This document shows positions 1-64,000 of a stretch of 64,000 nucleotides of DNA, one piece after another; positions within the stretch are counted from its first letter, which is position 1, and each line of letters begins with the position of its first letter. The notes under the pieces were generated by a model. The model worked only from the letters and a program-made list of their open reading frames with translations. It searched no databases and was not told the DNA's origin. The stretch comes from Petrotoga mexicana DSM 14811. GTDB lineage: Bacteria > Thermotogota > Thermotogae > Petrotogales > Petrotogaceae. The stretch is from positions 1-64,000 of the forward strand of contig NZ_AZRN01000036.1 in the NCBI RefSeq assembly GCF_002895565.1. Direction: 5' to 3'. The translations under genes were made by a program, and so were the position numbers.

Positions 1-98
1 CTCTCTTTTTATTTTTTTGTTCTATGAGGAGTGATATCTTTTTTTATCCCTTTTGTCAAGTATCTCATCAACCATTTTTATTATACAGCCTTTTTAAT

Positions 99-127
99 TT
101 GACAAATATTTTTTTTTATAGTATAAT
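99..127 (+). promoter_or_regulatory. Consensus sigma-A promoter of the asparagine operon
   Basis: TTGACA at 99-104 and TATAAT at 122-127 are separated by exactly 17 bases, a perfect match to the housekeeping consensus. It sits 45-55 bases upstream of the leader peptide start. A promoter this strong is typical of genes controlled after initiation, here by attenuation. Confidence 0.9.
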
Positions 128-186
128 TAATCAAATTTGAAAATTTATAAAGATAGTAAGAAAAATTGATTTAGGAGAAAATGGTT

Positions 187-255
187 ATGAAAATATCAAA
201 AATGCTATCAGTTTCTAAAAAAGTAAATAATAATAACAATAAACAGCGTCGGTGA
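187..255 (+). CDS. Asparagine-rich leader peptide (attenuator control ORF)
   Basis: A 22-codon ORF reads MKISKMLSVSKK, then Val, then five consecutive Asn codons (226-240: AAT AAT AAT AAC AAT), then Lys-Gln-Arg-Arg and TGA. The SD AGGAG is at 173-177; ATG 187 has a 9-base spacing, while ATG 181 in the same frame is closer (3 bases) and possible. The ORF lies between a consensus promoter and an intrinsic terminator, directly upstream of an asparagine synthetase-like gene. By analogy with the trp and his leaders, I infer that ribosomes stall on the Asn codons when charged tRNA-Asn is scarce. The gene is too short for homology evidence; the case rests on codon content and position. Confidence 0.85.
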   Translation: MKISKMLSVSKKVNNNNNKQRR

Positions 256-316
256 TTACGCTGTGCATTGTTGTTTTGGAAATTGCCGACGCAGAAAAAA
301 CAGCGTCGGTTTTTTT
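244..316 (+). promoter_or_regulatory. Transcription attenuator (antiterminator/terminator) of the asparagine operon
   Basis: Terminator: CCGACGC (286-292), a ten-base A-rich loop, GCGTCGG (303-309), then seven T (310-316). A second exact copy of GCGTCGG lies at 246-252, inside the last leader codons, and can pair with 286-292 as an antiterminator. CAGCGT (244-249) can instead pair with ACGCTG (258-263). Predicted logic: a ribosome stalled on the first Asn codons leaves 246-252 free, so the antiterminator forms and transcription continues. A ribosome at the stop codon (253-255) covers 246-252, so the terminator forms. Pairings are read from the sequence; the mechanism is inferred. Confidence 0.82.
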
Positions 317-373
317 ATTTTTATTTTAAAAGACGATATAACGTCTTTAAAAAACACTACAGGAGGGAAAATT

Positions 374-1333
374 ATGGCAGAAGTAGAGAAAAAAGATAGA
401 AAAGTGGATTCTGTTGAGTTAGTAAAAATTTATTTGGAAGACGAGACTTACAGTGACGCACTTTTGGTTCAATCTGAAATACTGAGATTATCGAGAGAAT
501 TTCTTTCAGAAAAGGGTTTTGTTGAAATTCTTCCGGTGATCGTTTCAACAATCACCGATCCTTTAAATCACGACGTTTTTGATGCTCAAATAGATTATTA
601 TGGTAACAAATATTATGTTACTAAATCCATGATTTTGCAAAAGCAAGTTAGCGTTCTGGTTCATGATAAAATATTTTCATTTTCACCAAATTTAAGGTTG
701 GAAACAGCGGAAAAATATTCTTCTGGTAGACACTTGATTGATTTTGTTCAACTGGATATAGAGGCTAAAGAAATGAAAAGAGAAGAGATTATGGATTTGA
801 TGGAAGATTTAATAATTTATGTATTAAAAGGTATATTGACGAAATATTCTGGTATAATAGAAAAGTATCACCCAAATTTGAGAGTTCCTACTAAGCCTTT
901 TCAAAAAATAAGTGTAAAAAAAGCAAAAGAACTTTACGGTGATGATTATGAAAAAATTTTATCTGAGCGAGCTGAAGGACCTGTGTGGTTGATAGATATG
1001 CCACTTTTAGAGAGAGAGTTTTATGATAAACAAGATATTGATAATCCAGAAGTTTTGTTAGATTTTGATCTAATATATCCTGAAGGTCATGGTGAAGGCA
1101 TATCTGGTGGTGAAAGAGAGCATGAGTATGAGCAAATAGTTAAAAGAATCAAATTGAAGGGTAATGGTCTAGAAAGCTATGAAGATTATTTGAAATTAGC
1201 AAAAGAAGGGTTATTAAAACATTCTGCAGGTTGTGGTATAGGTATAGAAAGGTTCACTAAATACATATTAGATTTGGATCATGTTGAAAAAACTAGGTTG
1301 TTCGCCAAAGCTCCTGGAAAGTATACCATTTAG
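374..1333 (+). CDS. Asparagine synthetase A-like protein, AsnRS-derived (class II synthetase fold)
   Basis: 319 aa, starting at ATG 374 behind AGGAGGG. It resembles the catalytic core of asparaginyl/aspartyl-tRNA synthetases without the N-terminal anticodon-binding domain. A motif-2-like FSFSPNLRLETAEKY region, RHLIDFVQLDIE, and the C-terminal motif 3 GCGIGIERFTKYIL are visible. Archaeal proteins of this type act as ATP- and ammonia-dependent asparagine synthetases (AS-AR). The upstream Asn-codon attenuator strongly supports asparagine synthesis rather than tRNA charging. The exact family (AS-AR versus bacterial AsnA) is from memory. Confidence 0.8.
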   Translation: MAEVEKKDRKVDSVELVKIYLEDETYSDALLVQSEILRLSREFLSEKGFVEILPVIVSTITDPLNHDVFDAQIDYYGNKYYVTKSMILQKQVSVLVHDKIFSFSPNLRLETAEKYSSGRHLIDFVQLDIEAKEMKREEIMDLMEDLIIYVLKGILTKYSGIIEKYHPNLRVPTKPFQKISVKKAKELYGDDYEKILSERAEGPVWLIDMPLLEREFYDKQDIDNPEVLLDFDLIYPEGHGEGISGGEREHEYEQIVKRIKLKGNGLESYEDYLKLAKEGLLKHSAGCGIGIERFTKYILDLDHVEKTRLFAKAPGKYTI

Positions 1334-1369
1334 TTGTATTAACAAAAAAGGTCTAAAATGTTTATTATT

Positions 1370-1416
1370 GCAGAGCAAGAGACGTTCATCGAGGATCGTC
1401 TCTGCTTTCCTTTTTA
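1370..1416 (+). terminator. Probable terminator between the asparagine gene and purH
   Basis: AGAGACG (1378-1384) pairs with CGTCTCT (1397-1403), and the stem can be extended by GCAG/CTGC (1370-1373 with 1402-1405) across a bulge. A T-rich tail TTTCCTTTTT follows at 1406-1415. The imperfect T tract suggests partial termination. Confidence 0.55.
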
Positions 1417-1448
1417 AGGAAATTAATTTTTTTTACTGGAGGTATCTA

Positions 1449-2918
1449 ATGAATATAAAAAGGGCTATTATTTCAGTTTACGACAAAACTAATTTAGAGG
1501 ATTTAGCTAGTTTTTTATTTCGCAATGGTGTCGAAATTATATGTACAGAAGGGACAAATAAATATCTTCAAGAAAAAGGAATTCCTACTGTAAAGATGGC
1601 TGATTATATTGGATTTCCTGAAATTCTAGGTGGGCGTGTTAAAAGTATAGATCCAAAATTAGCTGGAGGTATTTTAGCCAAGTCTAACAATAAACAGCAT
1701 GAAGAAGATATGATTAATTATAATATTAAAAAAATTGATATGGTTGTGGGTAATTTTCCTACCTTTGAGGAAATTGCAAAAAAAACAAAGAATGAGGAAA
1801 CACTTTTAGAAAATATAGATATTGGAGGCTATTCTCTTCTTAGGGCGGCTGCAAAAAATTATAAAGATGTTGTGGCATTGGTAGATCCAAAAGATTATCA
1901 AATAGTTATTGACAATTTAGAGGATTGTGGTGATGTTCCTTTACAATTAAGAAGAAAGTTGGCATTGAAAGTTTTCTTTTCTACATCTAAGTACGATGCC
2001 AGCATTCATAAAATCTTTTCTGAACTATTTGCAGCCGAGAAGTTTGACCATGAATTTTTTGAAATATTGGGAAACTTAAGGTATGGCTCTAATCCAATGC
2101 AAGAAGCGATTTTAATGAAATTTTTGGGAAAGGATACTTTCATCGATTATCTAGAAAATTTAACTTTTCATAAAAAGCCTACATTGAGGATATTAAAAGA
2201 CATAAAATTACTTTTTCATTTGGCGAGTTTTACAAACAATGAGTTTTTGGGTTTTGCAAAGAAAGGAATTTTCGTATTTGGATATTCTTCTCCCACTGAA
2301 GAAGAAAAAAAACAATTTGTTAGAATTATTAAAGAACTAAAAGGCGGGGTTGTTTATAGTGACGATCCAAATATAATTACTGAGTTGAAAGATTCAAAAC
2401 ATGACGGAGTAATGACTTCTTATAATCTTGAACAAAGAGAAGAAATAATTTCCTTTAAACCGATGGTTTTTAAGGTTAATAAAAAAGTTTTGGAACAAGA
2501 AGAAGAATATATCGTGGATGGTGATTTGGTCGTAAAGCAAAATTTTCAAGAGATTGCTTTGAATTTATCTCCTTCAGAACAATTGGGCTTCGAGATCGCT
2601 AAGATTCATAAATCTGATACCTCTGTGTATGTAAAAAATAATCTCATTTGTTGTGGTAATCAGTCTTGTTTGAACAGAGAAATCGCATTAAATGCCCTTG
2701 AAAATACTTTGGAAAGATTTGAAGTACTTCTGAAGGAAGGAACAATTATATTTGATTCTCCTATTAATTCTGAGAAAATTACTGATGCAATATTAAATTG
2801 GCAGGTTGAAAAGGTAATTGTTCCTCCAACCTTACCGGGATACGAAAAGTATATAAAGATTTTAGAGGAAAATGGCGTTACTTTGTTGGTAACACAGAGA
2901 AGGTATCATAGATATTAA
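1449..2918 (+). CDS. purH: Bifunctional purine biosynthesis protein PurH (divergent)
   Basis: 489 aa, starting at ATG 1449 behind TGGAGGT. The N-terminal IMP cyclohydrolase domain is clear: SVYDKTNLEDLASF, CTEGTNKYL, GFPEILGGRVKSIDPK, and ENIDIGGYSLLRAAAKN. The C-terminal AICAR transformylase domain is divergent. The usual RYGENPHQ motif reads RYGSNPMQ, and I cannot find the usual K-H-x-x-P-C-G catalytic segment; the matching region reads FLGFAKKGIFVFGYSS. PurH normally catalyses the last two steps to IMP. Orthology is supported by the N-terminal motifs and length; whether both activities remain is uncertain. Confidence 0.8.
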   Translation: MNIKRAIISVYDKTNLEDLASFLFRNGVEIICTEGTNKYLQEKGIPTVKMADYIGFPEILGGRVKSIDPKLAGGILAKSNNKQHEEDMINYNIKKIDMVVGNFPTFEEIAKKTKNEETLLENIDIGGYSLLRAAAKNYKDVVALVDPKDYQIVIDNLEDCGDVPLQLRRKLALKVFFSTSKYDASIHKIFSELFAAEKFDHEFFEILGNLRYGSNPMQEAILMKFLGKDTFIDYLENLTFHKKPTLRILKDIKLLFHLASFTNNEFLGFAKKGIFVFGYSSPTEEEKKQFVRIIKELKGGVVYSDDPNIITELKDSKHDGVMTSYNLEQREEIISFKPMVFKVNKKVLEQEEEYIVDGDLVVKQNFQEIALNLSPSEQLGFEIAKIHKSDTSVYVKNNLICCGNQSCLNREIALNALENTLERFEVLLKEGTIIFDSPINSEKITDAILNWQVEKVIVPPTLPGYEKYIKILEENGVTLLVTQRRYHRY

Positions 2919-2924
2919 TGTGCA

Positions 2925-2945
2925 TTAAGGGGCTTTGCCCCTTAA
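2925..2945 (+). terminator. Hairpin after purH
   Basis: TTAAGGGGC (2925-2933), TTT loop, GCCCCTTAA (2937-2945): a perfect 9-bp stem directly after the purH stop. No T run follows on the plus strand, so it may be a weak terminator or a transcript-end stabiliser. Confidence 0.5.
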
Positions 2946-3040
2946 AAACCCCAAAATCAAAATTTATTTTAAAAAAACTATTTTGCATAAACCAGCAAAA
3001 AACATAGTTTGCACAGTACGCAAACAAGGAGTGATACCAA

Positions 3041-4054
3041 ATTTCTTTACCTTTAGTCTCAGTAATATTAGTTTGTAGAAATGAAGAAAAAACGATCGAA
3101 AATGTGTTAAATTCTTTAATCAATCAGACAAGAAAGCCGGATGAGATAATTGTCGTTGATGGTCAGTCGACGGATAATACCGTTAGTATAATAGAGAAAC
3201 TCGCTGAAAAGAGTAATAATATAAAAATCATTACGAATAAAAAAAAATATACCCCTTACGGTTTAAATTTAGGGATCAAAAATAGTAAGGGGGATTTTGT
3301 TTTTATAGCTGGTTCCCATACGGAATTTGATAAAAAATATTTGGAATCTTGTGTGAAGTTTTTGATGAAACACCCAGAAGCGGGCGCAGTTGGAGGAGTG
3401 TCTTTGGCGACCCCCGTTAATGCTAAAAGTTGTTTACAAAAATCGATGGCTTTCTCGTTTTCTTCCCCCTTTGGTACAGCATCCAGGCATAGATATCAAG
3501 TGAAAGAGCCACGAGAAGTTGATACCGTTGCATATGCATGTTATAGAAGAGAAGTTTTTGATAAGGTTGGATATTTTAATGATAAACTTTTAAGAAATCA
3601 AGATATTGAATTTAATTATAGAATGAGAAAAAAGGGTTTAAAAATCTTTTTATTGCCAATTACAAATAAATATTATGTTCCAAATGGATTGTTGGATTTT
3701 ATGAAAAAGAATTTTTCAAACGGTTTTTGGAATTACATAACTCTAAAAATATCTCCTTATGGGATTTCCCTTAGACATTTCATTCCTCTTATTTTCGTAG
3801 TGTATCTTTTTTGCTTATTCTTATTTTTGGTTCTATCAAAAAATACTGCTTTTAATATTATTTTAGCGATTCCTTTTTTCATATATTTGTTATTAGACAC
3901 ATTATTTTCATTAAAATATGCTATAAAAGAGAAAAATATTTTATTGTTATTTTGTAGTTTTTTTATGTTTTTACTTTTGCATATTTCATATGGTTTAGGA
4001 ACATTTTGGAGTATAATAAAATCAATCCGTTTTACAAAGATCGGGAAAACATAA
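3041..4054 (+). CDS. Family 2 glycosyltransferase (ExoA-like), probable ATT start
   Basis: Inverting GT-A glycosyltransferase for surface polysaccharide. The N-terminus LVSVILVCRNEEKTIE, then VVDGQSTDNT and NQDIEFNYRMRKKG, are typical GT2 motifs; hydrophobic helices near the C-terminus suggest membrane association. The frame is open only after a stop at 3032-3034, and the first conventional start (GTG 3104) would remove the essential first beta strand. AAGGAG at 3026-3031 is 9 bases before ATT at 3041, so I place the start at ATT (337 aa). A hairpin GTTTGC/GCAAAC (3007-3012/3020-3025) precedes the SD. The acceptor and donor sugars are unknown. Confidence 0.78.
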   Translation: MSLPLVSVILVCRNEEKTIENVLNSLINQTRKPDEIIVVDGQSTDNTVSIIEKLAEKSNNIKIITNKKKYTPYGLNLGIKNSKGDFVFIAGSHTEFDKKYLESCVKFLMKHPEAGAVGGVSLATPVNAKSCLQKSMAFSFSSPFGTASRHRYQVKEPREVDTVAYACYRREVFDKVGYFNDKLLRNQDIEFNYRMRKKGLKIFLLPITNKYYVPNGLLDFMKKNFSNGFWNYITLKISPYGISLRHFIPLIFVVYLFCLFLFLVLSKNTAFNIILAIPFFIYLLLDTLFSLKYAIKEKNILLLFCSFFMFLLLHISYGLGTFWSIIKSIRFTKIGKT

Positions 4055-4082
4055 ATTTTGAAAAATTGTGGGTGAATGCAAT

Positions 4083-5000
4083 TTGTTAGTCATAAAATGT
4101 ATAAGCTCTTTTGTCTTATCAATTATTTTAGTTCCCATTATGATAAGAGTTGCAAAAAAATACAATATTGTTGATAGGCCTGACAATAAGTTGAAAGTTC
4201 ATAAGGCTCCCATTCCTTATTTGGGTGGTGTTGCTATTTTTCTTTCAATCTTACCCTTTTATTACAATGATATTGGTTTTATAATTCCTGCCAGTATTTT
4301 AACTTTTATTGGGCTTTACGATGATATTAAGAGCGTTTCTCCTTATGTTAGATTATTTGCAGAGTTTGTTGTAGTTTCAATGGCAATATATTTTGTTGGA
4401 GGAATTATACAACCTTTTCAGTTTTTTATTTTGGTATTAACAGGAATTGCTCTAGTTAACGGAGTGAATATGGTTGATGGAATGGATGGAGTTTGTGCTG
4501 GAACGGCAATAGTAAGTCTGTTATTCTTTTCGTTGATATCCAAAAATTACGAACTGTTAATCTTTGCTTTTGCTATTTTTGGATTTCTATTATACAATTT
4601 ACCACCAGCTAAAATTTTTCTTGGCGATGCGGGTTCTTATCTTTTGGGTTTTATTTTGTTTTATTCCTTTTCTTTTCTATCCGGGAGATCTGGTAGAGGA
4701 GGTTACTTCATCTCATTAATTATCACTGGGTTTTATTTCACGGATTTGGCTTATGCTGTGATAAGACGTTTACTTAGTAAAAAATCTCCTTTTTTAGGGG
4801 ACAAGGAGCATATTTATGATAAAATTCGAAAAAAATATAAAATAAAACCATTGTTTGTGGCATTAGTTACATATATTATTTCTGTTGTTTTTGGTATAAT
4901 CGGCTTAATTACTTGGGATTTTCAATTAATAGGTGTTATAATTGTATTGATGTTATTTATATTTCTAGGTTATCATTTTAAGTTGTACAAATATGAGTGA
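4083..5000 (+). CDS. WecA/TagO-like undecaprenyl-phosphate sugar-1-phosphate transferase
   Basis: 305 aa polytopic membrane protein of the MraY/WecA family, which transfers HexNAc-1-phosphate from a UDP-sugar to undecaprenyl phosphate to start polysaccharide assembly. Diagnostic motifs: DRPDNKLKVHKAPIPYLGG, LYDDIKSVSP, VNMVDGMDGVCAG and AKIFLGDAGSYLLGF. The start is TTG 4083, eight bases after GGTGA; an upstream GTG at 4068 is possible but lacks an SD. It follows the GT2 gene closely, so the two probably form one surface-glycan operon. It is WecA-like rather than MraY-like because no peptidoglycan genes are adjacent and the loop motif reads HIYDKI. Confidence 0.85.
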   Translation: MLVIKCISSFVLSIILVPIMIRVAKKYNIVDRPDNKLKVHKAPIPYLGGVAIFLSILPFYYNDIGFIIPASILTFIGLYDDIKSVSPYVRLFAEFVVVSMAIYFVGGIIQPFQFFILVLTGIALVNGVNMVDGMDGVCAGTAIVSLLFFSLISKNYELLIFAFAIFGFLLYNLPPAKIFLGDAGSYLLGFILFYSFSFLSGRSGRGGYFISLIITGFYFTDLAYAVIRRLLSKKSPFLGDKEHIYDKIRKKYKIKPLFVALVTYIISVVFGIIGLITWDFQLIGVIIVLMLFIFLGYHFKLYKYE

Positions 5001-5059
5001 TTGAAGAATCAATTATACCAAAAAAATTTCCAAAAGTTTTATGTAAAAGAGGTGTTGTG

Positions 5060-6367
5060 ATGATAATTTTAAAAGGCAATTATGGTGATTATATGAAACT
5101 TCGGCCTGTATCAGTTAAAAAGATTTTCCTAGACGAGTCGATGTTGAGAAACAACAAAGATCCTGATATTTACGAAAAATATATTTATGAAGTGGAAGGA
5201 AGGTTCGGAAATTACAAATGGTTTAATAACGAGTTCAATTTGGAGGGAAGGGGTAATGGGAAATTAGATAAACTTACCTTTGATATAGAATATATCCCGT
5301 TGATATTGACAATCTTAAGGATTAATGCTTTTTTTAAATCGAAAAAGAAGAGTATGATTTCCGTGCTTGCTTCTGATCATGAAAACCAAACTTCGGAGAT
5401 AATTGCAGAGGAGTCATTTATTTATTCTTTGAATGAAAGTAATAATTTATCATTTTTGTTTTTAAGAAAAATAGGTAAAGGCTTAATCGAACATCACTTA
5501 ATTTTCACTAACGACTATGGAGATCATTTTGATATGTATATAGAAAGTGATCGCAAGAGTATAGAAAGTTTTTATAAAAATCTGTTGAACGAAACAAATA
5601 ATTTTCGGGTAGCGATACTTCCAAATATTGCTCAGAAGATCTCTCCATTTTATGAAAAAATAATCGAGAAAATAGCGATCGTTAATTACGAAAATGTTTA
5701 CAATATTACGGATGATTTTTTTACATTGTATAATCTCAATCCAAAAGAATTTCTGAAAAATTCTGAACCTCGGCAAGAATTAGAAAGGTTTACAAATTAT
5801 TTGTTTAATGGAAAAAATGAAGAAGAAGAAGATTATTATTTCGATGAAGATATAGACGATGTCGATATTGATTTTACTATAAAGAATATGGAAGATATAG
5901 AAGATGAGCTAAAAGATATTACAGATTTGCAAAACAGGGATCAGTTTTTAGGAAACTCTTATTACTATAATGAATCGTACGATTTGTTTATAGAAATGGA
6001 AGAAGAGTTTATGGATTTTATGGATCATATAATTTTTGATGAAAATTTGAAAAAGCAGGATAAAGAGTACTATTTAGAAAAAATAAAGAGAATGATCAAC
6101 GAAGTTTCCTTAATATTCCAAGATTTAAAAGAAAAGAAAGAGTTTGAAAGAGAACTTTTATTAGATATGGTAAACGCTTATGGAATTGAGCAAATTACTG
6201 ATAAAAAAGATTTAATTTCGGAAATTTTTGAAGAAATAGATATGACTACTGATCTAAATGAAATATATGAAATCTCAGAAGATAAGATCTTAAACGATTA
6301 TAAAAATTGGTATAAGGATCTAATATTTAAGAAAGGTAAAAGTATGAAAGAAGTCATTAACAACTAA
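5060..6367 (+). CDS. Hypothetical acidic protein
   Basis: 435 aa, unrecognised. ATG 5060 follows AGAGGTG by five bases. There is no signal peptide and no clear membrane segment. The middle (about residues 250-300) is strongly acidic, with runs of Glu and Asp such as NEEEEDYYFDEDIDD, and the C-terminal third looks helical and charged. It is last in the glycan operon and ends just before a strong terminator. A cytoplasmic regulatory or scaffold role is possible, but nothing in the sequence shows it. Confidence 0.6.
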   Translation: MIILKGNYGDYMKLRPVSVKKIFLDESMLRNNKDPDIYEKYIYEVEGRFGNYKWFNNEFNLEGRGNGKLDKLTFDIEYIPLILTILRINAFFKSKKKSMISVLASDHENQTSEIIAEESFIYSLNESNNLSFLFLRKIGKGLIEHHLIFTNDYGDHFDMYIESDRKSIESFYKNLLNETNNFRVAILPNIAQKISPFYEKIIEKIAIVNYENVYNITDDFFTLYNLNPKEFLKNSEPRQELERFTNYLFNGKNEEEEDYYFDEDIDDVDIDFTIKNMEDIEDELKDITDLQNRDQFLGNSYYYNESYDLFIEMEEEFMDFMDHIIFDENLKKQDKEYYLEKIKRMINEVSLIFQDLKEKKEFERELLLDMVNAYGIEQITDKKDLISEIFEEIDMTTDLNEIYEISEDKILNDYKNWYKDLIFKKGKSMKEVINN

Positions 6368-6374
6368 TATCAAG

Positions 6375-6413
6375 AATAATACCCGTTTGGTGAGCCACCA
6401 AACGGGTATTATT
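6375..6413. terminator. Bidirectional terminator between convergent genes
   Basis: A perfect 18-bp stem (6375-6392 with 6396-6413) with a three-base AGC loop, T-rich at both ends. It lies between the plus-strand hypothetical and the minus-strand reductase, so it can end transcription both ways. Confidence 0.88.
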
Positions 6414-6473
6414 TTGAGCCTCTCAAAATCCTAAATGCGTAAAGTATCGATCACTATAGTAATATGTAATATT

Positions 6474-7586
6474 TTAAAATATTTCTCCTTCTCCAAGCTT
6501 GTAGTCTACTAATTTTAATTTTCTTATTATGGGTATATCGTAAGGACATCTTTCTTCACATATACTGCATTTTGTACAATCTTTGAAGGTCTTATTAAGT
6601 TTAGAATAAGCGGTTTTAGCTTCGTTTTGGTTTCCAAACCAGAATGCCAATCTTTCTCTCAGCGCATAATCTGGGGCCTCGTGAGGTTGATAATCCCTCA
6701 TTTGTCTGTCGTACCATCCCTCGTACTCAAACACTTTCATAATTTCTATATTTTCTGGGCAAGGCAAACATTTACCACATTGTCTACATACATAATTTCC
6801 AAGTTCGGGAGCTCGATAATACAGATTTTCTACAGATTTTTTAGGTAAAGGTTTAAAATTTTCAGCTATCTGAATGTCTTTTCTTAACATGTCTTCGGAG
6901 TTTGCTCCTACAACCATTACATCTAAATCCTGAGTCAAAGCATAGTTTAATGCATCGTAGGTAGACCTATAAAGATAACCATCTGCAAAAGCTTTCATGC
7001 CAACAATTCCCATGTTTTTTGATCTTGCAAAAGGAATGACTTCTTGATAGGTACTCGGGAAATTAAATATATCCAAGTAGTTAAAACCTGTCATTAGAAC
7101 ATCTAAGTCTACTGTTTTTATCAGTTTAAGTGCATAATTCCCCAAGCCGTGAAAAGATACACCCAATGCTCTTATAATCCCATCTTTTTTAGCTTGAAAC
7201 AGATAATCTAAGGCTGAATCTTTTTTCAATAAGGCGTCGACATCTTCTTCAGTTGTAACATGGTGGAGAAACAAAATATCTAAATGATCGGTGTTTAGGT
7301 TCTTTAAAGTTCTTTCTACAAAATGTCGAGCATTTTTCTTATCTCGAGCATGGCATTTGCTAGCAAGAATTACTTGATCTCTTCTACCTTTCAAAGCGTA
7401 TGAAATTTTCTTTTCAGATTCGCCATCTCCGTATTCAGCCGCAGTCTCAACGTAATTACCACCCGACATTAGATAAATATCCATTAATTTTGAAACAACA
7501 TCCTGTGAGATTTCCAACATATGAAACCCACCCAAACCTAAAAGAGAAACCTCAAACCCAGTTTTACCAAGTACTTTTTTATTCAT
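6474..7586 (-). CDS. Aldo/keto reductase with C-terminal 4Fe-4S domain
   Basis: 370 aa; ATG at 7586 behind AGGTGAT. The N-terminal TIM-barrel carries the family tetrad pattern (VETAAEYGDGESE with the Tyr, ILASKCHARDK with the Lys, DILFLHHV with the His). The C-terminus holds two cysteine clusters, CRQCGKCLPCP and CTKCSICEERCP, typical of ferredoxin-like 4Fe-4S domains. The enzyme probably couples NAD(P)H or ferredoxin electrons to carbonyl reduction; the substrate is unknown. A second member of the same family lies immediately upstream on the same strand (24 bases apart), so they are co-transcribed. Confidence 0.85.
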   Translation of the reverse strand: MNKKVLGKTGFEVSLLGLGGFHMLEISQDVVSKLMDIYLMSGGNYVETAAEYGDGESEKKISYALKGRRDQVILASKCHARDKKNARHFVERTLKNLNTDHLDILFLHHVTTEEDVDALLKKDSALDYLFQAKKDGIIRALGVSFHGLGNYALKLIKTVDLDVLMTGFNYLDIFNFPSTYQEVIPFARSKNMGIVGMKAFADGYLYRSTYDALNYALTQDLDVMVVGANSEDMLRKDIQIAENFKPLPKKSVENLYYRAPELGNYVCRQCGKCLPCPENIEIMKVFEYEGWYDRQMRDYQPHEAPDYALRERLAFWFGNQNEAKTAYSKLNKTFKDCTKCSICEERCPYDIPIIRKLKLVDYKLGEGEIF

Positions 7587-7610
7587 AAAGATCACCTCTA
7601 TAATTTTGGA

Positions 7611-8744
7611 TCAAGCTAATTCATTTTTGACTTGCTTTAAAAACAATCTTATAGGTATATGCTGTGGACATTCTGCTTCGCAATCACCACATTCCTCACA
7701 AATAGAGGCATCTATGCCTTGTTTGATCAAAGTTTGATATCTTTCTTTTGCCTCTGGTAAGTTATCAAATATGTAGCCTTCATTATATATACTAAAAATT
7801 GTAGGAATAGGTATACCGTTTTTACAAGGTACACAATAATTACATCCAGTACAATCTATCTTGGATTTACTCTTGTAAATATTTCTGACTTGTTCAATCG
7901 CCTTTAATTCTTTTTCACTTAAGGAATTTTGATCTGAATCATCTGCAGTTTTAAGATTTTCTATCACTTGTTCCATTGTGGACATTCCGCTCAGAACGGT
8001 AGTTACCTCAGGATGGTTCCACACCCATTTTAACGCCCAATAAGCTGGTGACTTGGTTTTATCTAAATTACTCAAGATTTCGAGAGCTTCTTGAGGTAAT
8101 TTATTAGCCAATTTGCCTCCTCTAATTGGTTCCATTATTATTACCGCCAAACCCTTTCTTTTAGCATACTTTAATCCTGCGATTCCTGCTTGAAAATGTG
8201 TATCAAGATAATTGTATTGTATTTGACAAAAATCCCAGTTATAAGAATCAACGATTTTTTTAAAAGTTTTGAAATCGTCGTGAAAAGAAAATCCGGCAAA
8301 TTTTATTTTGCCTTTTCTTTTTGCTTCATCCAGAAAATTCAGAACGTCTAGATTGTAAATTTTACTCCATCTTTCTTTATCCAAAGAGTGTAAGAGATAC
8401 ATATCTATATATTCTGTATCAAGTTTTTTTAGCTGTTCATCTAAATATTTTTCAAAATCTTCATACTTATTTGCCAACCAAACAGGATTTTTGGTGGCTA
8501 AGTAAACCTTTTCCCTGTAGCCATCTTTTAAAGCTCTACCTACAAAGTATTCACTATTTCCTTGGTGGTAAGGATACGCGGTATCAACATAATTTAGACC
8601 ATTATCAATAGCATATCTAAGCATTCTTGTTGCCTTTTCTTCATCAATTTTAGAAGGGTCTTCATTCAAAACAGGCAGTCTCATACATCCAAAACCCAAC
8701 GCTGAAAGTTCTACATCGTACTTACCAAATTTTCTATATTTCAA
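7611..8744 (-). CDS. Aldo/keto reductase with C-terminal 4Fe-4S domain
   Basis: 377 aa; TTG start at 8744 preceded by GGGGGTG. The AKR barrel shows YVDTAYPYHQGNSE (Asp and Tyr), VYLATKNP (Lys) and IDMYLLHSLD (His). C-terminal clusters CTGCNYCVPC and CEECGDCEAECP indicate Fe-S centres. It is the first gene of a two-gene minus-strand operon with a paralogue. The pair are clearly related but divergent, so this is an old duplication or separate recruitment. Substrate unknown. Confidence 0.87.
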   Translation of the reverse strand: MKYRKFGKYDVELSALGFGCMRLPVLNEDPSKIDEEKATRMLRYAIDNGLNYVDTAYPYHQGNSEYFVGRALKDGYREKVYLATKNPVWLANKYEDFEKYLDEQLKKLDTEYIDMYLLHSLDKERWSKIYNLDVLNFLDEAKRKGKIKFAGFSFHDDFKTFKKIVDSYNWDFCQIQYNYLDTHFQAGIAGLKYAKRKGLAVIIMEPIRGGKLANKLPQEALEILSNLDKTKSPAYWALKWVWNHPEVTTVLSGMSTMEQVIENLKTADDSDQNSLSEKELKAIEQVRNIYKSKSKIDCTGCNYCVPCKNGIPIPTIFSIYNEGYIFDNLPEAKERYQTLIKQGIDASICEECGDCEAECPQHIPIRLFLKQVKNELA

Positions 8745-8858
8745 AAGAGCACCCCCAGTATATTATTATGATTAATTGACTTTGAGATTAGTTTGATAAA
8801 TAAACTTATTCTACTTTAATTATACCAAAAAAATTAAAAAAATTCTTTTACACAAAGT

Positions 8859-8887
8859 AGAAACAGTAAATTTTTTTATGTTATAAT
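8859..8887 (+). promoter_or_regulatory. Extended -10 promoter upstream of the decarboxylase operon
   Basis: TGtTATAAT at 8879-8887 is an extended -10 box; the expected -35 position (8859-8864) is a poor match. The start codon of the oadB-like gene is 58 bases downstream. Confidence 0.55.
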
Positions 8888-8945
8888 AAAATACAGTAGA
8901 AGTAATTGAAAAAAATTTCATACTTATCTCCGAGGAGGTTTTTAA

Positions 8946-10082
8946 ATGCTATCGGAAGGCATACTCAACTTTTTTTCAAGTACTGGATTTATAAATCTTT
9001 CTTGGCCTCAAGTTTTTATGATACTTCTTGGATTGATTATTATCTATTTTGCTATATCTAAACATGCAGAACCACTACTTTTAATTCCATTGGGTTTTGG
9101 TATGGTTATAGCTAACATTCCCCCGGAATTAACAGGTATTCTTATGCCTCCTCAGAATGGTCAACCGGGCGGATTGTTGTGGTATATAAAATTGGGACTG
9201 GATACGGGGATCTATCCGCCATTGATTTTTTTGGGTATTGGAGCACTAACTGATTTTTCTTATTTGATTGCAAACCCAAAATTGATACTTCTCGGTGGAG
9301 CAGCACAAGTAGGGATATTTATTAGTTTTTTACTGGCAAGTTTTTTGGGATTTGATCTTCATTCTGCGGCGGCAATAGGTATTATTGGAGGTGCCGATGG
9401 TCCAACTTCTATATACATAGCTTCCAAATTTTCTCCTGATATATTGCCTGTCATAGCTGTTGCAGCCTATTCTTATATTTCACTTATTCCAGTACTACAG
9501 CCCTTTGTTTCAAAGTTATTTACCTCTAAGAGGGAAAGAAAAATAAGAATGAGAAGGTTAAGGGAAGTTTCTAAAAGAGAAAGAATCATTTTTCCTATAA
9601 TAACAACTGTTGTAGTTTCTTTAATGGTTCCCCAATCTCTACCTTTAGTAGGAATGCTTATGTTGGGAAACTTGTTGAAAGAATCCGGGGTAACGGGTAG
9701 ATTGGCCGAAGCAGCCTCTCGATATATTTTAGACACTGTAACAATACTTTTAATGTTATCGGTAGGGGTGTCGGCGACGGCTGATATATTTTTGTCATTG
9801 GTAACCTTAAAAATCATATTGTTAGGAGCAGTTGCGTTTATAGTTGCAATAACAAGTGGAATAGGATTCGCAAAATTAATGAATTTGTTCGTTAAAGATA
9901 AAATTAATCCATTAATCGGTGCTGCAGGTGTTTCAGCGGTTCCTGATTCAGCTCGTGTAGCCCAACATATTGCTCAAGAGACCGATCCGGGTAACTTCAT
10001 TTTAATGCATGCAATGGGACCAAACGTTTCAGGGGTAATAGGTTCAGCTATAGCTGCAGGTTTATTTTTAAGTATACTTTAA
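8946..10082 (+). CDS. Na+-translocating decarboxylase beta subunit (OadB/GcdB/MmdB family)
   Basis: 378 aa, ATG start behind GAGGAGG. A polytopic protein with the signature IGIIGGADGPTSIY, whose Asp is needed for Na+ transport in this family, and a conserved C-terminal region (SAVPDSARVAQHIAQ, NFILMHAMGPNVSG). The beta subunit drives decarboxylation of a biotin-bound carboxyl group coupled to Na+ export. No biotin carrier, carboxyltransferase or gamma subunit is seen in the window. The neighbours are parts of a 2-oxoacid:ferredoxin oxidoreductase, so the partner subunits must be encoded elsewhere. Confidence 0.88.
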   Translation: MLSEGILNFFSSTGFINLSWPQVFMILLGLIIIYFAISKHAEPLLLIPLGFGMVIANIPPELTGILMPPQNGQPGGLLWYIKLGLDTGIYPPLIFLGIGALTDFSYLIANPKLILLGGAAQVGIFISFLLASFLGFDLHSAAAIGIIGGADGPTSIYIASKFSPDILPVIAVAAYSYISLIPVLQPFVSKLFTSKRERKIRMRRLREVSKRERIIFPIITTVVVSLMVPQSLPLVGMLMLGNLLKESGVTGRLAEAASRYILDTVTILLMLSVGVSATADIFLSLVTLKIILLGAVAFIVAITSGIGFAKLMNLFVKDKINPLIGAAGVSAVPDSARVAQHIAQETDPGNFILMHAMGPNVSGVIGSAIAAGLFLSIL

Positions 10083-10102
10083 TTTAGAGGAGGCATAATC
10101 AA

Positions 10103-10315
10103 ATGCAAACTACTAAAAAACATTTTAAAGTGATAATAAATTATAACTATTGTAAAAAATGTGGTATCTGTTCTTGGATTTGCCCAGTAGATGCTATAAT
10201 AGAACAAGAGTTTGGTAAGCCAGTTGTTCCAGATTCAGAAAAATGTACTGGATGTTTGCAATGTGAACGAATGTGCCCGGATTTTGCGATAAGTATTAAA
10301 CAAATAGATCAATAA
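10103..10315 (+). CDS. 2x[4Fe-4S] ferredoxin, KorD-like delta subunit
   Basis: 70 aa with two CxxCxxCxxxC clusters (CKKCGICSWICPVDA and CTGCLQCERMCPDFA), the pattern of the delta subunit of 2-oxoglutarate/2-oxoacid:ferredoxin oxidoreductases. ATG start behind GAGGAGG. It lies just upstream of korA, the usual order in four-subunit enzymes, so electron transfer from KorA/KorB is the likely role. Confidence 0.85.
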   Translation: MQTTKKHFKVIINYNYCKKCGICSWICPVDAIIEQEFGKPVVPDSEKCTGCLQCERMCPDFAISIKQIDQ

Positions 10316-10348
10316 AAATGAATGCTCTTTTTAGAAGAGGTGAAATTA

Positions 10349-11506
10349 ATGGGGAAAATGCTCTTTTTACAAGGAAACGAAGCGGTTGGAATGGCTGCTA
10401 TAAAAGCAGGATGTCGTTTTTTTGCAGGTTATCCGATTACACCATCAACCGAAATAGCCGAATACATGTCTAGAGAATTGCCAAAAGTTGGAGGAACTTT
10501 TATACAGATGGAGGACGAGCTCGGAAGTGCAGCTGCTATAATAGGTGCTTCCCTTGCAGGTGTAAAATCCATGACTGCTACTAGTGGTCCCGGATTTTCA
10601 CTTATGCAAGAGGCTTTAAGATACGCCATTATGACAGAAGTGCCCTGTGTGTTTGTTGATGTTATGAGAGGTGGTCCAAGCACAGGACTTCCTACCAAGC
10701 CTTCTCAAGGAGATATAATGCAGATACGGTGGGGAACTCATGGAGATCACCAAATTATTGCGATATATCCTTCTACAGTGGAAGAAGTTTATACATATAC
10801 TGTCACAGCGTTCAATTATGCAGAAAAATACAGAACACCGGTTATTTTGGTGTTAGATGAAACTTTAGCACATATGAGAGAAAACGTGTATTTCGATTAC
10901 GAGAAAGAGAATCCACAGATTGTCGAAAGATTAAAGGAAATTGATCTAGGAGAAGAAGAATTATTTTTACCTTTTGATTTAGAGGAACAATTTGCGGTAA
11001 ATCCATTGGTTGAAATGGGGAAAACAAGATTTCATGTTTCTGGCCTAGTTCATGATGAAAGTGGCTTTCCCATAAGAGATCCAAACACCATATCAAAAGT
11101 GATAGAACATTTGGATTCAAAAATTAGATTATCTGCCGAGGAAATTTCTATTTATAACGAATATATGCTACAAGATGCCGATATAGTAGTAGTTGCATAT
11201 GGGAGCGTTGCTAGGAGTGCCTTGAAGGCGGTTAAACAAGCGAGATCAGATAAAATTCCTGTAGGGTTCTTTAAGCCTATCACTATTTGGCCCATGCCTA
11301 CCTCAAGACTTAAATTAATATTTAAAAATGCTCAAAGTATAATCGTTCCAGAGATGAATACAGGCCAGTACGTTAAAGAGATGTCACGATTGAATAAATT
11401 GAACAAACATGTGGAATCTTTAACGAAAACTAGCGGTGAGTTGATTACACCCGATGAAATATTAGAAATAATTATGAAAATGTGGGTTCAGATTACGGAG
11501 ATGTAA
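10349..11506 (+). CDS. 2-oxoacid:ferredoxin oxidoreductase alpha subunit (KorA-like)
   Basis: 385 aa; ATG 10349 behind AGAGGTG. Motifs FFAGYPITPSTEIAEYM, QMEDELGSAAAIIGAS and TATSGPGFSLMQEA are diagnostic of the alpha (pyrimidine-binding) subunit. With KorB (TPP-binding beta) it would convert a 2-oxoacid and CoA to acyl-CoA, reducing ferredoxin. KorB and KorC, which normally follow, are absent: a GGDEF gene starts five bases after the stop. KorA must pair with subunits encoded elsewhere, or the operon has been broken. Confidence 0.88.
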   Translation: MGKMLFLQGNEAVGMAAIKAGCRFFAGYPITPSTEIAEYMSRELPKVGGTFIQMEDELGSAAAIIGASLAGVKSMTATSGPGFSLMQEALRYAIMTEVPCVFVDVMRGGPSTGLPTKPSQGDIMQIRWGTHGDHQIIAIYPSTVEEVYTYTVTAFNYAEKYRTPVILVLDETLAHMRENVYFDYEKENPQIVERLKEIDLGEEELFLPFDLEEQFAVNPLVEMGKTRFHVSGLVHDESGFPIRDPNTISKVIEHLDSKIRLSAEEISIYNEYMLQDADIVVVAYGSVARSALKAVKQARSDKIPVGFFKPITIWPMPTSRLKLIFKNAQSIIVPEMNTGQYVKEMSRLNKLNKHVESLTKTSGELITPDEILEIIMKMWVQITEM

Positions 11507-11511
11507 ATAAA

Positions 11512-12981
11512 ATGAATGTAAAATTGCCAGAAAAGTATCAACCAAAAATCAAGTCTGCTTATGTAAATCCAGGTATTACGCTTTTACTTGAAAACTTCAC
11601 AAAAGAAGTTCTTTTTGATTTTGAAGTTATGATTAAAATTCATTTTGATCCATTCAAAGTACCAGATAATTTGTATAAATTCATAAAGATATGTAATTCA
11701 TTCTCAATCTTCACGATAAAAAACATAGAAGAGACTAATTGCATAGAAGAACAAAAAGTAGAACTAAAAAGATTTCAAATGGAGATCGTAGTTGAAATTA
11801 ATTACGAAACATTTCAAAAAGAGGAAAGCATAGTAGTATATGAGATAATTAAAAATTCTTCCACATTAGTAGGATCAATGCTTACAGATATCCTACTCAA
11901 TTCCTCAAAAATAGCCAATGTCTTCAGGGCTTCCAAAATCATATTGGAAAAAAGTTATAAACCTGAAACGTCTATAGATGAAATGTTATATATAACTATG
12001 ACAGCGATAACAGGCGGCTTTGCAGGAGGTTTTAATAGGGCTATCTTATTTGTTGAAGATAGTGGTGATTTCAAGGTCCATAGAGTTATTGGACCTGAAA
12101 GTGATAGAGAAGCTGACAAAACTTATGAAAAGTTTGAGACACTTGAGAGAAATATAGAATTATATTTGTCTCAGTATGAAGTTGGAATGAGTTATTTTTC
12201 AAATTTAGAAAAAAGGATAAAAGGTATTACTATTAAAAAAGAATTGTTAATAGATAATGATCTTTTTAAATACGCAATTGAATCGCATAGTACTATTAAA
12301 TTACCTGTAAGTCGATTGGAGGAAAAGATAGTAAATTTACTTGATTTAAGGGGAGAAATAGCTATTTCACCAATAGAAATAGACAATGGAAGACTTGCTT
12401 TTTATCTTTGCGATAATAGATATAACGGGAAACCAATTACAGATGATCAACTGGAAATTTTAGATTATTATGCTAAAGAAAGTTGGATGATGTGGCAAAA
12501 TAAAATTTATCAAAGTATCTTAAAAAAAGATGCTCAGATTGATCCGCTAACCAATATTGGAAACAGAAGAAGTTACGAAAATTACATTTCTTCTATAAAA
12601 TATTTAAAAAATCAGAAAATAGCCTTAGTAATGGTGGATTTAGACGACTTCAAAGAGGTAAACGATTCCTACGGTCACGAAGAAGGAGACACACTCTTAA
12701 AAAAATTTGCGCAACTATGTGTTGATAATTTGAGAAAAAAAGATAGTATATTCAGATATGGTGGCGATGAGTTCGTAATAATTTTAGAAGGGGTTAAAAA
12801 AGAAGAGGTTTATTCTATTTTGAAAAGAATAAACCGTAAACTAAAACAAGAGATGAATGTCACTTTTTCTGCGGGAGTAGCGTATGGTAACAGCCATGAA
12901 ATAGATTTACTTTTCAAAATTGCCGACCAAAATCTATACATGGCAAAAGGGCAAGGAAAAAATAAAATTATCATCAATTAA
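11512..12981 (+). CDS. Diguanylate cyclase (GGDEF) with N-terminal sensory region
   Basis: 489 aa; ATG 11512, with GGAG just before. The C-terminal GGDEF domain begins near IDPLTNIGNRRSYE and has an intact RYGGDEF active site (about residue 417). RKKD, five residues before RY-GGDEF's GG, matches the RxxD inhibitory I-site. The N-terminal part looks like a soluble GAF-like sensor (about residues 140-330); no membrane segment. It would make cyclic di-GMP in response to an unknown cytoplasmic signal. Its place directly behind korA is unusual. Its stop overlaps that of the convergent gene. Confidence 0.88.
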   Translation: MNVKLPEKYQPKIKSAYVNPGITLLLENFTKEVLFDFEVMIKIHFDPFKVPDNLYKFIKICNSFSIFTIKNIEETNCIEEQKVELKRFQMEIVVEINYETFQKEESIVVYEIIKNSSTLVGSMLTDILLNSSKIANVFRASKIILEKSYKPETSIDEMLYITMTAITGGFAGGFNRAILFVEDSGDFKVHRVIGPESDREADKTYEKFETLERNIELYLSQYEVGMSYFSNLEKRIKGITIKKELLIDNDLFKYAIESHSTIKLPVSRLEEKIVNLLDLRGEIAISPIEIDNGRLAFYLCDNRYNGKPITDDQLEILDYYAKESWMMWQNKIYQSILKKDAQIDPLTNIGNRRSYENYISSIKYLKNQKIALVMVDLDDFKEVNDSYGHEEGDTLLKKFAQLCVDNLRKKDSIFRYGGDEFVIILEGVKKEEVYSILKRINRKLKQEMNVTFSAGVAYGNSHEIDLLFKIADQNLYMAKGQGKNKIIIN

Positions 12982-13766
12982 GATATTATACCGTCTGTAA
13001 TTGTCATTGCCCCTAAAAGGATAAATGCTACTCCAGCAATTTTGCTAAGTTTTTCTTCCGAAACGTTATTAGCGAATGTTGCAGCCATTTTTGAACCTAC
13101 AGCACCACCTACAACCGCGAAAGCTAACAAATCCCAAGGGATTGGGGCATACAACGCATGAGAAACAGCACCAGATAATGCTGTAAAAGCCATTATCAGA
13201 ACAGAAGTTCCTACTGCAACGTGAATTTTATATCTTAAAACCAGGGTAAGTATAAGAAGTATCATCACTCCGCCGCCTGCACCGACAAAACCAGCTATAA
13301 ATCCGATTAACAAACCCCAAAGTATTGAGCTAGTAATTCTTTTGACATTATTTATATTTGGATCATTTTTATGTTTTTCTTGAATAGTTTGTATTCTTTG
13401 ATGTAAAGGCTTCCTTATGAAATTTATACCGATTAATAAGATTGCAACTCCAGTAAATCCTCCTAATCCGGCTGAAGGAACATATGAAGAAATCCAAGTT
13501 CCAATTATAGCCCCCACAATTGCACTTATTGCCATCTGTAATCCAGATTTTAAATCAATATTACCGTTTCTTCTATAAGTATTTGCTGCTACCAACGATG
13601 CCACCACATCCGTCGCTAAACTTATTCCTATAGCTTCAAAAGTTGGAATATCTAAAAAAGTTATTAAAACAGGTACAATTACCGCTGCAGCACTTGCTCC
13701 AATTATTCCTGTAACAGCTCCAGCGCCCCAACCGGCTAGAACTGAGATTATGTATTGACTTATCAT
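12978..13766 (-). CDS. TauE/SafE family membrane exporter
   Basis: 262 aa polytopic protein with the internal repeat of this family (GAGAVTGIIGASAAAVIVPVL and GFIAGFVGAGGGVMILLIL). Family members move sulfite, sulfoacetate or other small anions. ATG at 13766 behind GGAGGTC. It shares a TTAA at its 3' end with the convergent GGDEF gene. Its promoter region contains the GCATG-TTTTAG-N15-TATAAA motif (13791-13822). The substrate cannot be read from the sequence. Confidence 0.82.
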   Translation of the reverse strand: MISQYIISVLAGWGAGAVTGIIGASAAAVIVPVLITFLDIPTFEAIGISLATDVVASLVAANTYRRNGNIDLKSGLQMAISAIVGAIIGTWISSYVPSAGLGGFTGVAILLIGINFIRKPLHQRIQTIQEKHKNDPNINNVKRITSSILWGLLIGFIAGFVGAGGGVMILLILTLVLRYKIHVAVGTSVLIMAFTALSGAVSHALYAPIPWDLLAFAVVGGAVGSKMAATFANNVSEEKLSKIAGVAFILLGAMTITDGIIS

Positions 13767-13790
13767 ATTTTTTTGACCTCCAAAAAAGTT

Positions 13791-13822
13791 TTTATAATGT
13801 CTTTAAAAACACTAAAACATGC
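13791..13822 (-). promoter_or_regulatory. GCATG-TTTTAG-N15-TATAAA upstream motif (instance 1)
   Basis: On the minus strand GCATG (13822-13818), TTTTAG (13817-13812), fifteen bases, then TATAAA (13796-13791); GGAGG follows 36 bases after GCATG. The same layout precedes three other genes here. It is probably a promoter or operator. Confidence 0.55.
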
Positions 13823-13860
13823 ATTTTGAAAATTAGTTTATTTCTAAAACGTCTATTTAT

Positions 13861-14628
13861 TTAGCCTAATGCTACATCGAGGACCAGCATCAGCAAAAAT
13901 CCAAAAATCAGTGAGAAAGTAGCCGTTCTTTCGTATCCGTGAGAATGTGTTTCTGGGATTATCTCATCGCTGATAACGTACAGCATAGCCCCTCCCGCAA
14001 ATGAAAGAAAAAAAGGTAAGGCTGGTTTCATTAAGACCACTAGAGATGCCCCAAGTAAACCTCCTATAGGTTCGACTAATCCTGTCAAAAAACTCCAAAA
14101 GAAACTTTGTTTTCTTGAATAATTTGCTTTAATTAAAGAGAAAGCTGTCGCTGTCCCTTCTGGAATATTTTGTAGTCCTATAGCAACTGCTACAGTAATA
14201 CCATTAGCAATCATTCCACCACCAAAACTCACCCCTACAGCCATTCCTTCCGGAAAGTTATGGAGTGCTATTGCGATAACGAACAACCATATCTTCTTTA
14301 AACGGGCTAACTCAGGTCCTTCATGTCCCTTTAAAAAATGTTCATGAGGGGAGAAGGTATCCATTAATTCAATAGTAAGTGCGCCGAGAAATATCCCTAA
14401 AATAGTTATTAATATTCCACCCGTGTCTAAAGATGGAATTATAAGTGAAAAAACAGTAGCTGCGAGCATAACACCGGCAGCAAATCCTAAAAACATATCT
14501 AAATTTTTTTCGCTTAACTCTTTTTTGAAAAACAATACTGGAATAGCTCCAATTGAAGTAGCAAGACCAGCGATCAGACTTGCTAGGGTTCCAAATATCC
14601 ATATTTGAGAACTGGTTAATTCGTTCAT
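13861..14628 (-). CDS. ZIP family divalent metal transporter
   Basis: 255 aa; ATG at 14628 behind AAGGAGG. Eight-helix ZIP protein: the metal-binding helix IV reads ALHNFPEGMAVGVSFGGG and helix V reads GLQNIPEGTATAFSL, the classic HNxPEG / QNxPEG pair. It has a short His-rich loop (SPHEHFLKG). It probably imports Zn2+ or a similar metal. The 5' region contains a 12-bp inverted repeat (14675-14709) that could serve metal-dependent control. Confidence 0.88.
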   Translation of the reverse strand: MNELTSSQIWIFGTLASLIAGLATSIGAIPVLFFKKELSEKNLDMFLGFAAGVMLAATVFSLIIPSLDTGGILITILGIFLGALTIELMDTFSPHEHFLKGHEGPELARLKKIWLFVIAIALHNFPEGMAVGVSFGGGMIANGITVAVAIGLQNIPEGTATAFSLIKANYSRKQSFFWSFLTGLVEPIGGLLGASLVVLMKPALPFFLSFAGGAMLYVISDEIIPETHSHGYERTATFSLIFGFLLMLVLDVALG

Positions 14629-14674
14629 CTTAGCCCTCCTTGTAGGTTGTTTTTTTAGTTTTGTGAATTTAGTG

Positions 14675-14709
14675 AAGAATATTAATTTCAAAAGCCGATT
14701 AATATTCTT
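14675..14709 (-). promoter_or_regulatory. 12-bp inverted repeat upstream of the ZIP gene
   Basis: AAGAATATTAAT (14675-14686) and ATTAATATTCTT (14698-14709) are perfect inverted repeats 11 bases apart, 47 bases before the ZIP start. They could be an operator for a metalloregulator or a hairpin in the transcript. A possible minus-strand -10 (TATAAT, 14750-14745) lies just upstream. Confidence 0.5.
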
Positions 14710-14806
14710 TCAGGAAGAAGCTTTTTATCCCACAACAATTCTTAATTATAATATCTCTGTTTTGTGCAGATATTACAACCGATATAACTTTAAGTTAGAA
14801 TTACGA

Positions 14807-14940
14807 TTGCAACTTCTTGTTATATTTGATATAATTTAATGATTCTTCGGAGTAGGCTAGGGGGTGAAAGGGAGAAATCTGTACGGGGTATTGACTAAAT
14901 TTTTGTACCTTTAAAAAAAACACTTGATTTATGTTATAAT
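14807..14940 (+). promoter_or_regulatory. Tandem promoters upstream of the 15-kb operon, with a G-rich leader
   Basis: Promoter 1: TTGCAA (14807-14812), 17 bases, TATAAT (14830-14835). Promoter 2: extended -10 TGtTATAAT (14932-14940), with no good -35. Between them is an unusual G-rich stretch (about 14847-14887, with runs GGGGG, GGG, GGGG) that I cannot assign to a known RNA element. The rest of 14710-14985 shows no ORF. Confidence 0.55.
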
Positions 14941-14985
14941 AAAAAATAATCAACAGGTTAAAGATCATTTATTAGGAGGAATCAC

Positions 14986-15600
14986 ATGGCTAACGATCAA
15001 AAACAAAAAAGGGGTAATAGCTTTAATTTCATAATCATAACATTAATTTTCTTTGCTGGGTTAGCTATTTTTCAATTTTTTATGTACAGAAATCTTCAGC
15101 CTCAGTTTCAAGTAATATCAAGAGATATTACATTTACTATTTACGAAGACCTTTCCGTGGATTTTGCAACCAAAGTAGAAATACTAACAGAAAACGAGAG
15201 AGATTACGAAACCTTGGTAGAAGGGTTTAACACCCCCGATGAAGAAAAGCTTTCTCTTTTTCAACAATCTTTGGATAATTTAAAAGAACAAATCCCAAGA
15301 GATTTTGTGGTTTTATCTTATGAGTCAACCGTAAATTCCAATTCTCCAAGGATTTATGTGAATGAAACGGTTAAATTGGAAGGGTTGGTTTATAGAAATG
15401 ATAGAGGAAATATTGAATTTTCTCTTTCTGGACAACTTTTAAGTGCTCAGAATGAGGAAGTGACTGTAAGTATTCATTATCCTTATGGTTGGGAAGTCTT
15501 AAGTGTAAATCCTACTCCCACTTATATAGACCAGAATGTTATAGGCTATTCCTATACCGGGGCATTAGGTTATCCCACGATAGAATTCCAATCTAAATAG
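14986..15600 (+). CDS. Hypothetical membrane-anchored protein
   Basis: 204 aa with an SD GGAGG. One N-terminal transmembrane helix (about residues 15-33) follows a basic head (KQKRG); the rest is predicted extracytoplasmic and beta-rich. It has no cysteines or recognised catalytic motif. It resembles uncharacterised Thermotogota-specific envelope proteins, but I do not recognise a function. It is followed after 26 bases by another membrane-anchored protein, probably in one operon. Confidence 0.65.
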   Translation: MANDQKQKRGNSFNFIIITLIFFAGLAIFQFFMYRNLQPQFQVISRDITFTIYEDLSVDFATKVEILTENERDYETLVEGFNTPDEEKLSLFQQSLDNLKEQIPRDFVVLSYESTVNSNSPRIYVNETVKLEGLVYRNDRGNIEFSLSGQLLSAQNEEVTVSIHYPYGWEVLSVNPTPTYIDQNVIGYSYTGALGYPTIEFQSK

Positions 15601-15626
15601 ACTATCGTAAAAATGGGGGAATTGTA

Positions 15627-16415
15627 ATGGTTATTTTATATTTATTAGTTGTCCTTTCTCTCACAATATCAATTGTTAATATTTTTCTTATGATCCGTTT
15701 AGGCAACTTTTTACAAGAAAATAACGAGACAGGGGAAAAATATGAAAATTTTGAGGAAGAAAAAAACCTCTATTTAGCAAGATTTCAAAAGATAACCTCC
15801 ACAAGATTAAGGGCCTTAGATAATAAAATAGAATTGGTTGATCAACTTATGAAAGATTTAGATGATGCTTATGCTAAAACTTTTTCATTGTTGACAGATT
15901 TAGAAAGGAAATTAGATTCGTATAAGAGACAAGAAATTGAAACTAAAGTCCAAAACACAAAAAATTTAGAAGATCAGAAGGATAATAAAAATCAAAAAGA
16001 GACAGTTGAAAAAGACGATAGACTAAGGGTTTACGAGCTTTCAAGAAAATTAAATATATCAAGTAAAAAGTTGGTTGATTTTATTAACACAAATACCGAT
16101 TTGGATGTTTCTAACCATTTGGTAAAGTTGACACCAGAAGAAGAAAAAATGATATTTGAGAAAATCAAAGAAGTTCCCAACATCTCGTCAAAGAAAGAAA
16201 ATATTCCATCAAATATCGATATGGCTAAAGATAAAGATAAAAATATAAATATAAATATAAGTAAAGATAATGCTAACTATAAATACGACAAAACTGACAA
16301 AATTCTTGAGTTGTCCAAGAATGGCTATACCCATCAAGAGATAGCTAAGGAATTGAAAATTGGTGTAGGTGAGATAATGCTTGTTCTAAGTTTGTTTAAT
16401 AATGAGGGGAAATAA
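15627..16415 (+). CDS. Membrane-anchored coiled-coil protein with an IF2_N-like domain and a C-terminal HTH
   Basis: 262 aa. An N-terminal membrane helix (about residues 3-20) precedes a coiled coil (about 30-100) and a Lys/Glu-rich linker. LRVYELSRKLNISSKKLVDFIN (about 132-153) matches the IF2_N fold found at the N-terminus of translation factor IF-2. The C-terminus ILELSKNGYTHQEIAKELKIGVGEI looks like a helix-turn-helix, as in membrane-bound SwrB-like proteins. Its 3' end overlaps convergent prmC by 20 bases. Function unknown. Confidence 0.65.
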   Translation: MVILYLLVVLSLTISIVNIFLMIRLGNFLQENNETGEKYENFEEEKNLYLARFQKITSTRLRALDNKIELVDQLMKDLDDAYAKTFSLLTDLERKLDSYKRQEIETKVQNTKNLEDQKDNKNQKETVEKDDRLRVYELSRKLNISSKKLVDFINTNTDLDVSNHLVKLTPEEEKMIFEKIKEVPNISSKKENIPSNIDMAKDKDKNININISKDNANYKYDKTDKILELSKNGYTHQEIAKELKIGVGEIMLVLSLFNNEGK

Positions 16416-17202
16416 AGATGAATCTTTCTTTCTTAAAAGAGTCAGGCAAAATTTGAACTTTTCCTATTGTTGATAGAATTTCAGCCGTTTTTTTTACAGT
16501 AAATTCACTGGTTTCGAACAAGAGATATTTAGATTTTAAAAGGTGAGAATATTTAGATATCTTTTTAAAAAAACTTTGACCATCGTATCCCCCATCAAGG
16601 GAAATTCTAGGCTCATATTTTAAAAAACGATTTTGTTCTATAAAAGAAGTTTCCACATATGGAGGATTTGAAATTATCAATTCTACTTCTTCAATGTCTT
16701 TCAAAAATGGATCTAAGCAATCACCAATTTTAAATTCAACATTGACACCTAATCTCTGAGCGTTGTATTGAGCTACTTTTATCGCAGCTTCTGAAATATC
16801 AGAAGCCTGAACCTTAATTTTTGGGGTTTGCTTTTTTATTGAGATTGCTATCACACCAGAACCTGTCCCTATATCAATTACATGTTTTATATTTTTATTT
16901 TTTATAAGATTGACTGCTAATATTACTAAATCTTCAGTTTCTATCCTAGGTATTAGTACATTTTCATCTACAAAAAACTCATTTCCTAAAAAAGAAACCT
17001 TTTTTGTAAAGTATTCGATAGGATACCCTTCTTTAAGATGTTTAAGTAAAAAATCGAAAGTTTGGTGAGAAATTTCTACTTCTGAATCTTTAAGAAAAAA
17101 AGATATATCTTTATCTTCAATTTTTGATAATATTTTCAATATACGAAAGGGGGAGATTTTAAACTCCCCCTGAATTTTACTTAATAACTCTGTTATCTTC
17201 AT
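16396..17202 (-). CDS. prmC: Release factor glutamine methyltransferase PrmC/HemK
   Basis: 268 aa; ATG at 17202 behind GAGGTAAG. SAM-dependent methyltransferase that modifies the GGQ glutamine of peptide release factors. SAM motif I VIDIGTGSGVIAIS and the catalytic IISNPPYVE are clear, and the N-terminal helical domain with the YPIEYFTKKVSFLG and VLIPRIETEDLV segments fits PrmC specifically. It overlaps the convergent gene's 3' end. It is downstream in a minus-strand run after rnhB, the SurA-like and DUF59 genes. Confidence 0.93.
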   Translation of the reverse strand: MKITELLSKIQGEFKISPFRILKILSKIEDKDISFFLKDSEVEISHQTFDFLLKHLKEGYPIEYFTKKVSFLGNEFFVDENVLIPRIETEDLVILAVNLIKNKNIKHVIDIGTGSGVIAISIKKQTPKIKVQASDISEAAIKVAQYNAQRLGVNVEFKIGDCLDPFLKDIEEVELIISNPPYVETSFIEQNRFLKYEPRISLDGGYDGQSFFKKISKYSHLLKSKYLLFETSEFTVKKTAEILSTIGKVQILPDSFKKERFIFISPHY

Positions 17203-17211
17203 TATCTTACC

Positions 17212-17517
17212 TCAAATTCCCAAAATATTTCTAACTTCTTCACTCGCCATCTGCGGATCCCAGGGGGGATCAAAGGTAAGTTCGATATCTACATCGTTGA
17301 TTTGTTCTATTTCTTTTACCTTCTCTTTTGCATTTTCAATTATTAAACCGGCCAAAGGGCACATTGGGGTGGTTAATGTCATCAATATGTGAACGTTATT
17401 GTTCTCATCTATATCTACCTTGTATATCAAACCTAATGAAACGATATCGAATCCAATTTCCATATCATAAACCTCTTTCAGAGCATTTATGATTTTATCT
17501 TTTTCTATATCAGGCAT
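17212..17517 (-). CDS. MIP18/DUF59 family Fe-S assembly-type protein
   Basis: 101 aa, ATG start behind GGAGG. It is a compact DUF59 protein: DIVSLGLIYKVDID, LTTPMCPLAGLI with the conserved Cys, and ELTFDPPWDPQMASEE. Relatives (SufT, PaaD, the MIP18 family) assist maturation of Fe-S proteins. This organism carries many Fe-S enzymes. It is ten bases from prmC and part of the same operon. Confidence 0.85.
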   Translation of the reverse strand: MPDIEKDKIINALKEVYDMEIGFDIVSLGLIYKVDIDENNNVHILMTLTTPMCPLAGLIIENAKEKVKEIEQINDVDIELTFDPPWDPQMASEEVRNILGI

Positions 17518-17530
17518 GAGTAAGCCTCCT

Positions 17531-18538
17531 TCAAAACATATCAGAATTGAGAATTATTGAAGATTCTTCTTGAAATTTTTGGAATTCAGTTGGTAAAACT
17601 TTATCAAAATATTCTTGAGCTTTTTTGTCTTTTAAGTTAAAAATTATTTGGTCTTTTGCTTCTTCAAAAGTTAACTGTTTTTCTGGGTATTTTCGTTCTA
17701 TTTTTAAAAGAGCATATGTACCGTTTTGCGAATCATACAAAAGAGGCGTTGTAATAAATCCTGGAGGATTGCTTTTTACAGTTTGTACAATCGAATTTGA
17801 ATCATCTTTAAGATTTATTCTCATAGAGGTAGCTGAATCAGTTTGTTCAAATACTTCATCATATGTGTAATAACCTTCAATAATACGATTGTATGTGTAA
17901 GAAGCATCTTCTGTGCTATTGAATATAATTAGCTTTATATCAGCTGCAGGATCAGATTTATAGATGGCTTTGTTGTTTTGATATTCCTTTGCAATTTCTT
18001 CGTCGGTTACTTCTGCCTCTTGAACAATTTTGGTATAAAGCGCAGCTATAGAATTATTGTATAATGTTGAATAATATGCAGCTTCTAAATAATTTGTTTT
18101 TGAAGTGTAACCTAAGGCGAGAAGATAATTTTCTATTTCTTCGTCAGGTATTCCAACGTCTTTAAAGGCTTTTGAAAAGTTTTCTTCAATGTTATTCCAC
18201 GTTTGTTTGCGTTGTAAATCTATGTTTTTTTGTTCGACGAATTGTATAAAAAGAACTTGATTGACTATTTTTAAAGCTTGATCTTCTAAATATGTATTCA
18301 TGAGTTCAACACCTGTAGCTGTTCTTGTTAAAACAGAATAAAACTCGGGATAAGAATTATAAATATCTGACAAAAGGTAAACTATTTGAGATCTTGATAT
18401 TAATAGTTCTTCACTAAGTGTTTCTTCATTAACTTTTGCAAAGGTTGCTTGCTCCAATGGTTGATAGATTATTTTTGGATAAAGAATAGTTGAAATAAGA
18501 AATACAAAAAATAACAATAGTTGAGCTTTTTTCCTCAA
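17531..18538 (-). CDS. SurA/PrsA-like peptidyl-prolyl isomerase chaperone
   Basis: 335 aa; TTG start at 18538 behind AGGAGGC. An N-terminal signal peptide or anchor (about residues 5-22), then a SurA_N-like helical region, then a parvulin-like segment (about 210-300; IKLIIFNSTEDA, PGFITTPLLYDSQNGTYALLKIERKYP, FEEAKDQI). It acts outside the membrane in folding of secreted or outer-sheath proteins. The parvulin core is weakly conserved, so PPIase activity is not certain. Confidence 0.72.
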   Translation of the reverse strand: MRKKAQLLLFFVFLISTILYPKIIYQPLEQATFAKVNEETLSEELLISRSQIVYLLSDIYNSYPEFYSVLTRTATGVELMNTYLEDQALKIVNQVLFIQFVEQKNIDLQRKQTWNNIEENFSKAFKDVGIPDEEIENYLLALGYTSKTNYLEAAYYSTLYNNSIAALYTKIVQEAEVTDEEIAKEYQNNKAIYKSDPAADIKLIIFNSTEDASYTYNRIIEGYYTYDEVFEQTDSATSMRINLKDDSNSIVQTVKSNPPGFITTPLLYDSQNGTYALLKIERKYPEKQLTFEEAKDQIIFNLKDKKAQEYFDKVLPTEFQKFQEESSIILNSDMF

Positions 18539-18551
18539 GATATTTGCCTCC

Positions 18552-19178
18552 TCATAAAATTCCTTCTTCGATGAATCTCTTAATAGGATTAAATGTTTTT
18601 CTATGCTCTGATATTATACCATATTTTTTTATGCTTTCAATGTGTTTCCTGGTAGGATAGCCTTTGTGGTTTACAAAGCCATAATTAGGATATATTTCAT
18701 GTAGTTGATTCATATATATATCTCTTTCGTATTTTGCTACAATAGATGCAGCTCCTATTAAAGGAGATATTTGATCGCCTTTGATTATGCATTCGTAATT
18801 ATAATCAAGTTTGAAGAACTTTCCATCGATGATTGAATAATAATCGTTCAGATTTTTTCCCACCACTTTTACCAATAATTTCATAATTGCTAGTTCAGTC
18901 GCCTTGAATATATTTATTTGATCTATTAAATCTGAAGTTGAAAAATTACTATAATATTTAAAATTTTTCGTTATTTGAAAGTATCTTCTCTCTCTTTCTT
19001 TTGGAGATAACGATTTTGAATCTCTTCCAATTTTTGCTAATAATTCGCATTCTTTTTTTGATTCTATAACAACAGCCCCCACAAAAACAGGCCCAGCTAA
19101 TGGGCCTCTTCCAGCTTCATCTATACCAATTATTTTTTTGTACTTATTTAACAAAGCTATTTCAATATTTTCTTGCAT
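18552..19178 (-). CDS. rnhB: Ribonuclease HII
   Basis: 208 aa. ATG at 19178 is five bases after GGTGG and is preferred over GTG 19187. It cleaves RNA in RNA/DNA hybrids and removes single ribonucleotides. The catalytic acids are in GIDEAGRGPLAGP (Asp, Glu), IIDGK (Asp) and the IKGDQISPLIGAASIVAK region (Asp). The C-terminal NHKGYPTRKH motif is also typical. The gene directly follows the nucleoside ABC permeases and leads into the SurA-like, DUF59 and prmC genes. Confidence 0.95.
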   Translation of the reverse strand: MQENIEIALLNKYKKIIGIDEAGRGPLAGPVFVGAVVIESKKECELLAKIGRDSKSLSPKERERRYFQITKNFKYYSNFSTSDLIDQINIFKATELAIMKLLVKVVGKNLNDYYSIIDGKFFKLDYNYECIIKGDQISPLIGAASIVAKYERDIYMNQLHEIYPNYGFVNHKGYPTRKHIESIKKYGIISEHRKTFNPIKRFIEEGIL

Positions 19179-19202
19179 ATTATCCACCTTTGAAACATAC
19201 TT

Positions 19203-20153
19203 TTACTCTTTTTCGTAAGGGACCCCGTCGGCAGCGGGTGCTCTTGTTCTTCCAACAAATCCTCCAACTACGATTATAGTCAAAACGAAAGGCAATAAAT
19301 TTAGTAAAGCTTTGATTTCTGAAGGAAGAACCATCAAAGTTTGAAGTTGAATATTCATAGCTTCTGCAGCTCCGAAAAGCAAAGCCGCCCACATTGTACC
19401 AATAGGATTCCAATTTCCTAATATCATGGCTGCCAAAGCAATGAAGCCTTTTCCGGCTGGCATCTGTTCTTGAAACTGTCCTATATCACCTAGGGCTAGA
19501 TACATCCCTCCTAATGCAGCGAGCACTCCACTCATTAAAACTCCAAAGTATCTTATCGCCTTAACGTTCACACCTAACGTATCCGCAGCCCTTGGATTTT
19601 CACCTACAGAACGCATTCTTAAACCTAAAGGAGTCTTGTAAAGTAAAAACCACGATCCGATGATGACTACTATAGCAATGTAAAAGAAGGAACTGATTTC
19701 TCCGAAGATTTCTCCAATGAAAGGAATATTTTGAATTGCCTCTATTTTTACCGTTGGGATTTTAGCAACAAAGTCTGTTTGACCTTCTTGGCCAAAAATA
19801 GGTTTCATTAGAAAACCAGTGAACCCTTGAGCAATCAGAATCAAAGCTGTAGCAGAAACAATTTGATTTGCTGCCCATTCTATGGAAACATAAGCATGAA
19901 AGAAGGCCAAAATTAAACCTCCAATCATACCTAAAATCAATCCAATCCAAGGGTTCCCAGTAAGAAAAGTAACAGCCACCCCGATGAAGGCTCCTAATTT
20001 CATTATACCTTCTAAAGCAATATTTGTTACGCCGGTTATTTCACTGTAAACTCCTCCAATTCCAGCAAAAATCAATGGTAATGCAGAAAGAATCGTTAAT
20101 TTATAAAATAAAGGTGAAGCAAAAGCAGTAAATATAGCTTCAAACCAATTCAT
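19203..20153 (-). CDS. Nucleoside ABC transporter permease (NupQ/YufQ-like)
   Basis: 316 aa polytopic permease of the BPD_transp_2 family: GGVYSEITGVTNIALEGIMKLGAF near the N-terminus and LRMRSVGENPRAADTLGVNV in the cytoplasmic loop. It is the second permease of a BMP-type importer, overlapping the upstream permease by four bases (ATGA). Related systems import purine nucleosides. rnhB follows after 24 bases. Confidence 0.9.
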   Translation of the reverse strand: MNWFEAIFTAFASPLFYKLTILSALPLIFAGIGGVYSEITGVTNIALEGIMKLGAFIGVAVTFLTGNPWIGLILGMIGGLILAFFHAYVSIEWAANQIVSATALILIAQGFTGFLMKPIFGQEGQTDFVAKIPTVKIEAIQNIPFIGEIFGEISSFFYIAIVVIIGSWFLLYKTPLGLRMRSVGENPRAADTLGVNVKAIRYFGVLMSGVLAALGGMYLALGDIGQFQEQMPAGKGFIALAAMILGNWNPIGTMWAALLFGAAEAMNIQLQTLMVLPSEIKALLNLLPFVLTIIVVGGFVGRTRAPAADGVPYEKE

Positions 20154-21247
20154 TCTTCTTCACCACCTTGAATTGTTTTTGGTGATTTTTTCTTTCCAAG
20201 TTGAGTAGCTTTCATGATCCAGGTTCTTATGATTCTATCTGCAGCGACAAAGTATATTATTATTCCTTGTATAACAACAATAATATCATCTGGTACCCCT
20301 ATAGTTTGCATTGCATTTGAACCAGATCTCAGGGATGAGATAAGGAAAGCGGCAAAAATAATCCCTATAGGATTGTTTTGGCCGATCAATGCAATAGTTA
20401 TTCCATCAAAACCTCTATCGCTTGTGAATGCTCCAAAAATCCTATGATGGACAGACATGACTTCTAAAGCCCCAGCCAAGCCAGCCAAAGCTCCTGAAAT
20501 AGCCATTGTTAGTACTATATTTTTACTTATCGATATACCTCCATATTCTGCTGCATATGGATTGAAACCTACGGCTTTAACTTCGTAGCCAGTTGTTGTT
20601 TTCTCCAGTATTATATAAATAGCAATTGCAGCGACTATGGCTATTAAGATACTAGAGGGAATTGTAGATGCTTGGACTGTTAATAGCGCAGGAAGTTGAG
20701 CACTTTGTGCAATTTCAGGGGATTTTGGAACGCCTGCGCCTACAGCAAATGGTCCGGCTACCAGATAATTGGTAATATGATAAGCTATCCAGTTCAACAT
20801 TATGGTACTTATAACTTCATGAGCACCAGTTTTAGCTTTAAGCCAACCGGCTATAGATGCCCAAAAGGCTCCTCCAGCCATACCAGCAACAATGGTCAAA
20901 GGTATTGCAACAGCAGAGGGGACATTGCCTAAGTTCAGTCCTACCGCTACCGCCATTATCCCTCCCATGGCCATTTGACCTTCGGCACCTATATTGAAAA
21001 CTCCAGCTCGAAATCCAAAGCCAACTGCTAAACCAGTAAGTAACAAACTAGTCATTTTTGTTATATTGTCAGCCCAGGAAAGCCTGCTGCCAACCGCTCC
21101 TTTAATCATGGCTCCATAGGCTTTTAAAGGATTTTGACCTATGGCTAATATTATAATTGCTGCAATTAAAAGTGAAACTACAACTGCTAAAAAAGGTACT
21201 AGAAAAGACATCCATCTTGATTTCATAAGTTTTGAGGAAGAAGTCAC
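20150..21247 (-). CDS. Nucleoside ABC transporter permease (NupP/YufP-like)
   Basis: 365 aa, GTG start at 21247 behind GGAGG. Polytopic permease with the family loop FGFRAGVFNIGAEGQMAMGG and GYEVKAVGFNPYAAEYGGI. It partners the next permease and the double-cassette ATPase upstream. The C-terminus is cytoplasmic and basic. Purine nucleoside substrates are inferred from homology and from the nearby 5'-nucleotidases. Confidence 0.9.
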   Translation of the reverse strand: MTSSSKLMKSRWMSFLVPFLAVVVSLLIAAIIILAIGQNPLKAYGAMIKGAVGSRLSWADNITKMTSLLLTGLAVGFGFRAGVFNIGAEGQMAMGGIMAVAVGLNLGNVPSAVAIPLTIVAGMAGGAFWASIAGWLKAKTGAHEVISTIMLNWIAYHITNYLVAGPFAVGAGVPKSPEIAQSAQLPALLTVQASTIPSSILIAIVAAIAIYIILEKTTTGYEVKAVGFNPYAAEYGGISISKNIVLTMAISGALAGLAGALEVMSVHHRIFGAFTSDRGFDGITIALIGQNNPIGIIFAAFLISSLRSGSNAMQTIGVPDDIIVVIQGIIIYFVAADRIIRTWIMKATQLGKKKSPKTIQGGEEE

Positions 21248-21265
21248 TTTATTAGCGCCTCCTAT

Positions 21266-22852
21266 TTATAGACTTTTAATTTCTCCAGCCTCTTCCATTA
21301 ATTTTACTTCATCCAAACTCTTTCCTGCCATCATTAAACCGATCTCTTCTATTGTTAATTGACCATTTTCAAATTCACCCATAGATTTTCCTTCATACAT
21401 AACCATTATTCTATCAGATAAAGACAAGATTTCTTCGAGTTCCATGGATATCAGTAAAATAGCCACTCCTTCTTGTCTCAAATGTATCAATTCTTTGTGG
21501 ACGTATTCTATTGCTCCTACGTCTAATCCTCGTGTAGGTTGGGAAACGACTATAAATTTAGGTGAAGTGCCAATTTCTCGCGCGATGATAACTTTTTGTT
21601 GGTTTCCACCAGATAAGTTTCCTGTATATATATCAATCTCAGGTGGTCTAACATCAAACTTCTCTATGAGGTCTTTCGAAAAATCTCTTATATCATCAAG
21701 TTTTAGGAATCCTCTTTCTGAAAATTGTGGTTTGTCATGAGAACCTAAAATTAGATTAAAATAATTTGGGAATTCATGAACCATTCCTCTTTTTTGTCTG
21801 TCTTCAGGTACATGAGCTATGCCTAGCTCCCTTAATTCTTTTACAGATAAATTTGTAACCTCTTTACCTTGGAAATAGAACTTACCACTTTCAATTTTTC
21901 TAAGGCCAGTTAAGGCTTCAGCAAGTTCAGACTGTCCATTTCCTGCAACTCCAGCTATTCCTAGAATCTGGTTTTTTCTAACTTCAAAGTTAAGGCCTCT
22001 TACAGCATCTAACTTTCTATTGTCTTTTATCCACAAGTTTTCAACTTTCACTAGTACTTCTCCAGGTTCTATTCTTGGTCGATCTATACTTAGAACAACT
22101 TCTCTTCCAACCATCATATTTGCCAATTCTGTTTCGTTTGTGTCCGAAGTCTTTACGTTACCAGTAACCTTTCCAAGTCTCATAACGGTGATATTGTCGC
22201 TTATCTCTAACACTTCTTTCAATTTGTGACTTATAAAAATAATCGTCTTACCATCTTTTCTTAAACTTCTTAGTATTTCAAATAGCTCTTGGGTTTCCTG
22301 AGGGGTCAAGACGGCAGTAGGTTCGTCGAGTATTAATATGTCTGCGCCTCTATAAAGCGTTTTAATTATCTCCACTCTCTGCTGCATGCCTACAGGAATA
22401 TCTTCGATTTTTGCCTCTACATCAACCTTGAGTCCATACTTTTCAGACAGTTCCTTTACGTCTTTTTTTGCTTTTTTAAAATTAAAAGTAATGCCCCTTT
22501 TGGGTTCACTTCCTAAAACAACGTTTTCCGCAACTGATAAATTTTCAACGAGCATAAAATGTTGATGAACCATCCCTATACCATTATCTATAGCATCAGA
22601 AGGACCTTTGATATCAACTTTTTTTCCTTTTATATAAATCTCACCGCTAGTAGGTTGGTATAAACCATAAAGTTGATTCATCAAAGTAGTTTTTCCGGCA
22701 CCATTTTCACCTATTAATGCATGTATTTCGCCTTTTTTTACTTTAAATGTGACTCTATCGTTTGCAACTACCCTTGGGAATACTTTAGTTATCTCTTTCA
22801 TGTATACTGCATAATCATTTAACTCTTCTTGAATATTCTCAGTTTGAGGCAT
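21266..22852 (-). CDS. Nucleoside ABC transporter ATP-binding protein (double cassette, NupO/YufO-like)
   Basis: 528 aa with two ABC domains. The first has Walker A GENGAGKTT, Walker B ILILDEPTAVLTP and an unusual signature (VGMQQRVEI). The second has GVAGNGQSE in place of a canonical Walker A and signature LSGGNQQKV. This asymmetry is normal for double-cassette importers of the ribose/nucleoside type. ATG at 22852 behind AGGAGG. It powers the two adjacent permeases. Confidence 0.93.
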   Translation of the reverse strand: MPQTENIQEELNDYAVYMKEITKVFPRVVANDRVTFKVKKGEIHALIGENGAGKTTLMNQLYGLYQPTSGEIYIKGKKVDIKGPSDAIDNGIGMVHQHFMLVENLSVAENVVLGSEPKRGITFNFKKAKKDVKELSEKYGLKVDVEAKIEDIPVGMQQRVEIIKTLYRGADILILDEPTAVLTPQETQELFEILRSLRKDGKTIIFISHKLKEVLEISDNITVMRLGKVTGNVKTSDTNETELANMMVGREVVLSIDRPRIEPGEVLVKVENLWIKDNRKLDAVRGLNFEVRKNQILGIAGVAGNGQSELAEALTGLRKIESGKFYFQGKEVTNLSVKELRELGIAHVPEDRQKRGMVHEFPNYFNLILGSHDKPQFSERGFLKLDDIRDFSKDLIEKFDVRPPEIDIYTGNLSGGNQQKVIIAREIGTSPKFIVVSQPTRGLDVGAIEYVHKELIHLRQEGVAILLISMELEEILSLSDRIMVMYEGKSMGEFENGQLTIEEIGLMMAGKSLDEVKLMEEAGEIKSL

Positions 22853-22918
22853 CTGTAACCTCCTTTCAACTTTAGAAATAAAGGTTTTAATAAACTTTAA
22901 AAAAATAGTCTACAAAAT

Positions 22919-22939
22919 AGGCGGGATTTTATCCCGCCT
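22919..22939 (-). terminator. Hairpin between the binding-protein gene and the ABC ATPase
   Basis: AGGCGGGAT (22919-22927), TTT, ATCCCGCCT (22931-22939): a perfect 9-bp stem after the BMP stop. The minus-strand tail is only moderately T-rich, so it probably allows partial readthrough and yields more binding protein than transporter. Confidence 0.65.
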
Positions 22940-22968
22940 CATATTGGAATAAATAAGATATCTTAATA

Positions 22969-24069
22969 TTAGAATGGAAAAACTATATTACTTGCATTGA
23001 AAGAACCTAATTCAGCTTCGTTTTGAGGAATATTAATTTTTCCTTCCTTAGCCAGGGATTGTAAATATGCTAATTCTGCTATAACTTCGTTTGGTATAAG
23101 TCCCTTGGTGTATTTCATTGGAGAGATTCCAACACCGTCATCAACTATTCCTAAGTTGTTGTGTCCTGCTTGAAAATATCTAGCTGACAAAGCTGAGTTA
23201 ATACCTTCAAAAGTAGCTACATCGATCTTTTTCGTAATACTGAGTAATACGTAACCTGGTGCCATATAATCTTGATCCACGTCCACTCCAATGGCAAAGT
23301 AACCTTCACCTTTTTCATAATATTTATCTATAACCTGTTGTAAAGGAGCATCCGCTGGTAAACCATAGAAAGACATTCCGGTTTCTTTTGCAGCATCGAT
23401 GACGCCATTTCCTGTTGCACCAGCACATGCGAAGACAATATCTGCACCGTTGTCATACTGAGAAAGGGTTAACTGTTTCCCTTTTGCTGGATCTTCAAAA
23501 CTGGCAGCGTAACCGATTAAAACTTGAACATTTGTACCATGAATTTGGTTGTAGGCTTCAACTCCTGCTCTGTAACCTATTTCGTATCTTTTGACTGGAG
23601 GAATTTCCAAACCACCAACAAAACCTATTTTTCCTGTTTTGGTCATGGCAGCAGCGACGTACCCGCCTAAGAATCCTGCTTCATGTTCTTTAAAGGTGTA
23701 AAGGGCTAAATTGTTTGGAATCGTTTGACCTGGAGATGGCTCTATATCTATTCCTATAAAAAATGTATCGGGATATTGAGCAGCGATATTAAATAAAGCA
23801 TCTGCCATCATAAATCCAACCCCAATTACTACATCTCCTCTTTGAGCGGCGTTGGTTAAATTTGGAATGTAATCAGTTTGTTCCTTGGATATAATTATTT
23901 CTCCTTCAACATTAGGAAGTTGTTCCATAGCCATTTGTACTCCTGCCCAAGTGCCATCGTTGAATGACTTATCTCCTAAACCGCCAACATCAGTTACCAT
24001 AACAACTTTGAGAGCAAAAGAACTTACAAACATTAAACTAATTAAACTAAAAACTAGCAACTTTTTCAT
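22969..24069 (-). CDS. BMP family nucleoside-binding protein of the ABC importer
   Basis: 366 aa; ATG at 24069 behind AAAGGAGG. A clear signal peptide (MKKLLVFSLISLMFVSSFA) without a lipobox cysteine, so it is free in the periplasm, as is usual in Thermotogota. The BMP fold is recognised by VTDVGGLGDKSFNDGTWAGVQMA at the mature N-terminus and GKIGFVGGLEIPPVKRYEIGYRAG. It captures purine nucleosides for the permeases encoded next. It follows a membrane protein gene by 25 bases. Confidence 0.92.
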   Translation of the reverse strand: MKKLLVFSLISLMFVSSFALKVVMVTDVGGLGDKSFNDGTWAGVQMAMEQLPNVEGEIIISKEQTDYIPNLTNAAQRGDVVIGVGFMMADALFNIAAQYPDTFFIGIDIEPSPGQTIPNNLALYTFKEHEAGFLGGYVAAAMTKTGKIGFVGGLEIPPVKRYEIGYRAGVEAYNQIHGTNVQVLIGYAASFEDPAKGKQLTLSQYDNGADIVFACAGATGNGVIDAAKETGMSFYGLPADAPLQQVIDKYYEKGEGYFAIGVDVDQDYMAPGYVLLSITKKIDVATFEGINSALSARYFQAGHNNLGIVDDGVGISPMKYTKGLIPNEVIAELAYLQSLAKEGKINIPQNEAELGSFNASNIVFPF

Positions 24070-24094
24070 GTTTTTCTACCTCCTTTAGGTAAAT

Positions 24095-26023
24095 TTATTT
24101 GTTCCTTTGATAGTGTAAGTATCTCAAAAACAGAAGTGAAGTTAAAATTAACAAAATTATTCCGAAAATATAGTTGATAGTGTAATCAACAGTGTGGATA
24201 ATAGGATATCCAGTTTGACTGAAAACTTCAAGCGGAGTTACTTTTATAAAACTAAGAATGCTTAGGAAATACATGGATATTAAAGAAATATATTTTACGA
24301 ATTTCTCTTCAAAAATTACAAGAATCGTTAAACTTAAGAAAAACAAAAGAAAGATTTTCGTACCAAAAACAGTGTTATAGGCTTTTAAATTTATTTTGTC
24401 GACCTTTTCAACGTCAAAAAAAGAATATAAAGTTGGCAACAATGGATCAATGAGATCAGTAGATCGTAGGAGTTGGTTTGAAGTATCCATGAATTTCGAT
24501 TCGAATTCGGCATCTGAAAATTTTAAAACATCATGAACTTGAACCTTTAACGTATCTACCTCATTATAAATATTCCTTTCGGTAATTTCTGATGAGTTCA
24601 CAAAATCAGTAACCTCTTTTGAAAAGTCAAGCGGTATACCTCGATAATTTTCTACTTTGTCAATTTTCAAGCCGTCCCTATTCGTTTGAACTGATGAACC
24701 TTGTAGATTTGATAAAACTTGTGAATTCAAAAGATCATCTAAAAAGGATGCGAAAGTCGATTTATAAAAAGTATTAACCTTGGAATATTCACTTCCTAAG
24801 TGGGAGTTCAAACTGGATATAGTTTTATGTAAAGGAGCGTGTGGGTAAGCAACAACATCGTTCAATAGCTGGGTTTCGAAAGTAGAGTTATCAAACTGAG
24901 TATTTTTTCCCATCAAAAGATCATAAGAATAGTATGATGGGACGAACAGAGTAAGCAGCACTAAAAAAAAGATGGAAAAGTTTATAACTTTTTCTGTAAA
25001 CTTAATCTTTTTTCCGATACTTTTGAAGAGCAAAACGGCTAAAAACAAAAATACAAAAGTTACTATATAACTTCCATAGATGAAAGAAGATACTGTATCT
25101 TTTATCGGATTGTAGAATGCTAAAAGGTATACAAATTCAACTCCGAATATGCTTAAGACTGTTATCCAAAAATATTTTCTTAAAAATAAGAATGTTACAA
25201 GAATCAAAGCAGCATAAATGATAATTCTTATAAAAGAAATATTAACCCCATGCCTTCCTTCCTCAATAAACATTTGGGTAACTTGTTGTATTTGTTCGTT
25301 GGTTTCATTTATTAGTGAATTGACATAATTGTAAGAGAGTTGATCTATGGCAATTTGGAGTGGTCTTCCCGTTGTGTCTGATTGAGCAAGTTGTTGAATA
25401 CCATGTTCCAAACTCTCTTTATTTTCTAATATTATCTTATTGTATTCAGGGTTAGTTTCTCCTTCATATATGTAAAATCTTTTATCCAAAATTTCCGCCT
25501 TAGATTCGAACCTTTGAATATCTGTAAATGGAGCGGTATCAACAATTCCTAAAGAATATATAATAACATTGCCGAAGTAAGTTAAAGCATCATTCTCTAA
25601 AGATCTTGTATAATCTTGAACAGTAGCAAAATAGGCTGGCATCGATCTTATCATCTCTTGAGTAATTTGTTCACCCGAAAGATCTGATTGAACATACACT
25701 AAAAACCCGGCCAAAGCCAATTTTTCTTCGATTGTTGTAAATTGAGACTGAACATTGTCGTATATCTGAGATAAATAAGTTTGGACATTTGTAGGCCTAT
25801 CAACGTATTCGGCGCTACCTATCATTTGAGTTCTATAAAATCTATATAAGCCTAGATTACTAAGTTCTTGAAAAAAAGAATCGAATTCTTCGTTTGAAAC
25901 ACTTCCCTCTTCATTGTAGGTCTGAATAAGAGTCGTAAAAAAATCTCCAACCGCTTCAACATCGATCGTAAAAGCTGTTAAAGAAAAAATGACTGTAATT
26001 AATAAAATGGCTAATTTCTTCAT
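24095..26023 (-). CDS. Hypothetical multi-domain membrane protein
   Basis: 642 aa; ATG at 26023 (the frame extends slightly further upstream) behind GGAGGATAG. A signal peptide is followed by a long helical extracytoplasmic region (about 20-270), four or so membrane helices (270-400), a second soluble region (400-550) and further helices at the C-terminus. I recognise no family. It lies upstream of the BMP importer in the same direction and may be co-transcribed with it. Its promoter is in the repeat region (see 26080-26108). Confidence 0.6.
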   Translation of the reverse strand: MKKLAILLITVIFSLTAFTIDVEAVGDFFTTLIQTYNEEGSVSNEEFDSFFQELSNLGLYRFYRTQMIGSAEYVDRPTNVQTYLSQIYDNVQSQFTTIEEKLALAGFLVYVQSDLSGEQITQEMIRSMPAYFATVQDYTRSLENDALTYFGNVIIYSLGIVDTAPFTDIQRFESKAEILDKRFYIYEGETNPEYNKIILENKESLEHGIQQLAQSDTTGRPLQIAIDQLSYNYVNSLINETNEQIQQVTQMFIEEGRHGVNISFIRIIIYAALILVTFLFLRKYFWITVLSIFGVEFVYLLAFYNPIKDTVSSFIYGSYIVTFVFLFLAVLLFKSIGKKIKFTEKVINFSIFFLVLLTLFVPSYYSYDLLMGKNTQFDNSTFETQLLNDVVAYPHAPLHKTISSLNSHLGSEYSKVNTFYKSTFASFLDDLLNSQVLSNLQGSSVQTNRDGLKIDKVENYRGIPLDFSKEVTDFVNSSEITERNIYNEVDTLKVQVHDVLKFSDAEFESKFMDTSNQLLRSTDLIDPLLPTLYSFFDVEKVDKINLKAYNTVFGTKIFLLFFLSLTILVIFEEKFVKYISLISMYFLSILSFIKVTPLEVFSQTGYPIIHTVDYTINYIFGIILLILTSLLFLRYLHYQRNK

Positions 26024-26066
26024 CTCTATCCTCCAAATCATTATAATGTATTGTAAAGCAATAAAT

Positions 26067-26274
26067 ATAGATTGATTTTATTATAACATTTTTTTTGTAA
26101 TTGTTCAACCAGGGAGTTTCTTAATTATACTTGGTTATTAGCAATTATATCTATTTAAAAGCGATTACAGTAAGTTAAGAGCTTTTTCACTGAGAAATTA
26201 AAATAATTAAATGTTGATTGAAAAAATGTGATGTGGTAAAATAATTCTATAAATTGCTTATATGAGGAGAGATT
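26067..26274. repeat. Direct repeat copy 1 (208 bp) containing divergent promoters
   Basis: Nearly identical to 31415-31623; about 125 bp at the right end are identical and the left part differs at scattered bases. It contains a minus-strand promoter (TTGAAC 26108-26103, 17 bases, TATAAT 26085-26080) that serves the upstream membrane-protein gene. It also has a plus-strand promoter (TTGATT 26214-26219, 17 bases, TAAAAT 26237-26242) that has no gene downstream. Confidence 0.92.
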
Positions 26275-26560
26275 CCTTTCCTAACTTATGTATTTTGTGT
26301 TCTCCTACCTGCTACCAGATATTCATTTGTTCATATTTAATTTATTCTACCCGTACTTTTTAGAAAAGAACCTTAAATTTTTTATCTCACATAGTAACTC
26401 ATTCTTAAGGATGGCTTTCTACGAAACATTTAATCATATTTTTATTTCTATGTCAACATCAATTAGAGGTGTTTAGATCTAATTAGAGTTATTCTAAGTC
26501 ATTTATTTTTGATTAAAATTAAAAAACTTAACTTTTCTTAATTTATATAAATAAAAAATT
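26275..26560. other. Non-coding stretch after repeat copy 1
   Basis: AT-rich, with no ORF that has an SD and no strong hairpin. A 62-codon frame (26288-26476) lacks an SD and is unlikely to be a gene. It sits where the repeated rightward promoter would have had its gene. Confidence 0.5.
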
Positions 26561-26566
26561 TAAAAA

Positions 26567-26593
26567 GGGTGTAGTTTTTCCTACACCCCTTTT
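26567..26593. terminator. Terminator downstream of the nucleotidase gene (minus)
   Basis: GGGTGTAG (26567-26574) pairs with CTACACCC (26581-26588), flanked by A and T runs so that it works in both directions. It is about 120 bases past the stop of the minus-strand nucleotidase and closely resembles the hairpin at 28701-28733. Confidence 0.75.
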
Positions 26594-26712
26594 GTATGTT
26601 CGCTTAATTACATTACTATTCTGAAACATTCGTTCCATTTATCTGGACGGCTCAAAAGAAAACAAAAATTATTTCACGAGCTTCTTTTGTAATTATATTA
26701 TGAAGTTAGGAG

Positions 26713-28605
26713 TTATAAAAATACTTCAATATCCTCTACCCTAACAGCTTTGTATGGGCTTACTTCCAGGGTTCCTTCATGGGATAATTCCTTAAGCTTA
26801 TCGTGCAATTCTCTATCCCAATCGGTACCCACTACTTTCCAATTTTCTTCATATTCTGGGGTAAGCACACCATTTTTTACTTCTATTATATACTTTTCTA
26901 TGAGTTTTCTAAGATCTCCTCCGCTTATAGCCGAAAAGTCAGGATGATCTTCGGTTCTGCCAAGAAGCTTTGGCAGTTGTTCTCCTTTTTCAAATATTGG
27001 ACCATAGGTCAAAAGTTGGGTATTTGCTCTATAATTGTTGACTGCCAATGTTAATACATCATTATCTTGAATAGGTTTACCATCGATTTTTCTTAAATTT
27101 ACTATCCTCTGACCCACTGGTTTTGAAACATCGATCTCGTAATAAACCCCTTTAAACATATCATAATTATAACCCGGAATTTTTTGGTTGAAAGAAATAG
27201 TTAAATCACCAGGTTGGTATTGATTGTAATAAGAAGCCGACCATTCCATATATTTCTTCAACTGCTTTCCTGTTATTTCTAGTACATACAAAGTATTGTC
27301 GTATCTATAAATTAAAGAAATGTCTGATCTTTTTATAGGACCTTCTTTTATATTTGCATCCGATCTAAAGGCTGCAGAAGCTGATACATCTATTTTTTCA
27401 CCTATCACTTGTTCCCCATAATACATTTGAACGGAATTTATCAAATCTATCATAGCGGTGGGTTGTATGTATACTTGTGGGATACCTTTTATTTCATCTG
27501 GAGGAACTAAAGGTCCGCCTTTTAATTCTCCTATTATCTCGTTAGCATAGTCTAAAGCCTTATAATGAAAAGGTTGAAGCTTTTTCTCCAATTCACTGTC
27601 TGGTGGTACTGTTCCAGTAGCAGCTTTTACATCGTAATTAGCGGAACTTTTATCAACTATTACGTACTTATCTCCTTCCTTCTGGAGTTCCAATACCACT
27701 TGTGATAACGTCTGCCCCCATTTTCCGGGTTCCACAATTAAAGTTCCGTTGAGCTTCACTTCTTGCGTAATGTCATTTTTTTGTTCATCAATAATCTTAC
27801 CATTAAATACTTTATACAACTTTCCATTATAATAGTAAGTTTCAGCTATTTTTTCATGGAAATGACCCGCAATAACAACATCTAAATCAGGTGTCGCCTC
27901 TAGAATATCTATAACCCCAGAACCATAGGTCCCATATTCTTCTTCGATTCCCATATGAAAAGCTCCCACAATCACGTCAACTTGTCCTTTTAATTGTGCA
28001 ACTGCTACTCTCACCTCATCCACAGGATCAACCACAATGTAATCCTGCAAATTTGCAGCGTCCCATTTTACTATGTTAGGAGTAACCATACCTATTATTC
28101 CAACTTTTATTCCATTCCCTGTGGTAACTATTTTATAAGGGGCAGCTAACCTTGTTCCATCGGGATTATAAACATTGCCACACAAAACACTATTAGGATT
28201 ATCATCCACTGGCATGAATTGTCTCATAATCTTTTTAAGTGTTGGGACCCCATAGTTAAACTCATGATTACCTAAAACCCATGCATCATAACCTATTTCA
28301 TTCATAGCAAAAATCATGGGATGTATGGCATCTTCTAAAAAAATGTTTGAAAGGTTTTCTTGGATTGTATCTCCATTGTCAATCAATATAGTTCCTTCAG
28401 GATTTTCACTTCTCAACTCATTTATGATCGAATAGACTTGTGCAATACTTCCACTATAATTAGGTTGGTTTAAGGCATAATCATAAGGTAAAAAGCGTCC
28501 ATGCAAATCTGAAGTTGCTAAGATTTGTACTTCTATCGTCTCAGCAAAAAACAACGAGAATACACTCAAAAGCAACACCAACGCTAAAATAGCTCTTTTT
28601 AACAT
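26713..28605 (-). CDS. Secreted 5'-nucleotidase / 2',3'-cyclic phosphodiesterase family enzyme
   Basis: 630 aa; ATG at 28605 behind GGGGTGAT. A signal peptide ending in ETIEVQ precedes a metallophosphoesterase domain with ATSDLHGRF (Asp, His), IDNGDTIQ, VLGNHEFNYG and VIAGHFHE, all metal-ligand motifs. A C-terminal 5-nucleotidase_C domain has KRSDISLIYRYDNTLYVLEITG. It hydrolyses extracellular nucleotides. It is one of two such enzymes in tandem, and the BMP nucleoside importer is nearby. Confidence 0.9.
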   Translation of the reverse strand: MLKRAILALVLLLSVFSLFFAETIEVQILATSDLHGRFLPYDYALNQPNYSGSIAQVYSIINELRSENPEGTILIDNGDTIQENLSNIFLEDAIHPMIFAMNEIGYDAWVLGNHEFNYGVPTLKKIMRQFMPVDDNPNSVLCGNVYNPDGTRLAAPYKIVTTGNGIKVGIIGMVTPNIVKWDAANLQDYIVVDPVDEVRVAVAQLKGQVDVIVGAFHMGIEEEYGTYGSGVIDILEATPDLDVVIAGHFHEKIAETYYYNGKLYKVFNGKIIDEQKNDITQEVKLNGTLIVEPGKWGQTLSQVVLELQKEGDKYVIVDKSSANYDVKAATGTVPPDSELEKKLQPFHYKALDYANEIIGELKGGPLVPPDEIKGIPQVYIQPTAMIDLINSVQMYYGEQVIGEKIDVSASAAFRSDANIKEGPIKRSDISLIYRYDNTLYVLEITGKQLKKYMEWSASYYNQYQPGDLTISFNQKIPGYNYDMFKGVYYEIDVSKPVGQRIVNLRKIDGKPIQDNDVLTLAVNNYRANTQLLTYGPIFEKGEQLPKLLGRTEDHPDFSAISGGDLRKLIEKYIIEVKNGVLTPEYEENWKVVGTDWDRELHDKLKELSHEGTLEVSPYKAVRVEDIEVFL

Positions 28606-28700
28606 AAAATCACCCCTTTGCATTAAGTTTTGCACTAAAAAAGAAGTTAAAAAAAACGAAATACCAAACAAGAGTTAAAAGTGCTACTTAAAATGAATCT

Positions 28701-28733
28701 AAAAGGGGTGTAGTTTTTTCTTACACCCCTTTT
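28701..28733. terminator. Terminator between the two nucleotidase genes
   Basis: GGGGTGTA (28705-28712) and TACACCCC (28722-28729), flanked by AAAA and TTTT. It follows the stop of the upstream (minus-strand) nucleotidase and is nearly the same sequence as the terminator after the second nucleotidase, consistent with a duplicated gene plus terminator. Confidence 0.82.
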
Positions 28734-28740
28734 TGTTTGT

Positions 28741-30246
28741 TTACTTAACTTGATCTAATTCTATCAATCTCTCTTGGGAAGTATAATCTTCTATAGTTCC
28801 CAAGTGAGCAATGTATTCACGTAAAGCATCCGCATCTCTAAAGTATGTATCATAACCAGGTTTACCTGCAAGCATTGTGTAACCGTCTCCACCCGAAGCC
28901 ATATAGTTGTTGGTAACAACCTTATAAGTTCTGTTCAAATCTATAGGCTCACCGTTTATTTTTACGTTTGTAGCTTTTCCACCTTTTATTTCTGCCGTTA
29001 GACCTGCAACATGTAACTTAGCACCCTGGCCATCAGGAATTTTAGCAGCATAATTTAAAACATCCATTATGTCTTTCCCAGTCAACTCTAAAACGTACAA
29101 TGTGTTTCCAAAAGGTAAAACAGTCAATATGTCTCTGTAGGTTATATCTCCTGCTTCAATAGAAGCTCTTATCCCGCCACCGTTCATTAAAGCAACATCC
29201 GCACCTGTTTTCCAAATCATACTATCCGTTATAAGGTTGCTTAGATTCGTTTCATCACTTCTAGCATGTTCCCCATCGAGATATACTTTTGTTTCTTCAA
29301 CAACCTCATTCAAAGCCTCTGATCCAAGTTGATAAAAAGCATCTGTAAACATTTTTATGAAAGGATCTTCAGGGATATCAGATGTTAGTGGAATTACTTC
29401 TCCTCTCCAATCTACTATCCTACCATCATCGATCCATAAATCTATTCTCCCAATGTTCTCTGCGTTATCACCAGCTTGTGCTACTATAACATTATTAATT
29501 ACTACAGGTGTTTCTAACAAGGTGTGAGTATGCCCGTCTATTATAATATCTACTCCAGATATATTTTCAGCTAACTCATCTGAGGTAGTGAACTCAACAG
29601 GCAAGTAGGGTCTTCTTCCATCTGCATAATAACCTAAGTGTCCAAGGACTATAACTACATCAGCTTTTTCTTGGACTATTGGAAGATATTTCTTTAAAGT
29701 CTCTTCTGCATCCACAATTGTATTCTCGCCTAAATAAATTGGTTCTAAAACTTTCGTTTGTTCAGTAACAAGACCTATAATTCCAACTGAGAAATCACCA
29801 TAGTCTTTTATGATGTACGGTTCAAAAATTGGTCCTCCATGTTTTTCATCGACAAAATTTGCTCCTAAGAATGGAAATTGTGCTACTTCATATTGTTTCT
29901 CAAGCACTTCAAAAGGTTTATCGAATTCGTGATTACCCAAAACCATAGCATCCAAACCCATATAATGTAAAGCCAAAAAGTCAGGAACTGCATCCAACTG
30001 ATCAGATTCTGGAATCCCTGTATTTACATCACCAGCATGTAGAAAAAGTACTGATCCACCTTCCTTAGCCACTTCTTCTCTTGCTTGATTTATCAGGGTA
30101 GCTGCCCTGGCAAATCCTCCACCATCTTCCGTTCCCCACACATGTGCGTGAGTATCGTTCATGTGGAAAATTACTAAGTGATTAGGCCCTGCAAATACCG
30201 ATAAAACTAAAACCATAACAACTAAAATGCCTAAGACTCTTTTCAT
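28741..30246 (-). CDS. Secreted 5'-nucleotidase family enzyme
   Basis: 501 aa; ATG at 30246 behind GGAGGGG. Signal peptide (cleavage near VFAGP), then metallophosphoesterase motifs [28 protein letters not shown] and [12 protein letters not shown], then a 5-nucleotidase_C domain with the [18 protein letters not shown] signature. It releases nucleosides and phosphate from external nucleotides. Promoter motif instance 2 lies upstream. It is a distant paralogue of the next gene. Confidence 0.92.
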
Positions 30247-30269
30247 TTTGTTCCCCTCCTTTTTTACCT

Positions 30270-30301
30270 TTATTAGACACTTTAGAAATTCTAAAACATG
30301 C
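30270..30301 (-). promoter_or_regulatory. GCATG-TTTTAG-N15-TAATAA upstream motif (instance 2)
   Basis: Minus strand: GCATG (30301-30297), TTTTAG (30296-30291), fifteen bases, TAATAA (30275-30270), with GGAGG 37 bases after GCATG. The spacer contains the near-palindrome TTTAGAATTTCTAAA. Confidence 0.55.
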
Positions 30302-30403
30302 ATTGTAATCAACTCTTAATACCTTTAATATTATACTTTTGCCTCCTCACTGTATAATTTATTCGATACCACATTTTTATTATCTCGTAAGCAGGTCATT
30401 CAA

Positions 30404-31267
30404 TTGTCATTATACGGTAACTCTTCTCAACTGTACTTCGATTTCGTCTACTCTGATTATATGAAAGAACATTCCGAATTTAAGTATCTCCTCGATTTAA
30501 TCGATTGGTCCGTTATCCCAGATTTCAGTAATAAGATGGGCAGAACAGGGTACTCCCGTCGGGCTTTACTTAAAGCTATCTTCGTTCAGAAAGTTAAAGG
30601 GTTTACAGTAAGGGAGTTGATTCACTTCCTTAAGAGTAACCCTTCCTTCGCTAAATGCATCGGTTTCGATCCTATTATCAATTACGTTCCTTCCGAAGCT
30701 ACTTTCTCTTCTTTTAAGGAGGAGTTTGGTCCTTCTTATTTGGATAAGGTTATCGTTTTTACCGTCCTTAAAGGCATCAAAGAGGGGATCTTTGATACCA
30801 GTTATCTTGTTGTTGATTCTTACCCCATTATCTTTAATTCTTTCTTCAACAACAAGAAGAGTCACGGTAAATTCAAAGATTACAAAGAGTACTATCGTTC
30901 TCCTTTAGAAGCAAATTTCGGCGTTAAACCTGTTTCTAATTCTAAACCTATCTACGATAAGTACGGTAACCCAAAGAACGCTATGTCTTATCTTGGTTAC
31001 AAGGCTCATACTATCACTTTCCTAAACGTCCCTATCTTCACCGTGGTTTCCCCTGCTTCTGCCAATGACAAGAATTATGCTTTCGACCTTTTGGAAAAGG
31101 TTGTTAAGTACTTGGATCTTAGTGGGTTTAACTTCTTAGCTTGTTTCTTTAGAAGATTTAAAACCTTTTCAATACTCCCAAATGAACGGTTATTCAATAA
31201 CTGTGCTTCTTACATCTCTATTTTTCCTAGAAAATTCTTCAATTCTAATTACTTTTCAATTTTTTGA
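30404..31267 (+). mobile_element. Transposase remnant (IS with DUF772-like N-terminus), 3' end lost
   Basis: 287-codon frame from TTG 30404. The N-terminal part (YGYSRRALLKAIFVQKVKGFTVRELI-like region here reading GYSRRALLKAIFVQKVKGF; SEATFSSFKEEFG) is typical of IS5/IS1182-type DDE transposases, and YLVVDSYPI may hold the first catalytic Asp. After LDLSGFNFLA the sequence turns into unrelated phenylalanine-rich translation, and the expected second Asp and Glu motifs are absent. No terminal inverted repeats were found. I call it an inactivated IS. It lies inside the repeat-bounded segment. Confidence 0.72.
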
Positions 31268-31414
31268 AGAATTACTTCGATTTTCAAAGAGAATTTTGGA
31301 TAATTATCCAATATTTTAATTCTTTTTCTTCTTGCCTTAACTTACTTTACCTTTAGTTAATCGTTGCTTTGACCTATTTCTGAAGTGGGTAATTAGAATG
31401 AACAACAACAAACA
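31268..31414. other. Non-coding region between the transposase remnant and repeat copy 2
   Basis: AT-rich, with a T-rich stretch around 31310-31350 and no SD-bearing ORF. It probably contains the decayed 3' part of the insertion sequence. Confidence 0.4.
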
Positions 31415-31623
31415 ATAGATTGATTTTATTATAACATTTTTTTTTGTAGTTATTCAACAAGAGAATTTCTGAATTATACTTGGTTATTAGCCATTATTTC
31501 TATTTAAAAGCGATTACAGTAAGTTAAGAGCTTTTTCACTGAGAAATTAAAATAATTAAATGTTGATTGAAAAAATGTGATGTGGTAAAATAATTCTATA
31601 AATTGCTTATATGAGGAGAGATT
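31415..31623. repeat. Direct repeat copy 2 (209 bp) and promoter of the propeller gene
   Basis: Second copy of the sequence at 26067-26274. Its plus-strand promoter (TTGATT 31563-31568, 17 bases, TAAAAT 31586-31591) drives the downstream gene, whose SD AGGAG (31614-31618) is inside the repeat. Its minus-strand promoter (TTGAAT...TATAAT, 18-base spacer) points into the transposase remnant. Confidence 0.92.
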
Positions 31624-31626
31624 ATT

Positions 31627-32658
31627 ATTTCAAAAAAATCCCATTTGTTAATAGTACTTACTATATTCTTTGTATCTTTCTTATTTTCTGAATCCATTTT
31701 TTTAGAAGTCAACAATTTCGATATTGGAGAAAGGGCATTTCATATCGACTTGGGTAAAAGTTATGCGATAATTGCAGATTATCAAGGTACTATCCATTTT
31801 ATAGATATCTTTACTTTAGAAAAAACTGAGTTTACACAAGCTATCTTACCGATGGGGGGGGCATACGATGGCGAATTTTTTTATGTTATTGATAATTACA
31901 ATAAGGAAGTATTAAAAATTAAAAACAACAAAGTGATACAAAAATTAGTTTTAGATTCTAAGCCCGTTAATATAAGATTGATAAATGAAGAATTGTACAT
32001 ATTAGGTACAAATCCTTATAAATTATACATAGTTGATAACAATCTGTTATTAAAAAAATCAATGGTCCTTCCTGTACATAGCCCGTTGATAAGAAATATA
32101 GGTGATCAAGTTTTTATACCTTTGTTTGATAACTTTCAAAACAACGTGTTTTTAACAGATCTTCTTTTTTTGATCCCTAATAATGATACTTATATAGTGA
32201 ATTATAATCATATTGAACATCCTATAGATATTGTGGGATCAAACGGAATCATTTATATGCTTTCATATTACGATGGAAGTTTGTATAGAAATGATTTCAG
32301 AAAACAGCCTAAAATTGCACAATTTGGGGAGTATAGCACAAATATTGAACTCTACAAAGATAATATTGTGGGTAATTCTCTCATGGGTGGTGTTTATTAC
32401 TACAATCTTTCCTCTGGGAAAACCGATGTTATTTTAGAAGAAGTACCAATTAGTGATATTTCTGTTTCTCCCAATGGACAATATTTGTTTGCTATCTCTC
32501 ATATAGAAAATAAGCTTTTTGTAATAGAGGGTAAAAATGTCTATCAAACAATTGATACCTACAATTATCCTATCGATGTTGAGTCTCCTACGGATAATAT
32601 AGTTTTGGTACTTTGTACCGATTCCTCCAAGTTGCAGGTCATAAGATACTTTGAATGA
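31627..32658 (+). CDS. Secreted beta-propeller-like hypothetical protein, probable ATT start
   Basis: 343 aa from ATT 31627; ATT 31621 and 31624 are also possible, and TTG 31645 is the first conventional start. AGGAG (31614-31618) is eight bases before ATT 31627 but 26 before the TTG. The ATT start gives a proper signal peptide, MSKKSHLLIVLTIFF. The rest is beta-rich with repeated short blades (YAIIADYQGTIHFIDIFT, FYVIDNYNKEVLKI, QYLFAISHIENKLFVIEG), suggesting a YVTN/NHL-type propeller. Function unknown. The 3' end overlaps convergent csaB by 20 bases. Confidence 0.65.
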   Translation: MSKKSHLLIVLTIFFVSFLFSESIFLEVNNFDIGERAFHIDLGKSYAIIADYQGTIHFIDIFTLEKTEFTQAILPMGGAYDGEFFYVIDNYNKEVLKIKNNKVIQKLVLDSKPVNIRLINEELYILGTNPYKLYIVDNNLLLKKSMVLPVHSPLIRNIGDQVFIPLFDNFQNNVFLTDLLFLIPNNDTYIVNYNHIEHPIDIVGSNGIIYMLSYYDGSLYRNDFRKQPKIAQFGEYSTNIELYKDNIVGNSLMGGVYYYNLSSGKTDVILEEVPISDISVSPNGQYLFAISHIENKLFVIEGKNVYQTIDTYNYPIDVESPTDNIVLVLCTDSSKLQVIRYFE

Positions 32659-33664
32659 GTGTTTTTATGTCAAATATTGTTTTTTGTAATTTATCTTTGT
32701 AGATGTCAGAAGCTTCTTTGAAATCGTAATTTGAAGAAACGGTATCGTAATAGATAAAAGGTATCTCAGATGTATTTTTATAAAAAAAGTTATAATCTTC
32801 TTTTATATTTTTTAATACTCTACGATTCTTAATATTGTTGAAAGTTATTGTCTGTCCAGCAAAAAAGATTCCAGTCAGAGCACTGTGTAAACGATCAGAT
32901 ATGATTATTTTAGATTCAGAAATTTCTTTGATTATCTTATTTGGGTCTTTAAAAGGGAACTCAGCTAGTACATTCGTTTTTTTTCTAATGTTTTCAACTA
33001 ATTCATAATTTTTTAATGCATCTTGGTTTGCATTTATTACTAATGTGGAAAGTGAATAATTTTCAAAGGTAGATAAAAATTCTGTTAAATGTTGTAAATC
33101 GTGTTCTTCTTTTAAACAAACTGATATTTTGTCTGTTTTTTCATAAGTATAATTTAAAAAGGCATATGGTCCCACATCTACACCTAGAGAGATATTTTTA
33201 TTGCATCTTGATGCAAAGGCATATGATGTTTTATCTCTCAAATTACCGTAAAGTTTCGGATAAGAAAGGATCTTTTTTAATTTTTGGAGGCTACGTTTTT
33301 CCTTAAAAGATCCAAAACCTTGTGATAAGAGTAAAATTGTTTTATTAAACTTTGCCCCGAGGTGGGCTATATAATAATAGTACATAAAACTTCTGTAAGA
33401 TGTTTCGGATTGAAAAAGGTTTCCTCCTCCAAAGATTATAACATCGCAGTCTTTTATAGTTCTACGTAGTTCGTAGAAATTGAATCTTGAAACAGTGATT
33501 ATTTGAAATCTATATTTTTCATTGAATTCCAACTCGTTTTCAAGAGGTAAGAATAAAATCCCATCAAATTTTATTTCATTTAATATTTGTAAGAAACTTT
33601 TAAGTAATAAGTCATCTCCAAAGTTGCCGTATCCATAAAACCCAATTAAAAAAATTTTTTTCAT
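32639..33664 (-). CDS. csaB: Polysaccharide pyruvyl transferase CsaB
   Basis: 341 aa; ATG at 33664 behind GGAGG. CsaB-type enzymes add pyruvate to surface polysaccharide, which can anchor S-layer or toga proteins with SLH domains. Family features: GYGNFGDDLLL at the N-terminus, DVIIFGGGNLFQ, and the C-terminal ISDRLHSALTG motif. Promoter motif instance 3 is upstream. It is separate from the glycan genes at 3-5 kb but probably acts on the same kind of polymer. Confidence 0.87.
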   Translation of the reverse strand: MKKIFLIGFYGYGNFGDDLLLKSFLQILNEIKFDGILFLPLENELEFNEKYRFQIITVSRFNFYELRRTIKDCDVIIFGGGNLFQSETSYRSFMYYYYIAHLGAKFNKTILLLSQGFGSFKEKRSLQKLKKILSYPKLYGNLRDKTSYAFASRCNKNISLGVDVGPYAFLNYTYEKTDKISVCLKEEHDLQHLTEFLSTFENYSLSTLVINANQDALKNYELVENIRKKTNVLAEFPFKDPNKIIKEISESKIIISDRLHSALTGIFFAGQTITFNNIKNRRVLKNIKEDYNFFYKNTSEIPFIYYDTVSSNYDFKEASDIYKDKLQKTIFDIKTLIQSIL

Positions 33665-33686
33665 CTTGACTCCTCCAAATTAATTA

Positions 33687-33718
33687 TTTATACTTTCTAT
33701 CAAGACTCTAAAATATGC
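33687..33718 (-). promoter_or_regulatory. GCATA-TTTTAG-N15-TATAAA upstream motif (instance 3)
   Basis: Minus strand: GCATA (33718-33714), TTTTAG (33713-33708), fifteen bases, TATAAA (33692-33687); GGAGG lies 37 bases after GCATA. It precedes csaB. Confidence 0.55.
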
Positions 33719-33854
33719 TTTATTTCTGTTTCTTTTTTTAATTAAAAACTCAATATTGAAAATTATTTTATTTCTGAAGTGTGCAAATTATTTAGGAAAA
33801 CATTACTTTAGAAAAGAAAAATAAAATAGATAAAATAAAGGTAGGTGAAAAATA

Positions 33855-34256
33855 TTGTTTGATAATATTAATTTCGAGATAATTCCAAATACTATGGATG
33901 CATTGTCCTTAAGGCAAAACGTAATTTCTCAGAATATAGCAAATTATGAAACCCCCGGATACAAAAGAAAGTACGTTGATTTTGAAAACGAGTTACAAAA
34001 AGCGTTGAGTGAAGATTCAGCTTTGACTCTCAAAGTGAATAGAGACCAACACATAAATAATACCTTATCTTTAGGAAAAATTCAACCAAATATTCAAATA
34101 GATGATTCCAAATCGCTCAGAGATGATGGGAACAATGTTGACCCCGATGTGGAATTGGTGAGAATGACTCAAAATACTTTAAAATACAACACTTTATCCA
34201 GATTGATGACTTATGCGATACAAAGGTATGAAACAGCTATTAGAGGTGGTAAATGA
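33855..34256 (+). CDS. flgB: Flagellar basal-body rod protein FlgB
   Basis: 133 aa; TTG start behind AGGTG. Proximal rod protein of the flagellum: the N-terminal MDALSLRQNVISQNIANYETPGYKRK motif is characteristic, and the C-terminus has the rod-family helical RMTQNTLKYNTLSRLM. It overlaps flgC by four bases (ATGA). First gene of a flgB-flgC-fliE operon. Confidence 0.95.
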   Translation: MFDNINFEIIPNTMDALSLRQNVISQNIANYETPGYKRKYVDFENELQKALSEDSALTLKVNRDQHINNTLSLGKIQPNIQIDDSKSLRDDGNNVDPDVELVRMTQNTLKYNTLSRLMTYAIQRYETAIRGGK

Positions 34257-34675
34257 TGGATGGGTTATTTAAGGTTTTGGATATTGCTGCAAGCGGTATG
34301 ACAGCAGAAAGGTTTAGGTTAGACGTTATTTCTCAAAATTTAGCTAATTCAGATACAACCAGGACAGAGGAAGGTGGACCATACAGAAGAAAAACAGTAA
34401 TCTTTCAAGAGGCACTTAATGAAAGCGCAAATGGAAGCAAAAATTTTGGGGGAGTGAAAGTCTCTTCTATAGTAGAGGATACATCACCTTTTAGATTAGT
34501 ATATGATCCCAACCATCCCGATGCAGACGCTGAAGGATATGTTAGTTATCCTAATGTTAATGTATTACGAGAAATGGTTGATATGATGTCTGCTCAAAGA
34601 GCATATGAAATGAACGCAGCAGTTGTAAATTCAGCAAAAAGTATGTACAATTCTGCCCTCGGAATAGGTAGATAA
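34253..34675 (+). CDS. flgC: Flagellar basal-body rod protein FlgC
   Basis: 140 aa; ATG behind GAGGTGG. Proximal rod subunit: ASGMTAERFRLDVISQNLANSDTT near the N-terminus and VNVLREMVDMMSAQRAYEMN at the C-terminus, both typical. The SD is inside the end of flgB and the start overlaps its stop. Confidence 0.95.
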   Translation: MMDGLFKVLDIAASGMTAERFRLDVISQNLANSDTTRTEEGGPYRRKTVIFQEALNESANGSKNFGGVKVSSIVEDTSPFRLVYDPNHPDADAEGYVSYPNVNVLREMVDMMSAQRAYEMNAAVVNSAKSMYNSALGIGR

Positions 34676-34693
34676 ATAAGGAGGTGAATATTG

Positions 34694-34993
34694 ATGACCG
34701 ACGGCATAAATGGTATAAACGGGATTGACCCCAATAAATTGGTTCCAGAAAAAACTAAACAAGAAGATAAAAATTTAGACTTTTCTAAATTATTAAAAGA
34801 TGCGATTGAGGAAGTAAATTCAATCCAAAAGAATGCAGATAAAGTTGCAGCAGATTATGCGGCTGGTAATATAACAGATATACATCAAGTTATGATCGCT
34901 GCAGAAAAGGCTTCTCTATCGTTAAAATTAACAACAGAAGTTACAAATAGAATCGTTGAAGCATATAAAGAAATAATGAGAATGCAAATATAA
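34694..34993 (+). CDS. fliE: Flagellar hook-basal body protein FliE
   Basis: 99 aa; ATG 34694 behind GGAGGTGA. MS-ring/rod adapter: DFSKLLKDAIEEVNSIQKNADK and GNITDIHQVMIAAEKASLSLKLTTEVTNRIVEAYKEIMRMQI-like C-terminus are diagnostic. A terminator follows, so fliF and the rest of the usual cluster must be elsewhere. Confidence 0.93.
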   Translation: MTDGINGINGIDPNKLVPEKTKQEDKNLDFSKLLKDAIEEVNSIQKNADKVAADYAAGNITDIHQVMIAAEKASLSLKLTTEVTNRIVEAYKEIMRMQI

Positions 34994-35036
34994 TTTTGTT
35001 TTTTCTTGCAAGCATAAACAATTTAAACTTTAAATG

Positions 35037-35062
35037 ATTGGGTATTTTTACCCAATTTTTTT
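35037..35062 (+). terminator. Terminator of the flgB-flgC-fliE operon
   Basis: ATTGGGTA (35037-35044), TTTT, TACCCAAT (35049-35056), followed by a T run. A standard intrinsic terminator 44 bases after fliE. Confidence 0.88.
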
Positions 35063-35110
35063 GTTTTATTATATTTTATTAAAATTTAAAAAAAGTTGAT
35101 AAAAGTTTGT

Positions 35111-35171
35111 TATAATAAAGGCATATAAGAAATAATGATTTTTAGATAATCTTCATCATGAGAAGATTATC
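35111..35171 (+). promoter_or_regulatory. Promoter and leader hairpin before the methyltransferase gene
   Basis: A -10 box TATAAT (35111-35116) with no clear -35. The following leader has a perfect 10-bp hairpin, GATAATCTTC (35145-35154) with GAAGATTATC (35162-35171). The rest of 35172-35268 shows no convincing gene. Confidence 0.45.
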
Positions 35172-35268
35172 AGCTTAGGATTTTGATTTTAAAAGAGTTA
35201 CAGAGCCAATTGTGGATACTCACCAACAGAGAGGCACAATCTACCACTTTAAAAAAGGAGATAGATAA

Positions 35269-35931
35269 ATGTCAAAATATAATAAAAAACGTATCGCACG
35301 GTTATTTGACAATATGGCTGATACGAAGGGCAAAGCAGTTGAACAAATTGCAGGTTCAAGTGAGAGTATCCCACAAATAGCCGGTAGGCTAGCTTTTGAG
35401 CAATTGAAACTCACTGGCGAAGATGTGTTACTCGATGTTGGAACGGGCACCGGTGATAAAGCTATTGCAGCTGCTCATATCTGTCGGCAAGTAATTGGTA
35501 TTGATATTAGTAGGAAGAGTTTGGAGCAAGCCAGAATAAAGGCTGAAAAGGAGAAATTAAATAATGTAATCTTTGCTTATGGCGCATTTGAAGAACCTTG
35601 TGCGGAGTTCAATCTTGCTTTATACGGTATTACAAAGATTCTTGCTGTCTATTCATTGCATCATCTACCCGATCAACTCAAGAAAGAGAGTTTGATTACT
35701 CTATCTAATTTTTTGTTTAGGCCTGGTCGTATGGTAATCGGTGACATTATGTTTTTTGATGAGCCTAATAAGCATCTTGAAAAATTCAATGAGGTATACT
35801 ATGACGGTGGAGATACAGATTTTCCTTCGCGAGTAGAATACCTAACCGAATGTTTGAAACAGATAGGAGGTAAAACTCGTATTGAGCAGATTCATCCTTT
35901 GGTTGGAGTGATAATATCGGACTTTGTATAA
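35269..35931 (+). CDS. SAM-dependent methyltransferase
   Basis: 220 aa; ATG behind AAGGAGAT. Class I methyltransferase with SAM motif I LLDVGTGTGDKAIAAA, then VIGIDISRKSL, and LAVYSLHHLPD (motif IV region). UbiE/COQ5-like small-molecule methyltransferase; substrate unknown. It is more GC-rich than its neighbours, and its flanks (35172-35268 and 35932-36168) look like decayed sequence, suggesting acquisition by transfer. Confidence 0.75.
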   Translation: MSKYNKKRIARLFDNMADTKGKAVEQIAGSSESIPQIAGRLAFEQLKLTGEDVLLDVGTGTGDKAIAAAHICRQVIGIDISRKSLEQARIKAEKEKLNNVIFAYGAFEEPCAEFNLALYGITKILAVYSLHHLPDQLKKESLITLSNFLFRPGRMVIGDIMFFDEPNKHLEKFNEVYYDGGDTDFPSRVEYLTECLKQIGGKTRIEQIHPLVGVIISDFV

Positions 35932-36168
35932 CAGCTTGTTTGTGACACTTCGCTGATTGATTTTTTCCCCAAGTTAGTCTTGTAAAGTTAGTCAAACAAT
36001 CATGAGAATGAAAGGAAGTTAACTGTAAGAATTATTGGCTGCTTGTTTAAGAAGTGTTGTAACCTCAGGCATAATCGAAGGTGATGAAGTAATTGGTTAA
36101 GAAGTTGACTGCTAAGTCAGAGAACAAGCTTTAAAAACAATGGCCATGTATACAAGGAGGTGATTTTG
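35932..36168. other. Non-coding or decayed region
   Basis: No ORF with an SD until AAGGAGG at 36155-36161. One plus frame (from about 36041) reads like protein but is broken by two TAA stops (36098 and 36113 region), which could mark a gene relic. No family recognised. Confidence 0.35.
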
Positions 36169-36378
36169 ATGGAAGAAATAATCAAAAGTGCTGAAAAGTA
36201 CATTGAGGAAAATCCTGAAGTGGATTTAGAAAAGTTAGAAGAATTCTTAAAGGGAATCTATGATGAAAAAGACGTTGATGAGTACTTTGCTCAGATTGGT
36301 GAAATTCTATCGGTAATGGAAGATTATTATGAAGATCCTTTGGATCTCTTCATCAATAATGAAAAAGACAATCAATAA
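36169..36378 (+). CDS. Small acidic hypothetical protein
   Basis: 69 aa; ATG 36169 behind AAGGAGGTGAT, an excellent SD. Highly acidic (many Glu and Asp), predicted helical, no membrane segment or cysteine. It precedes the MFS gene by 14 bases and is likely co-transcribed. Function unknown; the strong SD supports that it is real. Confidence 0.65.
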
Positions 36379-36392
36379 GGGGGAGGGCAAAG

Positions 36393-37628
36393 TTGACAAA
36401 AGAGGAAAGAAGTTGGATTTTGTACGATTGGGCGAATTCTGCGTATTCAGTTGCTATAACCACCGCACTATTACCGATATTCTTTAAGGATTATGCCGCC
36501 GCTCAGATGCCGGATTATTTGTCAACCGCTTATTGGGGTTATTCATCTACTATTGCTACTTTGATAGTGGCGATCTTAGCTCCAATTTTAGGAACAATAG
36601 CTGATTATAAGAACTATAAAAAAAGGTTTTTGCTCTTTTTCCTTTTAATGGGTGTTGTATTTACAGCTTCACTGTCTTTAATTCAAGAAGGACAATGGTT
36701 TTTTGCCTTAGTGTTATATGTTTTATCCAGCATAGGATTCTCTGGAGCGAATGTTTTCTACGATTCCTTTTTAACAGATGTAACTTCAAAAGAACGTATG
36801 AATTGGGTATCTTCTAGTGGCTTTGGATGGGGTTATATAGGTAGTACTATCCCATTTTTAATTGGACTTATTTTTATCTTGAATCCTTCATTAATCGGTC
36901 TTAACTCCACTATTTCCGCAACAAAACTGGCATTTGTTATTACAGCAGCGTGGTGGTTGGTTTTTTCGATACCGATTATGAAAAATGTGAAGCAAACGTA
37001 CTATGTAGAAAAAACGAAAACTCCAATAAAAGATTCTTTTAAACGGATCACGCAATTTTTAAAGAATCTGAAAGGCAATAAAAATGTTTTTCTCTTTTTA
37101 ATGGCATATTTTTTCTATATAGATGGTGTGGATACGATAATAAGGATGTCTTCTTCCTATGGACTTGATGTCGGACTTAACGCCAACGATTTGCTGGTAG
37201 CTTTTTTAGTGATACAAATAGTAGCTTTTCCTTTTGCTTTGTTATATGGAAGATTATCCAAGAGGTTTTCTACAAAAAGTTTGATATATTTTGCGATTTT
37301 TGTCTATACTTTTATCACTGTTTTTGCTTTTTTCTTAGAAACCATTGTTCAATTTTGGATATTAGCTATGTTAGTAGCATCTTCTCAAGGTGGAATTCAA
37401 GCCCTTAGCAGGTCACTTTATGGTCGAATGATACCAAAGGATCGATCTGCAGAGTATTTTGGGTTCTACAATATATTCGGAAAATTTTCAGCTATTTTGG
37501 GCCCTTTTTTAGTAGGGATCTTTACGCAAATTGGAAAGAGTTCAAGATGGGGAGTTGCAAGTTTGCTCTTTTTGTTTATCATTGGGGCAATACTTTTCTA
37601 TTTTGTAAAAGAGCCTGAAAAGGCGTAA
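36393..37628 (+). CDS. MFS transporter, UMF1/Atg22-like
   Basis: 411 aa, about twelve membrane helices; TTG start behind GGGGGAGGG. The N-terminus [31 protein letters not shown] is characteristic of the UMF1 (Atg22-like) branch, as is [39 protein letters not shown]. Possible amino acid or metabolite efflux; the substrate is unknown. Upstream of the small leader and mgtE. Confidence 0.85.
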
Positions 37629-37656
37629 AATTTTTAGCAAGAAAGGAGTGGTAAAG

Positions 37657-37704
37657 ATGGATAGTACCGGTAGTTTCTTTGAATTTTCTGATCTACCACC
37701 ATAA
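37657..37704 (+). CDS. Putative leader peptide upstream of mgtE (ends Leu-Pro-Pro)
   Basis: A 15-codon ORF MDSTGSFFEFSDLPP then TAA, with AAGGAG (37643-37648) eight bases before ATG 37657. Its stop is 21 bases upstream of the mgtE start, and mgtE has its own SD. The acidic residue and two Pro codons right before the stop could stall ribosomes, and short acidic/proline leaders control Mg2+ transporter genes in enterobacteria. No terminator hairpin is obvious here, so control, if any, would be translational. Existence is supported by the SD; the role is inferred. Confidence 0.55.
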   Translation: MDSTGSFFEFSDLPP

Positions 37705-37725
37705 TGATTGAAAGGAGGAACAAAA

Positions 37726-39075
37726 TTGAAGGTTGAAGTAAAAGTCGATATAAAAAAATTAATAAACGAAAAAGAGTTTAAACTTCTAAAAGAGTTGTTA
37801 AAAGAACAAGAACCCGCAAGAATAGTAGAGATGATTGAAGAATTACCACAGGATGAAAAAATTGTTGTTTTCAGATTTTTGCCTAAAGATACAGCAGCAG
37901 AAGTATTTTCTCATTTAGAAAAAGACGATCAAATGGAATTACTTTCTCTCTTTAAAGAAGATAAGTTGAAAGAAATAATAGAAAATATGGAACCTGATGA
38001 TAGAGCTGATCTTTTAGAAGAACTTCCTGCTAACGTAGTTAAACATTTACTTGCCCATCTTTCTAATGAAGAGAGACAAAGTACGCTTACTCTTTTGAAT
38101 TATCCTGAATATTCTGCAGGAAGGATAATGAACCCGAATTTTTTGGATCTTAAAGAAAATATGACTGTGAAAGAGGCGCTTCAACATATTAAGGTTGAAG
38201 GAAATAAAAAAGAGACTATCTACACTTTGTTTGTGATAGATAACACTAGAAAATTGAAAGGGACAGTAGAATTAAAAGATTTGATTTTTTCAGAAGAAGA
38301 TGAATTCATAAAAAATATTATGAATGAAAACCCAATCTATTCAACAGTTTACGAAGATGAAGAAGAAGTTGCAAGGATCATGCAAGATTATGATCTTTTA
38401 GCTATTCCGGTTACAGATAGTGAAAAAAGGTTGGTCGGAATAATAACAATTGACGATATTGTGGATGTTTTAGAAGAATCAGCTACGGAAGATATCCAAA
38501 AAATGGCGGCGGTAGGAGTAACAGAAACTTCTTATTTCCATACTTCCATCTGGGCGCTTATAAAAAGCAGGGTAATCTGGCTTGGTGCCTTATTACTTTT
38601 TGAGAGTATTGCCGTCTTTGTAATTGAAGGATTTTCAGATGTTTTACAGAAAATTACTGTATTAGCGGCATTTATGCCAACTATTAACGCTATAGGAGGA
38701 AATACTGGGAGTCAAATGTCTGCTATAGTAATTAGATCAATGGCAGTTGGAGATATTGAAGAGGATGATTTTAAAAAAGTTTTAAGTAAAGAGTTGTTTT
38801 CTGGTATAATTTTAGGTATAATTTTGGGAATAATCATGTTTTTAAGATCAATTGTTAATACTCGAGAACCTTTAATTATGTTGAGTTTATCTTTGTCTAT
38901 AATTATAGTAGTAATGATTTCAAATCTTTTAGGAGCCATCCTACCTTTTTTTGCAAAAAAAATACATTTAGATCCAGCCTTGATCTCTGGCCCTTTTATT
39001 TCAACTTTGATGGATATACTAAGTATGTTTTTCTATTTTTCTATTTCGGCATTACTTCTTAAAGATTTGTTGTGA
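37726..39075 (+). CDS. mgtE: Magnesium transporter MgtE
   Basis: 449 aa; TTG 37726 behind AAAGGAGG. MgtE layout: N-terminal superhelical domain (about 1-125) with ARIVEMIEELPQDEKIVVFRFLP, a tandem CBS region (about 130-255; SAGRIMNPNFLDLKENMTV, GIITIDDIVDVLEE), and five membrane helices with IGGNTGSQMSAIVIRS, the conserved pore motif. Gated Mg2+ channel: Mg2+ bound to the CBS domain closes it. Confidence 0.95.
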   Translation: MKVEVKVDIKKLINEKEFKLLKELLKEQEPARIVEMIEELPQDEKIVVFRFLPKDTAAEVFSHLEKDDQMELLSLFKEDKLKEIIENMEPDDRADLLEELPANVVKHLLAHLSNEERQSTLTLLNYPEYSAGRIMNPNFLDLKENMTVKEALQHIKVEGNKKETIYTLFVIDNTRKLKGTVELKDLIFSEEDEFIKNIMNENPIYSTVYEDEEEVARIMQDYDLLAIPVTDSEKRLVGIITIDDIVDVLEESATEDIQKMAAVGVTETSYFHTSIWALIKSRVIWLGALLLFESIAVFVIEGFSDVLQKITVLAAFMPTINAIGGNTGSQMSAIVIRSMAVGDIEEDDFKKVLSKELFSGIILGIILGIIMFLRSIVNTREPLIMLSLSLSIIIVVMISNLLGAILPFFAKKIHLDPALISGPFISTLMDILSMFFYFSISALLLKDLL

Positions 39076-39130
39076 AAAACAGACAATAAGCAAATGAATA
39101 AATTGAAATTTGATGGAAGGAACTGATATA

Positions 39131-40030
39131 ATGAACGAAATGGATATTCAAGAGATCACCAAAAAAATTAAAGAATTACCTACGCCTGATTTTATTGTAC
39201 AAAGAATTATAAACATAGCCAACGATCCCTATGCTGATATAAATGACTTGCATAATATGATCGTTCAATCTCCTGCTTTAACTGCAAAGATTTTAAGACT
39301 ATCTAATTCGGCTTATTATGCACTACCTAAGAGAGTAACGAAACTAACACAAGCGATAAATCTACTCGGGTTCAAAACGGTAAGGAATTTAGCTTTAAGT
39401 ATTTTTACCGTCGAGAATTATTTTTCTCAAGAAATACCTTTTTTCAATACACAGCATTTTTGGGTTCACTTGATCTCAACTGGAGTGGCCTCAGAACTTT
39501 TAGCAAAATATCTTAATTCCCCTGATAAAGAAGAAGCCTTTATGTGTGGTGTTTTGCATGATCTTAGTAAAGTAGTAATGGCCCATATCATGCCCGATGT
39601 TTTTGAGATGGTCATTAAAGTTGCTCAACACGAAAAAATTTCTTTTTTTCAGGCGGAAAATATGTTATCAACTTATTCGCATCAACAGATTGGGAGGAAG
39701 CTTTTTAAAAATTGGAATATGTCAGACTTAGTCATAGAAACCGCTACATACCATGATAATCCTTTAGAGTCTAGTAATGAAGAAGCAAGAAAATTATTGT
39801 ATATTGTAAATGTTGCGAATATAACTACTAATTCATATTTTTATGGCTATTCAGGATGCTTCGATATTCCTGAGGTTGATTTAAAGGTTTGGAACTTTTT
39901 GGGATTAAATTATAATAAATATTCCAGTTATTTTGAAGAATTCAAAGATATAATTAAAAGGTCTCCTGAGTTTACGAATATGAAAGAAGTGTTCGATGAT
40001 ATGGAGGTGACATCTGATGGCTCAGTATAG
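39131..40030 (+). CDS. HDOD domain signalling protein
   Basis: 299 aa; ATG 39131 behind GGAAGGA. The HDOD domain covers most of the protein: LPTPDFIVQRIINIANDPYADINDLHNMI, SPALTAKILRLSNSAYY and AINLLGFKTVRNLALSI are its signature stretches. HDOD proteins are regulators without a conserved enzymatic activity, sometimes in motility or stress signalling. It overlaps rbfA by 14 bases, so translation of the two is coupled. Confidence 0.87.
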   Translation: MNEMDIQEITKKIKELPTPDFIVQRIINIANDPYADINDLHNMIVQSPALTAKILRLSNSAYYALPKRVTKLTQAINLLGFKTVRNLALSIFTVENYFSQEIPFFNTQHFWVHLISTGVASELLAKYLNSPDKEEAFMCGVLHDLSKVVMAHIMPDVFEMVIKVAQHEKISFFQAENMLSTYSHQQIGRKLFKNWNMSDLVIETATYHDNPLESSNEEARKLLYIVNVANITTNSYFYGYSGCFDIPEVDLKVWNFLGLNYNKYSSYFEEFKDIIKRSPEFTNMKEVFDDMEVTSDGSV

Positions 40031-40370
40031 AAGAGAAATGCTTGAGTCTGAAATGAAAAAATTAATTACCCAAGGTTTTTCTCAATTAAAGGATCCTAGA
40101 TTAAAAGACAAATTTATTGATATAAATATGGTACGTTTATCAAAAGATAAATCTTATTTAGATGTATATGTATCATCCCTCGATGAAGATGTTGATGCTA
40201 TTATCGAAATTCTAAACAACGCAAAGGGTATGTTTAGAACTCTTATCGCAAAAAATATTAAAATGTTCAAAGCCCCCGAAGTAAGGTTCCATAAAGACGA
40301 AGGTATTGAAGCAAGTATAAGAATAAATAAACTAATAGAGAAAATAGAGAAAAACGAGGAAAGTAAATGA
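40017..40370 (+). CDS. rbfA: Ribosome-binding factor A
   Basis: 117 aa. A small KH-fold protein that helps mature 16S rRNA in the 30S subunit. MLESEMKKLITQGFSQLKDPRL near the N-terminus and ILNNAKGMFRTLIAKNIKMFKAPEVRFHKDEGI fit RbfA. The start ATG is inside the end of the HDOD gene and follows GGAGGTGA. truB starts four bases before its stop; rbfA-truB-ribF is a common bacterial order. Confidence 0.9.
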   Translation: MAQYRREMLESEMKKLITQGFSQLKDPRLKDKFIDINMVRLSKDKSYLDVYVSSLDEDVDAIIEILNNAKGMFRTLIAKNIKMFKAPEVRFHKDEGIEASIRINKLIEKIEKNEESK

Positions 40371-41284
40371 AAAGTGGTTTTTTAGTAATCAACAAGCCAA
40401 AGGGTATTACTTCCCATGACGTTGTCTCAATAATCAGAAAAAAGCTTGGAATTAGAAAGGTTGGTCATGCTGGTACTCTTGATCCCTTTGCTACTGGGGT
40501 ACTAGTTGTAGGAATAAATAAAGCTACAAGACTATTAGAATTTTTTCAGACCGAAAAAAAGACATACTATGTAAAAGCTGAATTGGGGATCGTTACAGAT
40601 ACTTTTGATATAGAAGGAAAAGTACAAGAAAAGAACGAAGTTACTCAGCAACACATCTCTAATTTGAAAGACATATGTTTTTCATTTGTGGGGGAATATT
40701 TGCAAGTTCCTCCTGCATATTCAGCCAAAAAATATAAAGGTAAAAAGCTTTATGAATATGCGCGTGAAGGTAAAATAATTAATCTTCCTCCAAAAAAAGT
40801 AAAAATATATCAGATTTCAAATTTTTCACAAGAAGGACAAGAATTTAGTTTTAATGTAGAAGTAAGTTCTGGAACTTATATAAGATCATTAATCATGGAT
40901 ATAGGATATGCTTTAGGATGTGGAGCTGTTACCAAAGAACTTTGTAGAATAAAGAGTGGTAAGTTTGAATTAAAAGATAGTATTCTTTTAGAAGAAGTTT
41001 CGTTGGAAAAAATGTTAAAAATGGATGAGGCTTTAGATCTCCCTTACGTTAAGATTAATAACGGTCAACAAGTCATTAAAGGTCACCAAATTTATAAAGA
41101 TAATATTTTAGAATTTTCTAATTTCAACAAAAATGATTACGTTAAAATATACGATGAAAAATGGTATTTTTTAGGAATAGGTAAAGCTGAAAAAAAATCA
41201 ACATTTTTAAAAACTCTCTTTAAAGAAGAAGAAAGAAACGATAGAATAGTAAAAATAAATAAAATTCTGTACGAGGTGACATAA
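40367..41284 (+). CDS. truB: tRNA pseudouridine(55) synthase TruB
   Basis: 305 aa. Modifies U55 in the T-loop of tRNA. N-terminal GFLVINKPKGITSHDVV, the catalytic HAGTLDPFATGVLVV (Asp), and SSGTYIRSLIMDIGYALG are all diagnostic; a C-terminal PUA-like domain follows (about 230-305). The start overlaps the rbfA stop by four bases (ATGA). Confidence 0.95.
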   Translation: MKSGFLVINKPKGITSHDVVSIIRKKLGIRKVGHAGTLDPFATGVLVVGINKATRLLEFFQTEKKTYYVKAELGIVTDTFDIEGKVQEKNEVTQQHISNLKDICFSFVGEYLQVPPAYSAKKYKGKKLYEYAREGKIINLPPKKVKIYQISNFSQEGQEFSFNVEVSSGTYIRSLIMDIGYALGCGAVTKELCRIKSGKFELKDSILLEEVSLEKMLKMDEALDLPYVKINNGQQVIKGHQIYKDNILEFSNFNKNDYVKIYDEKWYFLGIGKAEKKSTFLKTLFKEEERNDRIVKINKILYEVT

Positions 41285-41286
41285 AA

Positions 41287-42177
41287 TTGTACGCACTCAC
41301 AATTGGGATCTTTGATGGTGTACACAAAGGCCATCAATATATATTGAAAAATACTCTCCAACTTGCAAATAACTTAAGGTTTGACCCCTTGGTTTTGATG
41401 TTTAGATATCCTCCTGAAAAGTATATTGGAGGTTTTGAAGGCCTTATCCTACCTAGTTGGAGAAGAAAACAAATCTGCGAAGATTTGGGATTTACAGTTG
41501 AAGTAAAAGATTTAGAAGAAGTATGGGGATTACCCCATGAACAATATCTTGAGGAATTGATGAAAAAGGGTGTAAAAGCAATAGTTTGTGGTGAAGATTT
41601 CACCTTTGGGAAAGATGCTTTAGGCGATGTGGAATATTTACAAGCTGTTAGTCAAAGCAAAGGTTTGGTGGTCAAAGTACTGAAAGATTTAAAAAGTCAA
41701 GGAAACAGGGTTAGTTCTTCCGCAATAAAAAGAGAGCTAAAATCAGGTAATATTAAGAAGGCAAATGAAATGCTTGGAAGGCCTTGGACTCTGGAAGGTA
41801 CAGTTCATGAAGATAGGCATCTGGGGTTTAAACTTGGTTTTCCAACTGCAAATATTAACGTTTGGGAAAAAGAGAAAATCATATTACCAAAGTTTGGTGT
41901 TTACATTGTAAAAGGATATGTAAAGGGACGAGCTGGTTTCTTGTGGGGTCTAATGAATGTCGGTTTAAGGCCAACTTTTAACGAATATAAAAAAATCCCG
42001 AAAGTTGAAGTTTATTTTTTGGATTTTTTTGGTGATCTATATGGTGATTATATTGTTTTAGATGTAATTGATTTTTTGCGGGACGAGGTAAAATTTAAAA
42101 ATGAAAGAGAATTAATTGCTGCTATGGAGAAAGATGAAGATCAAGCTAGAAAGATTATACCGAAACATTATATATAG
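41287..42177 (+). CDS. ribF: Bifunctional riboflavin kinase/FAD synthetase
   Basis: 296 aa; TTG start behind GAGGTGAC. Makes FMN and FAD from riboflavin. The N-terminal FAD synthetase domain has GIFDGVHKGHQ (nucleotidyltransferase HxGH) and FTFGKDALGD; RVSSSAIKRELKSG links to the C-terminal kinase domain with GFPTANI. Third gene of rbfA-truB-ribF, two bases after truB. Confidence 0.95.
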   Translation: MYALTIGIFDGVHKGHQYILKNTLQLANNLRFDPLVLMFRYPPEKYIGGFEGLILPSWRRKQICEDLGFTVEVKDLEEVWGLPHEQYLEELMKKGVKAIVCGEDFTFGKDALGDVEYLQAVSQSKGLVVKVLKDLKSQGNRVSSSAIKRELKSGNIKKANEMLGRPWTLEGTVHEDRHLGFKLGFPTANINVWEKEKIILPKFGVYIVKGYVKGRAGFLWGLMNVGLRPTFNEYKKIPKVEVYFLDFFGDLYGDYIVLDVIDFLRDEVKFKNERELIAAMEKDEDQARKIIPKHYI

Positions 42178-42194
42178 AAGGGAGATGAACTGTT

Positions 42195-43949
42195 TTGCCT
42201 ACTTGGGATTTAACGTTTTTTTATTCTTCACCCAAGGACTCACAAATTAATGAAGATTTCGAAGAAAGCTTGAGAAAAATCAAAAAGTTACAGCAGCAAT
42301 ATTATGACAAACTATCTGACCCTTCTTTGACGCCAAGTGAGTTGAAAAATTTCTTCCAAGAGTTTGAGAAAATTTTAAAAATGCATAATTTTACTTACCA
42401 GTACTGTCACTTGCTTTATGATTCCAACACCCAAGATGAAACTGCTCAAAAACTCTATGCCGTGGCTAAAGATTACGATTCAAAAATAGAAATGGAATCA
42501 TCCTTTTGGAAGCCGACATTATTGAAGCAAAATGAAGAGAAATTGAATGAATTGATGCATGACCAGGAATTGAAAGATTACACTCATGTGATTCAACGGC
42601 TTATTAAATCAAAAAATCATATCTTGAGTGAAGATGCCGAAAAGGTATTAGCTGCTATGTACAACTCATCACGTGGAGGCTTTGAAGAGCTATATGGTCG
42701 GTTAACAAGTTCATATACTTTCAAGTTAGAGATCGATGGGGAAATCAAAGAATTAACCGATCCACAAGTAAGGGCTTTAAGAAGAAAACCTGATTTAAAA
42801 TTAAGACGTCAAGCAATGAAAGAATTCTTTAAAAAGTATGACGAAGATAGCCTCATCTTCGAAAAAACATACAATTCTATCGTAAAAAATTACGACACAG
42901 AGGCTAATTTGAGAAACTTCCAAAGCCCGATTTCTATGAGAAACTTGAACAACGAAGTTGAAGATGAAATTGTGGAAACCGTTATAAAGGTCACCACTGA
43001 CAAAACGCCTATGGTTCAGCAATATTACAGATGGAAAGGTAAAAAGTTGGGTATAGAACAAACGCTTGCTGATATCTATGCGCCTTTAACAAACGTGCAA
43101 AAAGAATATTCTTTTGAAGAGGCACAGAAGATTGTTTTAGATTCATATTACGAGTTCGATGAAGAAATTGGAGAACTTGCTGAGTCTTTCTTTAAAGAAA
43201 AAAGAATCGATGCTGAAATAAGAAAAGGTAAAAGGGGAGGAGCTTACACATCTTATGCGCTTCCAAATAAAAAACCTTTTATTTTGTTGAATTTTACAGC
43301 TACTCTTGCCGATGTAGGTACTTTGGCGCATGAGTTGGGACATGGGATACATGGAACTTTAGCCTCTGAACAAAACATTTGGAATTATCACCCTCCTTTA
43401 ACGATGGCGGAAGTTGCCTCTGTCTTTGGTGAGATGTTGGTTATTGACAAGATACTACCCACTCTTTCAGAAGAAGAAAGAACGGGGTACCTGGCATCAA
43501 ATATTGAAGGAATGTTTTCGACGATGTTTAGACAAAATATGATCGCCAGATTCGAAATATCATCTCACAATTTGATAGAACAAAATAGAAGTGCAAGTTG
43601 GAAAGAACTTGCAGAACTGTATAAAAAAGAATTAGAAATAATGTTTGGTGATTCAGTAATAATACCAAAAGAATATTACTATGAGTGGGCAAGTATACCT
43701 CATATCTTTAGAACACCTTTTTACGTATATGCATACAATTTTGCTAATTTATTAGTCTTAGCTTTATACCAACAGTACAAGGTTGAAGGAAAATCTTTTG
43801 TACCGAAATACAAAGAGTTGCTTAGAAGTGGTGCAAAAGATTCACCCAAAGAATTACTAAAAAAAATTGGGATTGACATTTCAAATAAAGATTTTTGGGA
43901 AAAAGGTTTCGAATTCATAGAAAGGGAATTTATTAGCAAATTAGATTGA
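42195..43949 (+). CDS. pepF: M3 family oligoendopeptidase F (PepF-like)
   Basis: 584 aa; TTG start behind GGGAGATG. Zinc metallopeptidase of the thimet family: LAHELGHGIHG (about residues 376-386) holds the HExxH zinc ligands, with GEMLVIDKIL downstream supplying further conserved residues. Degrades oligopeptides in the cytoplasm; no signal peptide. Helical and full length. Seventeen bases after ribF, so possibly co-transcribed. Confidence 0.93.
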   Translation: MPTWDLTFFYSSPKDSQINEDFEESLRKIKKLQQQYYDKLSDPSLTPSELKNFFQEFEKILKMHNFTYQYCHLLYDSNTQDETAQKLYAVAKDYDSKIEMESSFWKPTLLKQNEEKLNELMHDQELKDYTHVIQRLIKSKNHILSEDAEKVLAAMYNSSRGGFEELYGRLTSSYTFKLEIDGEIKELTDPQVRALRRKPDLKLRRQAMKEFFKKYDEDSLIFEKTYNSIVKNYDTEANLRNFQSPISMRNLNNEVEDEIVETVIKVTTDKTPMVQQYYRWKGKKLGIEQTLADIYAPLTNVQKEYSFEEAQKIVLDSYYEFDEEIGELAESFFKEKRIDAEIRKGKRGGAYTSYALPNKKPFILLNFTATLADVGTLAHELGHGIHGTLASEQNIWNYHPPLTMAEVASVFGEMLVIDKILPTLSEEERTGYLASNIEGMFSTMFRQNMIARFEISSHNLIEQNRSASWKELAELYKKELEIMFGDSVIIPKEYYYEWASIPHIFRTPFYVYAYNFANLLVLALYQQYKVEGKSFVPKYKELLRSGAKDSPKELLKKIGIDISNKDFWEKGFEFIEREFISKLD

Positions 43950-44011
43950 ATTAAGTTAACCAAATTCAACATGTTTTTAAATAATGGATTTAATCCAAGG
44001 GAGAATTTATC

Positions 44012-46669
44012 TTGGTTCCTAAAATTATAATAACTACGCATAAAAATGCTGATTTTGACGGTTTTGCTGCATGTGTTGCGGCATCATTAATATATGAAGA
44101 TGCTATTATTGTACTTGAAGGAGAACCTCAGCAAAATCTTAAGGAATTTTTGAATATATACGATATTCCATACGAAAAGGAAAATAATTTTATAAAAGAT
44201 TATCAAGAAGAAATAAAAAACCACAAGTTCGAAAAAGTTGTGATTGTAGATACTGCGGATATCAATAGAATTCCTGAATTTATAAAATCTCTTATTGAGC
44301 AAGGAATAGAAGTTGACATATATGATCATCATCCAGAGTTAAAGGAGCAAAATATCAAAGGTAATAATTATTCAAAAGAAGTAGGAAGTGCCACAACATT
44401 AGTTGTTCAAAAATTATTAGAAAGAAAAATAGTTCTTCCTGATACTTATGAAACTCTTTTTTTAATAGCAATTCATGAAGATACTGGTAATTTTGTATAT
44501 TCTACAACAACGTCATTGGATCATCAAATCTCTGCAGAATTATTAAAAGGCGGTGCCAGGATAGAAGAGGTAGAAGAGTTTGTTTCGTTAGAAATGACAA
44601 AAGAGCAAAAAGAACTTTTTGACAAACTCTATAACAATGTTCAAGAGCTTACCTTGGAGGAAATAACTATACATATCGCTTATTCTGAAATCGACAAATT
44701 TATAGGTGGGTTAAACGTTATAACCCACAAATTGTTTGAAACTCTTACTCCGGATGTTTTGTTTGTTGTTGTAAAAATGGGCAAAAGCATTTATATAGTT
44801 GCAAGATCAAGGATTGAAGAAATAGATTTAAATAAAATACTATCTTTATTTGGTGGCGGGGGTCATAAAAAAGCTGGTTCAGCTAAAACAAAAGGTCTTA
44901 GAATACAAGAGGTTATTGACAAGATTAAAAAAGAGTTAAAATCTTCTTTTGTCCCAGTTTTAAGAGCAAAGCATATTATGTCATCTCCCGTAAGAACCAT
45001 ATTATCATTTGAAACGGTTGAAAGGGCTCATGAATTGATGTTTCAAACAGGACATTCTGGCCTCCCTGTAATTTCTGATAATAAATTAGTGGGTATTGTA
45101 ACTAAAAAAGACATAGAAAAAGCAATGAAACATGGTTTAAAAAATGCACCTGTTAAAGCTATAATGAGTACTAACTTAAAAGTTGCTGATGTAGAAACCT
45201 CGTTGAATCAAGTGAGAAGGATCATGGCAGAAGCAGACATCGGAAGGATTCCCGTTTTAAAAGATGGTATACTTGTTGGTATAATAACTAGAACAGACCT
45301 TTTGAGGGCAACTAACGGAGTTTTTAATTTTTCACTTAGCCCAATTTTAGAAGAAAAGTATAAATCGCAAAATCTAAAAAAAGAAATGGAAAAAATTCTA
45401 CCCACATCTATTCTTAATCTTCTAAAACTTATTGGGCTATATGGGAATGAGTTGGGGTTAAACGTATATGTAGTAGGAGGATTTGTCAGGGATCTTTTGC
45501 TAGCAATTAACTCTAAATCAAACGGTACAAAGTCAATACCCTACGATATAGATGTAGTAGTGGAAGGGGATGGTTTGTTATTTGGTAAATATGTTGCTAA
45601 ACAATTGAGAGCAAAATATATTGAACATCCTAAATTTCACACCTGCTCAATTTTTTATAGAAATGGGGAAAATAAGATAATAAGGATTGATATTGCAACC
45701 GCCAGAACAGAATATTACGAAGAAGCAGGAGAATTACCAAAGGTGGAATTATCAACTATTAAAAAAGATTTATACAGAAGAGATTTTTCTATAAACGCCA
45801 TGGCCATAAAACTTAATTCGGGTTCCTTTGGAATACTGATGGATTTTTTTAATTGTAAAAAAGATCTTGAAGAAGGCAGAATCAGGATACTTTATCCACT
45901 CTCTTTTATCGAAGATCCTACTCGAATATTGAGAGCTATAAGGTTCGAACAAAGATTTGGTTTTGAAATTGAGCCTAACACCTTAACAAAATTAGAAGAA
46001 GCTGTAGAAAAGGGATATTTGGAAAAAGTGACTGGAATGAGGATAAGAGAAGAATTAGAAAAAATATTAGAAGAACCTGAACCAATGAAAGCAGTAAAAA
46101 GAATGGGTAAACTGAAAATAATTTTCCACTTGTTCGAAAAAACTTACTATTCTCCCACACTAGAAAAAGATTTAGAAAAACTTTTTGATGTTAAAAATTA
46201 CTTCAAAAACAACTTACCAAATTATCTGAATAAAGTAAGAGTATTCCACCTAGTTTTAGACGTTCTACTGCAATACACTCCAGAAGAATCTCTCAAAAAA
46301 ATTAGCGAAAGATATGGATTACCGAAAGATTTTATTAAGAATTTAAAGCAAGTGAAAAACGTATATAGTGAAATTTCTAAAGATTTAAACAACAAAGAAA
46401 AAATATTAAATTTGTCGTACTACTATGAAAAAACCAACGGTTTTCAAAATGAACAATTAATTTTCTTAGCAGTAAAGCTTCCAGAAGAATTATTGGAAAA
46501 ATACTATGAATATTTACGAAAGATTGAGAAACTAAAACTCTCCATCACGGGGAAAGATTTACTAAAGAAAGGATACGAAGGTGCTCAAATTAAAGCAAAG
46601 TTAGAAGAAATAAAGAAAAAACTCTTGAATGGCGAAATACAACCTGGCGAAGAAAAAAATTTGATATAA
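44012..46669 (+). CDS. tRNA nucleotidyltransferase with N-terminal DHH and CBS domains
   Basis: 885 aa; TTG start behind GGGAG. Domains in order: DHH phosphoesterase (about 1-200; THKNADFDGFAAC and IYDHHPEL), DHHA1 (about 210-310; GGGGHKKAGSA), two CBS domains (about 320-435), poly(A) polymerase/CCA-type head (about 475-640; VVGGFVRDLLL, DIDVVVEG, RRDFSINAMA) and its RNA-binding helical tail. Proteins of this design in deep-branching bacteria add A or CC to tRNA 3' ends. Which bases this one adds cannot be told. Confidence 0.87.
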   Translation: MVPKIIITTHKNADFDGFAACVAASLIYEDAIIVLEGEPQQNLKEFLNIYDIPYEKENNFIKDYQEEIKNHKFEKVVIVDTADINRIPEFIKSLIEQGIEVDIYDHHPELKEQNIKGNNYSKEVGSATTLVVQKLLERKIVLPDTYETLFLIAIHEDTGNFVYSTTTSLDHQISAELLKGGARIEEVEEFVSLEMTKEQKELFDKLYNNVQELTLEEITIHIAYSEIDKFIGGLNVITHKLFETLTPDVLFVVVKMGKSIYIVARSRIEEIDLNKILSLFGGGGHKKAGSAKTKGLRIQEVIDKIKKELKSSFVPVLRAKHIMSSPVRTILSFETVERAHELMFQTGHSGLPVISDNKLVGIVTKKDIEKAMKHGLKNAPVKAIMSTNLKVADVETSLNQVRRIMAEADIGRIPVLKDGILVGIITRTDLLRATNGVFNFSLSPILEEKYKSQNLKKEMEKILPTSILNLLKLIGLYGNELGLNVYVVGGFVRDLLLAINSKSNGTKSIPYDIDVVVEGDGLLFGKYVAKQLRAKYIEHPKFHTCSIFYRNGENKIIRIDIATARTEYYEEAGELPKVELSTIKKDLYRRDFSINAMAIKLNSGSFGILMDFFNCKKDLEEGRIRILYPLSFIEDPTRILRAIRFEQRFGFEIEPNTLTKLEEAVEKGYLEKVTGMRIREELEKILEEPEPMKAVKRMGKLKIIFHLFEKTYYSPTLEKDLEKLFDVKNYFKNNLPNYLNKVRVFHLVLDVLLQYTPEESLKKISERYGLPKDFIKNLKQVKNVYSEISKDLNNKEKILNLSYYYEKTNGFQNEQLIFLAVKLPEELLEKYYEYLRKIEKLKLSITGKDLLKKGYEGAQIKAKLEEIKKKLLNGEIQPGEEKNLI

Positions 46670-46671
46670 AT

Positions 46672-46700
46672 TTGACAACTCAATTTTTTTATGTTATAAT
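46672..46700 (+). promoter_or_regulatory. Consensus sigma-A promoter of the arginine operon
   Basis: TTGACA (46672-46677), 17 bases, TATAAT (46695-46700): a perfect consensus. It starts three bases after the stop of the tRNA nucleotidyltransferase gene and leads into the arginine leader. Confidence 0.92.
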
Positions 46701-46734
46701 CCCTAAAATTTAGCAAAAGGAGTTTTTTGAATTT

Positions 46735-46845
46735 ATGACTATTTGTGAAAAAAATTTCATCTCTTATAATCAAATAAATTTAAATAACAATAGGAGGCGC
46801 CCATGTAGCCGGTGGATCATAAGCACCGGTAATGGGTGCTTATGA
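46735..46845 (+). CDS. Arginine-codon leader peptide (putative attenuator control ORF)
   Basis: A 36-codon ORF from ATG 46735, 12 bases after AAGGAG (46717-46722), ending at TGA 46843-46845. It reads MTICEKNFISYNQINLNNN then Arg-Arg-Arg (AGG AGG CGC, 46792-46800) and continues PCSRWIISTGNGCL. Three consecutive arginine codons directly before an attenuator-like structure and argJ point to sensing of charged tRNA-Arg. A competing reading is that AGGAGG is an SD for the minimal ORF ATG-TAG (46803-46808). The spacing from the SD is long, so confidence is moderate. Confidence 0.6.
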   Translation: MTICEKNFISYNQINLNNNRRRPCSRWIISTGNGCL

Positions 46846-46921
46846 GGTTGGGAGATGGTTATTCTCCTAATTGAGTTTTAATCCATGCGGCTACATCTTT
46901 TAAGATGTAGCCGTTTTTTTT
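46803..46921 (+). promoter_or_regulatory. Transcription attenuator of the arginine operon
   Basis: Terminator: CGGCTACATCTT (46888-46899) with AAGATGTAGCCG (46902-46913), then eight T. ATGTAGCCG of its 3' arm is duplicated at 46803-46811, directly after the Arg codons, and can pair with 46888-46896 as antiterminator. Between them are a perfect 10-bp hairpin (46818-46827 with 46835-46844), an alternative CCGGTG/CACCGG pairing (46809-46814 with 46824-46829) and an 8-bp stem (about 46849-46871). The stop codon lies in the second arm of the 10-bp hairpin, so leader translation and folding interact. Which event exposes 46803-46811 is inferred. Confidence 0.78.
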
Positions 46922-46944
46922 AGAGTTTCTAAAGTCAGTAAGTT
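46918..46944 (+). promoter_or_regulatory. Partial copy of the TTTTAG-N15 motif before argJ (instance 5, weak)
   Basis: TTTTAG (46918-46923), fifteen bases, TAAGTT (46939-46944), with TTTAGAGTTTCTAAAG matching the spacer palindrome of the other instances. The GCATG part is missing and the gap to GGAGG is 40. Confidence 0.35.
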
Positions 46945-46969
46945 CAAAAGAATAGAGGGAGGTTAGTGT

Positions 46970-48196
46970 ATGGAAAGTACGGAAATAATGCAAGAAGGTA
47001 TTGTTTTACCATTGGGTTTTAAAGTCTGGGGAATTCACTGTGGGATCAAGAAGCTCAAAAAAGATTTAGGACTGATATACTCAGAAAAAAAGGCTAATGC
47101 CTCAGCTGTTTTTACCACGAATAAAGTTAAAGCGGCTCCAGTTATTTTGAGTATGGAGAACATTAAGGATAACGAAATGCAAGCTGTTATTGTGAATAGT
47201 GGTAACGCAAACGCTTGCACGGGTGTAAAAGGATATTCAGATGCAATAAGCATGGCAGAAAAAACCGCTGAAATCTTAAATTTAAAACCAGAAGATGTAT
47301 TTGTAAGTTCAACAGGTGTTATAGGTGTTCCATTGCCAATTGAAAAAATTTTAAACGGCATAGAATCATTTGAAAAAAATATTGATTTAGCAAATGATGA
47401 TCTTGTAAGTTTCGCACAGGCGATAATGACTACAGATACCTTCCCAAAAATTAATTCTACACAAGTTGTGATTGGTGGTAAAAAGATCACAATAACTGGG
47501 GTTGCCAAAGGTTCAGGTATGATTCATCCCAATATGGCTACAATGTTGTCTTTCATTTTGACAGATGCAAACATTTCTAAATCAGCCTTGAATAAAGCTT
47601 TAAAGCAATCAGTTAATGATTCTTTCAATTTGATAACGGTTGATGGCGACACTAGTACCAACGATACGGTTCTTATTTTGGCTAATAAGCAGGCTAAAAA
47701 CGAAGAAATTACAGAAGATTCTCACGAATACAATTTATTTCAAAAAGCCCTTTATGAAGTAGTTGAAAATTTAGCAAAAAAAATTGTGATAGACGGGGAA
47801 GGTGCTACTAAATTTTTTGAGGTACAAGTAAAAAATGCCAAGACAAAAGAAGATGCTAAATTGATCTCAAGGTCCATAGCCAAGTCTAATCTAGTAAAAA
47901 CAGCAATTCATGGAGAGGACGCTAATTGGGGAAGGGTGTTAGCGGCCGCTGGTTATTCAGGAGGAAACTTTGATCCCAATAGAGTAGATGTCTGGTTTCA
48001 AAGTTGTGTAGGAAAGATTCAACTTTGTCAAGATGGTCATTTTATTGAGTTTAACGAAATTAAAGCAAAAGAAATTCTCGGTGAGAAAGAATTGAAAATT
48101 ATTGTAGATTTAAAAGATGGTGAAGAGAGTGCTATTTCTTGGGGATGTGATCTTAGTTACAAATATGTAGAAATAAATGGAGGGTACAGAACATGA
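46970..48196 (+). CDS. argJ: Glutamate N-acetyltransferase/amino-acid acetyltransferase ArgJ
   Basis: 408 aa; ATG behind GGGAGG. Transfers acetyl groups from acetylornithine to glutamate (and may also use acetyl-CoA), recycling acetyl in arginine synthesis. The autoprocessing site is visible as KGSGMIHPNMATMLSF (cleavage before the Thr, about residue 190), with VNSGNANACTG upstream and HGEDANWGR near the C-terminus. First gene of the arginine operon. Confidence 0.95.
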   Translation: MESTEIMQEGIVLPLGFKVWGIHCGIKKLKKDLGLIYSEKKANASAVFTTNKVKAAPVILSMENIKDNEMQAVIVNSGNANACTGVKGYSDAISMAEKTAEILNLKPEDVFVSSTGVIGVPLPIEKILNGIESFEKNIDLANDDLVSFAQAIMTTDTFPKINSTQVVIGGKKITITGVAKGSGMIHPNMATMLSFILTDANISKSALNKALKQSVNDSFNLITVDGDTSTNDTVLILANKQAKNEEITEDSHEYNLFQKALYEVVENLAKKIVIDGEGATKFFEVQVKNAKTKEDAKLISRSIAKSNLVKTAIHGEDANWGRVLAAAGYSGGNFDPNRVDVWFQSCVGKIQLCQDGHFIEFNEIKAKEILGEKELKIIVDLKDGEESAISWGCDLSYKYVEINGGYRT

Positions 48197-49092
48197 TAAA
48201 AGCTGAAAAGTTTTCCGATGAGATATCTAAAGCGGAAGTTTTGATCGAAGCTTTACCCTACATAAAAAAATTTGCAGGAAGTATTGCTGTTATTAAGTTT
48301 GGTGGTAACGCTATGAAAGACCCACAAATTAAATCGATGATCGCAAAAGATATCGTACTTATGAAATATGTTGGGTTGAATCCTGTTATCGTTCATGGAG
48401 GAGGACCAGATATCAATAAAATGCTTGCGAGTTTAAATATAGAAACAAAATTTGTAAATGGATTAAGGGTAACTGATGAAAAAGTTATGGAAATAGTAGA
48501 GATGGTGTTGGTTGGTAAGGTAAATAAAGAGATTACATCGTTGATAAATAAAATAGGGGGAAAGGCTGTTGGATTGAGTGGAAAAGACGCAAATTTATTG
48601 TTGGCAGAAAAAGATTTGTCCCAAGGGGATTTGGGTTATGTTGGTAAGTTAATAAATGTGAATAAAGAGGTAATTTTGAATTTAACTGAAAAAGATTATA
48701 TCCCCGTAATCGCTCCTTGTGCAATTGGGAAAGATTGGAAAACTTATAACGTTAATGCCGACATAGCGGCAGGTAAAATTGCTTCCTCTTTGAAGGCGGA
48801 TAAATTTGTTTTATTGACAGATGTAGAAGGCATCTTGAAAAACAAAGAAGATGAAGAAAGTGTAATTTCAAGACTGTCATATAGAGAAGCAAAAGATTTA
48901 TTGAATTCTGAATTTATCACTGGTGGAATGATTCCTAAGTTAAAATGCTGCATCCAAGCGTTAGAAGGCGGAGTAAAAAGAGCACACATAATAGATGGAA
49001 GAATTCCCCATGCTTTACTTTTAGAAATATACACAGACAAAGGTGTGGGAACTATGATAGCGAAGGAGGTTTACGATAATGATAATCTCTGA
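48193..49092 (+). CDS. argB: Acetylglutamate kinase
   Basis: 299 aa. ATP-dependent phosphorylation of N-acetylglutamate, usually the arginine-inhibited step. Motifs: IKFGGNAMKDP, VHGGGPDINKML and NVNADIAAGKIASSLKA. Start ATG overlaps the argJ stop by four bases. The C-terminus KLKCCIQALEGGVKRAHIIDGR is typical. The N-terminal extension (MIKAEKFSDEISKAEVLIEALPYI) resembles the helix found in arginine-sensitive kinases. Confidence 0.96.
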   Translation: MIKAEKFSDEISKAEVLIEALPYIKKFAGSIAVIKFGGNAMKDPQIKSMIAKDIVLMKYVGLNPVIVHGGGPDINKMLASLNIETKFVNGLRVTDEKVMEIVEMVLVGKVNKEITSLINKIGGKAVGLSGKDANLLLAEKDLSQGDLGYVGKLINVNKEVILNLTEKDYIPVIAPCAIGKDWKTYNVNADIAAGKIASSLKADKFVLLTDVEGILKNKEDEESVISRLSYREAKDLLNSEFITGGMIPKLKCCIQALEGGVKRAHIIDGRIPHALLLEIYTDKGVGTMIAKEVYDNDNL

Positions 49093-50263
49093 AGATAAAA
49101 AGTATGTAATGAATACTTATTCAAGATTTCCTATAACTTTAGTTCAAGGGAAAGGTATAAAGGTTTGGGATGAAAACGGTAAAGAGTACTTAGATTTTGT
49201 AGCTGGGATCGCCGTTAATGCTTTGGGACATTCTCACCCTGCAGTTGTTGAATCGGTAAAATCTCAAGTTGACAAATTGATCCATATTTCTAACCTCTAT
49301 TGGAATAGTAATCAAATACAGTTAGCCAAGATGATCTGTGAAAAATCGTTTGGGAAAAGTGCCTTTTTTTGCAACAGTGGAGCAGAGGCGAATGAAGCTG
49401 CGATTAAGTTAGCAAGAAAATATGGAAACACTAAGTACAATGGGCGAAGATACAAAATTATCACGGCAAAGAACTCATTTCATGGAAGAACCTACGGTGC
49501 ATTGACGGCAACAGCCCAGCCAAAATATCACAAAAACTTCGAACCTCTATTGGAAGGATTTGAAAGTGTAGAGTACAACGATATAAATTCACTAAAGTCG
49601 GCCATTGATGAAAATACATGTGCTGTAATGTTAGAAGTTATTCAAGGTGAAGGGGGAATAAACGAAGCAAAAGATGAATATCTTCAACAAGTTAGAAAAC
49701 TTTGTGATGAGAACGATCTTCTTTTAATTTTTGACGAAGTTCAAACAGGGATAGGAAGAACCGGAAAACTTTTTGCCTATGAACATTCTGGAGTGGTACC
49801 CGATGTGATGACCCTTGCGAAAGCCTTAGGTGGTGGTTTCCCCATCGGTGTGCTTGTTGTGAATGAAAAAGCTGACGTATTTACACCTGGGGATCATGGA
49901 TCGACATTTGGTGGGAATCCATTAGCCTGTGCAGTTGGCATGGCTGTTATGAAAAACGTTGCACAAGAATCTTTTCTGAATACTGTGAAAGAAAATGGTG
50001 AATTTTTCAAAAGTCAATTATTAGCAATGAAGGAAAAACATTCGATAATTGATAAGGTTAAGGGAAAAGGTTTGATGATTGGAGTCAAGTTAGACATAGA
50101 AGAAGGCAGTGATATAGTAAAAAAAGCTATGGAAAAAGGACTTTTGATAAATCTTTTAAACCACAATGTTTTAAGATTCGTTCCTCCTCTTATAATCACA
50201 AAAGAGGAGATAGCCAAGGGTATGAATATTCTCGAAGAAGTTTTTGTAGAAATGGGGTATTAA
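49079..50263 (+). CDS. argD: Acetylornithine aminotransferase
   Basis: 394 aa; ATG 49079 behind AAGGAGG, overlapping argB by 14 bases. PLP-dependent class III aminotransferase. FCNSGAEANEAAIKLARK, FHGRTYGALTAT, IFDEVQTGIGRTG and the PLP-lysine segment TLAKALGGGFPIG are conserved. Acts between argC and argJ in the pathway. Confidence 0.95.
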   Translation: MIISEDKKYVMNTYSRFPITLVQGKGIKVWDENGKEYLDFVAGIAVNALGHSHPAVVESVKSQVDKLIHISNLYWNSNQIQLAKMICEKSFGKSAFFCNSGAEANEAAIKLARKYGNTKYNGRRYKIITAKNSFHGRTYGALTATAQPKYHKNFEPLLEGFESVEYNDINSLKSAIDENTCAVMLEVIQGEGGINEAKDEYLQQVRKLCDENDLLLIFDEVQTGIGRTGKLFAYEHSGVVPDVMTLAKALGGGFPIGVLVVNEKADVFTPGDHGSTFGGNPLACAVGMAVMKNVAQESFLNTVKENGEFFKSQLLAMKEKHSIIDKVKGKGLMIGVKLDIEEGSDIVKKAMEKGLLINLLNHNVLRFVPPLIITKEEIAKGMNILEEVFVEMGY

Positions 50264-50264
50264 G

Positions 50265-51308
50265 ATGAAAGGATTTATAAAGTTAAATGATTCTACCATT
50301 TTTGAAGGAGAAATTATAAGTAAAAAAGATTTTGGACAAGGCGAAGTTGTCTTTAACACGTCTATGACTGGATACGAAGAATCAATAACGGATCCGTCTT
50401 ATGCAGGAGAAATACTGGTAATGACCTATCCATTGATCGGAAATTATGGTGTAAATTTAGAGAATTTACAGTCAAAAAGACCCACCATCAAAGGTTTGAT
50501 AGTTAAAGATTACTGTCAATTTCCCTCTCATCACACATCTCAGTATTCACTTTTAGATTATTTAAACCAACATGAAGTGCCTATTTTAAGTAAAGTAGAT
50601 ACAAGGGCCCTTACGAAAAAGTTAAGGATAGAAGGTAGTATGAATGGTGTGATAACCACAGAGGAGGATTTTGAAGTTCCAACTTCCAATGAGAATTTAC
50701 TTGATAGCGTTTCAACAAAGGAAATTTATAGAATTCAAGGGAACGGTCCAAAGATAGCCTTAATAGACTTGGGAGTTAAGAAAAATATAGTAAACCAGCT
50801 CAAATCTAAAGGTTACGATCTTTACGTTTTTCCATATAACAGTAGTAAAAATGATGTAGATAAAGTTCAACCAGATTTAGTATTATTCTCCAACGGCCCC
50901 GGTGATCCAAAAAAGGCAAAAGAAGCAATACTTTTAGCTAAGGGGTTTATAGGTGAGAAACCACTTTTTGGGATTTGTTTAGGTCATCAAATAATATCTT
51001 TGGCGTTGGGTTTTAATACTGTAAAAATGAAATTTGGTCATAGAGGTACCAACCATCCTGTGAAGAATTTATTGAATAATAAATGTTATATCACTTCTCA
51101 AAACCACGGTTATATGGTTGAAAAAGAGTCAGTGAAAAACAAAAATGTAATAATCACCTACATCAATTTAAACGATCATAGTATTGAGGGAATTATGCAC
51201 AAGAAGTATCCCATTTTTACTGTTCAATTTCATCCAGAAGGTGGGCCTGGGGTTCACGATACAACTTTTATTTTTAAAAAAATTAAAGATTCAATCTATA
51301 GAAACTAA
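50265..51308 (+). CDS. carA: Carbamoyl-phosphate synthase small subunit
   Basis: 347 aa. Glutaminase subunit that supplies ammonia to CarB. The C-terminal GATase has [16 protein letters not shown] (nucleophile Cys) and [11 protein letters not shown] (His, Glu); N-terminal [21 protein letters not shown]-like segment (here [19 protein letters not shown]). One base after argD. It feeds carbamoyl phosphate to arginine and pyrimidines; its presence in the arginine operon suggests an arginine-controlled enzyme. Confidence 0.95.
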
Positions 51309-51333
51309 AAACATACTTCCGGGGAGGTCAACA

Positions 51334-54300
51334 ATGCCAAAAAAACGCGAAATAAAAAGTGTTTTAGTGATAGGTTCTGGACCAATAATAATAGGTCAAG
51401 CTGCAGAATTCGATTATTCAGGAACCCAAGCTTGTAAATCTTTAAAAGAAGAAGGATGTAAAGTAATATTGGTAAACAACAATCCTGCAACTATTATGAC
51501 TGATACAGAAATAGCAGATGTAGTTTATATGGAAAACCTTGAAATGGATACTTTAATTTCCATTATAGAGAAAGAAAAACCCGATGGGATTTTAGGAACA
51601 TTGGGAGGACAAACAGGCTTAAATCTAATTATCAAACTAAAAGATAGTGGAATTATCGATAAGTACGATATTCAAGAATTGGGAACGTCAGTTGAATCCA
51701 TAAAAATAGCAGAAAGTAGAGAATTATTTAAAAGAAAAATGCAAGAAATTGAAGAACCTATCGCTGAAAGCCTCACTGTGTCAACAGTATCCGAAGCCCT
51801 AAATTTTGCTAGCCAAGTTGGGTATCCTTTGATAATACGCCCAGCATACACTTTAGGAGGAACAGGCGGTGGATTCGCTTACACCGAACAAGAGTTAATC
51901 GAATTTGTAGAGAATGGGCTGAAAAAGAGTATGATGAAAGAAGTCTTAATAGAAAGATCGTTATTGGGTTGGAAAGAGATCGAATACGAGTTAGTTAGAG
52001 ATTCTTTTGATAATTGCATCACCGTATGTAATATGGAAAATTTTGATCCTGTTGGAATTCACACTGGAGATAGTATAGTTGTGGCACCTTCTCAAACGTT
52101 GACAGATCAAGAACATCAAATGTTAAGGGACTCATCCATTAAGATAATAAAAGCTTTAAAGATAGAAGGTGCCTGCAATATTCAGTTTGCCCTCAATCCT
52201 TCTAACAAAGAATATCGAGTTATTGAAGTGAATCCTCGTTTGAGTAGATCCAGTGCCTTAGCGTCCAAAGCAACCGGGTATCCGATAGCAAAAATTGCTA
52301 CGAAAATCGCGTTAGGATTTTCTTTGGATGAAATAAAAAATCCGGTTACGGGAAAAACAACAGCTTTTTTTGAACCATCTTTAGATTATGTTGTAACAAA
52401 GATTCCACGATGGCCTTTTGATAAGTTTTATCAAGCTGATAAAAAAATAGGTACACAAATGAAATCCACCGGGGAAACGATGGCACTTGGACGTACCTTT
52501 GAAAGTTCTTTGTTAAAAGCAGTTCGCTCCCTTGATATGAAAATTAAAGGCTTGAGAATTAAAGAAGTGCAAAAAGAGAGCGATGAAGAATTAGTAGAAC
52601 ATTTACACATCCCAAACGAAAAAAGATTATTTCATATTGCCGAAGCACTTAGAAGAGGTTATAAGGTTTTTGATATTCATAAATTAACTTATATAGATAA
52701 CTGGTTTTTAGAAAAAATAAAAAACATCGTCGATTTTGAAAATAGTATTAGATTTTCCCAATTGAATTACGACCTTTTACTTAAAGCAAAGGTTCTTGGC
52801 TTTTCAGATCAAGAAATATCTGAATTAAAAGGTTTACCAGAAGATGAAGTTAGAGAATTGAGAAAACGCTATGGTATTACCCCATCATACAAAATGGTTG
52901 ACACATGTGCAGCGGAGTTTGATTCAGTAACACAATATCTCTACTCAACTTATGGTGAAGAGGACGAAATAGAAGTTCACAAGGACATAAAAAAAGTCAT
53001 TGTGATAGGTGGAGGCCCAATAAGAATCGGACAGGGCGTAGAGTTTGATTATTGTACAGTTAAAGCTCTATGGGCATTAAAAGAAAAAGGTATCAAATCA
53101 ATCATCATAAACAATAATCCTGAAACCGTCAGTACAGATTTTGATACAGGTGATAGATTGTACTTCGAACCCCTTACTCAAGAAGATGTTTTGAATATCA
53201 TAGAAAAAGAAGATCCAATGGGAACAATGGTCATGTTTGGAGGGCAAACTGCTTTGAATCTAAGCGAAGATCTCGAAAGACGTGGAATCAAAATTTTGGG
53301 AACTTCATATGAGGATATTGACTTGTGTGAAGATAGAAAACGATTTTCGCTGTTGTTGAAAAAGTTAGGGATCAACCATCCCCGTGGTGGGTACGTTACT
53401 TCATTTGATGAAGCTAGAGAAATTGCTAACCGTATAGGGTTTCCTCTTTTAGTTAGACCCTCTTATGTGATAGGAGGACAATCTATTGAAAAGGTTAATT
53501 CCGAAGATGAATTATTTGAGTATTTATTACATGCTTTAGACTTATCACCCAATAGACCAGTTCTAATAGATGAATATATAGAAGGGATAGAAGCTGAAGT
53601 TGATGCAGTCTCTGATGGAGAAAATGTATTAATTCCTGGAATAATGGAACATATTGAAAAAGCGGGAATTCATTCAGGTGATAGTTTTGCTGTATTTCCT
53701 GCCAAAAGCTTGTCTGAATTAGAAGAGAAAGAAATTGTGAGATACGTTGAAAAAATATCAAAAGCGGTGAACGTTAAAGGTTTAATAAACATTCAATTTA
53801 TCGTGAAAGAGGGAAAAGTTTACGTTATAGAAGTGAATCCTAGGGCTTCAAGGACAGTTCCAATAATCAGTAAAGTAACGGGAATCCCTATGATAAAACT
53901 CGCGGTTGAAATTGCATTAGGTAATAACTTGAAAGAACTTGGGTGTTATGAACCTTTTTATCCGAAAATCCCATATACGGTGGTTAAAGCACCAATATTT
54001 TCATTAGAGAAATTGCCAGGTGTTGAAGTTGCATTAGGCGCAGAAATGAAATCCACAGGGGAAACTCTTGGCATCGATTTCAATTATCATAATGCGATGT
54101 ATAAAGCTTTTAAAAGCGCTCATTTGGATGTTCCTTCTACAGGTAATGTACTATTATCATTTCCAGAAAAAGTAGTAAAGGGGAGTAAAAGTTTTGTTAA
54201 ATATCTTCAAAGCTGTGGATACGAATTGTGGGGAACCACCGGGACAGCAGAAGCTTTTAAATTGATAGATATTAAAATAAAAGAGATAGATCATCAAAAA

Positions 54301-55824
54301 TCATTAGAGTTAGTAAAGAAAGGTTATTTTTCAATGGTTATTAATTTACCTACAAAAGGGAAGAACGTATCCAACTTTGGATTCAAGTTAAGAAGAGCAT
54401 GCTTAGAAAACAGCATTCCGTTATTTACAGCATTGGAAACAGCTCAAAAATCAATTGAAGCAACAAAGAATTGCAAAATTGGGGAAAATAATATACAGTC
54501 CTTGAACGAATATGTAGATTATTATCATAATCTACTAAAAAATCTACAAATATCAAAAAGAGGTGAATCATTTATGAAAACCGGGGAAAAGGTAGTATTG
54601 GCATATTCAGGAGGGTTAGATACATCTGTAATCATACCATGGCTAAAAGAAAAGTATGATTGTGAAATTATTGCGGTATGTATCGATGTAGGTCAAGGAG
54701 AGGAAACTCATGCTATCGAAAAAAAGGCTCTTTCAAGTGGTGCAAGTAAGGTTTATGTAGAAGATGTTGTGGAAGAATTTGTAACCGATTATATTTATCC
54801 AACCTTAAAAGCTGGAGCAATCTACGAGGGTAAATACTTATTGGGAACATCCTTTGCAAGACCTCTAATGGCAAAAAAACTAGTTGAGATTGCCCAAAAA
54901 GAAGGTGCAAATGTTATTGCTCATGGTTGTACAGGTAAAGGTAATGATCAAGTAAGATTTGAAGTATCTATTAAGGCATTAGATCCTTCTATAAAAATTA
55001 TTGCTCCTTGGAGAATATGGGAAATTAAGTCTAGGGAGGAAGAAATTGCCTATGCCCTAAAGAAGGGAATTCCAATATCTATAACCAAAGAAAAAATATA
55101 CAGTGTAGATAAAAATATATGGCATATAAGCCATGAAGGAGGAGATTTAGAGAATCCATGGAATGAACCTAAACCTGAGTTATTCGATATGGTTACTCCA
55201 CCTGAAAAAGCACCCGATGTTGCTGAATATGTAACCATAGAATTTGAAAAAGGGATTCCAGTGAAGATAAACGAAGAAGAACTTTCGCCCGTAGAGTTGA
55301 TAAAAAAAGCCAATGAAATTGCATCAAGAAATGGTGTGGGGATTGCAGATATCGTAGAAAATCGATTAGTTGGAATGAAATCAAGAGGTGTGTATGAAAC
55401 TCCAGGTGGAACATTACTATATACTGCACATAAAGAACTGGAAAGCTTGGTACTTGACAAAGAAACGTCAAGATTCAAAGATTTAGTGGCACAAAAGTAT
55501 GCGGATCTTGTTTATAATGGATTGTGGTTCTCTCTGTTGAAAGAAAGTTTAGATGCTTTTGTTGATGAAACGCAGAAGGTTGTTACCGGTGTTGTGAAAT
55601 TGAAACTTTACAAAGGGAACATTATAATTGCAGGATTAAGTTCACCATATTCCTTATACAACGAAGAGTTAGCTACATTTGGAGAAGATAAGATTTATGA
55701 TCAAAAGGATGCAGAAGGTTTTATAAACTTGTTTGGACTACCTTTGAAGATGAGAGCTTATCAGATGAAGCATTTTGTTGAAAATCAAAAATATAACAAA
55801 ACGACTGTAGGAGGAGAACAATGA
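51334..55824 (+). CDS. CarB-ArgG fusion: carbamoyl-phosphate synthase large subunit with argininosuccinate synthase
   Basis: 1496 codons, ATG 51334 behind GGGGAGGT. Residues 1-1080 are a full-length CarB: two ATP-grasp halves ([34 protein letters not shown] and [35 protein letters not shown]) and the MGS-like allosteric domain. From residue 1081 ([18 protein letters not shown]) it is a full-length ArgG. No stop separates them: CarB ends ...QISKRGESF and continues in frame. A run of five A (54555-54559) lies at the joint; one base fewer would stop at TGA 54575-54577, and one base more at TGA 54564-54566. The fusion may be real, or a sequence error in that run. Confidence 0.82.
54574..55824 (+). 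CDS. argG: Argininosuccinate synthase ArgG, internal start within the CarB-ArgG frame
   Basis: 416 aa from ATG 54574, eight bases after AGAGGTGA (54559-54566), a good SD. Joins citrulline and aspartate using [57 protein letters not shown] and [11 protein letters not shown] are characteristic, and the length is normal for an unfused ArgG. The retained SD and ATG mean free ArgG can be made even if the fusion protein is also produced. argH follows with an ATGA overlap. Confidence 0.85.
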
Positions 55825-57146
55825 AATTGTGGGGTGGTCGGTTTAAAGAAAAAATTGCAGAAGATATGGAAATTTTTAATTCATCGATAAATGTCGATAT
55901 CAGATTATTGCCCTACGATATAGAAGCTTCTTTAGCCCATGCGAAAGGGTTGAAAAAGGCAAAAATAATTACTGACGAAGAGTTTGAACAAATTGAAAGA
56001 GCGTTAAGAGAAATAAAAGAAGAAAAGTTTGAAGAGATTCCAATAGTAGAAGATGTGCACACATTGGTAGAGCAAATGTTGGTTGAAAAGATAGGAGACG
56101 TTGGCAAAAAAATTCACACAGCAAGAAGTAGGAACGACCAAATAGCAACAGATGAAAGATTGTATTTACGAAATGAAATATTAAAAATTATAGATTTATT
56201 AGGCCAATTAAACGCTGTTTTATTGGAACTTTCCAAAAAGTACAAAAACAAAATTATGCCCGGTTACACACATATGCAAAGAGCTCAACCTATCACATTT
56301 TCACATCATTTATTAGCTTACATGGAGATGTTTAAAAGGGATATAGAACGGTTGAAAGATTCTTTAAAAAGAGTGAATGTTTTGGTTTTAGGTTCAGGAG
56401 CTTTAGCTGGAACATCATACGATATAGATAGAATGTATGTGGCTTCATTGTTAGACTTTAAAGAGGTTTCACTAAACAGTATTGACGGAGTAAGCGATAG
56501 GGATTTTATCATTGAATTCTTATCAATAGCTTCCCTGATAATGATGCATTTGAGTAGATTTTCTGAGGAAGTAGTACTTTGGTCTACCCAAGAGTTCAAT
56601 TTTGTGGAATTAAGTGACCAATATTCGACTGGAAGTAGTATAATGCCACAAAAGAAAAATCCAGACTCCGCTGAATTAATCAGGGGTAAAACAGGTAGGG
56701 TATATGGAAATTTGTTTGCCCTTTTAACAACTATGAAAGGCTTACCCCTAGCATATAACAAAGATATGCAAGAAGATAAAGAACCTCTGTTTGATACCGT
56801 TGATACATTAAAAGGTTGTTTAAAGGTATTTATTGGTTTGTTGGGAACGATACGTGTGAACGAAAAAAAGATGGAAGAGGCGGTAAAATTTGGCTATCTC
56901 AATGCAACGGATCTGGCAGATTATTTGGTCAAAAAAGGGATCCCTTTCAGAACCGCTCACGATATAGTTGGAAAATTAGTTGCATATGCTATAACAAAAA
57001 ATGTCTCTTTAGAAGAGCTTAATATTTCTGAATTTAGAAATTTTTGTCAGCTGATAGATGAGGATGTGTATGAATTTTTAGATCTAAAAAATATTCTAAA
57101 ACGCCGTAAAACAATAGGGGCAGCAAGATGGGAGGAAGATGTATGA
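55821..57146 (+). CDS. argH: Argininosuccinate lyase
   Basis: 441 aa; ATG behind GGAGGAG, overlapping argG by four bases. Splits argininosuccinate to arginine and fumarate. Motifs: [56 protein letters not shown] and the fumarase-family signature [23 protein letters not shown] with the catalytic Ser. Tail ([14 protein letters not shown]) normal. Confidence 0.96.
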
Positions 57147-58180
57147 AGGTTGGTATACTTGGGGCAACAGGATACACAGGTATTGAATTAGTCAGAATTC
57201 TTTCAAAACACCCGAATGCTAAAATAAGTTATTTGTCATCAAAACACTTTGAATCCCAATTAATTTCAGAAGTTTATCCGGGATTACAAGGAATTTGTGA
57301 CCTTATATTAGAGGGTGATGATTTCAAAAAAGCGGTTGCTACTTGCGATATAATATTTTCAACTTTACCTCACGAACTAACTTTTGAAATAGCTCAGATG
57401 GTAATGGATGCAGGTAAGAGATTGATAGATTTAGGTTCTGCATTTCGTTTCGATGACTTTAATGTCTTCAAAAAGTGGTATGGTTCAAATGATGACATAG
57501 AATACGATAAATTCAACAAAGTCTACGGATTAACTGAGTTAAATAGGGAAAAGATTAAAAATGCACAAATTGTGGGCAATCCAGGTTGTTATCCAACTAG
57601 TGTGATTTTGGCATTAGCCCCTGTTTTAAAAAATAGAGTTGTATCAGATAAAAACATAATTATTGACAGTAAATCTGGGGTATCAGGTGCAGGTCATGAA
57701 CCTAAATTTAGTAACTTATATTCAGAATGTAACGAAAATACAAAACCTTATAACGTGGCTAAACATAGACATATTCCAGAAATAGGGCAGGAGTTATCAA
57801 AAATAATGCAAGAAGAGGTAAAAATTGTTTTCACCCCACATCTTGTTCCTATGACAAGAGGAATTTTAAGTACGATTTACTGTAATTTGGGATCAGATAT
57901 AACCTTAAATGAGGTTTACGATCTTTACCAAGAGTTTTATAAAAACGATTATTTCATAAAAATTCTGAACCCTGGAAAGTATCCATCTACAAAAAGTGTG
58001 GTTGGCTCCAATTATTGCCAAATAGGTTTTGAAATTGATGAACATACAAATACTTTAATAATCATGTCTGTGATTGACAATTTAGTGAAAGGTGCCAGTG
58101 GTCAGGCAGTACAAAATATGAATTTAATGTTTGGATTGCCTGAAAATAAAGGTCTTGATATAATAAGAATCTTTCCATGA
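57143..58180 (+). CDS. argC: N-acetyl-gamma-glutamyl-phosphate reductase
   Basis: 345 aa; ATG 57143 behind GGGAGGA, overlapping argH by four bases. NADPH-dependent reductase following Arg[18 protein letters not shown] binds the nucleotide, [14 protein letters not shown] holds the catalytic Cys, and [39 protein letters not shown] is typical. Last gene of the arginine operon proper. Confidence 0.96.
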
Positions 58181-58182
58181 AC

Positions 58183-58211
58183 TTGATATATCTTTAAATT
58201 TAAGGTATAAT
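58183..58211 (+). promoter_or_regulatory. Promoter of the citrate/2-oxoglutarate-type operon
   Basis: TTGATA (58183-58188), 17 bases, TATAAT (58206-58211). It starts two bases after argC. A second possible promoter, motif instance 4, is at 58272-58303. Confidence 0.8.
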
Positions 58212-58241
58212 TAAAAAAATCAAAAGAACTTTTATCCTTAT

Positions 58242-58263
58242 GGGCGGGGAGCAGGGCGAAGGG
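58242..58263 (+). other. G-quadruplex-forming motif in the leader
   Basis: Four G runs (58242-58244, 58246-58249, 58254-58256, 58261-58263) with loops of 1, 4 and 4 bases fit the standard G3+N1-7 pattern. It is striking in an AT-rich genome and lies 30 bases into the leader transcript. Confidence 0.5.
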
Positions 58264-58271
58264 TTACTAAG

Positions 58272-58303
58272 GCATGTTTTAAAGTTCCCAAAGAGAGTAT
58301 ATA
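58272..58303 (+). promoter_or_regulatory. GCATG-TTTTAA-N15-TATATA upstream motif (instance 4)
   Basis: GCATG (58272-58276), TTTTAA (58277-58282), fifteen bases, TATATA (58298-58303), then GGAGG 36 bases after GCATG. Here the SD does not belong to the first long gene, whose GTG start is 50 bases further on, but to a short upstream frame. Confidence 0.55.
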
Positions 58304-58326
58304 AAACTGAAAGGAGGGAGGGTACG

Positions 58327-58370
58327 ATTCTTCTAAATGTAATGGAAAGAAGAACGTACAAAAGAACGTG
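58327..58370 (+). CDS. Putative short upstream ORF coupled to the synthase gene
   Basis: After GGAGGGAGGG (58313-58322) a frame from ATT 58327 reads 14 codons to TGA 58368-58370, overlapping the GTG of the synthase gene (GTGA). ATG 58342 is a later in-frame start; an ATG at 58240 would extend it to 43 codons but has no SD. The synthase gene has no SD of its own, so translation is probably coupled to this frame. It contains three Arg codons near its end (ERRTYKRT), but this may be chance. Confidence 0.4.
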
Positions 58371-59522
58371 AGTAACGTATATATAGTTGATACAACTTTA
58401 AGAGATGGAGAGCAAACTGCCGGCGTGGTATTTGCCAATGAAGAAAAGGTCCAAATAGCGAAGATGTTAGCAGAGTTAGGTGTTTATCAGATCGAAGCCG
58501 GGATTCCTACGATGGGTGGAGATGAAAAGGAAGCCATAAAGAAGATATGTAAGTTAAACTTAGGTGTTTCAATTATGGGCTGGAATAGAGCAGTTATAAA
58601 GGATGTTGAAGAATCCATTGATTGTGGGGTCGACGCGGTTGCAATTTCTATTTCCACTTCAGATATTCACATCAAACACAAACTAAAAAAAGATAGGGAT
58701 TGGGTATTAAAAAGTATGGTGGATGCTACAAGATTTGCCAAAAAGCACAATTTATACGTTTCTGTAAACGCTGAAGACGCTTCAAGAAGTGATATGGATT
58801 TTCTTATAAAGTTTGCTAAAGAGGCTAAAGAAGCAGGTGCAGATAGGTTAAGATACTGTGACACCGTTGGAATGATGGAACCATTTTCTATCTACGAACA
58901 TATCAGAAGAATAATAGACGAAGTTGGTATCGATATTGAGATGCATACCCACAACGATTTTGGCTTAGCTACTGCAAACACGTTAGCGGGAATAAAAGCA
59001 GGCGCTAAATACGCAGGTGTTACGGTAAATGGATTAGGTGAAAGGGCAGGGAATGCAGCTTTAGAGGAAGTAGTGATGGCTCTTAAATACATTTACAAAA
59101 ATGATTTGGGAATAAAGACTAATTTACTAAAAGAAGTTTGTGAATATGTTGCCAAGGCTTCAGGAAGGGTGCTTCCTTTATCAAAAACAATCGTAGGTCA
59201 TAATGTTTTTGCCCACGAATCAGGCATTCATACAGACGGTGTCTTGAAAGACTCAAAAACATACGAATCTTTCTCCCCAGAAGAAGTAGGATTACAAAGA
59301 CAAATACTTATTGGAAAACATTCCGGGAGGAACGCTATTGTTGCAAAGTTTAAAGAGTACGATATAGATCTAACTCCAGAACAAGCAGAAGAGATTTTAA
59401 AAAGGGTAAGATCTCTATCTGTTCAGCTCAAAAGAAGCCTATTCGATAAAGAGTTAATCTATCTATACAATGAAATGAGGGAGGAAAAGATAAAGGATGT
59501 CAACCTACAAAACAATATCTGA
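58368..59522 (+). CDS. Citrate/homocitrate synthase-type enzyme (HMGL-like family; Re-citrate synthase or NifV/LysS-like)
   Basis: 384 aa; GTG 58368. Aldol-type condensing enzyme: [50 protein letters not shown] (metal ligands), and [19 protein letters not shown]. The family includes homocitrate synthase, isopropylmalate synthase and the Re-type citrate synthase of some anaerobes. Length and lack of a regulatory domain exclude a typical LeuA. The neighbouring aconitase-like and isocitrate dehydrogenase-like genes favour citrate or homocitrate as product. No SD at this start (see the upstream ORF). Confidence 0.82.
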
Positions 59523-60756
59523 AAAGATATTCAGTGATCATTTAGGTAGAGATGTGGAAGCAGGGGAAATAGTGATAGTTGATGTTGATTTCATGATGGG
59601 GCAAGATGGGACCACTCCATTAGCTATTAAGACGTTTGAAAATGTTGGAGCAAAAAAAGTTGCGAATCCTGAAAAAGTTGCTTTTGTAATAGACCACAAT
59701 GCACCCAGTCCAAGTGAAAAAGTCTCTGCCTTACATAAGTTGATGAGAGATTTTAGTAGCAATTACGGTACGAAGTTTTACGATATCGGTGAGGGTATAT
59801 GTCATCAATTAATTCCTGAAAAAGGCCATGCCTTACCTGGACAGATCGTAATAGGGGCGGATTCTCACACGTGTACTTATGGGGCTATTAATTGTTTCTC
59901 AACGGGTGTCGGTTCAACAGATTTGGCTATTGCTATGGCGAGTGGTAAGTTATGGTTTAAGGTACCACAAAGTGTAAAAATTGTTTTAGAAGGTTCTCTG
60001 CCAACAGGTGTTTATTCTAAGGATGTTGCGTTGTATATTATAAAGAATCTGACAGCCAATGGAGCAACTTACAAGGCTGTAGAGTTTGAGGGACCAGTTA
60101 TTGATAATTTATCGGTTGAGGCAAGATTTACCATTTCTAATATGTCAGTGGAAATGGGAGCCAAAGTCGGTTTGATGAAACTTGATGAAAAAGCTGAAAA
60201 TTGGGTAAAGGAAAGAACTGATAAACCATTTAAAAGTTACGAACCAGATGAAGGTGCAAATTATGAAGAAATATATAAATTTGATGTCAGCGATTTAGAA
60301 CCTCAAATTGCCAAACCCCATACCGTTGATAATGTTAGTCCAATTAGTGAAGTTGAAGGTATTCCTATACATCAAGGTTTGTTAGGTACGTGCACTAACG
60401 GAAGAATTGAAGATCTAAGAATAGCTGCGAATATCTTAAAAGGCAAGAGAATCCATAAGGGTGTTAGACTTATTGTGGCTCCTGCATCTAAAGATACCTT
60501 ATTAAAAGCTATGAATGAGGGAATAATTCAAACTTTAATTCAAGCAGGAGCGACGGTAGTTGCCCCAGGCTGTGGGCCTTGTGTCGGTACACACAATGGA
60601 GTACCTTCTGATGGAGAGAATGTAATTTCTTCCGCGAATAGAAATTTCAAAGGAAGAATGGGAAACAACAAAGCTTTCATCTATTTGGGATCACCTGCCA
60701 CAGTGGCGGCTTCTTGTATTGAGGGAAAAATAACGGATCCTCGAAAATATTTGTGA
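59497..60756 (+). CDS. Aconitase/homoaconitase/isopropylmalate isomerase large subunit
   Basis: 419 aa, ATG behind GGAGG inside the end of the synthase gene (26-base overlap). LeuC-type large subunit with an Fe-S cluster: GADSHTCTYGAINCFSTGVGSTD (first Cys) and APGCGPCVGTHNG (two Cys), plus LLGTCTNGRIEDLRIAA. Isomerises a citrate-type or homocitrate-type acid together with the small subunit that follows. Prokaryotic-type two-subunit enzymes of this kind may use isopropylmalate, homocitrate or citrate; the motifs do not decide. Confidence 0.88.
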   Translation: MSTYKTISEKIFSDHLGRDVEAGEIVIVDVDFMMGQDGTTPLAIKTFENVGAKKVANPEKVAFVIDHNAPSPSEKVSALHKLMRDFSSNYGTKFYDIGEGICHQLIPEKGHALPGQIVIGADSHTCTYGAINCFSTGVGSTDLAIAMASGKLWFKVPQSVKIVLEGSLPTGVYSKDVALYIIKNLTANGATYKAVEFEGPVIDNLSVEARFTISNMSVEMGAKVGLMKLDEKAENWVKERTDKPFKSYEPDEGANYEEIYKFDVSDLEPQIAKPHTVDNVSPISEVEGIPIHQGLLGTCTNGRIEDLRIAANILKGKRIHKGVRLIVAPASKDTLLKAMNEGIIQTLIQAGATVVAPGCGPCVGTHNGVPSDGENVISSANRNFKGRMGNNKAFIYLGSPATVAASCIEGKITDPRKYL

Positions 60757-60786
60757 CAATTAATTTTTTGAACGGGAGGATAAATA

Positions 60787-61290
60787 ATGGAATTAAAAGG
60801 TTATTCACATAAATTTGGTGACGATGTAAACACCGACTATATTATCTCCGGAAAATACAAATTCAGTACCATCGATATGGACGAATTATCTGTTCATTTG
60901 ATGGAGGATCTAAGGCCAAATTTTTATAATGAAATCAAAAAAGGTGATTTCATTGTTGCAGGAGAAAATTTTGGTTGTGGTTCTTCTAGAGAGCAAGCGC
61001 CTTTAGTGATAAAACACGCTGGTATCAGTGCTGTAATAGCAACTTCTTTCGCCCGAATATTTTATAGAAATTCCATAAATATTGGGTTACCTTTGGTTGA
61101 AGTTCCCACTAATAATATAGATGAAGGTGATTTATTGACTGTTGATCTAGAAAAAGGTGTAGTTAAGAATCTTACCAAAGATGAAGTTTTGAAGATTAAA
61201 TCTCTCCCCAAAGTGATGTTAAAGATTTTACAAAGTGGGGGTTTGGTTAATTATTACAAAAAATACGGTACTTTAGAATTAATAGATTAG
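60787..61290 (+). CDS. Aconitase/homoaconitase/isopropylmalate isomerase small subunit
   Basis: 167 aa; ATG behind GGGAGG. LeuD-type swivel domain: [15 protein letters not shown] and [36 protein letters not shown] are conserved. The loop that sets specificity in this family reads Y-K-F-S (residues 24-27) instead of the YLRT-type sequence common in isopropylmalate isomerases. That suggests a different substrate, but it is not proof. Confidence 0.87.
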
Positions 61291-61301
61291 TAGGTGATTT
61301 T

Positions 61302-62297
61302 ATGTATACAGTTACTTTGATTCCGGGTGATGGAATAGGTCCAGAAATAACCTCTGTAGTTGTAGATGTCTTTGAGCATATGAACGTTCCTATTATTTGG
61401 GATTTAGTGGAAGCTGGAGAGAAGGTAATTGAGAAATATGGAACTCCTCTGCCTGATTATGTAATAGATTCGATTAGGAAAAACAAAGTAGCTTTGAAAG
61501 GTCCGATAACTACGCCAATAGGTAAAGGATTTAGAAGTGTGAATGTTACACTAAGAGAAAGGTTGAACCTGTATGCAAACTTACGACCAATTAAAAGTTT
61601 AGTGGGCCTCAATACCAAATACGATAATGTCGATTTGGTTGTAGTGAGAGAAAATACCGAAGGTTTGTATAAAGGGATTGAATACAAGATCGACGATACA
61701 GCTTGTGCCGTTAGAGTGATAACAAAAAATGCAAGCGATAAGATTGCATATTTTACATTTAAATATGCAAAAGAAAATAAAAGAAAGAAAGTTACAGCTG
61801 TACATAAGGCAAACATTCTAAAGATTACAGATGGCTTATTTTTAGAATCTATTAGAAAAGTTGCAAGCGAATATCCTGAAATAGAGTACGAAGAAAAGAT
61901 CGTTGACAATATGTCTATGCAGTTGGTATTGAATCCCGAAAAATATGATGTAATTGTCGCTCCTAATTTGTACGGAGATATCCTTTCCGATTTAGCCGCA
62001 GGTTTGATAGGAGGATTGGGTCTTGCTCCAGCTGCTAATATTGGCGAGGATGCTGCGATCTTTGAAGCGGTCCATGGAAGTGCTCCAGATATAACCAATA
62101 AAGGTATAGCAAACCCGATTGCTTTATTAAGCTCATCCATTATGTTATTAGATTATTTAAAACTGAATAAGTTAGCAAAAAAACTCGAAAATGCTATTTC
62201 TGCAACGGTTAAAGATATACAAGTTTTAACACCGGATTTAGGTGGAAAAGGTAACATAGAGTCTATGAAAAATAAAATTATTTCATTTTTGAGTTGA
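61302..62297 (+). CDS. NAD-dependent isocitrate dehydrogenase-like enzyme (IDH/IMDH/HICDH family)
   Basis: 331 aa; ATG after TAGGTGA. Beta-decarboxylating dehydrogenase. The substrate segment GFRSVNVTLRERLNLYANLRP has S-x-N-x-x-L-R, where isocitrate dehydrogenases have Ser and Asn contacting the gamma-carboxylate; isopropylmalate and homoisocitrate enzymes normally differ there. HGSAPDITNKGIANP has the Asp of the NAD-specific type, and NLYGDILSDLAAGLIGGLG is the metal-binding signature. This favours isocitrate to 2-oxoglutarate. Confidence 0.85.
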   Translation: MYTVTLIPGDGIGPEITSVVVDVFEHMNVPIIWDLVEAGEKVIEKYGTPLPDYVIDSIRKNKVALKGPITTPIGKGFRSVNVTLRERLNLYANLRPIKSLVGLNTKYDNVDLVVVRENTEGLYKGIEYKIDDTACAVRVITKNASDKIAYFTFKYAKENKRKKVTAVHKANILKITDGLFLESIRKVASEYPEIEYEEKIVDNMSMQLVLNPEKYDVIVAPNLYGDILSDLAAGLIGGLGLAPAANIGEDAAIFEAVHGSAPDITNKGIANPIALLSSSIMLLDYLKLNKLAKKLENAISATVKDIQVLTPDLGGKGNIESMKNKIISFLS

Positions 62298-62313
62298 ATG
62301 GTTGGTGATTTTT

Positions 62314-63480
62314 TTGAAAAATACAATCAATAAGATAGTTATAAAGGTTGGTAGTAGCTCAATAGCTGATGAGAATGGAATAAATGTTGGTAAGATGAAT
62401 AAAATTGTCGAGCAAGTGACTGACTTAAAGTTTAAAAGAAAAAAAGATATAATTATTGTTTCATCAGGAGCTATAGCAGCTGGCAGAAGTGAATTAGGTT
62501 ACAGTTACAAACCGTATTCTGTTGCAGAAAAGCAGGCTTGTGCAGCAGTTGGCCAAGGTGTATTGATCTCCAAATATCGTGATCTTTTTGCAGTTAAAAA
62601 TATTAAAGTGGCACAAATACTTTTAACAGCTGACGATTTTTCTAATCGTCAGCGTTATTTAAATGCATACAATACCATGAATGCACTTTTAGAAAATGAT
62701 GTGATACCTATTGTAAATGAAAACGATACAATAACGACAGATGAAATCAAATTCGGAGATAATGATGTTTTATCTGCTCAAGTAGCAAGTTTGTTGGAAG
62801 CAGACTTATCGATCATTCTCTCAGATATTCCAGGATTGTTGAAAGATTTAGGTAACCCGAAATCACTGATCAATATTGTTGAAGAAGTTACTCCTGAGCT
62901 TGAAAATCTTGCTAATGGAAAAAGTGGTAAACTAGGTACCGGCGGGATGAGTTCAAAATTAAAAGCAGCAAAGATTTCCATCGCCTCAGGAATACCTTTA
63001 ACAATTCTCCCATCTTATGAAGAGAGTATTATTACAAAGGCTGTGGATAATATTGAAAATAGGCAGTTTAACCTTGGTACAACCTTTTTACCCAAAGGAA
63101 AAAGGATGAGCAAAAGGAAGAGATGGATTCAATTCAGCTTAAAGCCAAAAGGCAAATTGATTGTGGATAATGGAGCCCATGAAGCACTTTTAAAAGGAAA
63201 AAGTCTATTAGCGGTAGGAATTATAAGTGTATCAGGTAGTTTTTCCGTCGGAGATCTGGTTTTGATATCTAATAAAAAAGGAGAAAGCATTGGAAAAGGT
63301 TTAATAAACTATTCTTCCGAGGAATTAAAAGAAATAATTGGTAAAAAAACCGATGAAATACTTACATTCAAAGAAAACTTTGGACCTGAAGAAGTAATAC
63401 ACAGGGATAATTTAGTTATAATGGAGGCAACGGAGGGATTTGAACCCTCGAATAGCGGTTTTGCAGACCGCCGCCTTTGA
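62314..63480 (+). CDS. proB: Glutamate 5-kinase ProB, 3' end antisense to tRNA-Cys
   Basis: 388 aa; TTG 62314 after GGTGAT. First enzyme of proline synthesis from glutamate: KVGSSSIADENG, VSSGAIAAGRSELGY, IPIVNENDTITTDEIKFGDND and GTGGMSSKLKAAKIS, then a C-terminal PUA domain (about 270-365). The normal protein would end near VIHRDNLVI; here about 18 extra codons (MEATEGFEPSNSGFADRRL) run through the antisense of tRNA-Cys to a TGA at 63478-63480. It is last in the operon and uses the glutamate branch fed by the 2-oxoglutarate module. Confidence 0.93.
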   Translation: MKNTINKIVIKVGSSSIADENGINVGKMNKIVEQVTDLKFKRKKDIIIVSSGAIAAGRSELGYSYKPYSVAEKQACAAVGQGVLISKYRDLFAVKNIKVAQILLTADDFSNRQRYLNAYNTMNALLENDVIPIVNENDTITTDEIKFGDNDVLSAQVASLLEADLSIILSDIPGLLKDLGNPKSLINIVEEVTPELENLANGKSGKLGTGGMSSKLKAAKISIASGIPLTILPSYEESIITKAVDNIENRQFNLGTTFLPKGKRMSKRKRWIQFSLKPKGKLIVDNGAHEALLKGKSLLAVGIISVSGSFSVGDLVLISNKKGESIGKGLINYSSEELKEIIGKKTDEILTFKENFGPEEVIHRDNLVIMEATEGFEPSNSGFADRRL

Positions 63481-63498
63481 CCCCTTGGCTACGTTGCC
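63422..63498 (-). tRNA. tRNA-Cys (GCA)
   Basis: Minus strand 63498 to 63422. Acceptor GGCAACG/CGTTGCC, D-arm, anticodon stem GCGGT with loop CTGCAAA (anticodon GCA), T-arm GAGGGTTCAAATCCCTC, U73 (a tRNA-Cys identity base) and encoded CCA. About 59 bases overlap the 3' end of proB on the other strand. Confidence 0.95.
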
Positions 63499-63502
63499 AA
63501 AT

Positions 63503-63579
63503 TGGCGGGGACGACGGGACTCGAACCCGCGGCCACCGGTGTGACAGACCGGCATGATAACCAGCTTCACCACGTCCCC
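63503..63579 (-). tRNA. tRNA-Asp (GTC)
   Basis: Minus strand 63579 to 63503. Acceptor GGGGACG/CGTCCCC, anticodon stem CCGGT with loop CTGTCAC (anticodon GTC), T-arm CGCGGGTTCGAGTCCCG, G73 (identity base for Asp) and encoded CCA. It precedes tRNA-Cys by four bases and follows the trigger factor gene, probably in one transcript. Confidence 0.95.
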
Positions 63580-63610
63580 TGCAACTTCAAATGTATTTTA
63601 TCATATAATT

Positions 63611-64000
63611 CTAATTTTGTCCAGTCTCTTCTTCACTTGCTTCATTATCAGTATTTACTTTTTCTTCTTTTTGATCTTCGGTTGGGGTTACATTTTCACC
63701 TTCGAACTCTTCTTTTGATATTTCAACTATTTGTACTTTCTCTTTGATGAATTGGGCTACTTTTTCTCTTAATTTGTTCCATAGAATTTCATTAGATAGT
63801 TCAGGATTTGAGCTTATTATTTCCTGAGCACGTGAGAAAGGTAAACCATACATAGTTGAGAAGTTCTTGATCTCTTGTGATAACTCTTCGTTTCCTACTT
63901 TGATATCGTTTTCTAAGGATAGTTTTTCGATGACAACCATCTCTTTTATCCAATTCAATGCACTCTTTTTGATTTCCTCTCTCAATTTATTTTCGTCATT
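63611..64000 (-). CDS. tig: Trigger factor, C-terminal part (gene continues beyond the window)
   Basis: The last 129 codons, open to the window edge. The sequence NKLREEIKKSALNWIKEMVVIEKLS and NEILWNKLREKVAQFIKEKVQIVEIS is typical of the C-terminal helical domain of trigger factor, the ribosome-bound chaperone. The tail is Glu- and Thr-rich (EGENVTPTEDQKEEKVNT), as in Thermotogota homologues. It stops at TAG 63613-63611. The partial view limits certainty. Confidence 0.75.
   Translation of the reverse strand, partial: NDENKLREEIKKSALNWIKEMVVIEKLSLENDIKVGNEELSQEIKNFSTMYGLPFSRAQEIISSNPELSNEILWNKLREKVAQFIKEKVQIVEISKEEFEGENVTPTEDQKEEKVNTDNEASEEETGQN

Follow-up and report, generated by a model that had tools for sequence, protein, structure and literature searches.

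Upstream of the asparagine synthetase gene of Petrotoga mexicana DSM 14811 lies an element that we consider, with high confidence, to be a ribosome-mediated transcription attenuator sensing charged Asn-tRNA. Its Asn-rich leader peptide very likely acts as an asparagine gauge, the enzyme gene being read only when asparagine is scarce. The original prediction, made from the letters of the DNA, placed an Asn attenuator before an asparagine synthetase-like gene; the leaders of orthologous genes, the covariation of the RNA helices and the identity of the enzyme all argue in its favour. Positions given below are those of the window, that is, the whole stretch of 64,000 nucleotides that was analysed.

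Organisation of the leader region

Positions 99-317 comprise a consensus promoter, a leader ORF rich in Asn codons and preceded by a Shine-Dalgarno (SD) sequence, and a three-arm RNA switch. The features of this region and the gene behind it are as follows.

99-127, + strand: sigma-70-type promoter, TTGACA (99-104), 17-nt spacer, TATAAT (122-127), matching the consensus at 12 of 12 positions
173-177, + strand: leader SD sequence, AGGAG, identified by sequence
187-255, + strand: leader peptide ORF, MKISKMLSVSKKVNNNNNKQRR, 22 codons from ATG187, stop codon TGA at 253-255
226-240, + strand: five consecutive Asn codons, AAT AAT AAT AAC AAT, read as regulatory codons
243-264, + strand: predicted self-hairpin of arm A (243-249 with 258-264), which would sequester A when no ribosome is present
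246-257, + strand: arm A, a copy of the terminator 3' arm overlapping the leader stop codon
281-292, + strand: arm B, used both by the putative antiterminator (with A) and by the terminator (with C, through 285-292)
303-316, + strand: arm C (303-310) and U-tract (310-316), predicted intrinsic terminator
374-1333, + strand: predicted asparagine synthetase of the AsnRS-related (archaeal AS-AR) type, 319 aa, with its SD sequence AGGAGGG at 361-367

The perfect promoter, the SD-led 22-codon ORF with five Asn codons in a row and the terminator accompanied by an exact second copy of its 3' arm had all been pointed out in the original prediction, and each is present. The copied motif, GCGTCGG, occurs exactly at both 246-252 and 303-309, and the repeated block is longer still (ACAGCGTCGGT, at 243-253 and 300-310). 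Close relatives have consensus-like promoters at the equivalent position. ATG187 is located approximately 10 nt from the leader SD sequence and is kept as the start codon in close relatives; ATG181, in the same frame, is an alternative start that would give 24 codons, two residues more.

The terminator consists of positions 285-292 paired with 303-310, followed by seven U at 310-316, and the region from 265 to 317 folds at -15.6 kcal/mol. The alternative helix between A and B comprises 12 bp (246-257 with 281-292) with an energy of -18.2 kcal/mol. Neither the extent of this helix nor the self-hairpin of arm A had been pointed out in the original prediction. Three helices compete in this leader, A with itself, A with B and B with C. 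In predicted folds, an RNA ending before arm C adopts the A:B helix, an RNA beginning after A adopts the terminator, and the RNA from 240 to 317 forms both the A hairpin and the terminator. Neither the Asn-run ORF nor the A:B duplex is a product of chance: among the 472 ORFs of the window that start with ATG and encode 12-45 aa, counting both strands, this is the only one with a run of at least four Asn codons, and the energy of the duplex was equalled by 1 of 300 dinucleotide shuffles.

The downstream enzyme

The product of the downstream gene is predicted to be an AsnRS-related asparagine synthetase. It scores 447 bits against the NCBIfam model NF005054 ('asparagine synthetase A'), for a curated cut-off of 309 bits, which independently backs the earlier assignment of this enzyme to asparagine synthesis. 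Among proteins of solved structure, it is closest to the archaeal asparagine synthetase of Pyrococcus abyssi (3p8t, E-value of 1.5e-50) and the related 1nnh. The protein has a single Pfam domain, tRNA-synt_2, without a tRNA anticodon-binding domain, and aligns with the catalytic part only of AsnRS and AspRS chains. A true AsnRS is encoded in the same genome (NF003037, 554 bits). Asparagine synthetase B was considered as a second enzyme and discarded, with no match above cut-off in the genome. The AS-AR gene is the only asparagine synthetase gene that we found in this genome, and Asn-tRNA should therefore depend on its product unless asparagine is taken up, a dependence that fits control by Asn-tRNA charging. 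Conversely, the Asn leader also backs the functional assignment of this AsnRS-like gene as an asparagine synthetase.

Proposed mechanism

In the mechanism that we propose, RNA polymerase would start at the perfect promoter, and a ribosome would translate the 22-codon leader behind it. If Asn-tRNA is plentiful, the ribosome would pass the five Asn codons, reach the stop codon and cover arm A; arm B would then pair with arm C, and the resulting terminator would end transcription before the gene. If asparagine is short, the ribosome would stall on the Asn codons and leave arm A, which begins just after them, free. Arm A would capture B as it emerges, making the terminator come too late, and the asparagine synthetase gene would be transcribed. 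Without translation of the leader, A would fold on itself, again leading to termination. The parts of this switch, their conservation, the covariation of the helices and the folding bias under a masked ribosome footprint are observations, from which we infer that the ribosome stalls, that A:B wins kinetically over B:C and that the cell responds to Asn starvation.

Conservation across Thermotogota

The AS-AR gene is present in 35 of 38 genomes of the order, as well as in further Thermotogota families. All 48 testable Thermotogota orthologues, namely those with enough upstream DNA, are preceded by an SD-led leader, whose Asn codons come close ahead of its stop codon, and by an intrinsic terminator. 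Forty-seven of them were scored (the remaining one is L053) and, together with two Caldisericota genes, they make up the 49 scored leaders. A terminator hairpin was found in every leader scored, and the A:B alternative is found in all testable Thermotogota orthologues except for a single decayed case (L070, in genome G054), whose VDNDN leader has neither an Asn run nor a good A:B helix. The longest Asn runs range from 1 to 9 codons, with 37 of the 49 leaders having at least four; those of Mesotoga-like genomes have just 2-4 Asn codons (DNN to NNNN). Run lengths differ by whole codons between leaders. Apart from the three arms, conservation of the leader is limited to the SD sequence, the frame and the Asn codons. 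We looked among the 48 Thermotogota orthologues for leaders without Asn runs or without the duplicated arm, and the pattern held. The alignment of upstream regions, which had been proposed as a check, likewise showed that leaders with Asn codons are kept across Thermotogota and that both helices covary.

Two loci have unusual arrangements. In L010, the attenuator is intact and located approximately 470 nt farther upstream of asnA, with inserted sequence in between. In L065 (G024:C12:117741-118651), asnA is split over two frames, which may reflect a broken gene or a sequencing error; the attenuator is intact.

Pairing of the arms and ribosome position

In the Petrotogaceae alignment (A2), 92.7% of the cells pair in the A:B helix, and sliding lowers this figure to 54% or less. 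Nine double changes are seen, and the covariation score is 0.215, versus 0.166 for shuffled alignments. For B:C, pairing reaches 98.2%, with ten double changes and none of 500 shuffles scoring as high. The alignment of the other lineages (A3) gave 99.4% pairing for A:B and 100% for B:C. As both helices are supported by pairing and covariation, arm B appears to be held by two mutually exclusive partners. Compared with dinucleotide shuffles of A, the energy of the A:B duplex has a mean z of -3.9 across leaders, L070 being a clear failure and L030 marginal. Arm A starts 0-11 nt past the final Asn codon of the cluster, and its end lies between -10 and +14 nt from the stop codon; a ribosome at the stop codon would therefore cover it.

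We then masked the ribosome footprint and folded each transcript at the length it would have immediately before arm C appears. The mean probability of B pairing with A was 0.80 for a ribosome on either the first or the second Asn codon; it fell to 0.48 on the last one and to 0.18 on the stop codon, and was 0.63 without a ribosome. For the window leader, it was 1.00 at the first Asn codon, 0.00 at the stop codon and 0.00 without a ribosome. The value was higher at the first Asn codon than at the stop codon in 49 of 49 leaders, a count which, like the others, overstates significance because related sequences are not independent, yet several families of the phylum are covered. The shuffles and the Wilcoxon test likewise ignore this kinship. 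The folding agrees with the earlier proposal that a ribosome at the stop codon covers the copied arm and one stalled on Asn does not. We dropped equilibrium folding as a proof of the switch: for the complete leader at thermodynamic equilibrium, the terminator is favoured in nearly all states, and only folding before termination discriminates between them. The switch would hence have to be kinetic.

Alternative explanations

Riboswitches and T-boxes also act through arms that alternate between terminator and antiterminator, and the leader RNA might sense asparagine, another ligand or a tRNA directly, its arms overlapping a short ORF by chance. We consider this very improbable. The T-box covariance model gave no match in 103 Thermotogota genomes, whereas control genomes did match, which speaks against a T-box and agrees with the reported absence of T-boxes in Thermotogota (PMC3766115). 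In addition, no Rfam family reached its gathering score on the leader, and direct sensing does not account for a conservation that lies in the translated features rather than in the RNA outside the three arms.

Two other readings, of comparable and even slighter probability, take the ORF into account. The Asn run might be an (AAT)n microsatellite beside an ordinary terminator, constitutive or controlled by a protein, since it consists mainly of AAT in an AT-rich genome. However, the codons are mixed across leaders (214 AAT and 76 AAC of 290), the runs are interrupted by other codons (NNNVNNNN, NNFNNN) and persist in GC-richer relatives, and the best SD-led start is in frame with the run in 48 of 49 leaders. 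Neither frame-shifted Asn runs nor runs without a terminator were found in Thermotogota, and a simple repeat would leave the duplicated arm and the covariation unexplained. As for an arrest peptide, in which the nascent Asn-rich chain would stall the ribosome on another signal such as a drug or a polyamine, as in erm and tna leaders, the logic of ribosome position would be identical and masked folding is indifferent to the cause of the stall; moreover, consecutive identical residues can slow ribosomes. Against it, Asn alone is conserved, the remaining peptide varies freely between families along with the length of the run, and the controlled genes make or feed asparagine and glutamine. Attenuation governed by Asn-tRNA charging is the reading that we retain.

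Archaea and other phyla

Approximately 30 archaeal AS-AR genes were inspected, and none has an Asn-run leader upstream. In a tree of 62 AS-AR proteins, the leader types group with the enzyme, with 5 label changes compared with a mean of 32 after shuffling. Two Caldisericum genes nested among those of Mesoaciditogaceae have a leader of the Thermotogota type; Caldisericaceae genes that group with archaeal ones have no leader. By this tree, the leader travels along with the gene.

Fourteen AS-AR genes of the Aminicenantota/Acidobacteriota type (L077, L080, L093, L096, L105, L113, L114, L119, L127, L129, L132, L137, L146 and L152) have leaders ending with NNNVPF or similar, with few bases before the start codon, then the Asn codons. 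Most have a hairpin over the stop codon (GTCCCC/GGGGAC), and in none of the fourteen was a clear U-tract terminator found. The hairpin partner of the third base (C or U) in the last Asn codon tends to change together with that base, with an alignment count that is not decisive. Judging from this organisation, these leaders would exert a control different from that of the Thermotogota attenuator. A third form of leader (NNP...NPNASF) is found with AS-AR genes of the Bipolaricaulota type. Among the Bipolaricaulota/Neomarinimicrobiota loci (L098-L101, L109, L111, L112 and L149), most have a conserved NNP...NPNA(S/P)F motif, and in several a GC hairpin lies across the stop codon.

Other genes with similar leaders

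Genome-wide searches with covariance models of the leader, followed by reading of the matches, revealed Asn leaders before other nitrogen genes. A further copy is present in the genome of the window itself (G000:C10:62842-62939), and its Asn run and arms were matched in five Petrotoga-type genomes, this one included. In L193 and L194, the two of these loci that were read, the Asn run and arms form the extreme end of the ORF for the small subunit of glutamate synthase (...EYLISSNNNNNKQRRLKTL*); a terminator comes next, and then genes for an ammonium transporter and PII. The L193 locus (51-640 and 726-2388; G000:C10:62350-64687) has the Asn tail NNNNNKQRRLKTL* at the C-terminus of the small subunit, then amt and PII. 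The putative attenuator of L193 would thereby borrow its leader from the end of the upstream gene. Masked folding of this gltD-amt copy gave 0.89 at the first Asn codon and 0.00 at the stop codon.

Asn leaders also precede the glutamine synthetase gene glnA in two Mesoaciditogaceae genomes and one genome of family f11 (L196, L197 and L198); masked folding is convincing for L197 and weaker for L198 and L196. In four other arrangements, asnA and then glnA directly follow the attenuator (G001, C73; G029, C3; G035, C1; G101, C1), and in those four genomes Asn probably controls glutamine synthetase as well. Such control does not extend to all glnA or amt genes, as no Asn-run leader was found in 38 other upstream regions of these genes in Thermotogota.

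It is tempting to consider Asn-tRNA charging as a signal of nitrogen status, with one scaffold serving asparagine synthetase, asnA-glnA operons, glnA on its own and, in Petrotoga, amt-PII, and Asn leaders of separate architecture, having a hairpin over the stop codon and no U-tract terminator seen, in Aminicenantota/Acidobacteriota and Bipolaricaulota. We lean towards this view, with less assurance than for the attenuator itself.

The same scaffold occurs with other codons, before thrS (TTTT), aspS (DDD) and a his operon (HHHH). L200 (near 495-604) and L202 (near 497-607) have a Thr-run leader, MLKYKLSITTTTN..., before the gene for threonyl-tRNA synthetase. On the minus strand of L201, an Asp-run leader, MSVLSFKKVDDDIIAP, precedes the gene for an archaeal-type aspartyl-tRNA synthetase, and the HHHH leader is on the minus strand of L204, before a putative his operon whose genes were named by reading only.

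Several other matches were collected. In L195 (426-792), an Asn leader (NNNNNRPGSVG) and a terminator are followed, approximately 210 nt downstream, by an ORF of 589 aa that has no clear family match; the leader may be an orphan copy. L199 (433-595) and L207 (438-622) have leader-like ORFs with similar arms before genes for an ABC transporter and a branched-chain amino acid transporter. Two weak matches (G000:C4:33844, E-value of 0.03, and G000:C36:78394, E-value of 0.3) were set aside as ordinary terminator-like hairpins behind genes.

Relation to known systems and implications

The trp, his, leu, thr, phe and ilv attenuators of proteobacteria operate by ribosome-mediated transcription attenuation. 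As in those systems, the element described here has a short translated leader rich in codons for the product of the pathway, a stop codon overlapping an arm, an antiterminator alternating with an intrinsic terminator, and a target that makes the sensed amino acid. It differs from them by its Asn codons, its AsnRS-related asparagine synthetase target and its Thermotogota host. As every testable sequence feature of the trp/his-type mechanism is present, the window leader appears to belong to the ribosome-mediated attenuators, and would represent classical attenuation with an undescribed Asn specificity. Consistent with the original prediction that an Asn leader is not a standard example, no such attenuator is present in Rfam (no family above gathering score) or described in the papers searched, an absence that is no proof as most subscription journals were outside the search.

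By method, the nearest described case is the Cys leader of cysS in Rhodobacterales, the uORFC-8-2 motif (PMC8632094). There too, the leader ORF was found by comparison, has tandem codons for the amino acid of the downstream gene, and its structure is supported by comparison; it differs by its amino acid, its aminoacyl-tRNA synthetase target, its alphaproteobacterial hosts and its two conserved codons instead of an Asn run (PMC8632094). The T-boxes of Firmicutes and Actinobacteria likewise sense tRNA charging and choose between terminator and antiterminator upstream of amino-acid genes, but they bind uncharged tRNA directly, without translation. The archaeal AS-AR enzymes, including that of P. 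abyssi, belong to the same enzyme family, and the archaeal genes inspected differ by having no Asn-run leader.

With this element, asparagine would become a further amino acid to which leader-peptide attenuation responds. Given the glnA and amt targets, nitrogen status may be reported by Asn as well as by Gln or 2-oxoglutarate. The mechanism would also be extended to a deep-branching thermophilic phylum without T-boxes, with a record that is consistent over dozens of species, and the Thr, Asp and His leaders on the same scaffold suggest that attenuation is general in this phylum. Ribosome-mediated attenuation works only if a ribosome follows RNA polymerase closely; that translation is coupled to transcription in Thermotogota therefore becomes a testable prediction.
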